Positions 1 to 64,000 of a stretch of DNA of 64,000 nucleotides are shown here, piece by piece (position 1 is the stretch's first letter; each line of letters opens with the position of its first letter). This DNA comes from Absidia repens. Taxonomy: Eukaryota; Mucoromycota; Mucoromycetes; Mucorales; Cunninghamellaceae. Below the pieces are notes generated by a model, which saw only the letters and a program-made list of their open reading frames with translations, was not told the DNA's origin and did no database searches. The stretch lies in contig MCGE01000013.1 in the NCBI GenBank assembly GCA_002105175.1, positions 558,001-622,000 on the forward strand. The letters are read 5' to 3'. Made by a program: the position numbers and the translations under genes.

Positions 1-357
1 GTCTATACCATGTCATCAGCACAACCTCCACTAAACATACGCATACTCTCATACACGGCCTACAGTAGATTAATGTTTTGCGATCACTGTGAAAATTTTT
101 CATAAAAAATTGCAACAATCAGGTTTTACTTCATGCTCTTGATGCACTGCAACATATTTGAATTTTGAAAGCAGATGTGCTATATGTTCCGAGCCTCGCA
201 CCCCTTCCACACATCCATTTGCAAACCAAAAATTTATATTCACAGCAAAAAAGCAAAACACAAAAAAAACAATCAATGTAGTCAAAATATATGATTTTTA
301 TTAAAGAATATGATTATATACAAAGGGAAAAGAGGGATTAAAAAAAAGGTCTATAAT
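1..357. other. AT-rich intergenic / 3' flank
   Basis: No supportable gene is seen. The stretch holds the 3' flank of the inositol-deacylase gene, which ends at 358 on the minus strand, with a minus-strand AATAAA (TTTATT at 297-302). A 31-codon ATG reading frame near position 10 has no recognisable content. Confidence 0.5.
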
Positions 358-902
358 CTACGACGAACGGCGATGTTTGTGAGGAGAAGTAAAAAAATGC
401 AAGAGGGTTCTAAATAAAGTATGGCTATAACGAGATTGACAAAAATGAAGGAATAATAACCAGAGAATCAAATAGTTCGATAAAAAGTAAATGGAATGAG
501 GATATTTGACACCATATAAAAATGCATAAACGATGATAATATACATAAGCCCATAGGTCAACCATGCCAACCACCACTGGCCACTGGCACTTCCCTGTTG
601 TTCCTTTTCGTGCTCCTGCTGCTGCTGCTGATGGTGGTAATGGTGTCTGGGGATCATCATTTTCATCTGTGTTGTTAACATTTCCACATGGATCAAAAAG
701 GGAGCGATAGCAAACACGCTATGGTCGGAAGAGAATGGCGTTGACCAGTATACAGAGACATTCCGAATCCACACCAGAAGAATGGGAAGGTTGAAGGGTA
801 ATAAGGTCAGGAGTAGCAGCAGCAAGGTTTGCATATAGTGATATCGATTGCTACTTTTGCGATCTAGAGCCCTATGTGGTAACTATTTCCAAGAAGCAAA
901 AG

Positions 903-934
<32 letters not shown>

Positions 935-3900
935 AGGTTCGGACATCAGTCAAATAATCCACCTTCCACTGGCCAATTGACTTACTTTGGTTCTAGATCT
1001 CCTTAATGTTCGTATACAAGTGACCCCATGGACAAGGAACGTGACGACAAATACAAACTGATAAGGGATCACCGTAGCTACAAGACAAAACAAAATAAGT
1101 GTGGCTATGATACGTCGTTGAATTTTCTGTTGCCGAGATTCGTCGGGAGTCCATGTCCGCCAAGGGTAAATCATGATTGCTGATGCACACCAACGTAAAA
1201 ATCCATCCATCACAATGGAAATACCACTAATCATTCCAGTACTGATCACCCATCCAAACGCTGGTACCCACCAAAAGAAACTATCTGAGTTACCAGTCAG
1301 AATATCCGTCCAAACAATCCATCCAGTTGTATTTTCTTCCGCAAGAGGTGTCGTGATGCTGCTATGGTGACATTGATAAATGCTTGCGAAAGATATCACT
1401 GCCAATGTCCATGGAAATGTACGCCGGTAAAAATAAGCCAACCCTTCACTAAAACTAGGAAAAACACCTAATACAAGCATGCACAAAAAAAAGAGAGGCG
1501 AATGTAAATTTTGAGTTCAAAAAAAAAAAAACACAACTTCATTTGCTCTGTTCAACTTTACCAGATTGGTTGTAGCATTTCAATTGACCCACAAACACTA
1601 ACATGACTACAAGGAACGAAAATGTCAGCAGCACCATGCCATTTCGGAACCCAATGCGTCCCAATGTGACATACCAGTCGATCGATAAGTCAAATACAAG
1701 AGGTTGGTGGCATTGAGGATCCATCCAGAACTGCATGATCAAGCCCCGATCGTCATCACTGTTGCTTTGTGAATTGATGTTCATGGATGAAAAAGCAGTA
1801 CGTCCATGGACAGAGAGATGCGTCGTCATATCCCCCACTTGCTGATAATAATGATCGGTCGCCTTGCCAGCAGCCAAGTGCACATAAAATTTCGATTCGT
1901 ACATGGTGGTGATGGATTGACGAAGGAAGGGTGACAAATTCGAAGAAGGGCACGTAGGACCAGTGATTTTGAGATGGTACGCTAACATGGGATTTTCAAT
2001 AGATGGGATATGGAGTACTGAAAAAAGTGATGACGGTACCGTAGCCTGAATCCCATTCCATGCAATACCTTCCGCAGAAAAACAAAAAAGTGAAATGTGA
2101 GTATCTGCTAGTTGTTTTTCCACACTCTAATTTTTTTTTTTTTTTTTTTTGAATTTTACCTAGCATCGATGTGTTGATCACTTGGACGTTTTTTTCCTCA
2201 GAGAAGGCATCAACCAAGAAAAACCCTTGACCTGCTTGATGATGATGGTCCACCACCCCCACATAATCATAGCCTGTGGTTTCCTTGCTGGTAAGGCTAG
2301 CAAACACAAATTCGTTGCCGGAGAAAGCATAAATGTTGTTTTCATTGGACGCTGGCACAGGCACCGCTACCGCCGCATGCACTGACCGACACCCCACCAT
2401 CCCTTGTTCCTTGCGACAGAGTAGCAGTTCATATCGTGCATTTTGATCTGTCAAAAATGTCAGCCCACTACCACCGGTACCATCAAGAGCAAGCAAGGTT
2501 AGAGGCGCACCAGGTATTGTCTTGGTAGAGAGATATGTCGTCCAGTTCAACACCATGCATTGATCTAAAGATACAAATGTCCAGTTCCCTGCCTCCCACA
2601 AAAAAAAAAAGGCAAAGGTTAATAAAAAAATAAAAAAAAGGAGCAAGGAACGTCCACCCACATCCACATTCTCCCTCTCTCTCTATTTCTTCTTCCTTTT
2701 CTTACCCAAGGTTAAGTCAGAGCTATTCCCATGGTGGTTTTCCAGGCCACTGAGAAACGCCTTTTTCATGATCGCCATTCGGTCAACGAGCGGTTTCGCC
2801 TGCGAGCCACGGCGGGTATCAATGGTATCCAACAAGGCGCGAGCCAGGATACGGTCCAGCGGTTGACAAGCCAATATTTCATTGTGATCAGCTGCCGACC
2901 AAACATGAGGGATAGCGGTGGAAAATACAGTGAATCCATTGGTGGGAGGGACCAAATCACCAACATTGGTTGAGTCTGAGCATATCGTATTGTCCAATGT
3001 GCCGCCGGCAATGGAAACCAACATCACCTCGTGCAAAGAAGATCGGTAATCAAGGTCGGGCAGATAGCCGTGGCGCCAGTAAGAATCGATGGTGTCGTAA
3101 ATCGCAGAAATCTTCCAATCAAACGGTGCTGGCGGAAGAAGATGAGGTGTAGATAACGTGATGACGGTGTAAATCGAACCTGGTTGGTAGTTTGTCAAGG
3201 TAAATGTGGTGCGCGCGACAATGCCTCCCATCGAATGGCCTACAAGAATAATGGACGTCGGGTCAGGAAGTTTGTCGCTGTGAAGTTGTTGTTGTCGCCT
3301 TGCTTGTGGGTATAGTTTCAGTATATAGTCGATGGCATCGTTGATGTATTCGGCTTGCTCCAATAGGGACTGGCCATGAAGTGCAGAAAATTCTTCATTG
3401 AAATCCACTATGGATATTAAACGAGTTAGACAAACCACTTTCATTTGGAAAACTTGACCATTGAATAATGAGTGGGGTGAAGGAGCGATTTCTTACCTGT
3501 AAACACGTCTAGATTGCTGGATCCACCGGTAGCTTGATGGTTTTGACGGTCATCACCATGATGATAATACTGATACGCCGACGCAGCTGCAATGGTCCGC
3601 ACTTGTTTGTAGCTTCCAGCATGACCAGGTATAAAAAGCACGGGTGTCCCTGTCACCTAACCAACCAATCAACCCCCCCCCAATAATGTCAGTTGCCCTG
3701 TAATGAAGAAGTCAAGTAGTTTGCGATTTCTTAAAATTCGTTTTACCTCGTCAGATATATCCACATCAAGTTCACGGTACAGATAAAGACCATATTTTCC
3801 CGCAAATCGTGTCATTTCACTATCAAAGCCGGTCTGTTTGACATATCTTGGACGCATATAAGGCACACGGCATCCCTTGGCTTCATGTTGATGAAGGATG

Positions 3901-4094
3901 AAGGAGTCCAGCATGGAAGCAATGGCCACAACCGAAAAAACAAACGTCAAGATGATCCATAAGCGTGTTGAAAAGCTGATTATGAATTTTTTTGGGAGTG
4001 CCAAGGGTGTACTGGGCGAGCGCGGTGGTGATGTTGGTGAAGTTGATCTTGAGTTAGTTCGACTAGTACTATTGACTATCGAAGGTCGTTCCAT
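358..4094 (-). CDS. BST1: GPI inositol-deacylase (PGAP1/Bst1 family)
   Basis: ER-membrane esterase expected to remove the acyl chain from the inositol of GPI anchors after protein attachment, which allows ER exit and quality control. The start chosen is the ATG at 4092-4094; codons upstream in that frame are not ATG. Exon 1 (4094-3747) has a Ser/Pro-rich cytosolic tail and a signal-anchor helix, then the family's CRxxYMxPxY-like segment (GCRVPYMRPRY). Exon 2 (3656-3497) carries VLFIPGHAGSYKQVR and exon 3 (3407-2706) the lipase nucleophile elbow GHSMGG. Four further exons (about 2598-2160, 2070-1562, 1450-985, 883-358) give a lumenal region and several membrane helices near the C-terminus. The total is about 1,050 residues, near the family's usual 900-1,000. 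Stop TAG is at 358-360 and the poly(A) signal at 297-302. Introns contain long A/T runs, for example 30 A at 903-932. Exon ends after exon 3 are approximate. Confidence 0.9.
903..932. repeat. poly(A) tract inside an intron
   Basis: Thirty consecutive A on the plus strand, so poly(T) in the sense of the inositol-deacylase gene, between its sixth and seventh exons. Confidence 0.95.
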
Positions 4095-4612
4095 TAGTTG
4101 CTGATACAAATATAAATATAGAAGAGAGAGAATGTGATAGATCTATAACGTTGATTGATGAGTGAGGTGTATGTCGTCTTCTTTGTGTAAAAATGTAAGC
4201 GAACATAGAAGGAATAATAAAGTGAGATAGTGAGAGAGTGAGAAGATACGTTTATGTAAAAACAGAATGTCTAGTCATGGAAGATGATAAAAGAAAGACA
4301 AGTTTGATAATAGTGGTTTCGAAATTTTTTTACCCCACCCAAGCGCAGAGATCGGATTTTAAAATATCAAAAACTTCGCCAAACGCCTAAAGTGATAATC
4401 GTGGGCCGCAAGAGAAGACTCAAGTCAATAAAAATGAAGCATAATAATAGCATCTATTCTTTAATGCAGAAGATCGTTATAAAATAAATAAAAAGAGAAG
4501 AGAATACAATCGTTTTTATTCAAACATGAAATATAAAAACAGCAAAAAAAAAATAAAATAAAATAACAATTCTACAATACAAACTACTACACTATAATAT
4601 ACTAAACAACAA
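4095..4612. other. intergenic: promoter of 358-4094 gene and 3' flank of rhomboid gene
   Basis: AT-rich, no ORF of note. It includes the 5' flank of the inositol-deacylase gene and the 3' end of the rhomboid gene, both on the minus strand; a minus-strand AATAAA (TTTATT) lies near 4505-4512. Confidence 0.5.
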
Positions 4613-6577
4613 CTAATAATCACACCAGTTACTGACAGGTAAACAACTGATATACTTGCATCCAGGACAAATCTGATAAATATACAAAAACAGAGTGAGT
4701 AAGCTTAAATAATATACCGAATATAAGATATATTTTCGTTCTTCTACTATACCTGACTAGGATCTGGTGAGTTGTAAAACGTTGTGATACACACTGCAAA
4801 TAGGATAATTAGGATCACCAACGATGCGGCCCGGAGACCCCAAGTAATCCATTTTGCTCGTGTTGAAGCCAAAGGTCGCATGGGAGCAATCAGCATTCCC
4901 ATCACAAGTCTATAATATCCCATCAATGATTAAATCAGTCCATTTTCTTTTATGAAAAGGTTTCGTGTAGTTCTTACCCAATTACAAAACCGCCAAGATG
5001 TGCTGCGTTGTCAATGCCTAAATAGAGTTAGAAAGAGGAGTTTATCAATATCAAGATCAAATCAAACTTATAGTACCCAACTTACCTGGCAATAAACCAA
5101 GCACCAAGGAGATGATGGTGGAAATCAGTAAACTGACAAGTTCACGTACAGGATTTGGAATCACTTTCCAGTTGACAATCACATCCACAAACATGTATCC
5201 AATCAGTCCGAACAATGCACCGGATGCGCCCATCGAAGCTACACAGAAGGAGATTAGAATGTAAGCTATTTGTTTTATCCACCCGCTTCATATATATTGA
5301 CCTACCTTGACGAGGTTGGATCAACATGGAACTCATGACATTCCCAAATAACCCCGAAGCAATATACAGTAAAATATATCGGGGCAACCCTAACGCGCGT
5401 TCGAGATCGGCACCCAGACGTAAATGGGTCAACATATTCATCAAAAAATGGACAATCCCCGCATGCATAAAGATAGGATAAAATAGTCGGAAGGTTTGAT
5501 CAGGCACACCACCGGCAAATCCACCAAAGCCACACAAGGAATCAAGCGTACACGTTTCACCAGTGCGGTAACAATCTTGGAACGCAGTTGAAGAGCTGTA
5601 TTCAGGCATCGCACGCATACACGGTGTAAACTTGGCACCAAGGTTGATTAATGTCTACAAATAAAATTGCCAAATATCAAAAAAAAAAAAAAAAAAAAGG
5701 TGAGATGAGGATAATCGGCAGCCTAATCCGAACTTACATAGAAAGAAGGACCAATCATAGGATTAAAGTAGGGACTTGTCTGGATCACACTACCTGTCAT
5801 CGCCGCATTGCGTATCAATTCATATACCAAGATGGCCAACATGATCACCGCCGAAATCCAGCTGAACCAAGGTCGTTGGTTGGGCCCTAATAAGAGTCGC
5901 ATCAAAGGGGACCGTTGACTTCCATAAGGTGTAGGTTCATTCATCATCCTCATCATGCCGCGTTGTAAAGCACTATTGTTGTTGTTGTTGTTATTGTGTT
6001 GTTGTAATTCTTCGTCTTCTTCCCTTGTCGCTAAGGGCAGGAAGCCACCTTTACTGTCTTGCCCACCGACACCACCAAAGGAGCGCCCAGTGCCACCGCC
6101 TCGAGTGTGCATTTCATGAATATCTTCAAAGTCATCATCATCCATGTTGTTGTGAGACGGGTTGGCGTTTCCAAATGTATGCGACGCCGATTCTTCAGAG
6201 AGTATTTTGTCTTGCTTGAACGTATCGCTGGCAAAGTTTCCCCGGTGCATGGATCCCGCCATGGTGGTGCGAGGGACATGGGAAGCTGGAGGAGGTGCTG
6301 TAGATAGTCCAGCTGATAGTGCCGGCGCAGAAGGAACTGGCATGGAAGTGTTGTTGTTGGTATAATGGGTGGGGGCTGAGGCGACTGGAGGAGGAATGGG
6401 TGCGGTCATGGAAAAAGGAGAACTGACCGTAGTGGGTGCTGGTGAATTGTATATAGGAGATGGTATAATAGAAGGTGACCGATCGGCAAACTGGACTACA
6501 GGAGGTGCATCAAGCGCTGTTGTTGCAGAGGAAGTGGCATCGACCGTAGTTGCTTTTTTTTGAGGATTGGTATCCAT
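4613..6577 (-). CDS. rhomboid family intramembrane serine protease
   Basis: Polytopic membrane protease that cleaves substrates within or next to their membrane helices. Exons 6577-5738, 5654-5306, 5238-5086, 5017-4978, 4909-4753 and 4672-4613 add up in frame to 532 residues. The first roughly 250 residues are a Pro/Ser/Thr/Asn-rich cytosolic tail, followed by the first membrane helix. Exon 2 has an HxxxxHFLMNM-like segment (HAGIVHFLMNMLTHL), exon 3 the active-site Ser in GASGALFGLIGY, and exon 4 the catalytic His in DNAAHLGGF. A cysteine-containing tail (CPGCKYISC) follows the last helix. This matches secretory-pathway/plasma-membrane type rhomboids of the RHBDL/plant RBL kind better than mitochondrial PARL/Pcp1, because there is a long cytosolic N-tail and no targeting peptide. 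The start is the ATG at 6575-6577; an in-frame non-ATG extension through a poly-Phe stretch was rejected. The 5' leader has a long sense poly(T) run. Confidence 0.88.
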
Positions 6578-6780
6578 AATGGATAAAATAGAAATGATGA
6601 ATACAAAAAAAAAAAAAAAAAAAAAAAAAAAATAAGAACAAAAAAAAACAATGGGCGTAAAAAAAGGCACCCGCCAAGTTTAGTGATCTATTTTTATCGC
6701 GGATTTAAAAGACCGTCATTAAAAACGCTGATCGAACTCTCTTTTTTTTTTTTTTTTACATTCACTTCTCGATAAGATAT

Positions 6781-7259
6781 ATGAATAGGCTTGGCCAACT
6801 AACAAGACATTTTCAATCGAGTACAAAACATCTCCATTCAATGACAAACGAAAAAGCTACCTTTGCAGCTGGTTGTTTCTGGTAAGACAGTTTCTTTTCT
6901 CGTCAAAATCCCTCAAAACGTACTAAACAATCTGTTTTGGATTAGCAACTTTGATGACTGATATCTCTTTTTCTGTTAATGGTATAAATAGGGGCGTCGA
7001 GCATCTTTACAACAAACACTTTAAGAAGAATGGGATTACCACCAAAGTTGGGTATATTGGAGGAAACGTTGACCATCCTAGCTATCGTCAGGTAATAAAA
7101 CGATAGCCTTGCTTGTTAATGATATGATCGGAGATTATTAACCTCAGCAATCTACAGGTATGCACTGGAACAACCGATCATGCCGAAGCGCTGGAAATTA
7201 CCTTTGATCCTGCAGCAGTGTCCTATGCAACTTTGGTCGAATTCTTTTATTGCATTCAT

Positions 7260-7293
<34 letters not shown>

Positions 7294-7741
7294 CGAGGCG
7301 CGTAGGGCGTGGAGGTGATTGACTTACTTTTTATTATTAATTTGTAGATCCCACCACAGTGAACGCTCAAGGTCCTGATCGTGGTAGTCAATATCGCTCA
7401 GCAATCTTTTATCACTCGGAAGAACAAAAGGCCACTGCCGAGCAAGTCACACGCCAGGTACAGAAAGATCATTACAAGAACAATAAGATCGTCACGGAAA
7501 TTGTCCCTGCTGGCGTATTTTATGATGCGGAAACTTATCATCAGGTAACGATAGAAAGAATGCTTGTAAGATGTATGACACTAACTCGGACTTTTCTATT
7601 AGTTATACTTGGATAAGAATCCCCATGGTTACGAGGTAAATATATATTGAAAGAATCAGAAAGGAAATTGGTTGGTTTTGACTTGTCATTTTCCTTCTTT
7701 TATATAAATGATAGTGTCCGACGCATTACCTCCGGTGGTGA
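6781..7741 (+). CDS. MXR1: peptide methionine sulfoxide reductase MsrA
   Basis: Reduces methionine-S-sulfoxide in proteins with thioredoxin as electron donor. Six exons (6781-6881, 6992-7091, 7158-7260, 7348-7544, 7603-7635, 7715-7741) sum to 561 b, 186 residues, close to the family length. The active-site motif GCFWG is split by the first intron, with catalytic Cys in exon 1. Family features follow: [44 protein letters not shown] and the C-terminal [14 protein letters not shown]. The first ~20 residues ([14 protein letters not shown]...) are basic and hydroxylated and could target mitochondria; a second in-frame Met (codon 21) would give a cytosolic form. Intron 3 begins GTAAAAAA with a run of about 29 A. 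Poly(A) signal AATAAA is at 7808-7813. The rhomboid gene starts 204 b away on the other strand, so the two share a promoter region. Confidence 0.96.
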
Positions 7742-9346
7742 TGTGATCATGTGGCCTTTTAGCATTAGTGATTAGTGATTAGTTTGTTATTTTTTCTAAT
7801 CTATATCAATAAAATGGTTCCTACATGGGTACAATTTTTATATATTTTTGCTGTGACCATGTAGGTACATGTACAAATTATTTTTATGAATACAGATGGA
7901 GAGAAAAGGTGACGGGCATAAAATACAAGGGGTATCGCTATTTGGTGTTATGAATCAGAGGCGGGGTAATCAATGCCGTATGGTATTATGACAATGATGT
8001 GACAAACCTGGGATGTTTTTCTTTATTTACAGTGATTAAGATTGACGTATCAACCTGCATGAGTGTTCTCACATTTTCCAAGACTGGGGAAGGGATCTAC
8101 GCAAACTGAAAAAATGATCTTCGAATTTATTTTTAGCAGAGGAAGGGGCGAGACTTGAATTACTGTATATCATACATGTCGGAAGGAGAAGCATGGAAGT
8201 GAATGGTTGAAAAAACAACAACAAAGCAAAACAATTATCATAAAATAAAGCAAGAATAACTTACACAATAAAATAGAGTAACATAAAAATGGCAATTTTA
8301 TTCATATTATATATAAATTTCTACTACTAATACTAAAATTAAAACTAATACTATAGTACTCTACTGTATGGATCTATATTCGAGCAGCCCACAACAACAA
8401 ACTGAAGTGATTCGAATACAAATAAAAAAGCAAGGCATAAGTATTTATACAGTCAAAGTATTTTCGTTGTGCATCCATTGCATATGCCATAGTTTTTAAA
8501 AAGAGAAAGTCGCCATATTTTTCCATTTTCATATTTATTCATAGCTTCTGTATAATGCAAAAACTATTTGAATGACCCATGTGATGTCGTCCATCTATTC
8601 TAACATACATTATAATAATAATAAATCAAATATGGGTGAGTGAGTACCTTGCGTGTAACATTCCTTCATAAAGAAAAAGAGCACTTTTGCATATTTGTTT
8701 TTCCCATTTTTCACCAAAAAAGATCCCGTAGCAGAATACTGAGAGCCCGCACAGAGTGACTTCAGGGGTAGATGAGGGAGGCGATCCAAAAATGACTTGT
8801 GCTGGAGTGGCATCCTACTCTCTCTCTGTCTCTCTCTCTCTACCCTTCGTTTCCCCCTACCACTACCGCTCCCACCTCAAGCCAGTTCGTCCCATTTGTA
8901 TATTTCTTCGGTATAGTAGTCACAGTCTGTTGGAAGGGTCACGTTTCGCACTATTTTTTTTTTATTTTTTCATGGATGGAATCTACAGATGATGAGCCAC
9001 GGATCGAAACGAGAGAATAACAAAAGGACGAAGCGGGGAACAACTGAACAAATCAAAAATGGGCCTTTGCCTATTTTTGAAACCGACCACCCAGAGAACT
9101 TTCCAAGCTTTGCAGCAAAGCTGCAAGCATCTAGCCAATCAGATACGAGAACGGGCCCACGCGACGCTTGCGCTGGGTTGAAAGGCACTTTTTTTTTTTT
9201 CTCCTTTATATATAATATTTTCAAATTTCCTTTGCTTTGCTTCTTTTTTAATACCCACTTTCCTTTCCTTTGCTCTCTTTTATCGCTTCTGTACATTATA
9301 TCCCTCCTCATTTCTATCTCTTATCTTTCCTTCACATTTCTCGATC
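7742..9346. other. intergenic, AT-rich, with pyrimidine-rich leader of the cyclin gene
   Basis: No gene is seen on either strand. It holds the 3' flank of MsrA and the upstream region of the cyclin gene; the last ~150 b before 9347 are strongly T/C-rich on the sense strand, as at several other starts here. A TC-rich patch lies near 8815-8850. Confidence 0.6.
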
Positions 9347-10420
9347 ATGTCAGACTTTGATATTGGTAATTTCCCTGTGCCTCGCTTACTTACGATTGTC
9401 GCCGATCTATTGACATCCATGTGCATCACCAACGATCGGATCCCATCCACACATCTCTCGGTATTTGATTCTCGAGCCGTACCCCCCATCTTGATCACCG
9501 ACTACATGACTAGGATCCTCAAATACACCCCGTACTCCAACCAGGTGCTTCTGTGTATGCTAATCTACTTTGATCGTATTGCCGAAAACCAAGAAAATAC
9601 CATCACATTACATTCTCACAACATTCATCGGTTTATCATTGCAGGGTAAGGATTACAAGTGAACGGATGAGGGAATTATGTATATAAAAAAGTACAAGTA
9701 GAGAGAGAGTTTTTCATTCTTAAGTCTTTGTTTGTTAATAGGATTGTCATTGCTACCAAAAGCACTTCAGATATCTATTATAAAAATGCAAGGTATGCCA
9801 AGGTAAGCTACATACACACATTGCCTCTGTCTTTTACCAATGATTGACTGATCTTAACTTCTCCTTGATAATTATAGGTGGGCGGTATCACGGTTGAAGA
9901 ATTAAATCATTTGGAATGGGCGTTCTTGAAGCTCTGCGATTTCAGGGTCCATGTGGCATTGGATGAATTACAACAATATGCAAATCAAATCTGGCAACTG
10001 GCTTTATCGAAACGGCAACAACAGCGTCAACAGCAACAGCAACAGCAAGACATCATTATTCCAAACACTATCGCCACCAATACCACTATATCGCCATCAT
10101 CACCCGCACCCGTCCAATTCCCCGTCACCACTTCACATCCCTCTGCATCGTCCATGTCTCTACCATTAACACCTCCTTATGACGGTACAGCAATTACCAC
10201 CACCGCCACTAACATTGCAAATACTGGAAGAACCACATGTGTAACAAAACCATTCTTATCTCCTACTGATGAACAACATCATCAACCACATCCATTGCGC
10301 GTGGCATCGGCGGCCGAGCCAGTTACTTCATCCTCTTCTTCACTCAAATCATCTACTACCAGACAAGGACGGCGCCCTCTACGTTCACATCCTTATCGCC
10401 ATACTACCATCTCAAGATAA
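9347..10420 (+). CDS. PHO80/PCL-type cyclin
   Basis: Cyclin of the family that binds Pho85/CDK5-type kinases, acting in nutrient, phosphate or polarity signalling. Exons 9347-9645, 9742-9802 and 9878-10420 sum to 300 residues. The cyclin box spans roughly residues 10-150: an N-terminal helix (PRLLTIVADLL), P-S-T-H-L-S-V-F, DYMTRILKYTPYSNQVLLCMLIYFDRI, then IIAGIVIATKSTSDIYYKNARYAKVGGI and LEWAFLKLCDFRVHV, the order typical of Pho80/Pcl proteins. The C-terminal half is low complexity (poly-Gln, Ser, Thr, His-Pro) and ends in a basic RRPLRSHPYRH stretch. A run of about 120-150 b of pyrimidines precedes the ATG. Poly(A) signals AATAAA lie at 10706 and 10710. Which PCL subfamily it belongs to cannot be told from sequence alone. 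Confidence 0.88.
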
Positions 10421-10787
10421 GTTAGCATCCATAGGCTTTACAGCTTCCTTCCCCCTCCCCCCCCCCAACCTCTTGTCTCTATTTCTCTTTTTACATATAT
10501 TATATATCTACTCCCCACTCTCCTCTATCATTTTATACATAGTTCTCCTCTATCTACTTATTTGCATATAGCTCGCACGCTCACACACAACCTTCCTATT
10601 TAGTATCTATCCATTTGCATTTTATTACACCTCATCATACAATATATATATCTATTCCTTGCTTCATATATACACTTTTATATCACAAACATTCTATAAA
10701 TCGAAAATAAATAAAAGAAAACAAATTCGCATCACCACTATATCTATTGTCTCTTATATTTTTTTTGATTTCTTCGATATTAGCCAA

Positions 10788-10812
10788 ACACACACACACA
10801 CACACACACACA
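10788..10812. repeat. (AC)n microsatellite
   Basis: About 12 uninterrupted AC units in the 3' flank of the cyclin gene, 20 b before the long poly(T) tract. Confidence 0.95.
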
Positions 10813-10831
10813 TCATCGTCATTCTACATGT

Positions 10832-10833
<2 letters not shown>

Positions 10834-10892
<59 letters not shown>
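10834..10892. repeat. 59-nt poly(T) tract
   Basis: Longest homopolymer of the window: about 59 T. Length is unlikely to be exact in a sequencing assembly. It lies downstream of the cyclin gene. Confidence 0.95.
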
Positions 10893-10895
<3 letters not shown>

Positions 10896-11389
10896 TTGAG
10901 TAAGAATCCACATTGACGATATTTGGAATAATAATACTTCCTGGAGTAAATTGATTTGCTGACGCGAAATATCGTCAATCGAATAACAATATTTTTATTG
11001 GGCCTACTAGGCATTCTACATTTTGGTGTGGAGGGGAATACGGGGTGAGGTTGGATGCAAATTTGGGCAGATCTATATAGGCAAAAGATAGTGCTTTAAG
11101 TTATTTAGGGTAGAAATAGGAGAGCACGTCATTTTCAGTCCAGAGAGCTGGGATTGGTATCAGGGGGGAGACGTAGAGGACTAACCTTCAACAACGAAAC
11201 TCAACTTTTGATCGAAATTTTGAGAAGTGAATTGGGTTTCAATAGGGTCTAAAAGGTGTGTAGAGTCATTCTACGATATTGACAATGTGTTTTAATGGAG
11301 GGAATCTCCTGACTAAATTCCTCCACCCCCTTTCAAACGTACCCACGCGCGAAACACACATCAAAAACATACTTCAAGGGATCTATTGG

Positions 11390-12170
11390 AGGTAACATGA
11401 CAGAGACTATTGGGGATCTGAAGAATAGTCAACATTAATCTCAAGGGACGACTATCATAATAGATCTAATATATTATACAAGGAAGACAAGATATGAGAA
11501 AGGCTGTAAATGGATATATTGTATTGAAGCGTAACAACTGTCAGCACTAATCGAAATGGGTGAAAGTACAACGAGATCTCTTGTGCAAGTCGTGAGAGAA
11601 ACTAATGGGACATTTTTCGATAAAAGCATGTAAAAAGATTCATATTTTATTCAGATATAAGTTTAACTGTAGACAAACTAAGACTAAGCTAAACTAATGA
11701 AGACTCCAAAGACCCAATTTATGACAGTTCTAAATCCTAGATCCAAAATGAAAGGGGTTCCCAGGTATGTTGTAATCCCTGTTAGGAAAACTCTTCTAAA
11801 CTAGACCTGGTACATTTTTAAGTCCAAAATAACTCAATAGAAGTTGAATGATGACGAAAAAAAAAAAAAAAAGAAAAAAAAAAAAAAAAAAAAAAAAAGA
11901 AAGAAAAAAGGAGGAAAAAATTGGCAGTAAATAAAAATCCACGTGGTCGGCATTTGAAATATTTTCTGTGGCATTGCTGAAATGCGGTTCTTTCCATTTT
12001 GATGAACAAAAAACACATTCACACACACCCGACAGAAGGTTCCAGAGGTCCTTTATCTTGGTATATATAGCATCGCTACATACATTAAAATAACGATATT
12101 GCCAACAATAACAATGAAGTTTCAATTTCCCATTAATATCGTTATCGTGGGTTCCTATTTTACTGTGATA
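11390..12170 (-). repeat. dispersed repeat family, copy 1
   Basis: Read on the minus strand, this matches the copies at about 36370 (+), 23340 (+) and 62590 (-). Shared landmarks in order: AGGAACCCAC; GCCACAGAAAA followed by ATTTCAAAT and CCACGTGG; a T-rich stretch; CTAGTTTAGAAG; CCTTTCATTTTGGATCTAGG; TTCATTAGTTTAGCTTAG; ATCTGAATAAAATATG; CTTTTTACATGC; AATGTCCCATTAG; CCTCCAATAGATCC. No ORF and no terminal inverted repeats were recognised. Edges are approximate. Confidence 0.75.
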
Positions 12171-12232
12171 CCCAAAATTACAAAGAAAATTCAATTTCGA
12201 TTTTTGCTACATATATACAATGTCCATTTTTT

Positions 12233-12263
<31 letters not shown>

Positions 12264-12472
12264 CATATACATATAATAAGATATTGAGAGGATAATTACC
12301 ATAAAATCACAAATAAAATTCAAATCAAAGCATCATCATTCTATACATTGTTTTGCTTTTATTTATTTATTGCATTGGTTCAAACAAAAAGTTGGGACAG
12401 GCTATACGACTAAAACTATGGGATGGGACTATAAAACAATAGAGGGTAGGGGAAGGGGAAGGGTGAGAGAAA

Positions 12473-15400
12473 TCAGTGACCAGCTTCCAAAGTCTTGACC
12501 ATCAATTCCATCACTGCCTGCGAGGTTGTCGTCAAATCCAAACTAGGGTCATCCATCTTGCCTTGTAGCCATGTTTTCTATTTTACAAAACAAAACAAAA
12601 AAAAAAAAAAATTCGAGTCAATTAATCAATACGTGAATCATGTTAACTGACACCTACCAGCTCATGTCGTAAGAATTTGATTAGAACGGCCGTCCGGGCA
12701 AAGCAATTAAATTTGATCCAATGATCCACAATGACCATTTTTTGATGATGCTACCCAAAATAAAATAAAGTGAGACTCTGTTTTCCGTGATTTTTTTTTT
12801 TTTTTAAAAAAAAGGTTACCTTGATCGTCATATCATTGGCCAATAACAGAACCGCAACGGCATCAATGGACGCAGTTTCCCACAGATAAATACGATCGTT
12901 GTTCATGACGACGGTGTTGTAGACCAAAAATGGGGATGACAGCTGGTTTTCCTTTTTGAAAAGGCATGATGATGGATGGATGGTACGGTGAAGCATATCA
13001 TGTTGCACAAAGGAACGGGTGTCGGGATGGTACAGGGCCACTTTCGGGTAAAGACCTGCGGTGATGGCGGCATTAATCATGGGGATGGATGTGCCATATT
13101 GGTTGTACACGGAAGGAATCTGACAGAGTCGTAAACGATGGTGAAGGCTATATTTCTGATCCAGTCCTTCTCCCCTAACATCATTGTGCTTGACAAATCC
13201 AATACTGACCAAAAGCTCCAAGTACTGTTTCTTCATTTCCTCGATGGTTTCCAGATTTTTGTGGCTGAGATAATGTCGTTTGCAAAATTGGTGCATCTTC
13301 CGTTGCCATCCCCCTCCTGAACCACGTACCCGAATCAGTTCTTCACGCCACACAGAGTATGCCTTGTACACGGATAAAAAGTCAGAATCATCTATTAAAA
13401 AGGTAAAGGGTGAAGGAGGTTAAAAAAAAAGAAGGTGATACATACATATATGCACACATACTCATACTCATGCACATACACAACTTACCTTGTTTGAATT
13501 GTTCCCTTGCCTTGTCAGCTTCATCTTCATTGCCAAACGGACGCACAAATGGGGACTTGAATGATAGCGCGGCTGCAATAGTCAGAATCGGATCCAGGCA
13601 TCGGAAAATGGCGCCAAACAGAATCATCTTGCCGATATGGACATCAACTGGCAAATGCGACAAATGGGCACCCAACGGTGTCAATTCCTGAGACTCATCG
13701 TCCGCCAACGCTTGTACTTGCTGCAATGTCTCGATAGCATTCTTGACCATTTTAGAAGAGGGAGCATCCAACGCCGAGCCCAGGACTTGTTCAATCGATC
13801 CGCCCAGATTGCATACTTTGATACGAAGGCATAGTTCTTCCAGTGGGAGACGCAGAATTTCCGGTGTTTCATAATTAGCCAGCTATAGTCAACCACATCG
13901 AAGAAAAAAAAAAAGAAGTCAATATATACATATTATAGCTATTCCTTCTGTCTATCACTGCAGAATACTTACAGATTCGTATTTGTCTTTGGTGAATAAA
14001 TGATAGCATAAGCCTTCTTGGACACGTCCCGCACGGCCTTTGCGTTGATTGACATTGGCCTTGGCTACATACATCTGTCGTAATCGAGTCATTCGTTTTT
14101 CTTGATCATAACTACAGGAAGATAGGAGCAGAAAAAAAAAAAGTCGGTGAACATGAGTTTAGAATTACCAATCCTGTGTTCTCTCTCTGTTCTTTTTTTT
14201 TATTTTATTTTTATTTTACCTGACAATCTTTGCCATGCCAGTATCAATGACAATGGTTACATCACTAATGGTAATCCCTGTTTCCGCAATATTGGTAGCA
14301 AACACAATTTTCCTGATGCCCTTGGGCGGCACGTCAAACGCTTTTTCTTGATGTTCCGAAGATAACGTCGAATGTAACGCAATCAGCAATGTTTTCGTAG
14401 GATCCCCAAGCACACTATGAGCTGATACCATATCGTACAGTTTCCGAATTTCAGGCATCCCAGGTAAAAATATCAGAATAGCACCTGTGGTGGGAATAGT
14501 TTCGTCATCATTGTTGCCCTTGGTGATGTGTTCCAAGAGATTGATCATCAGGTCGTAATTGATTTTGTTTTCATCCATCCGTTTGATCATTTTGCGTGTT
14601 TGTCGGCTGTATTCAATGCCACCATCCGCCACAATGTCTTCGTTATCATCGCCGTCCTGTTGCTCTAATATGGTTAATTTGGATTGTTGTTGCTGTGTTG
14701 AAGGGTGGTAGATATCGTCAGAGTCCGAGTCTTCATCAAAGATTTCATAATGTACCCGTTTCGATGAGCCATGTTGTCCAGATACATTGATATTGCCTTG
14801 ATCTGTTAAAATAAATGAAGATAGGGATATCGCGATCAATCATTTGTGTGTGGTTCTTTGTTTCGCTTTGCTTTTTCGCCTTTTGCTTACTTGTTTGGGT
14901 CCTAGCTTTCTTAACCGCATAATAAGAATCTTCTTCTAAAACATAGCCTATAGATATAGAAAGCTGCGTCAATTAAAAAGTTCTTTGCATATTAAAGGCT
15001 CTCTGTATTGTATTTACCTGTTGTTTCCACTATGTCTTCAAGGTATTGTACATTGACAGGATAAGTCCGGCCAGGCACAGACATAATGGGACAGTTTCTA
15101 AAATAGTCAGAGAAACGTTCAGCATTGACAGTGGCACTCATCAAAATGACACTACAAGTCAAAAAAAAAAAGAATAAGCAAGTGTTTCAGTTGAATCATA
15201 TTATCGTCTTTCAATTTACCGCAAGTCCGACCGAACTCGGCATATCCGTTGAAGCACAACCAACAGGAAATCACTATCAATCGAGCGTTCATGTACCTCA
15301 TCAACAATCACGTGAGAAATCCCTTCCAACAATGGATCGCTTTCTAATCGACGCAACAAAATACCCTATTGTGAACATAATGTTACAAGTGTTGATCAAA

Positions 15401-18400
15401 TCGTAAGTATGCGTGTGTGCGAAGGATTAGGTTTTTATAGAGTATCTTACCGTGGTACAAAACATCAAGACGTTTTCATCCGATACCTTGCTTTCCAGTC
15501 GAATTTGATAACCAACCATCGCATCCTTGGTACCAATAGCTTTGGGTCGGTCGGTCATTTCGTACGATACTCGTTGAGCAATGGACATGGCTGAAATACG
15601 TCTAGGCTATGTTGTGTAAAATATCAAAAGTAAGAGGAAAGTAGGAGGGTTTTGTTGCTGTCGGTTGTAATGGAGGGTACGTTTACCTGAGTACAAATAA
15701 CACTGCCATAAGGAGTTCCAGGACGAAGGAGATGCTCGGCAAGGAATTGAGGCACTTGAGTACTTTTCCCGCTAAATATCAATGTAAAAACAAATAGGAA
15801 ATCAGTATTTGCACATTAAAATTAGTACTAATAAACGCTTACCAACCGGTTTCGCCGGATATAATAACGACTTGATGAGCTTGGACCAACTGAAGAATTT
15901 CTTGGCGATAATCAGCAATGGGCAGTTCTTCCCGTTTCAGCTATAAAAGAATAAAGCTCGTGTTACGTCCCTTCTCCCGCACAAAAATCATTTGAGTGTT
16001 ATTTGCATTTATTTACCTTCATTTGCAAGTATGCCTTGGTTGCCAGACGTTGATTAAAATGCTGCTGCACCTTGCCAAACAATACTTGTTTTCGCTTCTT
16101 CCATCCAGGACCGCCATGAGGACCTTTTTCATATGATAGATCGAGGTCAGAGCTAAAGGCGTCTATATTGGTGAGAGGCTACCAAAAAATAATGTAAAAA
16201 ATAGACGATGAATACGTATGTTTCCCTTCAATAGTTTGCGGTGAGTTTGGCCAATTTTTTTTTTTACTTTGGGTGCTTTCGGGCTGGTATCAAAAGAATC
16301 ATTCAATGTATCTAGGATAAATTGTACACGTTGGCGATCGGCGGCAATACGTGGTGCTTCATCTTCTTCAAACTACGCATATAAATTTATAGAAAAAAAT
16401 ATATAAGCTGGGTGAATTCTTTGTTTCCTCTTCCCTGTCCAAAACTTACTTTTTTCTGTTTCCATTCAGTCCACAGATCCTTAAAGGGTGTCGCCATGAT
16501 TTGATAAATAGAAGATTGCGGATCCAGTTGGAAGAGTGCAGCCGCCTAATTGTTGAATATTGGTCAGATATATAGATAGTCAATATGATTGGATTATGGG
16601 GAGTTGTTGTTACTTACAGCTACCAATTGTTCAGCATCCACGGGTTTGTCAGTCGCTAATCCATCGGGTAAATGGACCACCAATCCAGGTTCGGAGGCAT
16701 GCTTTTTGAACAAGGAGACCGATGCTTGCCATGTGGACGCAGCTTTGTTGAGTCGTGAGTAACGGCACTTTACAAAGCCACGCGAGTTTGATTGGTCTTC
16801 CAATATTTGTTTGGGAGTGCGACCTTTCCATGAAGCAGGAAGACGGACATCCACCAACCTCCATTCTTTTGCTGCTGTTACTGCTGTTGTTGTTGCTGCT
16901 GCTGCTGTTTCGCCTTCTACCTCCATGCTATCCATGAATCCAAACATCCCGCCTTCTTCTTCTTCTTCGTCATCATTGTTGGTGCTGCTGTCCAAAGGAT
17001 TTGTTGAAGGTTCGTTGGTGATATTTTCATCATCATCAGGGATTGGATCAGATTCTTGTTGTTGTTGTTGTTGGCGGCGTTGATCGGATAAAAGTCGTTG
17101 CTCCGTTATAAAAAAGGCATCTGCTTTGCGCTTGTCAAAATCCCAATCTTGCTCCAATGCTTGTAACGTTTGCTTGAGTTGGTCCATCTTTCGTTTCGCT
17201 TGTTTCATGTCCTTTTCAGAGAGTTCAGGTCCATTTGGTGGTTTCGTTTTCTTCTTTTTCTTTTTGTTCGAGTCTCCATTCACTTGCATTTCCAGCTGTG
17301 TCAATTCCATCTTGGTTTTGGCATATGTTTCGTTGATATCTGCTTCTTCATCCTCATCGTCATCATCGTACTAAGTAATATAAAACTTAGCATATAAGTA
17401 TACCTTATTGTGCGTGTGTGTGTGTGTGTATATTTGTTAAATGATCCATTCATTCTTACCATATATGCTTCCAAAATCCGTCGTTTATTATCATCATCAG
17501 AGGTACGTAGTGGTTCCTGTGATTGTGGCGATACGGATTGTGACAGTGGTATGGAAGGGGGCACTGGAGCATGTTCATCTTCAGCTTTCCTTGAGTCTAC
17601 TACCTTATTGTTTTTGGTTGCCTATCACGAAAACCAATACATCGTTAATAGTTGAAACGACGAGTCTTTTCCTTATGAATTACTTTTGCTTGTTCCAATG
17701 AGATCTTGACACCTTCTTTTGAAAAATAGGTATCATAATATCCAACAGGCATACGTTCATAAGGCACATTGAGACACAGCTACAGAAATAAAAAAACCAT
17801 GCATCAACATCCTTTATCTACTCATATATATGTATATACAAACAAATTAACTTACCCAGTCCAAATGAGCATCCATATCCGTTGACACTGTTGCATGGAA
17901 TGAGTCTTGAATATCCATAGGATCAAACCCTAACTTCGTCAAGGCTAAATACGCCACATCCATTTTCCCAACAACGCGATCTTTTTCGGTTTGAGAGGCA
18001 CGTCGTCGGATAGGTCTACAAAAGGCTTCAATATAATATGAATGGTCAGTGAAAAAATTATCAAGAGAAGACGATAAAAAAAAAAAAAAAAAAAAATACC
18101 AAGATGCGATGTTTTTTGCTGATCAGTAATAACATCAAGAATATCTTGTTCCAATTCGCTTTTTAAAGAGAATGACTGTTCCTTGATGTTGAGATCGGAC
18201 ATGATTGTAGATGTCACCGCAGATTGACCAAGTTTTTCAATCGCCACGTTGGATTTGTGTGTGTGCAGGTTTTCGAATCGTTTCACTAGTCTTTCCACAT
18301 CATCAATCTCGGTTGGCTGTTGGCTGTCGTTGGTGGTAGCGGAAGTGGTAGTGGTGGGTTGTGATGTTGTGTTTTGCGTCGCTGGAGAAGGAATATTTGG

Positions 18401-18526
18401 TTGAGGAGGGGTCGCTAATGGTGAAGTCGTTGATTCACTTGAAGTGGAGGTGGTAGTAGATTTCTTTGATGGTAAGGAGGTTGTAGCGTAACCACGCGTA
18501 TTGGTTACCTTTTTCTTTTTTGCCAT
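12473..18526 (-). CDS. DHX29: DEAH/DExH-box RNA helicase, DHX29-like
   Basis: Superfamily 2 ATP-dependent RNA helicase. In animals DHX29 binds the 40S subunit and helps initiation on structured mRNAs. The start is the ATG at 18524-18526 ([12 protein letters not shown]). About 20 exons give roughly 1,500 residues. The N-terminal part is Ser/Thr-rich, then a UBA-like segment ending [21 protein letters not shown], which resembles the ALDWLCL..LP..F signature of DHX29. A charged coiled region and a dsRBD-like segment follow (exon about 17373-16618). Helicase motifs: [16 protein letters not shown] (split by an intron near 15780-15840), DEVHERS near 15290 (motif II is DEVH as in DHX29), LMSAT near 15140, and [12 protein letters not shown] near 14030. 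HA2 and OB-fold regions complete the C-terminus ([15 protein letters not shown]). Stop TGA is at 12473-12475 and the poly(A) signal (TTTATT) near 12362. S. pombe Ucp12 is a possible relative. Exon edges are approximate. Confidence 0.88.
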
Positions 18527-18779
18527 GAGGAAGAATGAATAGAAAAAAAAAAAAAAAAAAAAAAAAAATGGCATAATAAACCAGAAACTTTTTTTGTTCA
18601 AAAAAAGCGAAAATTTGAAATTCAGAAATATGATCTCAAATCACCCTTTCTCGCCTTTTTTTTTTACCTTTTTCTTTTCTACATTACTATCAGAAGTTCG
18701 GGGGTACTAAAAACCAGTTTTCTCTTCTTCAAGTCTACAGTACCAACCACGACTTTACACCACCACGACACTGGTGACA
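18527..18779. promoter_or_regulatory. divergent promoter region
   Basis: A 253-b gap between the starts of the helicase gene (-) and the 18780 gene (+). It contains a sense poly(T) run for the helicase leader (about 18543-18568) and a T/C-rich stretch leading into the plus-strand gene. No specific factor site is claimed. Confidence 0.5.
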
Positions 18780-20084
18780 ATGAATAAACAGAACGCTCAT
18801 CACCCTCCACCCTCCAGTTCCTGGAAATCGCTGCTCAGTCAAGGCTATATGTATGCTTCAAGCTTTGTTTCGTCTTCTTTGGGATTGAACAAAAGATCTG
18901 TCGATCAGGTAAGAATACATTCATCTCCTGCTTTATTTTTTATTTTCTTCACACGTAATGTTGTTGTTTTCTTCATAGGCTCGGCTTACAGATGAACTCG
19001 TGGATGAACATCAATTCAAAAAGCAAAAACGGGACCAACCAACCGCTATCTACTCACGGCTTGTACCTGACGTTGGAGGATCACACCAGCACCAGCACCA
19101 TCTTAACAGCAATAGTGGCAGAAACATTAGCTTCAAGGCCATAGAACGGAGATCACCATCCTTTCGACCAACCATCGAGACGACTACAGCAAACCCTATG
19201 ACCATGGCGGACTCTTCATCGTCGACTATAATAGCCGACCCCCATGAATCTTCTTCTTCTACTCCCTATACCTCGGTAAACAAACCCCCAATGGACAATC
19301 CACACCATTCATTCCATCTGGAGCGCGTGACGGAGTCACTCAAAACCAAGGTAAACTCATTCCCCTCGCCAACAACAGAGAAACTGCATTTTTTGTTGAT
19401 GATTTTCCAAACTTTACTTTTATGTGTGTATTGGTATAGATGGCATATCTAGATTCAAAAGACTCGGTGAGTATACCACGATCAATTAAAACCATTCCAC
19501 CTCGTCAACAAGGATCGACGGTACCGACCTGCAAGCTAGTTATTGAAATCAAAAAAGAACCCTTTGCACTCACTCGAATCAAGCAAGAATCTTCATTGTT
19601 AGCAGTAACACCACGAACAGTAGCGGATGAAATATTAATGCGATCAACATCACCACCTAGAAAAACAAGTAGTGTACACCAAGGTCTTTTGAAATATCGT
19701 AAAGTACTACCGGACCATCCTCCCCAGTCGGGGTTCGCATTAAAGGTAAAAAAAAAAAAAAAAAAAGAAAAAAAACCCCCCCCAGTAAATGATATTGGAT
19801 TCATGTGCTCATCTTTATTTATTTGTTTATTTGAATAGCATGTGGATGGGCAACATAGGAATACGATGGATGTCATTATTCAGCAAATTCCTCAAGTCAA
19901 GTTACGACGGACGGACACCATTCGGTAAGAGTGTATATGCGGGTGCGGGTGTGTATGATATCACGATTTAAGTTACTGATCCGTTATTCTTTCTGGTAGT
20001 GGCCCTGATGGCCAATTGAAGCCCAATCCTTTCTGGAAAGAAATCTATAATAATGGCAAACGAAGAAGCAGACCTCTTCGATGA
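18780..20084 (+). CDS. conserved-looking protein of unknown function, Ser/Thr-rich with two SUMO-type motifs
   Basis: Not recognised. Exons 18780-18908, 18979-19350, 19440-19745, 19839-19924 and 20000-20084 join in frame to 325 residues, which is strong support for a real gene. Residues 1-43 contain a short helix-prone segment (WKSLLSQGYMYASSFVSSSLG). The middle is rich in Ser, Thr, Pro and His. Residues about 195-215 contain IKKEP and IKQES, two close matches to the SUMO consensus (hydrophobic-K-x-E). The end is basic (KRRSRPLR), preceded by GPDGQLKPNPFWKEIY, a compact motif that may bind a partner. Basic clusters (KKQKRD, KRRSRPLR) suggest nuclear localisation. Poly(A) signal is at 20272-20277. 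Confidence 0.7.
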
Positions 20085-20603
20085 AAAACAAAGCAAAACA
20101 AATCACTCTTGATTGGGTGCTGTATATCTTGTAGTTTAACATCTATTTCTATTTCCTTTGTGTATTTCTTTTTTATTATTATTATTCTTTTGTATATATA
20201 GCGATTTGTTCGTTTTTTTTTTTCCTTTTATTACCTAACTAGTATCCCCTCACTATATCGTATTCTCTTTTAATAAATATTATCATACTCTTTATTTCAA
20301 AACTAATTACGGTCTTTTTTTAAGTGCTCCATCAAATTGTGTGTAGTCCTTTTATATTAATGGACCTATCAATTTATATACACATTTTCTCTTTATTTTG
20401 TCTATTGTTTCAATCAAACATGCTTTTTATGTATATAATCTAGTCGGTGGGTAAATCACCATCATCATCAATCAATCAAAATCGAAATACATATTGGCAT
20501 AAAAAAAATATTTTATTTGTAGAAAATATTATAAGTCTAAGTCTCAGAGATTGGTGGGGTAAGGGATATAAAATATGTGAATCTAAATCTAAGCGATGGG
20601 GAT
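20085..20603. other. convergent intergenic region
   Basis: 3' flanks of the 18780 gene (+; AATAAA at 20272) and of the Mpv17-like gene (-; TTTATT at 20512-20517). Nothing else is seen. Confidence 0.6.
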
Positions 20604-21406
20604 CTAAGATTGTTCGGATAAACTAGTAGAAGAGCCGTTGACAATGGTGGTGTTCTTGCGATGCTGAGTAGCGGCAATTGCAGTAGTGTTATTATCCGGT
20701 GACATTGTATGGTGTTGTAATTGTTGGTTAGTAGCTTGATTTAAATAGGACAGATATGAGTTCCATCCAATAGCAAAAGTGGAATTGACAAGAGGTCGAT
20801 ACATCATTGGTACCACACTAAACACAAACAAATTCGCAAACGGCCAAAATCGATAAGCATTGGTCAACCCCTGAACGTAACTCTAGAAAGAGAGATGAAT
20901 ATATAAATACGATGATAATAAAAGTTGCACTTTCTTGTTTCTACTTACAGTTTGGAATTTTTCATGTATTTCATCCATCGATCGACGTTCCAATAATGAG
21001 ATGCCGCCCATAAAGCACCCAAGAATGACGGGAGTGAATAGAACTTGATCCATTGCTGTTCTTGTCAAGGCTGCACCAAACCAATGTTTGACCGTCACCA
21101 CACGATTGATGATACCAAACCATGTCCCTACAACAGGCCCTCCAATACAGGCCCCGTATGTTAACATGCGCAGCGACCTCCAAGGATCATGAGCCTTTCC
21201 TCTCTTTTCAATCACTTGCTGAGTTATCCCATCGCCAATCAATTGCATCGTCCCTATGATTAATGAACAATAAGGTGGGGAAAAGGTGAATATAAAAAGA
21301 GGCTATTATTCATATTTATACTTTTACCTGATTGGATGGCAAAGGTACGAATGGGTCGCTCTGTTAGCTGGGCCTGATACTTTTGTACCAAAAGCTGAAA
21401 CCCCAT
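20604..21406 (-). CDS. SYM1: Mpv17/PMP22 family membrane protein (Sym1-like)
   Basis: Four-helix protein of the mitochondrial inner or peroxisomal membrane, implicated in metabolite or channel function under stress. Exons 21406-21328, 21253-20949 and 20882-20604 sum to 220 residues, a little longer than the usual 170-200. The N-terminus MGFQLLVQKYQAQLTERP fits the family's W..Y...L...P start. Other family marks are GDGITQQVIEKRG, RMLTYGACIGGPVVGTWFG, TRTAMDQVLFTPVIL and the C-terminal FWPFANLFVFSVVPMMYRPLVNSTFAIGWNSYLSYL. After that comes a non-conserved Thr/Asn/Ser tail of about 45 residues. Mitochondrial or peroxisomal location cannot be decided here. Confidence 0.9.
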
Positions 21407-22009
21407 AAGAAAAAGTAGATAAGAGAAAATTATTTACAAAAAAGAAAGGAAGAAAAAAAGACAGTCGGATATTGAAATCCTTAGCAACCAAATTGGTTTC
21501 AGGGGCGAACTGACAAAGAAAGCTGAAATGATCCAATGAGCATTAAGGACACCAACCAATCCTCATGATTCAGCTTGGGTATCACCAGTTTGGCGTGGTT
21601 TGTTTTTTTTTTTTGTGTTTTTTTGGTCATCGTTGTGTTGAGTACGAAAGTGCTGCTTTATTCCGTTGCCATGGCCGATAGTAAAAAACACTGATAAAAA
21701 TAACAACAAATAAAAGTCCTGCATATACTAAGTCATATGTATTTTTTCAACTATTGTATATAGTTCTCCAAGTTTACCAACTTCCAGACACACATTTACC
21801 GGGTTCGGTTCTTTTATCAAAATACATATGCAGAGATCCTTCTGTCATGTCAGCGATATTGGCGCCACTGTTTGGTAACTAAAAGAGAAAGGTCTAATAT
21901 TCTAATATACATAAAAAGGATAGCATATTCATATCCACCACCGTTATTTTTTTTTTCCTAGCTACCAAACCACCCGACAACTATTATTGTGGCGATACAA
22001 CTCTGATCA
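21407..22009. promoter_or_regulatory. divergent intergenic region
   Basis: Separates the Mpv17-like gene (-) from the 22051 gene (+). AT-rich with short T runs; no coding segment is supported. Confidence 0.45.
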
Positions 22010-22132
22010 ATGGCGCGCGATGTGATGTCCTTTACCTTTCACCAACAAGTATGCCAGTCATGGTGCAAATACAAAAAAAAGTATCAAAAAGTTGGCTCAG
22101 AACTATCCTGGCTCAATGCTGTCATGTCTTAG
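22010..22132 (+). other. upstream overlapping ORF, or alternative 5' exon
   Basis: A 40-codon ATG reading frame, +1 relative to the main protein, starts 41 b before the main ATG and stops at TAG 22130-22132, 79 b into it. It is rich in Trp, Lys and Tyr (HQQVCQSWCKYKKKYQKVG), unlike chance AT-rich sequence. It may be a translational control uORF, or the true 5' end may be spliced differently: the sequence before 22133 ends in TCTTAG, an acceptor-like end. Confidence 0.4.
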
Positions 22133-23286
22133 GAAGCGATGATCCACCTGTTCTTCTCATATTCAGTGTGGATCCATTACCCAGCGATATCAAGACCATG
22201 TGTCGCGTATCGGGGTCAGCACCGTACGCCTACGACATGTCTGCCCCTCTTTTTGCACAAAAAATCAGGCTGTTTTGTCCCGATCTCGCCCATCATTATT
22301 TGGCGTCTCAACCATCACCACCATCTATCGTGGCATTATCCTCATTTTTTTCCGACCAATACCCTTCGGCTCTTGCCTCGACCTTCTATTCAAAAAATAC
22401 ATTTTACAACAACCTGTATATTCTTGCGTTTCGGTTTTGCCAACGTATGGCTATTGATCTGGAGCCTGCCCAACATGTCACTGATAAAACTACCACTACC
22501 ACTACCTCCGAATACCTCTTATCACAACAGCAACATCATCACCATCATCACCGCCAACAACGGCGACGATCCAGCGTGTCAATAGAATCCAATCCAGTCA
22601 AACGTCGCCACACCGTCGAAGCTATTCCAGAAAACCTCTCCCGGGCCAATGCAAAAAAACATCATCACCGTGATCAAACGATTCACCGATTTCAATCACC
22701 TGCACCACCACTTGTTTCTCACCGCCCACCATCGACGCCCGTTCCGGTGCCTATCAACAGGAGGATCAGCAATAGTGATAGATCCTCATCACCTTCGACG
22801 AATGTCAACACTGAACAACAGGAAGAGGATGACGATGAGGAAGTGGATCAACTTGAGGACGACGATGAAGAAAGGCAAGTTAATGGAAACGAATGGAACG
22901 AGAAAAGAATTACATCTGTCAAGCAACATGACCAAGATGTGATTATCGATTATTGCCAAGAACAACTAGAACTCAACAAGGACTGGAAGACGATTTATGA
23001 CGAGGGGTACGGCAAGTATTTTGCATATAAGAACAAAGAATCATTGAGAAGATGTATGCAAACATTTATGCCCATGGAAGAGCCCATTGTGACCCGTACC
23101 GACCAGCACAATATGGATGACATTGTCGCCTTTTGTCGTAACCTTTTGGACCAAAATATCGAGTGGGGCGGCATTTATCGAAAGGGCAGAGGCAAATATT
23201 TTGCGTTCCAAAACTCATATGTACTACAGAAAGCTTATCTGAAGCATCTGGAATTACGCAAAAGCCAGAAGGGTGCTCCTCCCTAA
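22051..23286 (+). CDS. unknown protein with two tandem W-x2-IY-x2-GxGKYFA motifs
   Basis: No family recognised. As read, it is a single exon of 411 residues from the ATG at 22051; the 5' end is uncertain. The N-terminal ~140 residues look folded (VLLIFSVDPLPSDIKTMC, FYNNLYILAFRFCQRMAI). A His/Gln/Arg/Pro-rich linker and an acidic stretch (EEDDDEEVDQLEDDDEE) follow. The C-terminus has two copies of one ~36-residue unit: about residues 294-329 (DYCQEQLELNKDWKTIYDEG, then YGKYFAYKN) and about 353-391 (FCRNLLDQNIEWGGIYRKG, then RGKYFAFQN). Both read C-(Q/R)-x2-L-x2-N-x-(D/E)-W-x2-IY-x2-G-x-GKYFA-(Y/F)-x-N. This points to an internally duplicated small domain. AATAAA follows at about 23321, and a dispersed repeat copy lies directly downstream. 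Confidence 0.6.
   Translation: MPVMVQIQKKVSKSWLRTILAQCCHVLGSDDPPVLLIFSVDPLPSDIKTMCRVSGSAPYAYDMSAPLFAQKIRLFCPDLAHHYLASQPSPPSIVALSSFFSDQYPSALASTFYSKNTFYNNLYILAFRFCQRMAIDLEPAQHVTDKTTTTTTSEYLLSQQQHHHHHHRQQRRRSSVSIESNPVKRRHTVEAIPENLSRANAKKHHHRDQTIHRFQSPAPPLVSHRPPSTPVPVPINRRISNSDRSSSPSTNVNTEQQEEDDDEEVDQLEDDDEERQVNGNEWNEKRITSVKQHDQDVIIDYCQEQLELNKDWKTIYDEGYGKYFAYKNKESLRRCMQTFMPMEEPIVTRTDQHNMDDIVAFCRNLLDQNIEWGGIYRKGRGKYFAFQNSYVLQKAYLKHLELRKSQKGAPP
22930..23220 (+). repeat. coding tandem repeat: two ~36-residue units
   Basis: Two diverged in-frame units in the 22051 gene, about 22930-23040 and 23110-23220, sharing C-x3-L-x2-N-x-[DE]-W-x2-IY-x2-GxGKYFA. Divergence at DNA level shows the duplication is old and the protein motif is conserved. 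Confidence 0.75.
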
Positions 23287-25052
23287 TCCATCCCTTCTTT
23301 TCATATGTTGAACTTTTTTTGAAATAAAAAATTTTACATCTTTCTCAATTTTTTACATTTGAAATTCCGCCTTTTTTTTTTATTATCCCTGATCCAACCT
23401 TTTTCTTTTTCTTTTTCTTTCTCCTTTTTTTTTTTTTTTTTTTTTTTTTTTGGTCTTCAAAACTTCACCATTCAACTTTTATGGGGTTATGATGGACTTA
23501 AGATAGTGTCAGGACTAGTTTAGAAGCGTTTTCAGCTCAGGGTTTACAAGATGCATAGGGAAACCTTTCCATTTTGGATTCATGATTTGGGACCGCTATT
23601 AGTTTGCTTTTTGGAGCCTTCATTAGCTTAGATTAGTGTTAGCTTGTCCATACTTTGTATATACATCTGAATAAAATATGTCTCTTTTTACATCTTTCAA
23701 TGAAAATGATCCATAAGTCTTTGTCATGGCTTCTACAATAGCTTCTTTTGTCCTTAGATGTATCGTTATTCTACCTTTTTACAATTATCTCTTTAATTTA
23801 GTGTTGACAGTGTTTCAAGATTCAAGTTAGTTTCCCTTATACTTCCTCTAATAGATCCTTCCCTTATATCCTTTTTCACAATGAATTCTCCACCCCCCAA
23901 TCTTTATTTTAGCATCTAACAATATGCGTCAATTAAATATGTCATTCTTATTATCAATCAACCTACACCTTACCACCAGTGCATAATTCATTAAACAGTA
24001 TATATCCAGCTCGCTAAAAATTTTATTTTTTACTTCTTTTTCTTTCTGTGTGTGTAGTGAAGTAATAAATAAATGAAGTCCAACCTGAAGCCAATTGAGC
24101 TGTACGAGGTTGACTACATGGACACAAAATGACAGGAGCTCTAATTCCATCAAAAACCACGACCTGCCCCCATCTCTAACACCAGGTACAGTAGAGTAAA
24201 GTAGATATTTTTTTCTTTTTCTTTTTTGTTTTGAAGTGTGAAATTAAGAGTGCCCTGAGCCGCGACCAACAGAACCGTTGAGAATATATTTATAAAAATT
24301 GCAACCATTCATATGATATTTACTTTACATTTATGCTACATTGCCGCATGTGAATATATTTTTTTATTAATGAGTCAGGAGGCGTGGCTTGTTGTGATGG
24401 CTATGATATGATATGATATGGAGCCTTCGGAAACGGGCTTGTCCATCAAGTGTGGTACATACGTCATATCATATATATGATAAGTAATTCACAATAGGGC
24501 TCCCCACCTTCAAAAATCAATTTTCATCCAACATTTCCTCAGAGATAAATTATGTGCCAGAAATTGAGGTGATATTATATATAATAAGGATGACATTATG
24601 AGCAGTCAAACGTTTTGGTAGTCCACGAAATGAATGAAACTAATTCATATGTTAACTCCATTTCCAAAAATGGGAATATCCACAAAAATGATAGGATACA
24701 AAATCAGCGATAGTTGAGATTTACCAATCAGAATATATCGTAGGGTCTCTCCAACTATGATGGTTTTGGTGGGGAGTTGGGATCGACGGGAGTAGCAACA
24801 TAAGTAAATTCAATAAAGGAATTATAGACATTATGTATTCACATTGGATTAGTGTCTTTTTTTTTACAACGCAAGGTTAATATATAATATACTCCTTGGA
24901 AGATCAAGGAAGAAGTATGGCACCCTTTGACGATCTTTTTTTTTAAATACCCGCCAAGGTTTATTTTTTATTTTTCATTTCTCTTCATTTTTTCTTCTTC
25001 CTTTTTCCAGTCCTTCTTTTAATTTTTCCCTGGGACTCTTTCTCACATATAT
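23287..25052. other. intergenic with dispersed repeat copy 2
   Basis: Tandem gap between the 22051 and 25053 genes. It holds repeat copy 2 (about 23340-23880), a poly(T) run at about 23427-23451, an (ATATG)n patch near 24401-24421, and a T/C-rich leader before 25053. No coding region is supported. Confidence 0.6.
23340..23880 (+). repeat. dispersed repeat family, copy 2
   Basis: Plus-strand copy. The landmark CTTCACCATTCAACTT at 23463-23478 is identical to one in copy 3, followed by AGGACTAGTTTAGAAG, GGGAAACCTTTCCATTTTGG, TTCATTAGCTTAGATTAG, GCTTGTCCATA, ATCTGAATAAAATATG and CTTTTTACATCTTTCAATGA, then CCTCTAATAGATCC near 23850. A long poly(T) run precedes the core. Edges are approximate. Confidence 0.8.
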
Positions 25053-25706
25053 ATGGATTTAATCAATGTCAAAACTTTAAGTGTGGAAGAAAAGGTGATC
25101 TTACGTGAACTTTTCTCTTCAGATGATCCTGAAGCCATGAATATGGTGGCTGCCATTTTATCAATGACAGATGAAGACCATGAAAATGCAGACGACGACA
25201 ACGATGACACCACTCGGATAAAGAACGATAGCAATGACAATGACGAGGATTCGGATGATGGGGATGACTGGAGTGATGACGAATATGCTGTGATCAAGGC
25301 GTTTTACGAAAATGAAGAGGAAGATACTATCTTGGATCTGCCGGATAGTATTGCCGGACTCTTTTCCACGGAGCATGATGACCCAGCCGCGACAACAGTG
25401 GAGGAGGATCAGCAACCCATCTCTTCAGCGTCACCTTCATATTCTACGACCTCTTATTTATCGACAGAAAGCGGCGACGACGACCAGGATAGTGATTACG
25501 TTGACGGACAACAACAAGAACAGCGGCGTCGATTGGATTATTTTGATCAGTCGTCATCATCATTGAATCGTAAGGGGAAGCAACCTAAACAGCCTACGAC
25601 CCTTGAACGGCGGCGGAGGACGCGATCCTCAAGACAACAACAACAACAAGCATCATCTCCTAGGAAACGGGCCAGAAAAATGCCAACAGTGGTCACTTCC
25701 GTATAG
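25053..25706 (+). CDS. acidic unknown protein with basic C-terminus
   Basis: Not recognised. Single exon, 217 residues, ATG at 25053 after a pyrimidine-rich leader. The first ~40 residues are helix-prone and ordered (DLINVKTLSVEEKVILRELF). Residues 40-100 are very acidic (Asp/Glu/Asn), with a second helical piece DDEYAVIKAFYENEEED. The C-terminal third is Ser/Gln-rich and ends in Arg/Lys clusters (RRRRTRSSR, RKRARK) that look like nuclear localisation signals. The acid-then-base layout recalls histone chaperones or transcription cofactors, but no motif proves that. A 3' AATAAA lies near 25889. Confidence 0.6.
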   Translation: MDLINVKTLSVEEKVILRELFSSDDPEAMNMVAAILSMTDEDHENADDDNDDTTRIKNDSNDNDEDSDDGDDWSDDEYAVIKAFYENEEEDTILDLPDSIAGLFSTEHDDPAATTVEEDQQPISSASPSYSTTSYLSTESGDDDQDSDYVDGQQQEQRRRLDYFDQSSSSLNRKGKQPKQPTTLERRRRTRSSRQQQQQASSPRKRARKMPTVVTSV

Positions 25707-26528
25707 TCCCCTTGGTTTCCTCCCCTCCCCTTCCCGCTGCCCCTCTTCGACAGTTTGCATAATTATCTTCCCAACAAAGACACACTACTTTGTACATAGT
25801 ATAACCTCTTCTCCCTCACTTTTTTTTTTAGTTTATTTAGTTATTATTAGTTTTATTCAATATCTCCATATATACATATATATATTTAATAATAAACGTG
25901 TTGATTTTATTTTGTCATCTTTTTATACCATTCAAAACTATCTTATGATGTTATTGTTGCGTTTTTATTGATATGTAATTGTTTGCTAGAATATCTGGAA
26001 GATCAACGATGTGTAGCATTTGTAAACAAAGACAACGTTTGTGAACTTTGAATAAAAAAACAAGATAGACAAGAGTGACCCATAGAGTCGTTTAGCTTCA
26101 TAGAGACAAGTAGATAATAATGTACATAAAAGGTTGTGTTTATTCAAAAGACAAAAATGAAGACTATATCTATTGTATATCGTATGTGCGTAATGAATAA
26201 TAACCAAGACTAATCATAAAAAAGTATAGGAGATAGGTACTAAGTAAGGTTGAAGTTTACAAGTAGAATAAAAGCTATGATTCAATTGGGGATCCTTGAT
26301 GTAGATAATTTGAGTATTCAGGTCGGAGCCTCTGCCTATCATCATTTCCCATACCTTAATACCCCCACCCCTCCATTCTATACAAAGTCCCCCCCCCTCC
26401 GTCCGACCCCAAGCACAGATGCACATACATAGTAATGATAATTAGAAAGATAGATCAACAATATTCCCAAATTCCACTTTATTTGTTTTTCAGAAAGGAA
26501 ACAAAACTAATAATAATAAAAAAAGAGC
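25707..26528. other. convergent intergenic region
   Basis: 3' flanks of the 25053 gene (+) and of the peroxiredoxin gene (-; TTTATT at 26478-26483). AT-rich with a C-rich patch near 26380-26400. No gene is seen. Confidence 0.6.
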
Positions 26529-27071
26529 CTACAAATACTTCTCTACATTCTTGACCAGACTAACATCCAGGCCAGTACGATCAGGTTCGACAAACAATTG
26601 CTTGACAACACCGTTTTCGACAATAGCAGCAAATCGTTGGAAGCGATGATTACCGAGTGCGCCCGAGGCATCGAAAGCCAAATCCATAGCACGTGCCAAA
26701 TCACCTTTGGCGTCTGCCAAATACTCCACGTCCGCCTTGGCATTGGCATCTTTCCAAGCATTCATCACAAAGGCATCGTTCACCGAAACACATGCAATCA
26801 AGTCCACCTTGTGTTGTTGTTTGAGTCGATCGGCAGCATCTAAATAGCCAGGAAGATGGGTCTTGCTACATCCAGGGGTGAATGCGCCAGGGACACCGAA
26901 TAAAATCGCCTTTTTGCTGGTACCAAATAGGTCGCGTACATCGACAGTATCCCCAGGAGACGAGCGTGCTACTTGCACGGATGGAAGTGTGTCACCTACT
27001 TTGATGTTGGTACGTGCTGTTGCATGGAAACCTCGACGTTGAACAATATTTCGGAAGGCAGTGTTGAGCAT
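26529..27071 (-). CDS. PRX5: mitochondrial peroxiredoxin, PRDX5/Ahp1 (atypical 2-Cys/type II) family
   Basis: Reduces H2O2 and organic peroxides. Single exon of 180 residues; ATG at 27069-27071. The first ~20 residues (MLNTAFRNIVQRRGFHATAR) are Arg/Ser-type with no acids and read as a mitochondrial presequence. The catalytic site is GVPGAFTPGCSKTHLPGY with peroxidatic Cys68, then LIACVSVNDAFVMNAW (Cys94). Arg in NHRFQRFA and the EPDRTG loop complete the fold. The human PRDX5 resolving Cys sits in the TGLTCSL context; here the same place reads TGLDVSL, so there is no resolving Cys at that position and only two Cys in all. Recycling is therefore likely by an external thiol, as in plant type II enzymes. 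It shares a divergent promoter with the 27927 gene. Confidence 0.94.
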   Translation of the reverse strand: MLNTAFRNIVQRRGFHATARTNIKVGDTLPSVQVARSSPGDTVDVRDLFGTSKKAILFGVPGAFTPGCSKTHLPGYLDAADRLKQQHKVDLIACVSVNDAFVMNAWKDANAKADVEYLADAKGDLARAMDLAFDASGALGNHRFQRFAAIVENGVVKQLFVEPDRTGLDVSLVKNVEKYL

Positions 27072-27547
27072 GATGTGGATGAGGTTTTTTTTTTTTTGCG
27101 TGAAAGAAGAAACGAAATTGACTTTTTCCCATGGGTTTGGTTTTTTTTTTTTTGGTTTTTTTCAATCGCCGATCAATCGCGGCCGCTCCTCGTGTGCCTT
27201 TAACCCGCCCCTCCCTGCCCCCCTTTTTTTTTGGGACTGAGTAGAAAAAGAAAAATCTGGAAAATTCAGGTTAACTTGCTGGCATACAGTATATGTATGA
27301 TTTTCCCAACCATACCATAGGAACATTTTCTAAAAATATAAATCAATCAGAGCAGAGCATTCAAAGAAACTTGACATTTTCACGCGGCCACTAGGACAGT
27401 CTGATGCAAAGATGAAAACAAGCCATACATATGATACAGAGCTTTAAAATATGAAAACTAGTGTGTTTTTTTTGTGTGTATGACATGATCACAAGCTTAT
27501 CTTTTTTTTCTTTTTTCTTTTTTTTGCTAGGGTATAGGTAATCTTCC

Positions 27548-27579
<32 letters not shown>

Positions 27580-27926
27580 GGAAGTATCATGCGGATGAAT
27601 GAAACTAATGCAGTATAGTGATGATCGTTATCATTGTTCACGCATCTTTTTTGTTTTATTTTTCGCAATAAATAAATTCAAAACTTATTCTTGTAGCCTT
27701 CTTTACTTTTGTATCACCTATGCTAAGATGAAATCTGACGTCTATTTTAGAGAGTCGTCGATCCATCCATTAGCTTTTTAATCCCAGCAATTCTGCTTAT
27801 TTTTTTCATAAAAAAAAAAAACGATCGCCCTCCTTGATTTTTTCATTTGCTCAATTTTTTTTTTTCTTCGATTTTTTTTAAAGCTCACCTTCCTTTCCTT
27901 TTCCCCCTCTTTTACTGCAAATACAC
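27072..27926. promoter_or_regulatory. divergent intergenic region with poly(T) runs
   Basis: Between the starts of the peroxiredoxin (-) and O-fucosyltransferase-like (+) genes. It contains T runs at about 27084-27097, 27138-27151 and 27550-27579 and a T/C-rich leader at about 27850-27925. No coding segment is supported. Confidence 0.5.
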
Positions 27927-29455
27927 ATGTCCTTTCGAACTGGAAGATCTACCAAACGCTATATCATAGTTGTGAGCTTGATACTCATTATGGGGTACAT
28001 GGCGTCTCTTCAAGTAATGACAAGGAATGCGTCATCTCATGGCGGACCAATGGTGGCAGACGACGATACTGATCCTATTGATTTGGATGGTCTGACACAT
28101 GGCCAAGATGCTCTTCTGCAATCTCCCTCTCCTATCTCCTCCCCTTCCCCTGGTACAGTGACCTCAAGTCTCATTCAAAGCATCAATCAAAAGTATTGCG
28201 GTGCAGCTCAATGTCGGTTTCTCCTCCCTATTGCTATCACGGAACAAGGTAAATTATTTTATTAACGCACAAGCACTGTTTATATAGTGCTCACCTCCTT
28301 TTTTTTTCTTTCTTTCTTATCATAGAGTCAAAGGCGCAATATCACTTTCGGCAAGTAGCCTTTCTATCAGGCATGGCGGGGCGAACGATCGTGCTTCCGA
28401 ACGTACACGGGTCACATTTGGGTGCCTGTCGACATCAACCATTTGATTATTACTATGACCATACCTGGCTGGATAAGAACCGCGCTCATTTCAACTATAT
28501 CACAATGGCCCAATTCAAGGCGTGGCTTGACGAACGACATGCAGCGAAATCACATCCGCAACCTACAGGACAAGAGGTATTCATTGAACTCAACGATGCA
28601 TCAGCACACCTGAACAAGGCTACCAATTGTTTTGGGCATTTGTTTAATTTTACGGATCGGCCACGAACACGATTTCAACTGGAGGACCCGGAGCAGCGGA
28701 CGCGGCGTGCTGGCAACTTTACCCAGATCTTCCTCGATGTATTAACGACGCATACAGCTGATGCAGTGGATGTGCTGCATCTTTTTTACGATCGACGGTT
28801 TGGTTATATCGAACATCCTCACGTCGAACAACCACTTGGGTATCACGCACGATGGCATGCGGTGGCTGACAAGATCGCTGCGCAGTTATCCCCCTTTATT
28901 TCTGTGCATTGGCGAATGGAGCGGTTGACACCATTGACGCATTTGAAACCTTGTGCCGAACAACTCGTGAACAAACTCCAGCAACAACAACAACAACAAC
29001 AGCAGCAGCAGCATGGAGGTGGGGTGAAAAATGTGTTTTTATTGACAGATTACCCACACCTAGTGACTTCATCTATGGCAAAACCGGAATCCATGTCTTT
29101 TAAGCTCAATGAATTACGACAAGAACATCATGATGCTATCCGCTATTTGTATCAACATACCAATGTTTCTTTGACGACCACTTTACCACAAGCCGACTTG
29201 CCTATTCATGAACTACCGACTCACAACTGGAACCTGATTACCGTCGATCCGCTGATACACCCTGTTGACAAGAGCATACTGGGAATTGTTGACAAATTGC
29301 TTGCAATGCGTGCTCAATGGTTCTTGTATGGTGAACCAGGTGTGTGTGGCAAGGAATCAAGTTTTACAAGGCGCATTCGTTCTGAACGTTTGCGTGCTTA
29401 CCGATTGCACGACCCCAAAATTGTGTCCCCTGGTGAAGCCTTCGGTTTATCATAG
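27927..29455 (+). CDS. type II membrane glycosyltransferase, O-fucosyltransferase-like
   Basis: Predicted Golgi/ER lumenal enzyme using GDP-fucose or a similar donor. Exons 27927-28248 and 28326-29455 make 483 residues. A short basic tail (SFRTGRSTKR) is followed by a signal anchor (YIIVVSLILIMGYMASLQV). The lumenal part has KYCGAAQCRFLLPIAITEQESKAQ and HFRQVAFLSGMAGRTIVLPN, the donor-site style start of the GT-B O-FucT fold. FISVHWRMER matches the H-x-R-x-E catalytic/donor motif seen in POFUT-type enzymes, and VFLLTDYPH and the C-terminal half fit the second Rossmann half. Several paired Cys fit a lumenal protein. A poly-Gln run (28978-29012) sits between two core strands. The exact acceptor is unknown; members of the broad O-FucT clan may transfer other sugars. 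Poly(A) signal is at 29577-29582. Confidence 0.7.
28978..29012 (+). repeat. poly-Gln coding repeat
   Basis: About 11 Gln codons (CAA/CAG mix) inside the predicted catalytic domain of the O-fucosyltransferase-like gene, between HWRMER and VFLLTDYPH. Confidence 0.9.
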
Positions 29456-30742
29456 CTTATATAGATGTAGTATTGATCTTTTTTTTTTTTTTTAGTATTA
29501 GTATATTATTATCCCATTCCTTTATTATTTACTATGATACATATATCCTTCTCTCTTTGTCATTATTGAAAATTTGAATAAAACATTTTAGATTTATTTT
29601 GTATTTATGTCACTGGATTCATCTCTGTCTCTTTTATTATCATATTCAAATGTAAATAAACGATATACATATATTATGCTATTAAAACCTTCTATATTCA
29701 ATTTCAAAATCATTGTCATGCTTGAGAAAAAACGCCTACTAGGTGTCAAATGGAAGGTTATTGAAGTGTGGTTTTGATGAAGTTAGAACTGTGCTATTTG
29801 GCAACTTCATTTTCGGCATTTATTTTTTAGTTATACCAGTGCAAAAAATAAAATATAAAATAAAAAAAGCAAAGGAAATAAAATAAGGACAAAAATAACG
29901 AGCTGGATAAGTACAGTTCGTCGAGTTTCGTGGAGGTTGCACTGGTGATTTGATCTACAGTTTATTAACTTTCACTGTCTATAATACAGTGGTGTTTCGA
30001 GCATGTGAGAAAAAAAAACGAGGAGCGCGAGCTATAAGGGAGACTTCGCCCAACAGTTATTTCTGAGCACTCATTATATTTTATAGTACCACGTTTGTAA
30101 ATATAGGAGTGAGAGAAATTTATTCAATGTTTTCAGAAAAGGGCCTTGGAGGACGCATGAAAGAGAATAATGAAGAACGCATAAAAAAAAAAAATAAGCA
30201 GCGATGAGGGCATATAAATATGACAATTGAAGCGCAGCGGAAGGTATTTAGTTTACATAGCTCAACGTTTTGTGACAAACATATCTGTGTTGCAATTCCT
30301 CGACCCCTCTGCCGAAACCGACCAGCGTCAAATGCCTAAGGGCGTTTTTTTATAACATAAAAAACACTCCAGCGATCATTGAAGGATATGCATCATACCA
30401 TTGAATCTAATCCCTCTATAATCATACATCTTACTTTTCTTATAAAAATACTTCTCATGTCATCACATCATATACGGTTACCCTTTTGTCGTCGCCTTTG
30501 TTTTTTCCCTTGTACATGATCCTTTCCTCGTCAGTCCTTCCCTTTCGCATCCACTCAAGAATAACAATACCATAACAATCAAAATACATATACATACATT
30601 TATTAAAAGACAACTAACAATGAAAGACAATAATAATATTCTAATCTAATCTATATATCTATCTATTATATTATATATAACATATAAATACTAATACAAA
30701 TATAACAAACACACACATATGTATCCAAAAAAGGGGATATGT
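29456..30742. other. convergent intergenic region
   Basis: 3' flanks of the O-fucosyltransferase-like (+) and thioesterase (-) genes. A 40-b stretch at 30301-30340 matches 63060-63099 at about 30 of 40 positions. No gene is seen. Confidence 0.55.
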
Positions 30743-31583
30743 TTAGGTACGAGGACTGATATATAAGGCTCGCGCCTCAGTGAATTTCGTTCCATCTTCA
30801 ATATGTTCGACCCAAGCATCGGCCCAAGCTTTACGTCCTTCTACACGATCCAGTTTGCCACGGACAATGACCCATTGATTCGATTTGACAGGTCGGCGAT
30901 AATCCACGTTCAAGTTGGCAGTGAAGCCGGTATAATTGGGCAATTTGGGAAGAGTCTATTGTATGAGTAAGTGGCGTAAGTCATCTATCTATCTATCTAT
31001 TTGACAGTTTGTTCATATTTTCCTTACCACATACGCCAAATGTTCATCTAACAAGGTCGCCAACAATCCACCATGAATGATCCCATCATGTCCACACCTA
31101 TCAAAAAATAAAAAAAGGGGTTAAGTCCATATGCTATTTTTTTTTTATTTTATTTTTTTTGCTGGTGCTAATACTTTACAAATGCTGACCAAGGTGGGCA
31201 ATGAGAATACATTCCGTTTTGTCATTGTTAAAGAATTTCAACGGCCGGCGGTGAATGGATCCGGGTTGACGGAGAGTAGTGGCCGTCAATGAATGCTTTT
31301 TGGCTGAATCAGATAAGTAACCATAGGCACGCACTTCTTGCCATTCACTATCAGGGTGGCGCAGATCGTGCACAATGCGTAGTGATGCTTCTTGTTGCGC
31401 CAGGGCCAATTCTGCAGGGTCCGTAGGGAGTGTGTCATTATCTAAAAGCTGCGCTTGGTCGCTGTCAGGGCCATGATTGGACATGTCCATCCTTACGTTG
31501 GGTGCTGCTTCATGGACTTGATCCCTAGTATCGTTAGTAGTAGTGGTAGTGGTGGTATATTGTTCGTTAACAGCTTCGGGCAT
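30743..31583 (-). CDS. hotdog-fold acyl-CoA thioesterase (4HBT/THEM4-like)
   Basis: Predicted hydrolase of acyl-CoA or related thioesters. Exons 31583-31180, 31097-31028 and 30955-30743 sum to 228 residues. The first ~60 residues are Thr/Asp-rich and not conserved. The hotdog core carries CGHDGIIHGGLLATLLDEHLAY, in which HGG and the acidic residue of LLDE are the family's catalytic marks, then ANLNVDYRRPVKSNQWVIVRGKL and EARALYISPR. The domain is spread over all three exons. Fungal relatives are often annotated mitochondrial; no clear presequence is seen here. Stop TAA is at 30743-30745. Confidence 0.88.
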
Positions 31584-31947
31584 GATGACGTTTAAAGAAA
31601 GAGATAACGTTTAAAAGAAAGAGATAAAAGGAAAAAAGCTGGGGAAAAAATTCCATGAATAAGACGAAATCTCACGGGCCGGATTTGATACTCCGATTTG
31701 ATTCATTGGGGCTAAAATTGGAATGGAGGGATGAATATTCAGAAACTAACGATAATATATATATATACTTACAAAATAGAATATTATTGATCGAGAAACA
31801 GTATATTGATCAAACCAAATAACGATAATGGAAAACAGGGGCTGGAACGATTAGGGGAGGGGGCTGTCAGCAACAAGTGTGTGTATCCAAAAGGGACTCC
31901 GCCAAAATCAAAAAAATTTTCAGTTCTGTGACTGACAGTGCTTCACC
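31584..31947. promoter_or_regulatory. divergent intergenic region
   Basis: 364 b between the thioesterase start (-) and the 31948 reading frame (+). A TATAAAAG sequence at 31951-31958 lies inside the first codons of the latter frame, which makes its start doubtful. Confidence 0.45.
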
Positions 31948-32223
31948 ATGTATAAAAGTGCATCGATGATTGTTTTTTTTTTCCCTCTTGTTTCCTTATT
32001 CTTGGTTCTTTTTTTTTTCTTTGGTTATGAATATCAGGTAAACTATTCCCCTTCCGTCCCCAAAAACACACACACCAATACCCCACGAGATCAAGTCAGG
32101 GTGATCACTCTCGAAGAAAGAGCCATTTATTTGGGTCGTTACTTCTTTGAATCTATCAAGTGGTTGCCCGTTAATCTCGTGGAAGATCAAACTTGTCAGA
32201 TCGACTGTAGCTATCTGTTCTAG
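31948..32223 (+). CDS. small unknown protein, hydrophobic N-terminus (doubtful)
   Basis: Not recognised. A 91-codon frame: MYKSAS, then a Phe/Leu/Val-rich helix (residues about 8-25) that could be a signal peptide or anchor, then a soluble part with EERAIYLGRYFFESIKWLPV. The ATG at 31948 overlaps a TATA-like TATAAAAG; the next in-frame ATG (31966) may be the real start. A GTAAAC after residue 30 could be a splice donor, which would change the protein. The soluble part looks less random than its surroundings, and AATAAA at 32471-32476 supports a transcript end. Confidence 0.35.
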   Translation: MYKSASMIVFFFPLVSLFLVLFFFFGYEYQVNYSPSVPKNTHTNTPRDQVRVITLEERAIYLGRYFFESIKWLPVNLVEDQTCQIDCSYLF

Positions 32224-33079
32224 ATGTGTTGCGACTGATTTGAACCCGTTTCCATAAGAGTTGAAGGCTATCTTTTATCAGTGGTCGTCTTCTTAGTTAG
32301 GGAGCAAACATTCACTCTACCTACTTTATAAATATTCTATGTATTTACACTATTTCTTTTTATTTAAACTTTAGGCCCTTTCCTCCTTGATGGTTGGTTG
32401 ATATGATGATATCATCTCGTCTTGGTTGATATGATTTTGTAGTTTAGTATTTATTTTTTTATATTCTATCAATAAAATAAGCATCTTGATATTCTAAAAT
32501 ATATATTTTGTTTATGGGAACACGCTCCTTTTTACAATGTGGACACTAGTTTTTTATTAATTTGACTCCCTCACAAACCAAGAGAATGGGGTTTATTCCT
32601 TTTTTTTTTTTTTTTTTTGCCCCTATCAGACAAACAGACAGCGGATGATGGTATGATGAATATATAGGATTTGAATAGATGCAATGAAGGGAAGGGATAT
32701 CGATGTTAATGTTATTTATATTTTACTACCAGTCTTTTTGTTTTACGTTGGGGCGCGGATATGGAAAGATGGGAGGATGAGGTTCTTGGTTCCAGTTTTA
32801 TGCAATCTTTTGTACAGTATACAGCTATATAACATCAATATATCCCTTCAGTCCTTGGAAAGCCAACTAGTCAAAAAAGTGACATCCATTCAGTAAAAGG
32901 ATACCCATTTATACATCACCACAAAGTAGCTTGGTTTCAATTGTGAGCCCTTTTATATATATATTATTTATATAATATTTTGGTGCTGGGAACTTTATTT
33001 TTATTTTTGTAACAGCACGTTCTTTTCCCTTTTTTCCCTTCTCTTCCCTTTCTTTCTTTTTTTTTCTTCTTTGTAAACT
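32224..33079. other. intergenic; T/C-rich leader of the Zds1-like gene
   Basis: AT-rich, with a poly(T) run near 32602-32619 and a pyrimidine-rich stretch at about 33015-33075 just before the ATG at 33080. A 70-codon hydrophobic frame at 32684 is not convincing. Confidence 0.5.
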
Positions 33080-35461
33080 ATGGATAGCTCAAATACTGGT
33101 GAAGTTTATTCATCTAGTGTTTCGATGCACAACAAGCAACATACCCTTCCTCCATTACAACCCTCTAATGACGCTTTTTTGAGTCTTCAGCTAGCAGACT
33201 ATTTGGATAACCACCAACCACAACGCTCAACCACAACCACAACTACGACTGATAACAAACAACCCAGTTTACCTCCGCTCCAGGTTCACCAGCTCAACAA
33301 CGACGATTCTTCTTCTGATGACGAGTCCACAGCAGTGTCCCCTTTATTATGGTAAGACATCATATTTACTGAAAAGAGAGAGGGGAAGGTATGTAATGAA
33401 AATGCAGTTGTTGGCAGGTAAGGGAAGGGGATATCAAACATTAAATGGTATCTGATGATGATTATTGACTGACTTTCTATTTCTGTATGTATGATCGATT
33501 GGTAGGGTTCCTGCAGACCGACATCCAGAAATAGCACCAAGTGAATTCACCAAATGGCTTGAAACAAATGGCACTAATACACTAGCAAAAAAGTCATCAT
33601 CCTTACGACGAAAATCATCGGTCTTATCCCATATCCATATACCCTCCGATGCTTCTGATGCTACCACGACTAGTGGAAGTTCTCCCACAGATGATATATG
33701 CCCCAAAATATCATCATCTACCCTTCCTGTTCATGGCCAACAAGGTAAGACTAACTGAGAAAAAAAAAAAAAAAAAAAAAAATAGGAGAGGCAAGGCAAA
33801 AGGAGAAAGGCAGCAAAAAAGAAAGCTGGATTTTAAACTTGGTTATTTCTTATTGAATAGAAACCTCACCATCACCATCACCGCTTGAATTTGATCGGCA
33901 CTCACCAGCCCAAGATACATCTCGCGTGTTAGCACCACCAAGGGCAAACCATTCTTTACTTCGACGAAAAGCCTTTTCTGCTCGAGGAAGGGGAAGAAAA
34001 CAATCAACAGTTAGACATGGTCAGCATCAACAACAAGAAAATGCCATTCAGCAGCAGCAACCTACTGACAATAATGAACGCACTTCTACTATGGAACCGG
34101 TCCGACTATACGATCGACCCGTCAGCATGAGTGAATGGATTGATTTAGGAAATGCCAGTCTCGGCTGCTCCTCGTCTGATGATTCTCAGCAAGGGATTCT
34201 TTCTCGTGTTCATGATGCGGAATCTCAACTATTATCTCAATTCACAACACTGGATCAACCATCACCAAAATCATCATCATCGTTAGAACCTGAAGCAACC
34301 ACACCAACTCCCAAGCGACACAATGATAATCACAAAAAGGACACTACTTTGGAAAGAACAGTGTCGGCCAATTATCATACCTCCACTACCATGAAAAAAA
34401 CTACTCCTATTGGGATTCAAAGGGCATCGTCTGAACGCATCAGCAGCAACAAACTCGAACGCAAGCCCAGTGCCAGCTCATGGTTTGGCGGATTTTTCAG
34501 TGGTGGTGACAAGGAAAAGAAACGTGGCTCGTTACGACGGGTGGAGGACGAGAAATATGCACAACAAAAGAAACAACAGCAGCAACAGCAATTTCAGCAA
34601 CAACCACCGACACCAATGCCAACAAGAGCCAACAAAGAATTATCCCTGCGACCGAAAAAATCAACTGGAGGTGGTTTTGGTTCTTTTTTCTCACGTACTA
34701 ACAATGGTGGGCAGCACAAACGACTTTTGAAATTCCAACAGCAAGTCCTTTCTGGTGTCACTGGCGTGCCATTATTACTCAGCAAACCCAGCAACTTTGG
34801 AAAACCCAGTCATTCGCCAAACTTGGAAGCAACCAAGCAGCAGGAGCAGCAGCAGCAGCAGCAGCAACAACAACAACAGCAACCGATGGTATACCATAAC
34901 TATCGACTCCCAATTCATGTGGAACGTGCCATTTATCGACTCTCGCATTACAAACTGGCCAATCCTCGGCGCCCCTTACAACACCAGGTTGTGATTTCCA
35001 ATCTCATGTTCTGGTACCTATCTGTCATCAATACACAACAACAGCAACAGCAACCATTATTATCTACTACACATCAGCAACAAAATACATCTACACTTAC
35101 ATCTACTATTACCCCTACTACTACTACGACGACGACGACGACTAATAATAATACTCATACGATTCTCAGTTCCACCACCAATACCAATAACGCCACTCTC
35201 CATGCCCACTTTGATGATGACACCACGGCATCGTCCACAGACAATGACCATCTTTACAAAGGACAGAAATCAGGCAGGATAGGAATACCCAAACCACGAC
35301 CTCCATACAACAGCATCAAGATAGCATCCATAGGAAATGATCGAAGGATGATGGACTCGACAGATACCAAGGGTGATGACGACGACGACGAAGAAGAATA
35401 TAATGATGATGACGGGGATGACGATTTACCTCTTAGCTATTATAAACAAACCACATGTTGA
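33080..35461 (+). CDS. Zds1/Zds2-like protein (PP2A-Cdc55 regulator family)
   Basis: In yeast, Zds proteins bind the B55 subunit of PP2A and act in mitotic exit and polarity. Exons 33080-33351, 33506-33744 and 33861-35461 sum to 703 residues. Two short blocks I associate with fungal Zds proteins are present: near residue 90, WVPADRHPEIAPSEFTKW followed by SSLRRKSSVLS; and near residues 330-375, YRLPIHVERAIYRLSHYKLA, then NPRRPLQHQVVISNLMFWYL. Between them lies low-complexity sequence rich in Ser, Thr and Gln (Gln run at about 34847-34882). The C-terminal ~160 residues are Thr/Asn-rich and then acidic (poly-Asp/Glu). Unlike yeast Zds proteins, the second block is not at the extreme C-terminus. 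Family assignment is from memory of these motifs. Confidence 0.65.
34847..34882 (+). repeat. poly-Gln coding repeat
   Basis: Run of about 12 Gln codons (CAG, then CAA) directly before the conserved C-terminal block of the Zds1-like gene. Confidence 0.9.
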
Positions 35462-36369
35462 TTTACTCATTTATTTATTTTTTGAAATAAAAAAAAAAAT
35501 CTCATTCCATATGACCCTGGCTTTTTTGTTTTTAGTTTGTTTATTTATATTATGGATGATGAGCGATGGGGGATGATGATGGTGATGATGACGCTAGAGA
35601 GCGGTGTGCATAGGGTGCGGCTCAACAAAAACGTGAAAAAAAATTTGGGTGTCACGAAAATGCCCTTTTTTTACTTGACAGTAGACGTTCAATTACGTAA
35701 TATGATAGTAAAAATGAAATAGAACAAAATTATATGATTGAGGATTGTATATTTATGAGAAAAAAAAAATATGCTCAGGAATTTCATGTTGGTCGGCGGT
35801 TTTGCTAAAGGGTTGAGGAATTGCAACACATTTGAATATGGCCGCTTGCGCTTCAATTATCATATTTTTATGCATATTTTTTTGTGTAGTTTTCTCTGCC
35901 CTTTTTTTGTGAGTCCACCACGGCCATTCTCTAAAATAATTCACGAAGTTTATCTCATCTTTTTATTTAGAAACCCAATACTGTAGAGGACGGAGCGTTG
36001 GGCACGCCGATTGGTTGGTGTCACTTCATACCTAATCTTTTTTTGGCGAAGACACACACATCAGTTTTTTTTTACTCGCTCAAGCATCTTACAGTGTGGA
36101 TATACCCATTCAATAAGGCAAATGAAATGTATGAGAAGCGATATAAATATCAAAAGACAAGGCATATTTTATTCAGATATAGATATAGATATAAACTATG
36201 ACACTGAAGCACACTATGTAATGTGATGATAATATTGCGACACCTATCTAAAGTTGAGGCGATGAGGGAGTGAGACAATATATCGTACCATAAACTATGT
36301 GGAATGTGCAGCATCTTTTTATGGAAAAAATATAGCGTCAAACAAGCTAGTCCAATCAAACATTGTAAT

Positions 36370-37110
36370 CTATGGTACAATATATGATACAGGAACCCAC
36401 AATAATGATATCAACGGAAAAAAAGAAATTACATCGTTATTAGGAGTAATATCTCAATTCTAATTGTGAATCCCTATGCTATATCTAACAATACAGCAGC
36501 TATCTGGAACCTTATTTTGTGTTTTTTCATCGAAATGAAGAAGGTTAACAATGAAGTAGCCACCATCACAGTTCAGCGAAGGCCACAGAAAAAGATTTCA
36601 AATCCCGCCCATGTGATTTTTATTTACTCCCAATTTCCTTTCCCCACCGCTCTCTTTTTTCTTTTCTTTTTTTTTGCTCTTTTTTTTTTCCTTTCTTTTT
36701 TCTTCACCATTCAACTTCGTTGAGGTTATGTTGGACTTAGATTAGTATCAAGACTAGTTTAGAAGGGGTTTCAACTTAGGGATTACAACATGCATGGGGA
36801 AACCCTTTCATTTTGGATCTAGGATTTTGGAGCCCCCATTGACTTGGTTTAGTTTTAGTTTGTCCATAGCTTGAATCTATATTTGAATAAAATATTCCTC
36901 TTTTTACTTCCTTCAATAAAAAAAAATGTCCCATTAGTCTCTCTCATATTTTGTGCAGTAGATCCCTTTATACGGCGCATTAGTTCCCATTTACAATCGC
37001 CCTTTTCGAGTAGCATTGGCCATTCTATCAGATCTCACTCCAGTGTCCCTCATGATTCCTCCAATAAACTTCTCCTTCATTTACCAGTATAACCCCCCAG
37101 GAGATACTAT
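36370..37110 (+). repeat. dispersed repeat family, copy 3
   Basis: Plus-strand copy, with the longest match to copy 1. AGGAACCCAC at about 36391, CTGGAACCTT, GGCCACAGAAAAAG, then ATTTCAAATCCCG, a T-rich run, CTTCACCATTCAACTT at 36702-36717 (identical to copy 2), GACTAGTTTAGAAG, CCCTTTCATTTTGGATCTAGG, TTGTCCATA, TTTGAATAAAATAT, CTTTTTACTTCCTTCAATAA, AATGTCCCATTAGTCTCTCT, ATCGCCCTTTTCGAGTAG and CCTCCAATAAA near 37050. Edges are approximate. Confidence 0.8.
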
Positions 37111-38886
37111 ACAATGACCTTTGTTTCACAATGAGTTGTTTATGATTCAAATCCTGCCGACTAAAGAACCCTTCGCCCTCCGCCCCTTCCGATTGGCAAG
37201 AAACCGAACGTGGAGTTTTTTTATATGTTTAGTGCCCGGACCGTCGATACTTTTTTCTTGTCTCCTTCCATTTAAGATTTATTTATGTTGTACAATGCGC
37301 ATATGGTGGTCGAAATTGGTTATGAATTCTTCTATGACCATCACTTATCACGCTTCTTCCTTGTGCCCGAATTCCCGTCATTTTGAAAGTCTACCATCGT
37401 CAAGATTGTTGATAAAATATGCTGTATAGATTTTTGACCCTTATTTCCTGCTACTCGGTCTCGTTTATAAAGGTAAAAAAAAAAAAAAAAAAAAAAAAAG
37501 GACACACCGTACTGTTTATATTGCTTGACATCACTCATTTGTCTTTTTTTTTTCCCAGTAGCCATCATCAATCCGAAATAGACACCCATCATAGATCCTG
37601 TCCTTTAAAATACCCTTTACCCCCTTTTCCTATAGTACATCAGAAACTTATCTTCACACTTTTTATTCATATCCTTTATCTATTTATAGAATCGTTTTTA
37701 TACGTCTGTTTGTACTATGTGTTTTAATCTTTTTATCCTCAATAAAAAATTACGTTATCATTTACCATAGTTTGTACTCCTTTTTTTTTTATTTTACCGG
37801 TAGCTTGGAAAAGCATGATTTCCATTGACACCCTATCCGTCTATTCTATTTCTTTGTTTGGATATAGGGGGGTTTCTACTTCTCATACGACTGGGCCTGC
37901 GCTTCGGGGAGGAGTAAGACCCATTTCTTCTGATATCATGATAGAAAAGTGGGGATTGGGGAGGGACTAGGTGTCATTTAGCTCAACACCAATATATAAA
38001 TAAAAGGGGCGTGGGCAAGGTGGAGAAAGGTGCATTTGTCAATTTATCGAACTGACGGTGGGGGTGAAGCATAAAAGAAGGGTATGATAGAAATAAACCA
38101 TAACAGAATTGTCCTATTCGACCCACATGAAAAAATAAAATAAAACAATTCATGTTTCCAAATTAAACTTCATTAGGACGGCTGTGGTGGTCAAAAAAGG
38201 GAACGATCGGCTGGGATATATTTTTTATTCAATAGAATAGGATTTGAACCGGTGTTGCGATGAAAATGGGAAAAAAGGAGAGTACATAGAACAATGCCGT
38301 GCCTCTCCCTACTTTTTTTCTTCTTTGAAGTTGTTGTTTATTATCATCTCATTAGGATAGAATGTTTCTTTCAATGACATCATTCAAAACCATGCTACTG
38401 TATTATGTTAGATGTAGCAAAAGTGGAAGGAAGGAGGTATTTTTTTATGTTTTTGGCACTAAGACCGTTAAATAAAAACGTCTCATTGGTATATTTTAGT
38501 CTACTCAAAAATAAAATAAAACAATTAGCACTTTTGGCACTTTGATAGCACTCCTTTCGCTCGAAAAAGGTAGGACAAAGGAGGCAAAGTAGGTTGGATT
38601 GAATTTTTTTGATCGACAAAAATCTTCATAAAGCATAAAAATCATGTTACTCCTATCTTGCAAATAAACAACACTACATTAAATGTACAGCGTAATAGAT
38701 ATTATATTGGCATCCGGGGTTTACAATTATTATTATTATTTTGAGTGCGCTAAGCAAATAATCCCCCCCCTCCCCTCTCCGCTTGGACCTATCTGTCGAG
38801 CAAAATTTTACCCCTGAATACAATAATATAATAATAATAAAAAAAAAGCTTATTTTTTTGATTGACAATAAACTCGCCACGGAAGC

Positions 38887-38892
38887 TATAAA
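38887..38892 (+). promoter_or_regulatory. TATA box candidate
   Basis: TATAAA about 60 b upstream of the ATG of the C2H2 zinc-finger gene, followed by a T-rich leader. Confidence 0.45.
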
Positions 38893-38951
38893 ATGATGAG
38901 ACTAATTTTTTTTTTCCGTTTTTTTTTCGTTTTTTCCCTGTCTTTGTCCTT

Positions 38952-39704
38952 ATGTATCAATCACAACCTCATCCTGTCACTGTCATGACCTCTTTCCCAT
39001 CTAATATGATGCCTCAACAGGATATAAAATCGCCTTCTTCCACCTCTTATTATTTTTCCACTTCTTCATCCAACTACGCTATTGCCCCACCACCACCGCC
39101 CATGGGGTGGCAAGATCCAACTAACTTTGGCTCACTCATTCCGTCCCCCGAATCCTATTCTCCACCACCTATCATGACTTCGTCGACATATCATTCACCA
39201 AGTTCATCCAATGTATCCTTTGAAGAAGACGATATGCCGCTTTTTTTTTCGCCTAGCACTGCTGCGACACATTCACCCACCGACCTTTCACCCACACAGC
39301 CATCCTCAACCTCTTTTTCATTTTTGACATCTCCCCCACCAACAACAACACCACATTATCATTCATCTATCGATAATACCCACCACCCCCAACAACAACA
39401 ACATCAACAGCAGCAACAGAATTATCAACATCCTCCACTTTACTATCCCAAACAGCCTCCTGTGCCCCTTGCTCGTCCGTACGCCTGTGTCACCTGCCCT
39501 CGAGCATTCGCAAGGAAACATGACCTTCAACGACATATTCGTGTTCATACTGGCGCCAAACCTTACCTATGTGTGGCATGCAAAAAACCATTCGCACGTA
39601 CCGATGCTCTCAAACGCCACTTACGTATCGAGGACGCCTGTCGTTTGAGCCCCGAAATCCAAGCTTTGAAAGGCGCTGGAAAGCGACGTTACCGTAATTT
39701 ATAA
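38952..39704 (+). CDS. C2H2-type zinc finger transcription factor
   Basis: Single exon, 250 residues. Residues 1-175 are Pro/Ser/Thr/Gln/His-rich, typical of an activation or regulatory region. Two adjacent fingers end the protein: finger 1 YACVTCPRAFARKHDLQRHIRVH (C-x2-C-x12-H-x3-H) and, after a standard TGAKP linker, finger 2 YLCVACKKPFARTDALKRHL with RIEDAC. In finger 2 the last His of the pair is replaced, and a Cys eight residues after the first His may be the fourth ligand (C2HC-like). RKHDLQRH and RTDALKRH at the DNA-reading positions resemble Crz1-like and related fungal factors, so calcineurin-pathway control is possible but unproven. The C-terminus is basic (GKRRYRNL). Confidence 0.85.
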   Translation: MYQSQPHPVTVMTSFPSNMMPQQDIKSPSSTSYYFSTSSSNYAIAPPPPPMGWQDPTNFGSLIPSPESYSPPPIMTSSTYHSPSSSNVSFEEDDMPLFFSPSTAATHSPTDLSPTQPSSTSFSFLTSPPPTTTPHYHSSIDNTHHPQQQQHQQQQQNYQHPPLYYPKQPPVPLARPYACVTCPRAFARKHDLQRHIRVHTGAKPYLCVACKKPFARTDALKRHLRIEDACRLSPEIQALKGAGKRRYRNL

Positions 39705-39963
39705 TACCATATTTTCTTTTGTCTCTCACACACGTTTCTCTTATTCTCTTATGTCACTATGATATTTCCCCCCCCCCATCCTATATGTCATTTTTCCACG
39801 CCCGTATTTTTTTTTATATTCATATCATATGCCTTATATCGACCACTTTGCTTTTTCCATTTTTTTTTTGTTTTTGTATATTCCCTTTTTTTTTTTTTTT
39901 TTACCTATATATTATATATCTTCCTTATCATATGAATTATCCTTAGGTCATCCCCCCACCCCT

Positions 39964-39994
<31 letters not shown>

Positions 39995-40290
39995 ACTCTT
40001 AATATCATATGTTCCTACTTTTCTTCACATCCCCCCTTTTTTTAGATTAGGCACTTCAAATACAATGAATAAAAAAAGCCCCACCATCATAATGCATCAT
40101 GCCCAATACGTCTCTAACATCCATCAGTCTTTCCCTTTTTTCCTTCCCGACCACCCCCCCCCTTTTCCTAGACCTCAAAAAAAAAAAAAAAAAAAAATAC
40201 AATAGATCAAATATACTTTATTTTTTAAAAGAAAAAAAAAAAAAAAAAAAAAGAATCAAATCACTAATCTAAAAAAAAAGCACTTCTACA
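39705..40290. other. convergent intergenic region, homopolymer-rich
   Basis: 3' flanks of the C2H2 gene (+) and of the golgin-like gene (-; TTTATT at 40217-40222). It contains many T, C and A runs, for example T at 39970-39993 and A at 40177-40197. No gene is seen. Confidence 0.6.
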
Positions 40291-41536
40291 TTAAATATCT
40301 ATCACTTCACTTTGACATCCATTGCAGCGCGGCGTTTCCAAAAATTCAAAAAACTCCGGTTTTCGTAATGGAGGTAGTGGACCCACCGACGGCGTTTTGT
40401 TGTTGTTGTGGCTGGAAGTTGGGTCACCATCGCTATCCTCGTTGTTTCCGTCGTTGTCATCGTCGTTTTCACTGTCACTGTTCACCCATTCAAACCCATT
40501 TTCGCTAACGGGACTGAGTCCATTCTGCATCAATTTAACCTGAGCGGCATCCAGTGCATCACGGCCGACTGTCAAATCTTCTTCATGGTGCTGGCGAATC
40601 GCTTCATGCTGGGCCCACATTCGTTCTAGGTGCTCTTGGTATTCGTTGCGCAGTCGTTCGATGGTGTGTTCCAGACCTTCGCGTTCCCGGATAAGATCTT
40701 TCTTTTCTTTGCTCGCTTCAAGTTCCACATTCAATTGCCGATCCCGCACTGTCGTCAATTCGCCCCGAATCGTCGTAAATGCATCAAATTGCCGTTCCAA
40801 TCGTGATCGTAAGTCTTTGACTTCGGTTTCCAATGCTCGTTCATGCTCGGATTCATGTTGGTCGTTGTTTTCTGGGCTTCCTTTTTCCTCATCACCAATC
40901 GATGCTGCTGCTCGTAATTCCTCCACCAGTTTCGATTTCGCCGCTAACTGCTCTTGGGCTTCCTTGAGTTGCGTTGTAAGCTGGTCCACATTGTGCTGCT
41001 GTTGCTGCTGTGTTGCCGCTTGATCACTGTCATCTGGTGCTTGTTGATTTTTCTGTTGCAATTGTTCCTGAAGCCGGCTGATATCTTCCGTCATGCTGGT
41101 CACCTTGGTTTGTTCCGCCATCCATTCCTGGTGCTTTTCATCGTAGAGGTGCTGTTGTTCCTGGACCTTGTCTTGCAGTTCCGCCAGTTGCTTTTCCAAT
41201 AACTCCACTTGTTCTTGTCTTTGGCTTCGTTCTTGTTGTGATAAAAGACTGTCGCTGTTGTTGTTGCTGTTGTCATCGTCCTTGTTGTTGTCTGATAAAG
41301 TTATCAATTGTTGTCTGAGATCATTATTGGTCGCCTCTGATGCCGCACGTTCGGATGTCAATTGTTGTTCCAAGTCATTGGCACGCGCCTGCAATCGCCC
41401 CATGGTTTGCTTGATCTCGACTAACGCTGCTTCTTGCTGGTCCTTTTCATGTACCAAAGCTTGGTGTATCATGGTTTGATCCTTCAATTGCTGTTCTAAG
41501 TCGTGATACTTGCATTCCCATTCACCACCGTCATCG

Positions 41537-41585
<49 letters not shown>

Positions 41586-41955
41586 CAGGGACTAATGTTA
41601 GAGTGTCGATTTTCGCTTGCAATTCGTGGATTTCATCACTACGATCCTGGAGTTGGGTATTTAACGTAGACACTAGGGCTTGTTGATCTTCCAAACGAGA
41701 GGTCAATGAGGTTTGCTGGGTGACAAGGCTGGCACGTGCATCTTCAAACATCTCCGCTAATTCCCGTTTTTCATCCAATTCGTCTTGTACGGACGTCAAT
41801 TGCTGTTCTAGAAACTGCCGTTGTTCTTCAAATGATTGCTGATCAGTTTCCAACTTGCTAATATAAAGCTGCTGTTCCAGAGATCGTGATTCCAATTCCA
41901 TCAGTTTGTCCATATGTGCTTTTGTGTGTTGCACTGTAGAGGCGTTGTCGTCCTG

Positions 41956-41996
<41 letters not shown>

Positions 41997-44177
41997 TCAC
42001 TGCCGCTACTGTTTGCTCCATTTTATCATACATGGCCATAATGCGCGCTACTTTTTGGTTGATCCGTTCGACACGTTCCGCCATGAGGTCATGATGCTGT
42101 TGATGGGTGGACTGTGATTGATCCAATTGGCGAGCCATATCGTCTTTGGTTTTGAGAAGATCCTGATACAACGCTTCCTTTTCATCCATGGTTTGTTCAA
42201 GTGCTGTATATTGCTGATGCATGTTGTGAAGATCCACCGATGATGTCTCCCTTGCGTCACGCGCCACTGCCAAATCATGTGTGAGCTTGATGTGAATCTT
42301 CTCCAATTTCATGATAGTTTCTCGTAGTTGGTCGATGGTATATTCATTGCCGTCCATGATTTGCTTGGTGTCCAAGAGCTGTTGCTTCATCATATGGTGC
42401 TGTTGTTCCAGTTGCTGAATGGAGATATTCAAATCGTTCATCTGTTCATCTTTGGTATCCGACAGGGCGTTGGCTTGCTTCAGTTGTTGTTTCAATTCGC
42501 TGATCACCGTCTCAAAGCCATCGTGTTGCGCCACCAGATCCGCATGGTCGTTTGTCTTTTCATCGAGGAGTTTCTGGATATCTAAGGTTTGTTGCTGCCA
42601 CTTGTCTGCTGTTTCCTTGATTACGTCATGATCCAGTCGCAGTTGAGAAAGTTGATCGACGTGGGTTGTGAGATCGGTGTGTTTGTTGTCTAGTGTCAAA
42701 TGCAGTTCCTGAATCGCGTTGTCCTTTTCATCCAGTTGATGCTTCATTGTCGCTAGAGCGTTGTTTGCTGTCGCCAATCGTTCCTTGAGTACATCCATTT
42801 CCGAGTCAAGTGAGTTCAGTCGACGTTGATTCACTTCCAAGTTTTTGACGGTTTGCCTAAGCGTGTTCCTTTCCTGTGTCTTTTGCTCTAGGTCAACCAC
42901 AAGCGATCCATGATTACCCCGTGCCATGTCATAGAGTTGCGTAGAAAGAGATTTGATTTCACAATCTTTGGTGTAGTTATCCGCCAGTGTCCTTGAAAGC
43001 TCTTCTTCCAGATCGTTCACCATATCAATCAAGCGTGTTGTCTCCGTATGGAAGTCTTCATTGGAGGCCTTCATTTCGTCCAGCTCCTTTTTTTGCTTGT
43101 CCATCAATGCTGACATTTCTTCCCACTTTAGTTTGTTGTCATCCTGCTGTTGTTGCTCCAAACGCTGTGTTTCATCGTTTTCCGCCTGTCGTTCCTTGTT
43201 CAAAGCCGCCATATCATCTTTTGCTGATACCAATGCTGACTGCAACTCGGTTATTTTTTCCTGTTGGGACTGACGTGTAATGTTGGATTCCAAAAGTTGT
43301 TGCTTCACCTCACCATATTCTTGCTCCAGTAAGCGTTGTTTGTCAGCCAAGGCATCATATTGCTGCGCCGAATTGTCTTTTTGATTCTTCATATCATCAA
43401 ACTGTGCATTCAGGGTACTAACTTGAAGTCGTAGTTGTTCAGAATGAGAAGCCAAGCCCGCCTTTTCTTGTTGAAGTACATCGATCTTGTTTTGCAGTAA
43501 CTGAAAGGGTTCTTGAGAGACTGGTGGTATACTGTGCAATGATGGGTTCCCATGATCAGGAGGAGGAAGAGCATGTACTGTTGGCGGCGATAGTGTTGAT
43601 GTCAAGGGATCAGAAGCCGGTGAAGCTAGTGATGGAGAATGAGCTGAATGTGGTGGTGGTGGTGGTGGTGGTGATGAAACCAAGTTCTGAAAGACTGGAG
43701 GAGGAGAGGACATGATGACAGAAGGATTGGCTCTTGGTGGAGGGGGTGGAGACGTCACGGCGATAGGCTGAGCAGTAAAAGAGGTTGGCGTTTTTGAATG
43801 CATATCCTGCGAAAAGCTACCAGATCTAAAATAACGTAGAGTGGAAATAGTTCAGACAAAGAAGGGAGGGAAAGACAATATACATTTAGTCAGTTCTTAC
43901 CTTTTTGTCAAAGGCGAGCCATGATTGGAAAATAGAATACCATCAGCACCAGCTTTAGGTTCATCGTGTGAGGTTTTTGAGCTGCAGGATTCGGTATCGG
44001 CTTTAGGATGCTGCTCCAGCTTCTTGCTTTGGAATTTTTTGAGCTAATCATATAAAAGAAGGCACAAGATGAGTTTCAGTAATCATTTTACTTTGAGATA
44101 ATCGTTACCTTTTTCCTAGCCGCAAGTACTTTTGCTTTTCTTAAATGATCGGCATCAATAGATTCTTTATCTGACAT
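40291..44177 (-). CDS. long coiled-coil protein, golgin (GM130/golgin-45/Bug1)-like
   Basis: Exons 44177-44109, 44043-43901 and 43825-40291 sum to 1,248 residues. The N-terminus has a basic helix (DHLRKAKVLAARKK, then LKKFQSKKLE) like the p115/Rab1-binding start of GM130 and yeast Bug1. A Pro/Ser-rich hinge (poly-Pro) comes next, then about 950 residues of nearly continuous coiled coil (Gln/Leu/Glu/Lys heptads, broken by an Asn run at 41536-41585). The end is acidic (SENDDDNDG) followed by PLRKPEFFEFLETPRCNGCQ and SEVIDI. This CxxC near a hydrophobic free C-terminus recalls golgin-45, whose terminal CxxC completes a zinc site with GRASP55 while its last residues sit in the PDZ groove. I infer a cis-Golgi tether that binds a GRASP (Grh1) protein. 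Other coiled-coil proteins cannot be excluded. Confidence 0.6.
41536..41585 (-). repeat. poly-Asn coding repeat
   Basis: About 16 Asn codons (AAC, seen as GTT units on the plus strand) interrupting the coiled coil of the golgin-like gene. Confidence 0.9.
41956..41994 (-). repeat. Ala/Thr coding repeat
   Basis: An alternating Ala-Thr tract (GCA ACA units; TGTTGC on the plus strand) in the coiled-coil gene; another break in the heptads. Confidence 0.75.
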
Positions 44178-44415
44178 ATATATAAATGATAGTGGGGAGG
44201 AAGAGAAAGAGGATTAAAAAAAAAAAAAAAAAAAGGCAAGAAAGGGGGAATACATATTTCCCCGTTTTTTTTTTTTTTATTCTTTGCCCAATTAGTGCAC
44301 ATTCAACCCCGCAAATAAAAGCCTATTTTTTTTTGACAATATATATTTTATTCAAAAGATAATAACAAGAGAAAATAACAAATACAAACTATATACATAT
44401 CATACTATACTACAA

Positions 44416-47400
44416 TCAATCATCAAATAAACTACTAAAGGTCTTCCTAACATCACGATTTGCCCGGAAGCTATCCGTAGTAGGAGATCTTGCTGCCAGA
44501 AAAGCATTAGTCAAATCACGCGGGCCTTCTGTATTGGAGAGTCCGTCAGCATCAGCATCACCATCACCATCAACGTCAGCGTCACCGCTGCCATGTTCAT
44601 GATCATGATGAAGTACGTCACGAGCACTTCCTGTTCTTTGAGGCCGAGGAGACTTGTGTCCAATGATTTTTCGTGCCACTGACCGGGCGGGAGAGACGGC
44701 GATTCCTAGATTACGAGTCGATCTTGGTCTTGGTGGGGTTTTTGCAACCGATGCCATGTTGTTTGAGAACCTTGATTGGAGGTCATTGATAAGGCTGATA
44801 TTATCGATTGTATCCCTACTGTTGTCGCTATTGCTTTTAGTCGCTTGTGGAGTCATTGATATACCGAATTCTCTTGCCATTCGCGTCCGTGGAGTAGTAG
44901 GTGAGGTGTGTTCCCGTTTCCGCATCACCACTGTTGTTGTTTCCGTTGTTGTTTTCCGTCTGGCAGAGCCTATTAAAAAAAACAATCATTCAATTTATAT
45001 CATATAAATCAACATTATTTTTTATAGGCGGAGGAGTCACTTACGTTTTGGAGACATGATACTCTTGGTAAAGCTTCCAGCACGTCGGAAAGTAGGTCTG
45101 CCGCTGTTGCCTGGTTTTGGTTTGCTAGTATGATCCGATTCTACCACCGTTTGTTGCTGTTTTGCTTTGGCGTTGACTGCCCTACCCATTATAATCTCAC
45201 GTTTCATAAAGGGAAGAATAGGGAACATGGATTGTTTTCGCTTGGATGCTGCAGAGGACGAGCCGGATTCCAACGGTCGCTGAAGGGGAATGGAGTGTTT
45301 GCTGTTGATAGATTCTTGATTATCGCGAGGTGGTGTCGTTACCCAATCCGCTGCCATAGTTTCCCCAGAAGAGTCACCCCGCATACGCATTTCCAGTAAT
45401 GTTTTTCGTCGCTTGTTCGGTGTCGGAAATGCATCATCCAAATCATCCTTGTCATTGTCCTTGTCGATTTTTTCCCGTAGCTTCCCAATCAAATTTGGAA
45501 GGGTTTTCTTGAAACTAAGAAAAACGGTGTATAAGATACATGTTTGATGTCGAGAAATATAAATATATAATTACCATTTATCCAAATTGCCACAAAATTG
45601 ATGAATATATATATCGGCCGGGTCCAATCGTTTTGCAGAGTGTTCAGCCGCATCCGCATCCTTTTCTTGTAAAAAGCTGACTACATTTGACACTTGTTCC
45701 CAAATAAACATTCGATCAAAGTAAATTTCCAGTTGTTCCTCAGGGTTTTCACTTGCCAAATTGGTGGCGGTTGATTTAAGATCCAATCCATTCCCCCGCC
45801 GTTTTTTCTTTTTGACGCCGATGATGCCTTCTCTTGTTTCGCATCGCCTTTTTGTTGCTTGATTAATTGAATAGCTGCTAATAAGAAGACCATTTGAAGT
45901 TTGGCACTAGTACATAGGGTAGACACTAGTTAATATTTTTGCTTGTTTTGTTCCTATGTGTATGTAGTTGCTTACTCTTTTATTTTGAGTGCTTTGAATG
46001 ACAGCTCTTCATTTTCAGTATTTCGCCCATAATTGCTCCTAACACCAGAAAGCCAACTTGAGAAGCAAATAAGTTCTTGTTCACTCCCTTGTTCGGTATC
46101 AGTTTTCATCATGGCGGGAATCTTGGTTCGATGTTTCTCGTCAAATTCTGAGGAAAGCATGGTCACAGATTGTAAAGAAGCCAACACTATGGATATCTAT
46201 TGAGAAAAGAACGTTTAACATATTGTTTTCCATTGCAGCCCATTTCGCCCTGATTGACTTGCCTCGATTTTGTTTGGGTTTTCTAGGTTTGATATATGAT
46301 TGACATAAGAGAGAAGTACGGTCATTGATTCTAACAGAGTGTACTACGAAGGGGAGTGTTTAAAAAAGTATTAGGGAATGTTCAAACCTAAAAACGTTCA
46401 TTTCCGCTTTCTATTTACCTTTGTGGTATATAAAGTGTCAAGATAAAGGTCCTGGAGAGCTTGAGTAAATTCATCAATTGTATCGGGCATAGTGTTGGTT
46501 GAGGAATCTCCAGATGATTCTACGGGCTTGATTTCCGTTGGAAGATCACCATTGGTCCTGGGTTCACTACGATCAGCCAGGGATATTTTGCTAAAGAATC
46601 AATAAACCTATTAGTTTGGGCACCATCGAAACACCCCCTTTCTATTAATTACCTAGATTGTCCATGTATAAGTGCATCGACACAAGGAGGGAGATCCATC
46701 ATGAGTTCAACGTTCGGACGACCTTTGGTTGCAGCTGTTTTATCTAAATCATGCAAGACAGATGGACTGGTGCTGACTTTCAAAAAATCAATAATATTGG
46801 ATCCAAGAGGCGCAGGACACGGGGGAAGGCTGATATCTTCATTCTTCTCTGGCAGTAGCAGATGATACGATGTAATAAAATCTTCTTCTTTCTTAGTGGA
46901 CAAGAGTGAGAGAGAAGCGCAACCACCAATGATAGATTCGACTAAGGCCAATTGAGTAACAGATTCATTTGACGAGCAGAGTTTGACGATGAGTACCAGT
47001 TGATGATCTTGCAATGAATGGACCAGGCTCGAGAAGCCAATACCCGAAGACCATAGAATATAAATGTTTTCACCAGGGGTTTCTATCCATTCCAGTTTGA
47101 TTTTGTCTACCGAGATAAACGAGACGATTTCCATTGATTCCACAGTATCAAATAGAGTATTAGCTGGCGGTTTTGTTGTGTGATGGGGATGTGACAAGCT
47201 GTTCCTATTACAATTACAGCCATTATAGCAAAAAAATGAGTTTCACATATGCATACACTTATTGGCCTTTGATTTCTTGACGAATAAAGATTATTACCTT
47301 CCTAATGACCTGGCATATATTTGAAAGCAATCTAAAAATAATAGTAATAACGATAATAATTGAAAGATGAGTTGACATACAATTAAAAATGGCAGTGTGG

Positions 47401-48548
47401 TTCTTACCTTGGCGATTAACTCTCGAGATCAAATGGCCTGACCAATCTGGGGAATCGGCTTTTTTGTTGTCGTTGTTGTCATCATGCGGCACCATTTTTT
47501 TTCCTTGTTGGCAACGCACCATTGGTAATTTCAATTCCGGGACAGGATCCATGAGTTTATTTCGATAATGGTTGAAAAGTGTACCAAAGGAAAGTCCAAA
47601 ATGTTCATAATCATATTCAAGTAGGGATTCATCGATAAGGTGACCACCAAACATCTGCATAATAGCATCAAATCCAGTACGTATAAAAGTATCCATTTCC
47701 TTGAACAAACAGTGAAAAGAGAAGACTGTCAATACAATATCATCATAGAATGAGATAGATAAAATTTGATGGTTTACCTTTGGTGCTCTTGAGCTTGCCT
47801 TGTCAATCCAATTAATCGAGATTTGATTTGTCGCATAGCCATCCCAGATCCATCGTTTGAGTTCATCCGCCATTTTTTGCATAGTATCATAAGCGTCAAT
47901 CAGTTCCCCTTGCGAAGTCAGTTTTGTTTGAATGGTTTTCTTGACATGATGACCTTCCATATAATGGTGGAGACCAGAAAGTGTATGAGGACGATGAGAA
48001 AGGATATACATATAGTTGTTAAGAACCACAGGTTGATGCCGTCGATGATGACCTCCGCCAGTTTTCGTTGAGTTCCTAACGCGCTGTGACCGAGGTGAAG
48101 CTCCCAAGAGATCAATATCCTTCCACTGAAAATCCGTCAACGTTTGCATGAGCGTTTCTTTGAGATTAGAAAAGCAAGAATCACTTGTACCGTTCGATTT
48201 GTTGATAATAGATTGATCGCCATTGCCCTGTGCTGTTGTTGCTGCTTTGATACGTTCATGGTCAACCTTTGCGCGCAGTTCCTTGACAAAATCATGAATC
48301 GAGTGCGTAGAGATAGGGTAAAAGCGTCTATTCGACATGGTGATAGAGGTGCTGTTGGTATTGAAGAAACGGAAGCCCCAGGTGATACGATCATCCACAG
48401 CATCGACATAGTAGAGCAAGATGCGAACCACCAAAGCCTGAAGACTGGCAATGGCCGATTCATCCAACGTAGTGGCTTCTACAAATGGTAAAGTGTCCAC
48501 AAGGAATACAATATGTGGTGGTCGTTTGCTGAGTCGGGTGCCGCTCAT
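44416..48548 (-). CDS. TICRR: Treslin/TICRR (Sld3-like) DNA replication initiation protein
   Basis: Factor expected to help CDK-dependent loading of Cdc45 at origins. The start is the ATG at 48546-48548 (MSGTRLSKRPPHIVFLVDTL); an in-frame non-ATG extension was rejected. Exon 1 is 48548-47778; about ten exons give roughly 1,150 residues. The N-terminal ~400 residues follow vertebrate Treslin segment by segment: a vWA-like strand HIVFLVDTLPF, ITWGFRFFNT, LMQTLTDFQW, YILSHRPHTL, ISINWIDKA and a later GISLV-type beta region. The Sld3/Treslin helical domain is in the middle (KLQMVFLLAAIQLIKQ, CGNLDKW). The C-terminal third is disordered and basic with many TP/SP sites (PPRPRS, TSPTTPRTRM, SPARSVARK), suitable for CDK phosphorylation and TopBP1/Dpb11 binding. 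Minus-strand AATAAA is at 44347-44352. Downstream exon edges are approximate. Confidence 0.75.
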
Positions 48549-49019
48549 AAGATCATGGAAGTATATATGAAGAAGAGAGAGCAACCGCGACAGCAAAGTC
48601 CAGAAAGAAAAATATACATTTGAAACAGCGATGCGCGAATATTTTTTTCGTTTTTATGTGGACTGTAAACCTTTGCACTCAGAAAAAATTATCCCCACTG
48701 GAAAGCCCAGTCCTCCCCTTCTCTGGAAAAGCATGCCCCCGTTGGAATATCTATCCTACACTTTTAGTTGTCTATAAATCAGGCAGCCACAAAAACCATA
48801 ATATGAAGCATGTAACCAACACCTACCGACTCACCGAAGCACCGAAGCACAATCAAAATTCCACGCCGCACTTGTAACGAAATAGCAATTTCTTTTGACA
48901 TGTTAAAAAAAAGAGTAGTTTATTGATATAACAAAAAGAATGCAAAATACTAAATTAATGATGATAGTAATAAACTAAGCTAATAAACCTCTTCCCACCG
49001 GCCCCACATTTTGATCGTT
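48549..49019. other. intergenic between Treslin-like and Rrn5-like genes
   Basis: Promoter side of the Treslin-like gene and 3' flank of the Rrn5-like gene, both minus strand. Nothing else is recognised. Confidence 0.5.
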
Positions 49020-49313
49020 CTAATTTGTTATGTAATGGTATAATTCTTGTTCGTGTGCGCGTTCTTCATATTGCATCATCATTTCATCGTCCGAGCGTTG
49101 CTCCATATTATTATCACCGTTGCTGTCATTGCTGCTGTTGATGTTGTTGATGTTGTTGATGTTGTTAACCTTGGTGGCGATGTCACCATTATTATCAGAA
49201 TCGGAATCACTTGAGCTTACTTCGTAAAGCGAGCCATCATCAGAGTCAACCAGTTGTTCATCATCACTACCATTCATATCAGAATCAAGATCATCCTCGC
49301 TCCCAGAGCTAAG

Positions 49314-49352
<39 letters not shown>

Positions 49353-50711
49353 GCTTTCAGAGCCAGTGTCTTCGCTATAGCTATCACCTACAACAAATCC
49401 AAGGCCATCTTCATCACTTTCCGAATCAATGTCCTCTTCATCCCCATCACCAAGTCCCTGTTTGTTGACTACCACATCCATATTGACATCATCACCATCA
49501 CCATTGTCGTAATAACCATGTAGTGCAGTTTCAATGTCTGATTTGTCTATATCACACTTTTTTTTAAAAAAAAAAATCAGAAAAGAAGGTTCCCTCCATT
49601 TCCAAATAAAACATTTTCACTTACATCTGATTTGGAGGTATCGTCCTCGGTGAGTGAATTCCGCCGCCGTCGACGACGTCGTTTATGGGCCAAAATCACG
49701 CCTTTCATCAAGTCTGCCACAAATTTTCGCACGAGTCGATACAGTACGGTTTGCGTTTCCATGGTCATTGTGGGAGTTGTCCAATGCTTGGTTCGATTCC
49801 TACATATATCAAAAAAAAGAACAGTGCATAATGATCAGTCACCCGGTTTTTTCTATTTTTTGCCCTGACTGACTTACCTTGCTGCCCACTCATAAAGAAG
49901 TGACGGATCAATGAGTTCTTGTGCTTCTGACATTTCATGATCCATGGCCAGCTGAACGGGAAACGCGTGGAGTGGTGAATGTTTGTCGACTGATCGATGA
50001 TAATGATCCAACACTATCGCTTCTTTGTCCAGGACGGCGGATAAATGTTGTGCTTGTTGTTCCTCAAATGCAATCCATGCTGGGGACATTTCGTAGGCGA
50101 AAGGGGCTGTGTTGTTGATATTTGCGGCACGGGCATCTATTTTTTTTTTTATATATAAAAATATATAACAGTAAATTGAGTACCATTGGCTTACTAGTTC
50201 CTACTACAGCTGTTCTATAATAACTTTCATATGTATTACCTTGAGGCATGGGCTGATCTTCGGAACCTTCCTGGAGTTGACTAATGTAGAGTTGCACCTG
50301 ATAGATAGTTTTGGAGGGTCCGATACGTTGTTGAATGGCGGCGGGATCATGAGGACCACATTTATCCAACGCTGAAAAGAATCGTCGTTTTTCCATAGGG
50401 CTCCAAAAATAGCCTTCCACATACGAGGCCTGAAAGGTATCACTGGTGAATCCATGTTCAATCTCGTTGACGGCGTCAGCCCATAAGCGATGGTATCGAT
50501 AGATCATTTGGTCGACCCTGATTGCCGGTGATGGCAACCACCATTCAAAAAGAAAGTCCTTAAGCGGTGGTACTTTGGAAGGCGGGCAATAAGGTTGCGG
50601 TGGATCCGATGGAATGAACCCAACAAAGGTATAGAATAGCGCATTGTTAGTCGACGGCGGTAGTATGGGTCGACGCTTGAGGTGTTTGTATTTTTTCCTG
50701 GGCGTCCCCAT
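49020..50711 (-). CDS. RRN5: SANT-domain protein, Rrn5-like (Pol I upstream activation factor subunit)
   Basis: Exons 50711-50240, 50136-49878, 49799-49625 and 49556-49020 sum to 480 residues. The N-terminus is basic (GTPRKKYKHLKRRP). A SANT/Myb-like unit lies at about residues 105-150: YFWSPMEKRRFFSALDKCG, then DPAAIQQRI, SKTIYQVQLYISQL. Right after it comes MSPAWIAFEEQQAQHLS, a W-x3-E-E helix that follows SANT in Rrn5 proteins. Residues 290-302 have an Arg run (HKRRRRRRR). The C-terminal 170 residues are extremely acidic, with 13 consecutive Asp at about 49317-49355. The SANT-plus-WxxxEE layout supports Rrn5 or a related chromatin protein; the identity is inferred, not certain. The start is the ATG at 50709-50711, with a longer non-ATG frame rejected. 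Confidence 0.6.
49317..49355 (-). repeat. poly-Asp coding repeat
   Basis: Thirteen Asp codons (GAT; ATC units on the plus strand) in the acidic tail of the Rrn5-like gene. Confidence 0.9.
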
Positions 50712-51054
50712 AATATTTAAAAGACCAAGAGTAAAAGAGACAGAGAAAACAGCAAAAAAAAAAATCTGTGAATGATTCAATCCCCGTCCGCTGGTTCCCT
50801 TCTGCTGTAGCCTCACTGTTATCCATTCCACTGCCGCTTTCTTTTTTTTGCCCAGTCTCCCAGTGGCAATGAACAACAGAGATAAAGGAAGTGTTTTCTG
50901 ATACTCTTTTATTTGATAAGATATGTAAGCTACAACTAAATAATAATGATATAATAATAATAATATATAAATAAAAAAATAAGAGGAAAAGGAGGCCGTT
51001 TTTTTCCTATTCTAACTAACGAAGTATTCCACAAAAATTAAAAGAGAAAGACGC
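50712..51054. other. short intergenic region
   Basis: Promoter side of the Rrn5-like gene and 3' flank of the PhoD-like gene (both minus strand), AT-rich with TTTATT near 50910. No gene is seen. Confidence 0.5.
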
Positions 51055-53900
51055 CTAAGGACGATGTTGAGGCATGACAAAGCCACCAGGACCAGCATTA
51101 TCAGGTGGAGGAGCCTGATAATGCGATGATTGCTGCTGATGTTGTTGTTGTTGTTGCTGATAGCCCGTATCGCCCGATCCAGGGAAAGCGTCTTTGTATT
51201 GATAGCCAGCGCCCGAAGAAAGAAGGTGGTTTTTACCTTGAGTATGCAAATGGTACCCAGCTTGACCAAACACCAATTTAGGAACATCCAACAAATACCC
51301 CATGGTGCCCTTCTTGCCCACTTCCTTTTCGGCTTGAATCCAGAAATTGATTTTGCCAGTCGACTCGTCATAGTACCCAGCACAATAGTTTCGGCATCCC
51401 ATCAGTTTTTTGTTTTGGCGCTACATAAAAAAAAACACTTTTGAGTTCGTACGTTTCGTAAGCAAACAAAAAAAAAAAAAAAGCTTACTGTATTTCCATT
51501 GGGAGATTTCTTAAAAATATTGTACATTTTTTCTTCAGTGTTGCCATTGAACGTGATATAAGACGAATTTTGATTTAAAATCGTCAACAAAGCCTGAGGA
51601 GGTGGCCTATATAACAAAACAGAGAGAAGTTAGAATATACCGATATATAAAGTTATCATACCCCACCCCACACCCAGAACTTACACATTAACAATAGCAC
51701 TGGAGATGATTTGCACCATGAAGTAAGGATCACCTTCTTCCTTTTCTTTCATATCCTTCGAGTAGAGTTTACCAGCACCACAACAATGCACCTATTATAA
51801 TAAATACATATACAATAAATTCACTGAGCTTTCTGATCACAGTCCTTTATACTTACATCGCCACCAAGAAAAGATACTCGCACAGATTTTTGTCGAGCAT
51901 ATTGTTGCAAATTTTCAATCAATCGTTTGCGTTCCACTAAATGATTGCCTGCCGTCCAATCTAGAAAAAAAAAAAAAAAAAAAGAAAGGGATGAGAATCA
52001 CCATCATACTCCACCATACGCATTTTCTTCTTTGTTGGTTTCTGAATAACTTACGGTCATTCATATCATCCAAAAGTTCAGGATCACCATTCCACTTGTT
52101 CAAACTACCACTGATAGCATCCCCAAGGGCTCCTGTTTTCCCAGCCAGCGTCGCCAAATTGAATCCTGCTGCACCGTCCATGGCTTTTTCGAACAGAGTC
52201 AAACGTGGATAAATCAGAGGGACACCTATAAAATAAAACAAAACAAAAATAAAAATAAAAAAAAACATGAGTCTCCTCATCACAATTACCTATTTTTTTC
52301 TTCCTGTGTATCAAATGGCTTTACCTGTAGCAATTAGCAAATGTTTTACTGTACTTGGTAAGCGAGTATGAAGTGCATTGAGAACAATATCATAAGTCTT
52401 GGGTTGACAAATATCATGCTTGGTACGTTCACCACGGCAATCCAATGACAGAATCCCAATATCAGGTCCAAGGGTGGTGACCACACTGTTACAGGCAGGT
52501 TTTGTACCACGAATCAAGCCATGACGTTCCGCCAATTCCACCGTCGTATGGTGTTGGAAAAGATAATAAAATCGACATGCGTATCTAAAGAGAGCTAAAA
52601 ACAAAACAAAACAAAAATGAGTTTATAGATGTATATATATATGTGTGTGTGAATAAAACTTACTTGTAAAACAATGGGCATTTTGCATTTCAGTAGGATA
52701 CGAACCATAACCGTCGATAATATCCTAGCAACAACCAACCAATTTAAAAACAAAGAGTCAGTTAGTAACAAACATTCATCCGATTCCGTCTGCCCCTGCC
52801 TCTTTATCCACTTTTTTACTTACATGATCATCCCACATATTGATGGACGGAATCGAGGCAAAGGCCTTCGCAACCCAAGGGTTTTTTTGTTTCCTGAAGA
52901 AAAAAAGAAAAAACGATGGGGCATTAGTCTCATTTTATGCACATCTTCTCTCCCCTCAACTGGTCTGTTGTTATTGCGCTTACCCAAAGTTATCCACATA
53001 ATTGTTGAAGTAAAAGTGTTCCATACCATCGATCATTTTGGGCGGCAATGTCATGGCGAGGCGTTTCTTTGGATCCTTTTCATCGTTCCATGGTTGCATA
53101 AAGTCCTCCTTGATGATTTTATCTTGATAAAGCTGATCTCCACCACCAATCAAGACATGGAAGGGCATGACCTGATGACGATCCAACACATCTTGCCAAA
53201 GGGGATGATCGTTGCCACCGAATTTATCCTTGATATCTTGGGGAATGTCCGAGAAGCCATTACACGAATAAAACATAAATCGCATCGATTCTTGGATGGC
53301 TGGTAAATAGAAATCATGCGTCTGACCGGGCAAGCTGGGCGTGGAATACAAGACATGTTGGGGTTGTGTTGTCAATGGCAAGTTGAGTTCGTATCGCCAG
53401 AAATGGTAGTGGTGACGGAAACTGTCCAAACGTTCGGCGTGGCATTCAAGGACTTGACTGCGTCCAGACACATCCGATTTGAGTTCAACACGTAGCGGCG
53501 GGGCATGTGTTTCGTTCGACACAATCAAGCACGACCCGCGCCACATCCGGGCATGGTAATCCGTATCAATGTATCGAAGTAAGGGCCCACACACCACTTC
53601 CGTTGGCCCTGATTGTCGATGAAGTACTTGTTCTTTCAAATCAGATAAATGAGGTCGATGAATACTGTGTCCACCGAGATGGAAACTGCCATGTTGCTGC
53701 ATTGGCTGAGGATGAGGATGAGGATGATGCTGTTGTTGTTGTTGTTGTTGATAATGACCAGAATGGAGATTCATCTGCTCTAGGTTCATATCGTTGGGTG
53801 ACCCATAACCCTGATGGACAGGAGCATTGGTATTTTCAGGGGCACCATAACCCTGAGCTGAAGGATAGTGCGCTGGAGGAGGAGGGGAATAAGGATTCAT
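51055..53900 (-). CDS. PhoD-like phosphatase domain protein
   Basis: Predicted metal-dependent phosphoesterase of the fungal PhoD-like group. ATG at 53898-53900. About nine exons give roughly 735 residues. The first ~100 residues are Pro/Gln/His-rich with repeated HQGYG/GYGSP motifs. The catalytic domain shows GPLLRYIDTD, MPFHVLIGGGDQLYQD, HFYFNNYVDNFG, NMWDDHDIIDGYGSYP (DDHD metal ligands), LGPDIGILSLDCRGERT and VSFLGGDVHCCGAGK (GGDVH metal ligands), the usual order for PhoD-like enzymes. The C-terminal part is a beta-rich extension (YDESTGKINFWIQAEKEVG) with a Gln-rich tail. There is no signal peptide or membrane helix, so a cytosolic role is likely. Exon edges beyond the first are approximate. 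Confidence 0.88.
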
Positions 53901-54621
53901 TGTAAGAAAATACAAAAGGAGTGGGAAAGAAAAAAGGAAGAGAAAAAAAATTGTACCTTGCCAAAAAAAAAAAAAAAAAAGAGGTTATTTCGGCTGCTTG
54001 GGTGGGAGTGACAATCTGGACTTGAATTGGATTTTTATAGCTGGCTTCGCACAATCCATAATAACAAACCAACCAGTAATATTTCGTTTACAACTAAGAG
54101 AGCCGAGCTAAATAATGGAAGTCAATGATTTGATATAAAGTACGTATGATGATCATCATCCTACCATCAAGAAAAAAAAAAAAATCCACTAGTGATTTCA
54201 TCCAATCCGCCATCTTTCATTTAATGTGCCACCTTTGGTTGATTTTCAGTTTGCGTCGCACGAACCATTAACCCTAAAACGGGGTAAAACACAGTGTCTG
54301 TGTAATCCAGGTACTGTATTTTCTTTTTCTTTGCAAATGGGTACTGTGTATATCTTAGAAAAAAACAGAATCATGAGTACAAGTCATTTCACATATCACA
54401 TACTGTATCACATGTCCTATTTCTTTTTCTTTTTCTTTTTTTTTCAGTCATTTCATATTCATTTGTAATAAAAAAAATAATAGTCAATTTTATTTAAAAT
54501 AAAATAACATGGATAAATCATCTAAATAAAGACAAAACTAAAATACTAATCACTACTATATGAAGAAACAACTATGTAAACTATGTACAATAAATAATAC
54601 TAATAATAAAGGTTCCATCTA
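53901..54621. other. intergenic between PhoD-like and LRR genes
   Basis: Promoter side of the PhoD-like gene and 3' flank of the LRR gene (TTTATT at about 54489). It includes A and T runs (about 53959-53978, 54422-54443). No gene is seen. Confidence 0.55.
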
Positions 54622-56796
54622 TCAATCTTGTTCACTACCACCAGCAGCTGCGACCCACCAATCATGTTCTTCTTGCTCAGCACTGGACCGGAGGATGGGT
54701 TGCGACTCGGCACGGTGGACAGACACTTTAGACTTTTGCTTGCCGTGGAGCCAACATTTGGTAGAGCAGAAGCGCACGCGGTGCACTACGGCCGGATGGC
54801 CACCGTAACTTTTGACCTGGACAGACGTCAGCCATTCATTGACAAACGGCGCTTGGCAATAGACACACCGTCGGTTGTTGTTGTTGGAGAGATCGTTGGC
54901 CAAATGTGGAGGAATCATGTGCAAAGGAATCGTCTTGAGGTTGTTGGTGCAAGATAGGATCACACGGGTCGCTAATTCACGCAGCGATGGCAATAACATA
55001 TTGGTAGTGGGTGCCATTTCTTGCTCCTCTTCATCATCATCATCATCATCGTCACCACCATTACCATCCATGATTGCAGGACTATCATCGTCATCATCAT
55101 CATCATCGTCATCATCAACATCAACCATCATTGCCTCCATCAATAAGGATCTTGAAAACATCATATCGTCATCGGCACTTGCAGTAGAGTCAGGTGTACC
55201 TGTGGGTGATGGTGGGGTAAGTTGTCGGTCACGCCTCGATCCCTGCACATTCAATTGTTGCGCCATATATGATAATTCCCGATCAATCAATGCATCGCCA
55301 TCATCATTATTGTTGTTGTTGTTGTTGCCAGAATTAGCGTCGTCATCGTCCTCGTCGTAAAATACTAGTGGTGACTTGATATTGGATGAAGAGGTGGAAG
55401 GTGTAGGTGCAGGTGTGGCCAAGTAAACTGAATTGGTTATAGGTGGAGGTATAAATTCAGATCCAACCAAAGACACATTGGAAGATTGTTGTTGTTGAGT
55501 GGTGGTAGTGGATCGTGAAGTCGATGGTGAGCCTAAGCATCCATTTCCCTGAGGTCCACATTGATGAAGAAGTCGTCGTTGTCGCTGATGACGTGGTGAA
55601 GGAGAGGGTGGTGGTGATACATACCCATAATACGAGGAAGAAGTGATGGGCAAGGCACGCATGGTCATTTTTTTCAAAAGTTGAGCATAGGCATCCGAAG
55701 GATTGGTACGATCATCATCACAGTGGCCAGGGAGAGTCAGTGGGTTTCCAGTGATCAACAAGGTAGTTTTCATCATGCGTTCCAAAATATCAGCAGGCAT
55801 AATACATAACAAGTTTTCGGAAATGTCCAATAACTCCAAATGTTCGAGATCTACCAAGTTCGCAGGTAAAGTGGTCAAATGATTTTTGCTGACATTGAGG
55901 GTTTTCAAGCGCCAGCAGGCACGGCCAAGACTTGCGGGTAAGGAATCCAATTGGTTGCGAGATACGTTGAGGTGGATCAACGATGGAATGGTAAGTTGGG
56001 TTGGGAGTGTCGATAGTTGGTTGCATGAGAGATCCAATTCTTCCAGACAGGGCATGGCGATGATGGTTTCGGGTATCCTGGTCAATAAATTGCCACCATA
56101 ATAAACGGAGCCCAACTGCAAATGACGCATGTGTTTCCATTGAGCCACATTCGGGGTCAAGTAATCGATCCTATTGCCAGCAACGGACAGGGTGACTAGA
56201 AGGGGGAGTTGTGAGGGTAATTCATCCGGAATGGTATAAAGTTGGTTCTGGGATAAGAGCAGGACCTCTAAGTGCGTCAGGTGGTATAATTCCGTGGTGG
56301 GGAGGTGGGTCAGCAGATTTGACGATGCATTGAGAGTGCGCAACTGAGTAAGTTGGCCGATTTCTGACGGTAATGAAGTGAGTTTGTTGCGTGATATATC
56401 CAGTTCAGTGAGTCCATCAAACCAGTTTTGATATTGTTGGTGCTTCAGTAAGGGGGCAAGGGGTGTGGCTGTTGAGCCGGCGGAACCGAGTTGTTTTGCG
56501 AGGTCAGCCGTGGTCAGGTTTTTCCGTCGTAACATAAGCAGCCCCGCACCATGAATATCCTTGTGGTTGCGCTGTATCTTGACGTTGCCTTTGGATTCCT
56601 TCTTTCGCTGACGGTGTTTTTGTTTATTGGTGGCAAGCCGAATGTGGCCTCCTAAGGGTGCTAATGTAGGATCGTCAATACAAGATTCAATATCGGCAAT
56701 AGGTGAATGGGATGGCAACCAAGGTTGAACATGGTCATACTTGTCGGGAGGTAACACTCCAGTCAAGAGTTTCCCACCCAGTAAATTGGGTAACAT
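54622..56796 (-). CDS. leucine-rich repeat protein with C-terminal Cys-rich zinc-like module
   Basis: Single exon, 724 residues. Residues about 140-370 hold nine to ten short LRRs of the SHOC2/SDS22-like kind (LTELDISRNKLTSLPSEIG, LEELDLSCNQLSTLP, LKTLNVSKNHLTTLP). After a disordered middle with Asn and Asp runs (55037-55150), the C-terminus has CVYCQAPFVNEWLTSVQVKS and VRFCSTKCW: a CxxC and a CxxxC spaced to bind one zinc, around Trp and aromatic residues. No kinase, GTPase or cyclase domain is attached. I do not recognise a named fungal protein; a scaffold role is the likely guess for LRRs of this type. The absence of introns in a 2.2-kb CDS is unusual for this window. Confidence 0.75.
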   Translation of the reverse strand: MLPNLLGGKLLTGVLPPDKYDHVQPWLPSHSPIADIESCIDDPTLAPLGGHIRLATNKQKHRQRKKESKGNVKIQRNHKDIHGAGLLMLRRKNLTTADLAKQLGSAGSTATPLAPLLKHQQYQNWFDGLTELDISRNKLTSLPSEIGQLTQLRTLNASSNLLTHLPTTELYHLTHLEVLLLSQNQLYTIPDELPSQLPLLVTLSVAGNRIDYLTPNVAQWKHMRHLQLGSVYYGGNLLTRIPETIIAMPCLEELDLSCNQLSTLPTQLTIPSLIHLNVSRNQLDSLPASLGRACWRLKTLNVSKNHLTTLPANLVDLEHLELLDISENLLCIMPADILERMMKTTLLITGNPLTLPGHCDDDRTNPSDAYAQLLKKMTMRALPITSSSYYGYVSPPPSPSPRHQRQRRLLHQCGPQGNGCLGSPSTSRSTTTTQQQQSSNVSLVGSEFIPPPITNSVYLATPAPTPSTSSSNIKSPLVFYDEDDDDANSGNNNNNNNDDGDALIDRELSYMAQQLNVQGSRRDRQLTPPSPTGTPDSTASADDDMMFSRSLLMEAMMVDVDDDDDDDDDDDSPAIMDGNGGDDDDDDDEEEQEMAPTTNMLLPSLRELATRVILSCTNNLKTIPLHMIPPHLANDLSNNNNRRCVYCQAPFVNEWLTSVQVKSYGGHPAVVHRVRFCSTKCWLHGKQKSKVSVHRAESQPILRSSAEQEEHDWWVAAAGGSEQD
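55037..55150 (-). repeat. acidic coding repeats
   Basis: Two Asp runs (GAT; ATC units on the plus strand) in the LRR gene, separated by a short SPAIMDGNGG-like spacer. Confidence 0.8.
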
Positions 56797-57355
56797 TTGG
56801 TAATATAGGCGGGGAGGGGTAATATAATAAATGAATATAGGTAATGTGTAATAATATTAAAGGAAAAGAAGAAGAAAAAAACGAAAAAAGAATGAAAATG
56901 TTTACAAAAACAGATAAATAGCGGAATTGGAATTAAGGCAAAAAAAAATCTGATAATTATTTTTCGCACTCTATGATTGGTTAACTGTTCAATCAGATAC
57001 AAGATGCCCCCTCCTTAGGATCAAATGAGTGAGACCCCCTTTAGCCTCAAACATTCTAGTTTATTTGTTAATTCCGTTATCTTTTCCATCAATGATACAC
57101 TGCATCTTCGATGGTTATTCCTTTTTTCGTTTTTTTTCGCTTGCGAAACATTATCGATTTTGTATTTAATTTTAATCCCAGTTGATTATTTCTTTACTTT
57201 AACGCGCGATGACCGGGTTAATATTGATCAACAAAAAAGATTCCTCCAGAGTACTGCAAGCGGCGTTTAAATATTTTGCCAGTGGATTGATTTTTGATTG
57301 CCATAATATAAAAAGGAATAATGTTCTTTTTTTTTATTCTTTACTTTGTACAAAA
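56797..57355. promoter_or_regulatory. divergent intergenic region
   Basis: 559 b between the starts of the LRR (-) and arrestin (+) genes. AT-rich; T runs precede the arrestin ATG (57326-57335). No gene is seen. Confidence 0.5.
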
Positions 57356-59479
57356 ATGAAACATTTTGCGACTGAATCTGCCTTGACTCTTCTTCTTGAC
57401 GAACACAAATATTATTTCCGTGGTGATCATGTAAAAGGACGACTGGTGATTCATCCATCCACTAAATCACAAAAGTTCGCTGGTATCCGGTTGACTTTTT
57501 ATTGCCTTGTCAAAACTTACATCAACTCGAAAAAGAAGGATCACCACTACTTTTTTAAACATGTATATCCATTACCTCTTCAACCTCGTATTCTTAAAGT
57601 GGGAAAAACATATACCTATCCTTTTGACTTTATCTTGCCTACTGAAATCGCTTTACCAAGTTGTACTGAAGTAAGTATACTGAGCGCCCAACCCCAACCT
57701 TTTTCCTACAGTTGAATGAATTTCTTATACGAAGTTTTTTTTTTTTTTTTTTTTGATGTTCTTTATAGAGTGATACAAATTCTGGTGGGATTATTGAATA
57801 TGTGATCAAGGCAACGATGGAACGATCCTCCCCTGAATGGCCTTCAGTACCAACTACCACCTCTCTTCATGTGCCTGTTTTGGAACGTCTCAATGTCAGT
57901 CAAACGAAATTTTTGGAACCTGTGTGGGATAGTGTCACTTGGGACTCGACTGAAACAACTAACACACATCAGCAAGACGAAGATAGTAACGATACCCATG
58001 TAGATCAGGCTGAACTCTCAGCATCTATACCTCATCAAGGCTATATTAGAGGTAAAAAAAAAAAATCATTCGGACATTGAAAACACTAAGCATGATTTTT
58101 GGAACTCACTTTTTATTAATTTTTGTATGAAGGGCAAAAAATACCCGTTACTGTGGATATTCGTCACTTTCAACCATACCAAAAAACAAAGGGATTGACC
58201 ATTTCGTTAATTCGATGTACCCGTGTTTTATGCAAAGAAAAGTAAGTATACACCATCATAAAAATATTAACAAAATTCTGGGTTATTAATGCTCCTTTTT
58301 GATCTCTTTTTTTTTTTATTAATATGGATTCATAGAGCCTATCTTTTACCACCAACAATAATCAGCTCAGCCAAAGTAGACATTGATGTGAAGAAAACGA
58401 GCGGCCAAACCATCACACAATCCCTTCTGATCCCACGTCACATCTCGCCTACCATCAATCTGAATGCGCGGCTTTTACAGGTGGATTACCGCATTGAAGT
58501 CAGGGCCAATTTGAACCCACAAGATCATCACCACCACAGTATAGTAGCTCCATGGACGACAGTGCCTGATTTGGGATGTATGTATTTTGAGCTTCCCGTG
58601 GTTATTGGCACGCTCCCTTTTAGCACCACCTCATTGTGCGTACCGCCCGATATATTGGACCCAAAATTTGTCAAAGGTGTCAAACATGTTGAACAAGACA
58701 ATCTACCTCGCCCAAACGCCTACCAGTTACCATCATCATCATCATCATCACAATACAATCGCAATTCACGACGATTATGTTCGCTTACACCGATGAATCT
58801 ATCTTCCAGTCTGCTTGATTTGTATGCTTCAACCAATATACTTTGGGATCGTTTTACACCTTCTTCTCCAACAACCAAGACCCAATCTTCAACGCTGGCT
58901 GTTTCATCCTCCACTTCATCAACAACCAAAATGCATAAATTATCACCACAGTCATCCTGTTTCCGTCTGACGCTATCTTTGGGTGAATCCTTTGATAATT
59001 TGGTCCAATCTAGCATCAACAAACAACAGCATCGGACCTCCTTGGACTCTACCGACATCTTCAGCCACTCTTTTCCTTTGTTGACAGCTCGACGTGCTAG
59101 CGAACCCAACACACGCCAACCCCTCAGCAATACAAGGGAACGCACCTCGTCATTGCCAACTGTATACCGACCTTCCCCTCCTCCTGCTCCATTGTGCTAT
59201 AAACCGGACAACACCTCCGAAGGGTTCGAACTCGACGATGGATCCTGTGACAACAACACAGACAACTACTCTGATGACGACGACGACGATGATGATGATG
59301 ATGACCTAGCGAATGGTTGTTTCATGTACATTGCACCCAATGGTATGGACAGTGCGGGACCTTTTGAAAAACCTCATGAAAAAATTGCTGATGTTGACCT
59401 TGGCTCCGATTCGGAGGATGACGATGATGACTTTATCTCCATTTTGGCAAAAAGGGAAATCAGTCTGGTGGCAATCTAG
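57356..59479 (+). CDS. alpha-arrestin (arrestin-domain) protein
   Basis: Predicted adaptor linking membrane transporters or receptors to ubiquitin ligases. Exons 57356-57670, 57769-58051, 58133-58241 and 58336-59479 sum to 616 residues. The arrestin N-domain spans exons 1-2 (ALTLLLDEHKYYFRGDHVKG, RLTFYCLVKTYI, YPFDFILPTEIALPSC, GIIEYVIKATMER). The C-domain follows (IPVTVDIRHFQPYQKTKGL, VDIDVKKTSGQTITQSLLIP, LNARLLQVDYRIEVRANL, FELPVVIGTLPF). The remaining ~250 residues are Ser/Thr/Pro-rich with an Asp run near 59275-59306. A proline-rich patch is present, but no clear PPxY motif was seen, so coupling to a Rsp5-type ligase is unproven. The start is the ATG at 57356. Poly(A) signal is at 59578-59583. 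Confidence 0.85.
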
Positions 59480-60001
59480 GTCTCTCAAAAAGAGGCAAAG
59501 GGTATCATCTTATTATTAGTGGGAGTAGCTTTAGCTTAGTTTTAGTTTGAGTTTTACTTATAGATGATTATTTTGCCAATAAAAATAAAATGTGGGTTGA
59601 TTCCAAATTTATATGCAAATCGACATCTCATGACTTTTTTTATGGTTACCAAAAGGGGGGTGCGAGCGTTGATTGGGTTACTGTGCTACCATGTTGCTTA
59701 TTGCTAAAGATTTACCCATATTATTATTCTTTTTTTTAATTTGTTATTGGTGTCCTTTCATTGTTTTCTATTATTCGAGAATGTGTCATGGTTGGTTTTG
59801 GCAAGGGGACGGGATATGTCTATTTAAAATAGCCTGGGCTTCTGTTGCTTAGGTTGTACAGTATGTACATTGCACTTGCACCTGTGGACAATTTTAAACA
59901 CCGGTTTGTGTGGGGGTCAAGCAGAAACAGGCGGCTTTTTCTTCCTCTCCATATTTTTTATTTTCTTCCTTTATCTAGAAATATATCACTCCTTTTTTTT
60001 C
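59480..60001. other. tandem intergenic region
   Basis: 3' flank of the arrestin gene and upstream of the ERT1-like gene. The last ~65 b are T/C-rich on the sense strand. No gene is seen. Confidence 0.5.
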
Positions 60002-61759
60002 ATGAATCCATCAATCCGTGAATCACACTCAGGCGATCAAACGTTGAAGCGCAAACGTAGAAAGGTCTCGACGGGTAACACACCAAAAAAAACAGGGCAA
60101 TGCAATGCTTCTTTCTCCCATCACCTAACCATCCCAATCTTCTTTTTGATCGAGTAGTTTGTATTTATTGTGGACAAACTGATATGACTTTTGACGATAT
60201 CAATATAAACAGGCGGCCTTGCCAAAGGTGTCTCAAACTAGTACCTGGAAACAATTATCATGACGAGCTAGGGGCAGCAGCAACAACGACAACAATGACA
60301 GTAGCAGCAACTGCCGTTTCTTCTTCCCCTTCAATACATACATCCACAATTACTGTGTCTTTATCTGCGCCACCAAGGATTCCGTTGGAAACTCGGGACA
60401 AATGGGGTAGGTTCACCATCTATGGTACCTTTTTTTTTTTTTTTTTTTTTTTTTTTTGTGGAATCACTGTAGGCGTGGGAAATGAATGCTCATCTCTATC
60501 TCTTTTTCTTTTATGTAGCCGTACCCTCCAGCAATGAATCGGTAGGCAATGAAGTGGACGTATTAAAGTAAGGTATCAGTTACATTCCAATTGCATGATT
60601 TTTGTTTGATTTATTGTTTTCAACCAATCTAGTGAATTTTTGACTGACGTTTCTAACAACAACTCCAGGGAACACTTTTACTTGACGGCCGCGGATCCCA
60701 AGGATGGTAATATGGAAGATCGATTAAATGAAGTGGTTAATGCGAAATACAAGGCGGGGTTTTTAAAGCCGTATAACTATGTGAATGGATACGCAAGGCT
60801 ACAACGTTATATGGACCAACAGTAAGTAAAGATTTGGGAACAAATATTATATACCTATGGTGCTTCTCACTTACAATTGATAAAGTATGTCACCCGATAG
60901 TAGGCATCGAATATTGAACGTCATGGGAACATTTCGACCAACATTTAGAGACGTTGCACAATCACTTACTGATGTGGATCTCATCTTAGTGGAAGAAGCT
61001 TTCGACCGACTCTTATTGGTAATACACGTGAGCAATGCATGCAAATCCCAAACTCCGCTCACACTTTTTTTGTTTTGGGGCGCTATAGGACTATGATCGG
61101 GTGTTCAGTGCCATGTCCATTCCTGCTTGTTTGTGGCGCAGGACAGGGGAAATATACAAAGGGAACAAGGAATTCGCTACGTTAATTGATGTTTCGGTGG
61201 ACGATTTACGTAATGTAAGTTATATGAAAAAAAAAATGGCATGTCATGAGTGTTTGACAGGACTTTTGTTTCATCTTATTTTACAAGGGACGACTATGTA
61301 TCTATGAAATCATGGCTGAGGAATCCGTTGTGAACTATTGGGAGGTGAGTTTCAAAAAGGAATTCCAGAACAAAAAAAAGAGGATGCTGATACTTATAAT
61401 GCGGATGTATTTAGAAATACGGCAATATAGGATTTGATGCACGACAAAAAGCTGTCTTGACTTCTTGTTTGATCCGTCACCAAAAGAAATCAATGCTCAT
61501 GTCTTGTTGCTTCTCATTTACTATCCGACGAGACAAGTTCAATATGTAAGTAATTAGCAAAGAAATGGTAAATTATATAGATGAAACTCATTTTCTACAC
61601 TCTTTCTACATGTCCGTTTTTTTGGTGGGCGATATAGACCGGTATGTACGACGCTCGAGCCTCGAACCAGAAAAAAAATCGACAAATATGGCTAATGTTT
61701 CCTTTTTATTTTAGACGATCATTGTTGGCAACTTTTTGCCCATTCAAATACAAAACTGA
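60002..61759 (+). CDS. ERT1/AcuK-like PAS-domain protein with degenerate Zn2Cys6 cluster
   Basis: Related to the gluconeogenesis activators Ert1/AcuK. Ten exons join in frame to 351 residues: 60002-60074, 60158-60406, 60519-60567, 60633-60821, 60886-61018, 61089-61214, 61288-61344, 61415-61545, 61638-61641 and 61715-61759. A basic stretch (LKRKRRKVS) leads into the expected Zn2Cys6 region, here CIYCGQTDMTFDDI, then RRPCQRCLKLVPGNNYHDE. The family pattern has Cys where this protein has Phe (cysteine 3) and Tyr (cysteine 6), and there is an extra INxx-type insert. The middle has GTFRPTFR. The PAS domain is well kept: DYDRVFSAMSIPACLWRRTG, GRLCIYEIMAEESVVNYWE, FDARQKAVLTSCLI, CFSFTIRRDKFNIP and TIIVGNFLPI. 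The domain and frame are intact, so the gene is not an obvious pseudogene, but DNA binding by the usual cluster looks impaired. Poly(A) signal is at 61848-61853. Confidence 0.8.
61638..61641 (+). other. predicted 4-nt micro-exon (ACCG)
   Basis: Flanked by GATATAG (acceptor) and GTATGT (donor). It supplies the third base of an Ile codon and a Pro codon, joining KFNI to TIIVGNFLPI. Direct joining of the neighbouring exons would shift the frame and lose the Pro that Ert1 relatives have before the VIVGNFLPI-type ending. Confidence 0.6.
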
Positions 61760-63480
61760 TACCGCCACCCTCATTTACACACACATCGCATACACTTTAG
61801 TCATCTTTTTTAAATGAACATTTTTATTTTATAACATATTTTTGTATAATAAACAACAAATTTTATACAATAAAAACCAACCCAAAGCCCGTCTTTATTG
61901 TGATTTATAGCAGTTTTTTTTTTTTTTTGTCTTCTCATATTTTATGATATCATATACTGTATTGCAAAAAAAAAGATTTACTGGATGTTGAAGTGTAGCT
62001 TTCCATGAAATTAGACACCCCACTATTTGCACCCAAATAGGCGACCCCTTTTGCTTAGCTGATTTCAGTTTGGGCTTTGTGTTCTTTTTATTATTATTAT
62101 TATATCACACCCAAAAAAATAAAAGCGAGAATATATTATCGGGGGGGGTTGGATAAATACACTATGTTTAGCCTAGTAAACGTTACATTGGCGACTTGTT
62201 GTAGGTTGATTGATATGGATAGTAGAGTGGGAAGATGTGCATGTTTCATATTGAGTAATTTAGAATTGTCACCCAATCGCTATGCCTCAGATAGATGGGT
62301 GAGGAAAGTGGTCATAGGTATGCTAAAAAGCAGTGCAAAATGTTCTATAGCGACACCTACAAACACATCATGACATGCATTCATTTAAACGATTATTGAA
62401 ACTGGAATATGGTAATGTTGATAGTATATGGTCTAAATCTTCAACCAGTCACTGGGTCTCTGTGGGAAAAAGTAGTCGTAATGAAGTTAGAGTGAAGATT
62501 TGGTAGGGAGCTCACAAAACATTTATAATAGCGACATTGTTCATTATCTGATAGACCTCAGGATGGTTAACAAAAAAAAAAAAAAAAAAATACTGAAGCA
62601 TATTGGTAGATACTGAAAATTGAAGACGAAGGGAGGAGGGGGTTCACTGTAACAGTAGATCTAAAGGGGCGATAGTAAAACTGGGATCTATCACACAAGG
62701 CATGAGAGAGACAATTGGGACATTTTTCATTGAAGCAAGTAAAAAGAGATATATTTTATTCAGATGTAAATAAATAACATGGACAACTAATACCAAACTA
62801 AGCTAATGAAGACTCAACAATGGTGCTTTCAGATCCTAGATCCAAAATGAAAGGGTATCCCCATGTATGTTGTATTCCCTGATCTGAAAATCCTTCTAAA
62901 TTAGTCCTGAAGCTAATCCAAGATCACTGCAATGGCGAAAAAAAAGAGGGAAGAAAAAGAAAAAAATAAAAGGAAGTGCGAAAAAATAAAAAGTAAAACA
63001 CGTGGTCGGGATTTGAATATACATTTTTTCTCTGGAGGACTTTCGTTCGAGTTGTTGCTTGATCCTTCAGCCAAAATCGACCAACTTCAGTTGCCTAAGA
63101 CCAAAAAATTTTTATATAAACAAAAAGCATCCAAATCGCGTAACTTTTTCCCTTTTCATTTTCATTAATATATTCCTTGGTTAAGCATTTTATAAGTAAA
63201 ATAAATATCATTGGCATTTTCCATGAGACCCGTTTTTTTTTTTTTTTTTTTTTTTTTTACGTTCTTGCTGAACTGCACCATATCATAATCTCACGATCAC
63301 ATTTCCCTACAAACAGCCATACACAGAATAATATTTTTTATTAACAGACCAAAAGACAAATAAATATAAGTGTGAAATAGCTATGCTAAGATATAAAACC
63401 AATCAGTCAAAAATGAAGGGGAGGGGGGATAAGATGTCACCTAACTACTAGCTACTAATAATTCAATCCAATATAATCCA
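61760..63480. other. convergent intergenic region with dispersed repeat copy 4
   Basis: Between the ERT1-like (+) and dihydroxyacetone kinase (-) genes. It holds repeat copy 4, a poly(T) run at 63233-63259, and a 40-b stretch (63060-63099) similar to 30301-30340. A 98-codon non-ATG frame at 62077 is not convincing. Confidence 0.55.
62590..63030 (-). repeat. dispersed repeat family, copy 4
   Basis: Read on the minus strand: ATTCAAATCCCGACCACGTG, a T-rich stretch, CAGGACTAATTTAGAAGG, CAGGGAATACAACATACATG, CCCTTTCATTTTGGATCTAG, GAGTCTTCATTAGCTTAG, TTGTCCATG, CATCTGAATAAAATATATC, CTTTTTACTTGCTTCAATGA, AATGTCCCAATTGTCTCTCT, CTATCGCCCCTTTAG. It matches copies 1-3 in the same order. Edges are approximate. 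Confidence 0.8.
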
Positions 63481-64000
63481 TCAATCATGAGCAGCCACAT
63501 TATCTTCTACCACGGCAGCACTTATGGCTTCAAAGACAGTCACTAAACCAAAAGCTCCAGCATCAGGCACACCTGCTTCCTGTACATCTTTATCAGAGAG
63601 GTAAGATGTGCGTCCTAGCTTGGCCACTTGCTTGATGGTAGCGTCCATTCCCAACCGTGCTTGCACCACCGCATCCTGCAGACTAGCCCCCTTTTCTAAA
63701 CTAGTCACAAATGGAATCAGAGCATCCATCAACGTCCTATCACCCACCCGAGCTTTTGTGTATGTCTGTAACGAATCTAACGCATAAGTGCAGGCTATGA
63801 CATAAAAAATAGACAAACGAATAAATAATTATCCATTTCCCGTGGGAAAAAAAGCCGTCATGAGTTTTACCTTTTGCCCAAGTGTCCATTGAAGTACTAC
63901 CACCATAGATATTGAGACCATTCGCCAAGGCGTTTAAAAAAATGCAATATATAGCCGACGATGTACCCCCGACCGATCGATCTACGGTATCTGCCAGGGC
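63481..64000 (-). CDS. DAK1: dihydroxyacetone kinase, C-terminal (DhaL-like) part; incomplete
   Basis: Phosphorylates dihydroxyacetone (and glyceraldehyde) with ATP, in glycerol use and detoxification. Only the 3' end is in the window; the gene runs past 64000 on the minus strand. The last exon (63794-63481) encodes YALDSLQTYTKARVGDRTLM, DALIPFVTSL, and the loop RTSYLSDKDVQEAGVPDAGA, the ATP-binding DhaL signature (GRTSYL...G.PDPGA). The preceding exon (64000-63871) has DTVDRSVGGTSSAIYCIFLN, including the GGTSG-like motif with Ser-Ser, and TSMDTWAK. The intron is 76 b. Note PDAGA where most family members have PDPGA. Stop TGA is at 63481-63483; a minus-strand poly(A) signal (TTTATT) lies at about 63337. 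Confidence 0.92.

Follow-up and report, generated by a model that had tools for sequence, protein, structure and literature searches.

A duplicated AcuK/AcuM-family PAS gene of Absidia repens with a degenerate zinc cluster and a conserved core

Gene organization

The window, by which we mean the whole stretch of 64,000 nucleotides that was analysed, covers positions 558001-622000 of one contig (C5) of the Absidia repens genome, and the genome surveyed comprises 47.4 Mb in 79 contigs. A ten-exon gene, spliced by hand, occupies 60002..61759 of the window on the + strand, the strand to which all its parts described below refer, and encodes a 351-residue PAS protein of the AcuK/AcuM family with a degenerate Zn2Cys6 cluster. 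All nine introns are of the GT-AG type and the 351-codon frame is open, with a single stop at its end; the ten-exon frame is therefore intact, as the first-pass annotation had it. The database twin of the gene is P0001 (BCR42DRAFT_416645), a public model of 350 residues with an identical cluster, which lacks a 4-nt exon (ACCG, 61638..61641) and is otherwise identical to ours. With this exon, bounded by GT-AG introns, the protein reads the family-typical NIPTIIVGN, and without it P0001 reads NMTIIVGN; most of the 27 aligned relatives have NIPT followed by IVGN, and the copy of the gene on contig C31 possesses the same 4-nt exon. The exon is also missing from the public model of that copy.

Just N-terminal of the cluster, the spliced translation and the alignment reveal a basic stretch, KRKRRK (residues 16-21, 60047..60064), which has been kept and is a possible nuclear localization signal. 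The C-terminal core (residues 137-351, 60670..61756) is under purifying selection, as judged by dN/dS against the C31 copy and by comparison with A. cylindrospora. It contains the ERT1/acuK-family PAS domain (PAS_13, PF24990), the best stretch of which (residues 243-315, 61122..61483) scores 80.7 bits in Pfam against a cut-off of 27, and the PAS domain has thus been kept, in agreement with what had been read from the sequence earlier. The upstream gene (57203-59479), which by our own reading is presumably arrestin-like, contains acidic and low-complexity runs, and a copy of it also lies upstream of the C31 paralogue.

The degenerate zinc cluster

Gal4-type zinc clusters (Zn2Cys6, PF00172) follow the general pattern C-x2-C-x6-C-x(5-12)-C-x2-C-x(6-8)-C, and the basic residues after the second cysteine contact DNA. 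In the relatives the cluster reads C-x2-C-RRSHMT-C-D(D/E)GRP-CQRC-x8-C with few exceptions, whereas the spliced window cluster (residues 26-58, 60160..60258) reads, with its flanks, ...KVST-V-CIYC-GQTDMT-F-DDININRRP-CQRC-LKLVPGNN-Y-HDEL. Four cysteines are kept (C26, C29, C46 and C49). Where the relatives keep Cys3 the window protein has F36 (codon TTT, 60190-60192), and where they keep Cys6 it has Y58 (codon TAT, 60256-60258), so that the two cysteine losses first noticed, each of them a single base away from TGT, are borne out. The basic residues after Cys2 are also gone, with GQTD at residues 30-33 as against RRSH in the relatives; measured against the paralogues on contigs C31 and C67 and at C5:820k, the additional losses are R30G, R31Q, H33D and R52L. 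Between Cys3 and Cys4 the window protein carries a net four extra residues. It consequently has neither of the two marks of PF00172, the six cysteines and the basic residues after Cys2.

Pfam returned no Zn_clus match for the window protein at E <= 10, a threshold to be read with caution, as few matches beyond about 0.1 pass the HMMER filters; P0006, P0094, P0003 and P0122 pass the Zn_clus cut-off. The window exon is likewise absent from the 66 Zn_clus matches found in the genome (E <= 0.001). Some metal binding is possible, since the four remaining cysteines persist as two CxxC pairs. AlphaFold2 models built on alignments of 27 and 68 chosen family members gave a mean pLDDT of 40.8 and 53.0, respectively, too poor to judge the fold.

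The longer loop between the two knuckles coincides with an intron site. All three intact AcuM-like paralogues in the genome have their knuckles separated by an intron, which follows GATGAAG, GATGATG or GACGACG; comparison with the paralogue DNA reveals that the window gene instead has ATCAATATAAACAGG (60199..60213), five codons where the relatives have one. This looks like the 3′ tail of a lost intron, left behind after a deletion and now translated, a reading taken only from its position and its acceptor-like end. Clean removal of the cluster by alternative splicing was considered and rejected, since joining exon 1 to the relic acceptor leads to a stop. A three-frame translation of 60000-61800 revealed no alternative exon with six cysteines.

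Relatives and the A. cylindrospora orthologue

The union of two protein searches (best 120 of 1339 and best 120 of 2171) gave 128 distinct relatives. Six cysteines are present in 108 of these 128, in 107 by the strict pattern and in P0084 with one extra residue, and a cysteine is replaced in two only, namely P0001 and its A. cylindrospora orthologue, P0002. The models of the remaining 18 do not span the whole cluster: five start at a Met before Cys3, nine skip an exon, P0085 breaks off, and P0105, P0106 and P0117 start later. In nine of the listed relatives (P0089, P0092, P0110, P0112, P0114, P0115, P0118, P0119 and P0126) the model runs KVTH-GRPC, as though the short exon with the first three cysteines had been skipped in frame. 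In the C31 copy, a gene of 11 exons, this exon is 42 nt long; either gene predictors overlook so small an exon, or skipping it may give rise to zinc-less isoforms.

P0002 reads MAFDNSTIDRRPCQRCLKLIAGNKYYDEL, with the same Phe, the same Tyr and an insertion of equal length, and in a tree of 44 chosen relatives it is the sister of the window protein (support 99/95). Alignment with an orthologue, which the first-pass annotation had proposed as a check, thus recovers the change of Cys3 to F, that of Cys6 to Y and the insertion in a second species, and because all three are shared, the damage to the cluster is genuine and of some age. The P0002 model begins after the first CxxC, and that pair is therefore seen in A. 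repens alone. P0117 of Chlamydoabsidia padenii was considered as a third zinc-less orthologue and put aside as too weak: it groups with P0001 and P0002 at 66/82 in one tree, and its model starts past the cluster. A protein search with residues 14-66 alone yielded two candidates and found only P0001 itself.

A relic of the same sequence lies on the minus strand at C31:225964-226195. It is 233 nt long and corresponds to window 60119-60340 (identity 73%, 12 gap positions), covering the end of intron 1 and exon 2 of the window gene; it contains stop codons and is non-coding. Phe stands in place of Cys3, the insertion is present, and there is no Cys at the place of Cys6, from which it follows that at least the loss of Cys3 and the insertion are older than the relic copy. 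With its stops and gaps, the relic provides an example of genuine decay of this sequence.

Paralogues and the duplicated block

The genome search for an intact paralogue, another check proposed at the outset, was successful: AcuM-like copies are found at C31:69.6-71.8k, C67:330k and C5:820k, and the C31 copy (P0006) keeps all six cysteines. Using the open frames of window 20001-64000 and of the 18 kb downstream as tblastn queries against C31:45000-91999, we found a colinear block in the same orientation (window 51.0-61.5k and C31 60.2-71.6k) of about four genes, as counted by match clusters. The window gene and its C31 counterpart are thus copies from a block duplication. The extents of the duplicated block are 51015-61759 in the window and C31:60215-71808. 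A short open stretch at window 62801-62923 recurs in the C31 stretches compared (58.1k, 73.3k and 81.5k), positions that are also hit by C5 frames lying downstream of the window; it is probably a dispersed repeat.

As to the age of the duplication, in the best 20-row tree of the core the C31 copy falls outside the group formed by the window copy and those of other genera (85/87), which at face value would speak against an Absidia-only pair. Neither a clade of the window, P0002 and C31 copies (p-AU 0.13) nor one of all Absidia and Chlamydoabsidia copies of the AcuM-like group (p-AU 0.124) is rejected with the same 20 rows.

The genome contains eight AcuK/AcuM-family loci in two groups. The first consists of the window gene, C31:70k, C67:330k and C5:820k; the second, which we take to be the AcuK/ERT1 side, consists of C20:28k, C67:1710k, C1:1723k and C12:280k, with core identities to the window protein of 37-41%. 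The window protein is 53% identical to P0081, which one source labels cwt1. In Table 1 of a review, the homologues of AcuM are Cwt1 and Rds2, and those of AcuK are Ert1, Zcf11 and Pas2 (PMC12719309). From this one label and that table, the window gene is probably on the AcuM/Rds2/Cwt1 side. What it shares with ERT1/AcuK is the name of the PAS family only, and the original description of the gene as ERT1/AcuK-like should rather be AcuK/AcuM family, more likely of the AcuM/Rds2/Cwt1 side.

Selection on the cluster and the core

Over the 215 codons of the core, the window and C31 copies give dN 0.049, dS 2.1 and dN/dS 0.023 (NG86), a ratio that is rough because dS is near saturation. The corresponding values for the 45 codons of the cluster are dN 0.26, dS 0.82 and dN/dS 0.32. 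Among the intact copies the cluster ratio is 0.13-0.14 between C31 and the other two, and 0.03 between those two; 0.32 against 0.13-0.14, on 45 codons, amounts to a modest rise.

Comparison of A. repens with A. cylindrospora shows different residues at 9 of 29 positions in the cluster, 28 of 74 in the linker and 4 of 215 in the core (Fisher p 7e-7 for cluster vs core), and the intact pair P0094/P0095 differs at 0/29, 10/124 and 0/214, respectively. In the zinc-less lineage the cluster thus changes roughly as fast as the linker, and the core stays conserved, which argues that constraint on the DNA-binding domain has been lifted and the remainder of the protein retained. With the C67 and C5:820k copies as reference, 14 of the 44 comparable cluster sites have changed in the window copy only, three in C31 only and five in both. 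The figures for 214 core sites are 9, 3 and 38; since lineage-specific core changes number 9 in the window copy vs 3 in C31, the constraint on its core may be partly relaxed.

The first-pass annotation held that the gene looks kept rather than decaying, and we agree: frame and splice sites are intact, the core has a dN/dS of 0.023 against C31, and divergence from A. cylindrospora in the core is limited to 4 of 215 residues, findings that do not describe a pseudogene. The strongest of the alternatives is nonetheless slow decay, whereby a redundant duplicate is becoming a pseudogene and its core appears conserved for the shortness of the time since it became useless. The existence of an intact paralogue, the nearly linker-like drift of the cluster (9/29 vs 28/74) and the larger number of lineage-specific core changes are all in keeping with such a course, but the low core dN/dS, even with its near-saturated dS, is not, and neither are the interspecies differences of 4/215 in the core vs 37/103 outside it. 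Moreover, the gene has acquired no stop or broken splice site, though some 5% of all possible single-base substitutions would create a stop codon in the coding sequence of the C31 copy, and the true exon relic at C31:226k has both stops and gaps. We therefore regard slow decay as unlikely.

Possible function

The explanation that we prefer, and consider probable though well short of assured, is that the window gene is a duplicated regulator of the AcuK/AcuM family (probably of the AcuM/Rds2/Cwt1 side) which has lost Gal4-type DNA binding and is kept for its PAS/C-terminal core, its function depending on a partner. We base this on the changes at Cys3 and Cys6, the insertion and the changed loop, all of them common to P0002; on the concentration of cluster changes in the window lineage (14 vs 3) while the core stays held; and on the retention of an intact C31 copy by the duplicated block. 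Having lost two of its zinc ligands together with the basic residues in its first knuckle, and with the loop between the knuckles lengthened by an apparent intron relic, the protein would no longer form a binuclear zinc cluster or make unaided contact with CGG triplets. It would pair through its PAS core with intact family members and, as a subunit that does not bind DNA, tune its partners, either as a co-regulator or by diluting the active heterodimers. The kept core may serve partner binding, and the sequence does not separate a co-regulator from a brake. PAS-mediated dimers, dominant inhibition and a part in gluconeogenic control, all raised in the first-pass annotation, are hypothetical.

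Factors of the AcuK/AcuM type are heterodimers that act on sites of the CCG-N7-CCG type. According to the review, AcuK and AcuM act as heterodimers and are impaired by PAS mutations, and pairing mediated by the PAS domain is advanced there as a hypothesis, for which an AcuM-Rds2 PAS chimera provides genetic backing (PMC12719309). Cryptococcus Pas2 with its fifth cysteine mutated is described as still nuclear and failing to complement (PMC8092316), which makes it unlikely that a zinc-dead member could replace its parent unaided.

AcuM, Rds2 and Cwt1, regulators of gluconeogenesis and the alternative oxidase, resemble the window protein in PAS_13 and in the order of cluster, linker and PAS core, and their Mucoromycota relatives resemble it also in the core, at the C-terminus and in the basic stretch that precedes the cluster. 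What sets the window gene apart from them is that it is without two of the six cysteines, the first-knuckle basic residues and the intron between the knuckles. Dal81 of yeast and TamA of Aspergillus nidulans differ from it in that their clusters are present but dispensable, and neither is known to have a PAS domain. The likeness lies in a regulatory function that is independent of the zinc cluster (as summarised in PMC10169451). FarD of Aspergillus niger is comparable as a paralogue of zinc-cluster regulators (FarA/FarB) that has no cluster, is conserved in the order Eurotiales and must be present if the fungus is to grow normally on ferulic acid (PMC10512302); the portion of that paper describing FarD names a PF04082 regulator domain and no PAS domain, and the FarD cluster is absent whereas that of the window protein is degenerate. 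By analogy, the window protein would fit with FarD, Dal81 and TamA as a subunit working through partners. Our literature searches for a zinc-less PAS-family member of the AcuK/AcuM type, or for that family in Mucorales, produced nothing to the point. The zinc-less and intact duplicates of one genome offer a direct test bed for the function of the PAS core without DNA contact, and the same comparison bears on whether duplicated zinc-cluster regulators turn into partner subunits or brakes.

The surviving cysteines might also form a converted zinc site, a folded mononuclear Cys4 centre (C-x2-C-x16-C-x2-C) with a new mode of binding to protein or DNA. The lost cysteines are exactly the two outside the CxxC pairs, and both pairs remain; this pattern is, however, one of the 15 ways to lose two of six cysteines and would arise by chance in about 7% of cases, and the first CxxC is seen in one species only, the A. 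cylindrospora model starting after it. A. repens and A. cylindrospora have RRPCQRCLKL in common without a single change (0/10 differences vs 9/19 elsewhere in the shared cluster; Fisher p 0.011, for a stretch picked after the data had been seen), but the first knuckle has been stripped of its basic residues and the remainder of the cluster is drifting. We find a site of this kind quite unlikely.

A reading that overlaps in part with the one we prefer is that one zinc cluster per heterodimer is enough, in which case the protein would sit on promoters together with an intact AcuK-like subunit and activate normally. AcuK/AcuM-type proteins are indeed described as heterodimers (PMC12719309), and a truncated Dal81 without the six cysteines is reported to work, Dal82 supplying the DNA-binding domain (as summarised in PMC10169451); the failure of the Pas2 fifth-cysteine mutant to complement (PMC8092316) is contrary to it, and we hold it to be improbable. 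Sequencing or gene-model error, to which the 4-nt exon absent from the public model might lend colour, deserves almost no credence in the face of the same cysteine losses and insertion in an independent species, the absence of an alternative six-cysteine exon from the three frames of 60000-61800 and the stop created when exon 1 is joined to the relic acceptor.

An AcuK-like locus on contig C12

Loss of DNA binding with retention of the core, as we propose for the window gene, may have a parallel on the other side of the family. At C12:277.5-281k, an AcuK-like locus, the core segments are open and share 71-80% identity with the corresponding parts of the group's three intact members, and none of the + strand frames contains a CxxC from 277,240, where by our reading a WD40-type frame ends, up to the core. 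Synonymous sites at this locus are saturated against its kin, so that the open frames and the conserved core are what speaks for its function. C12:277500-281200 is apparently a second zinc-less family member, on the AcuK-like side. It is conceivable, although we give the idea little weight, that Absidia possesses a DNA-binding-free shadow of AcuK-AcuM, in which the products of the zinc-less window gene and the C12 gene would form a heterodimer sensing the same PAS signal off DNA, or each would remove an intact partner from promoters. If so, the shadow pair would constitute a built-in brake on the control of gluconeogenesis and the alternative oxidase.
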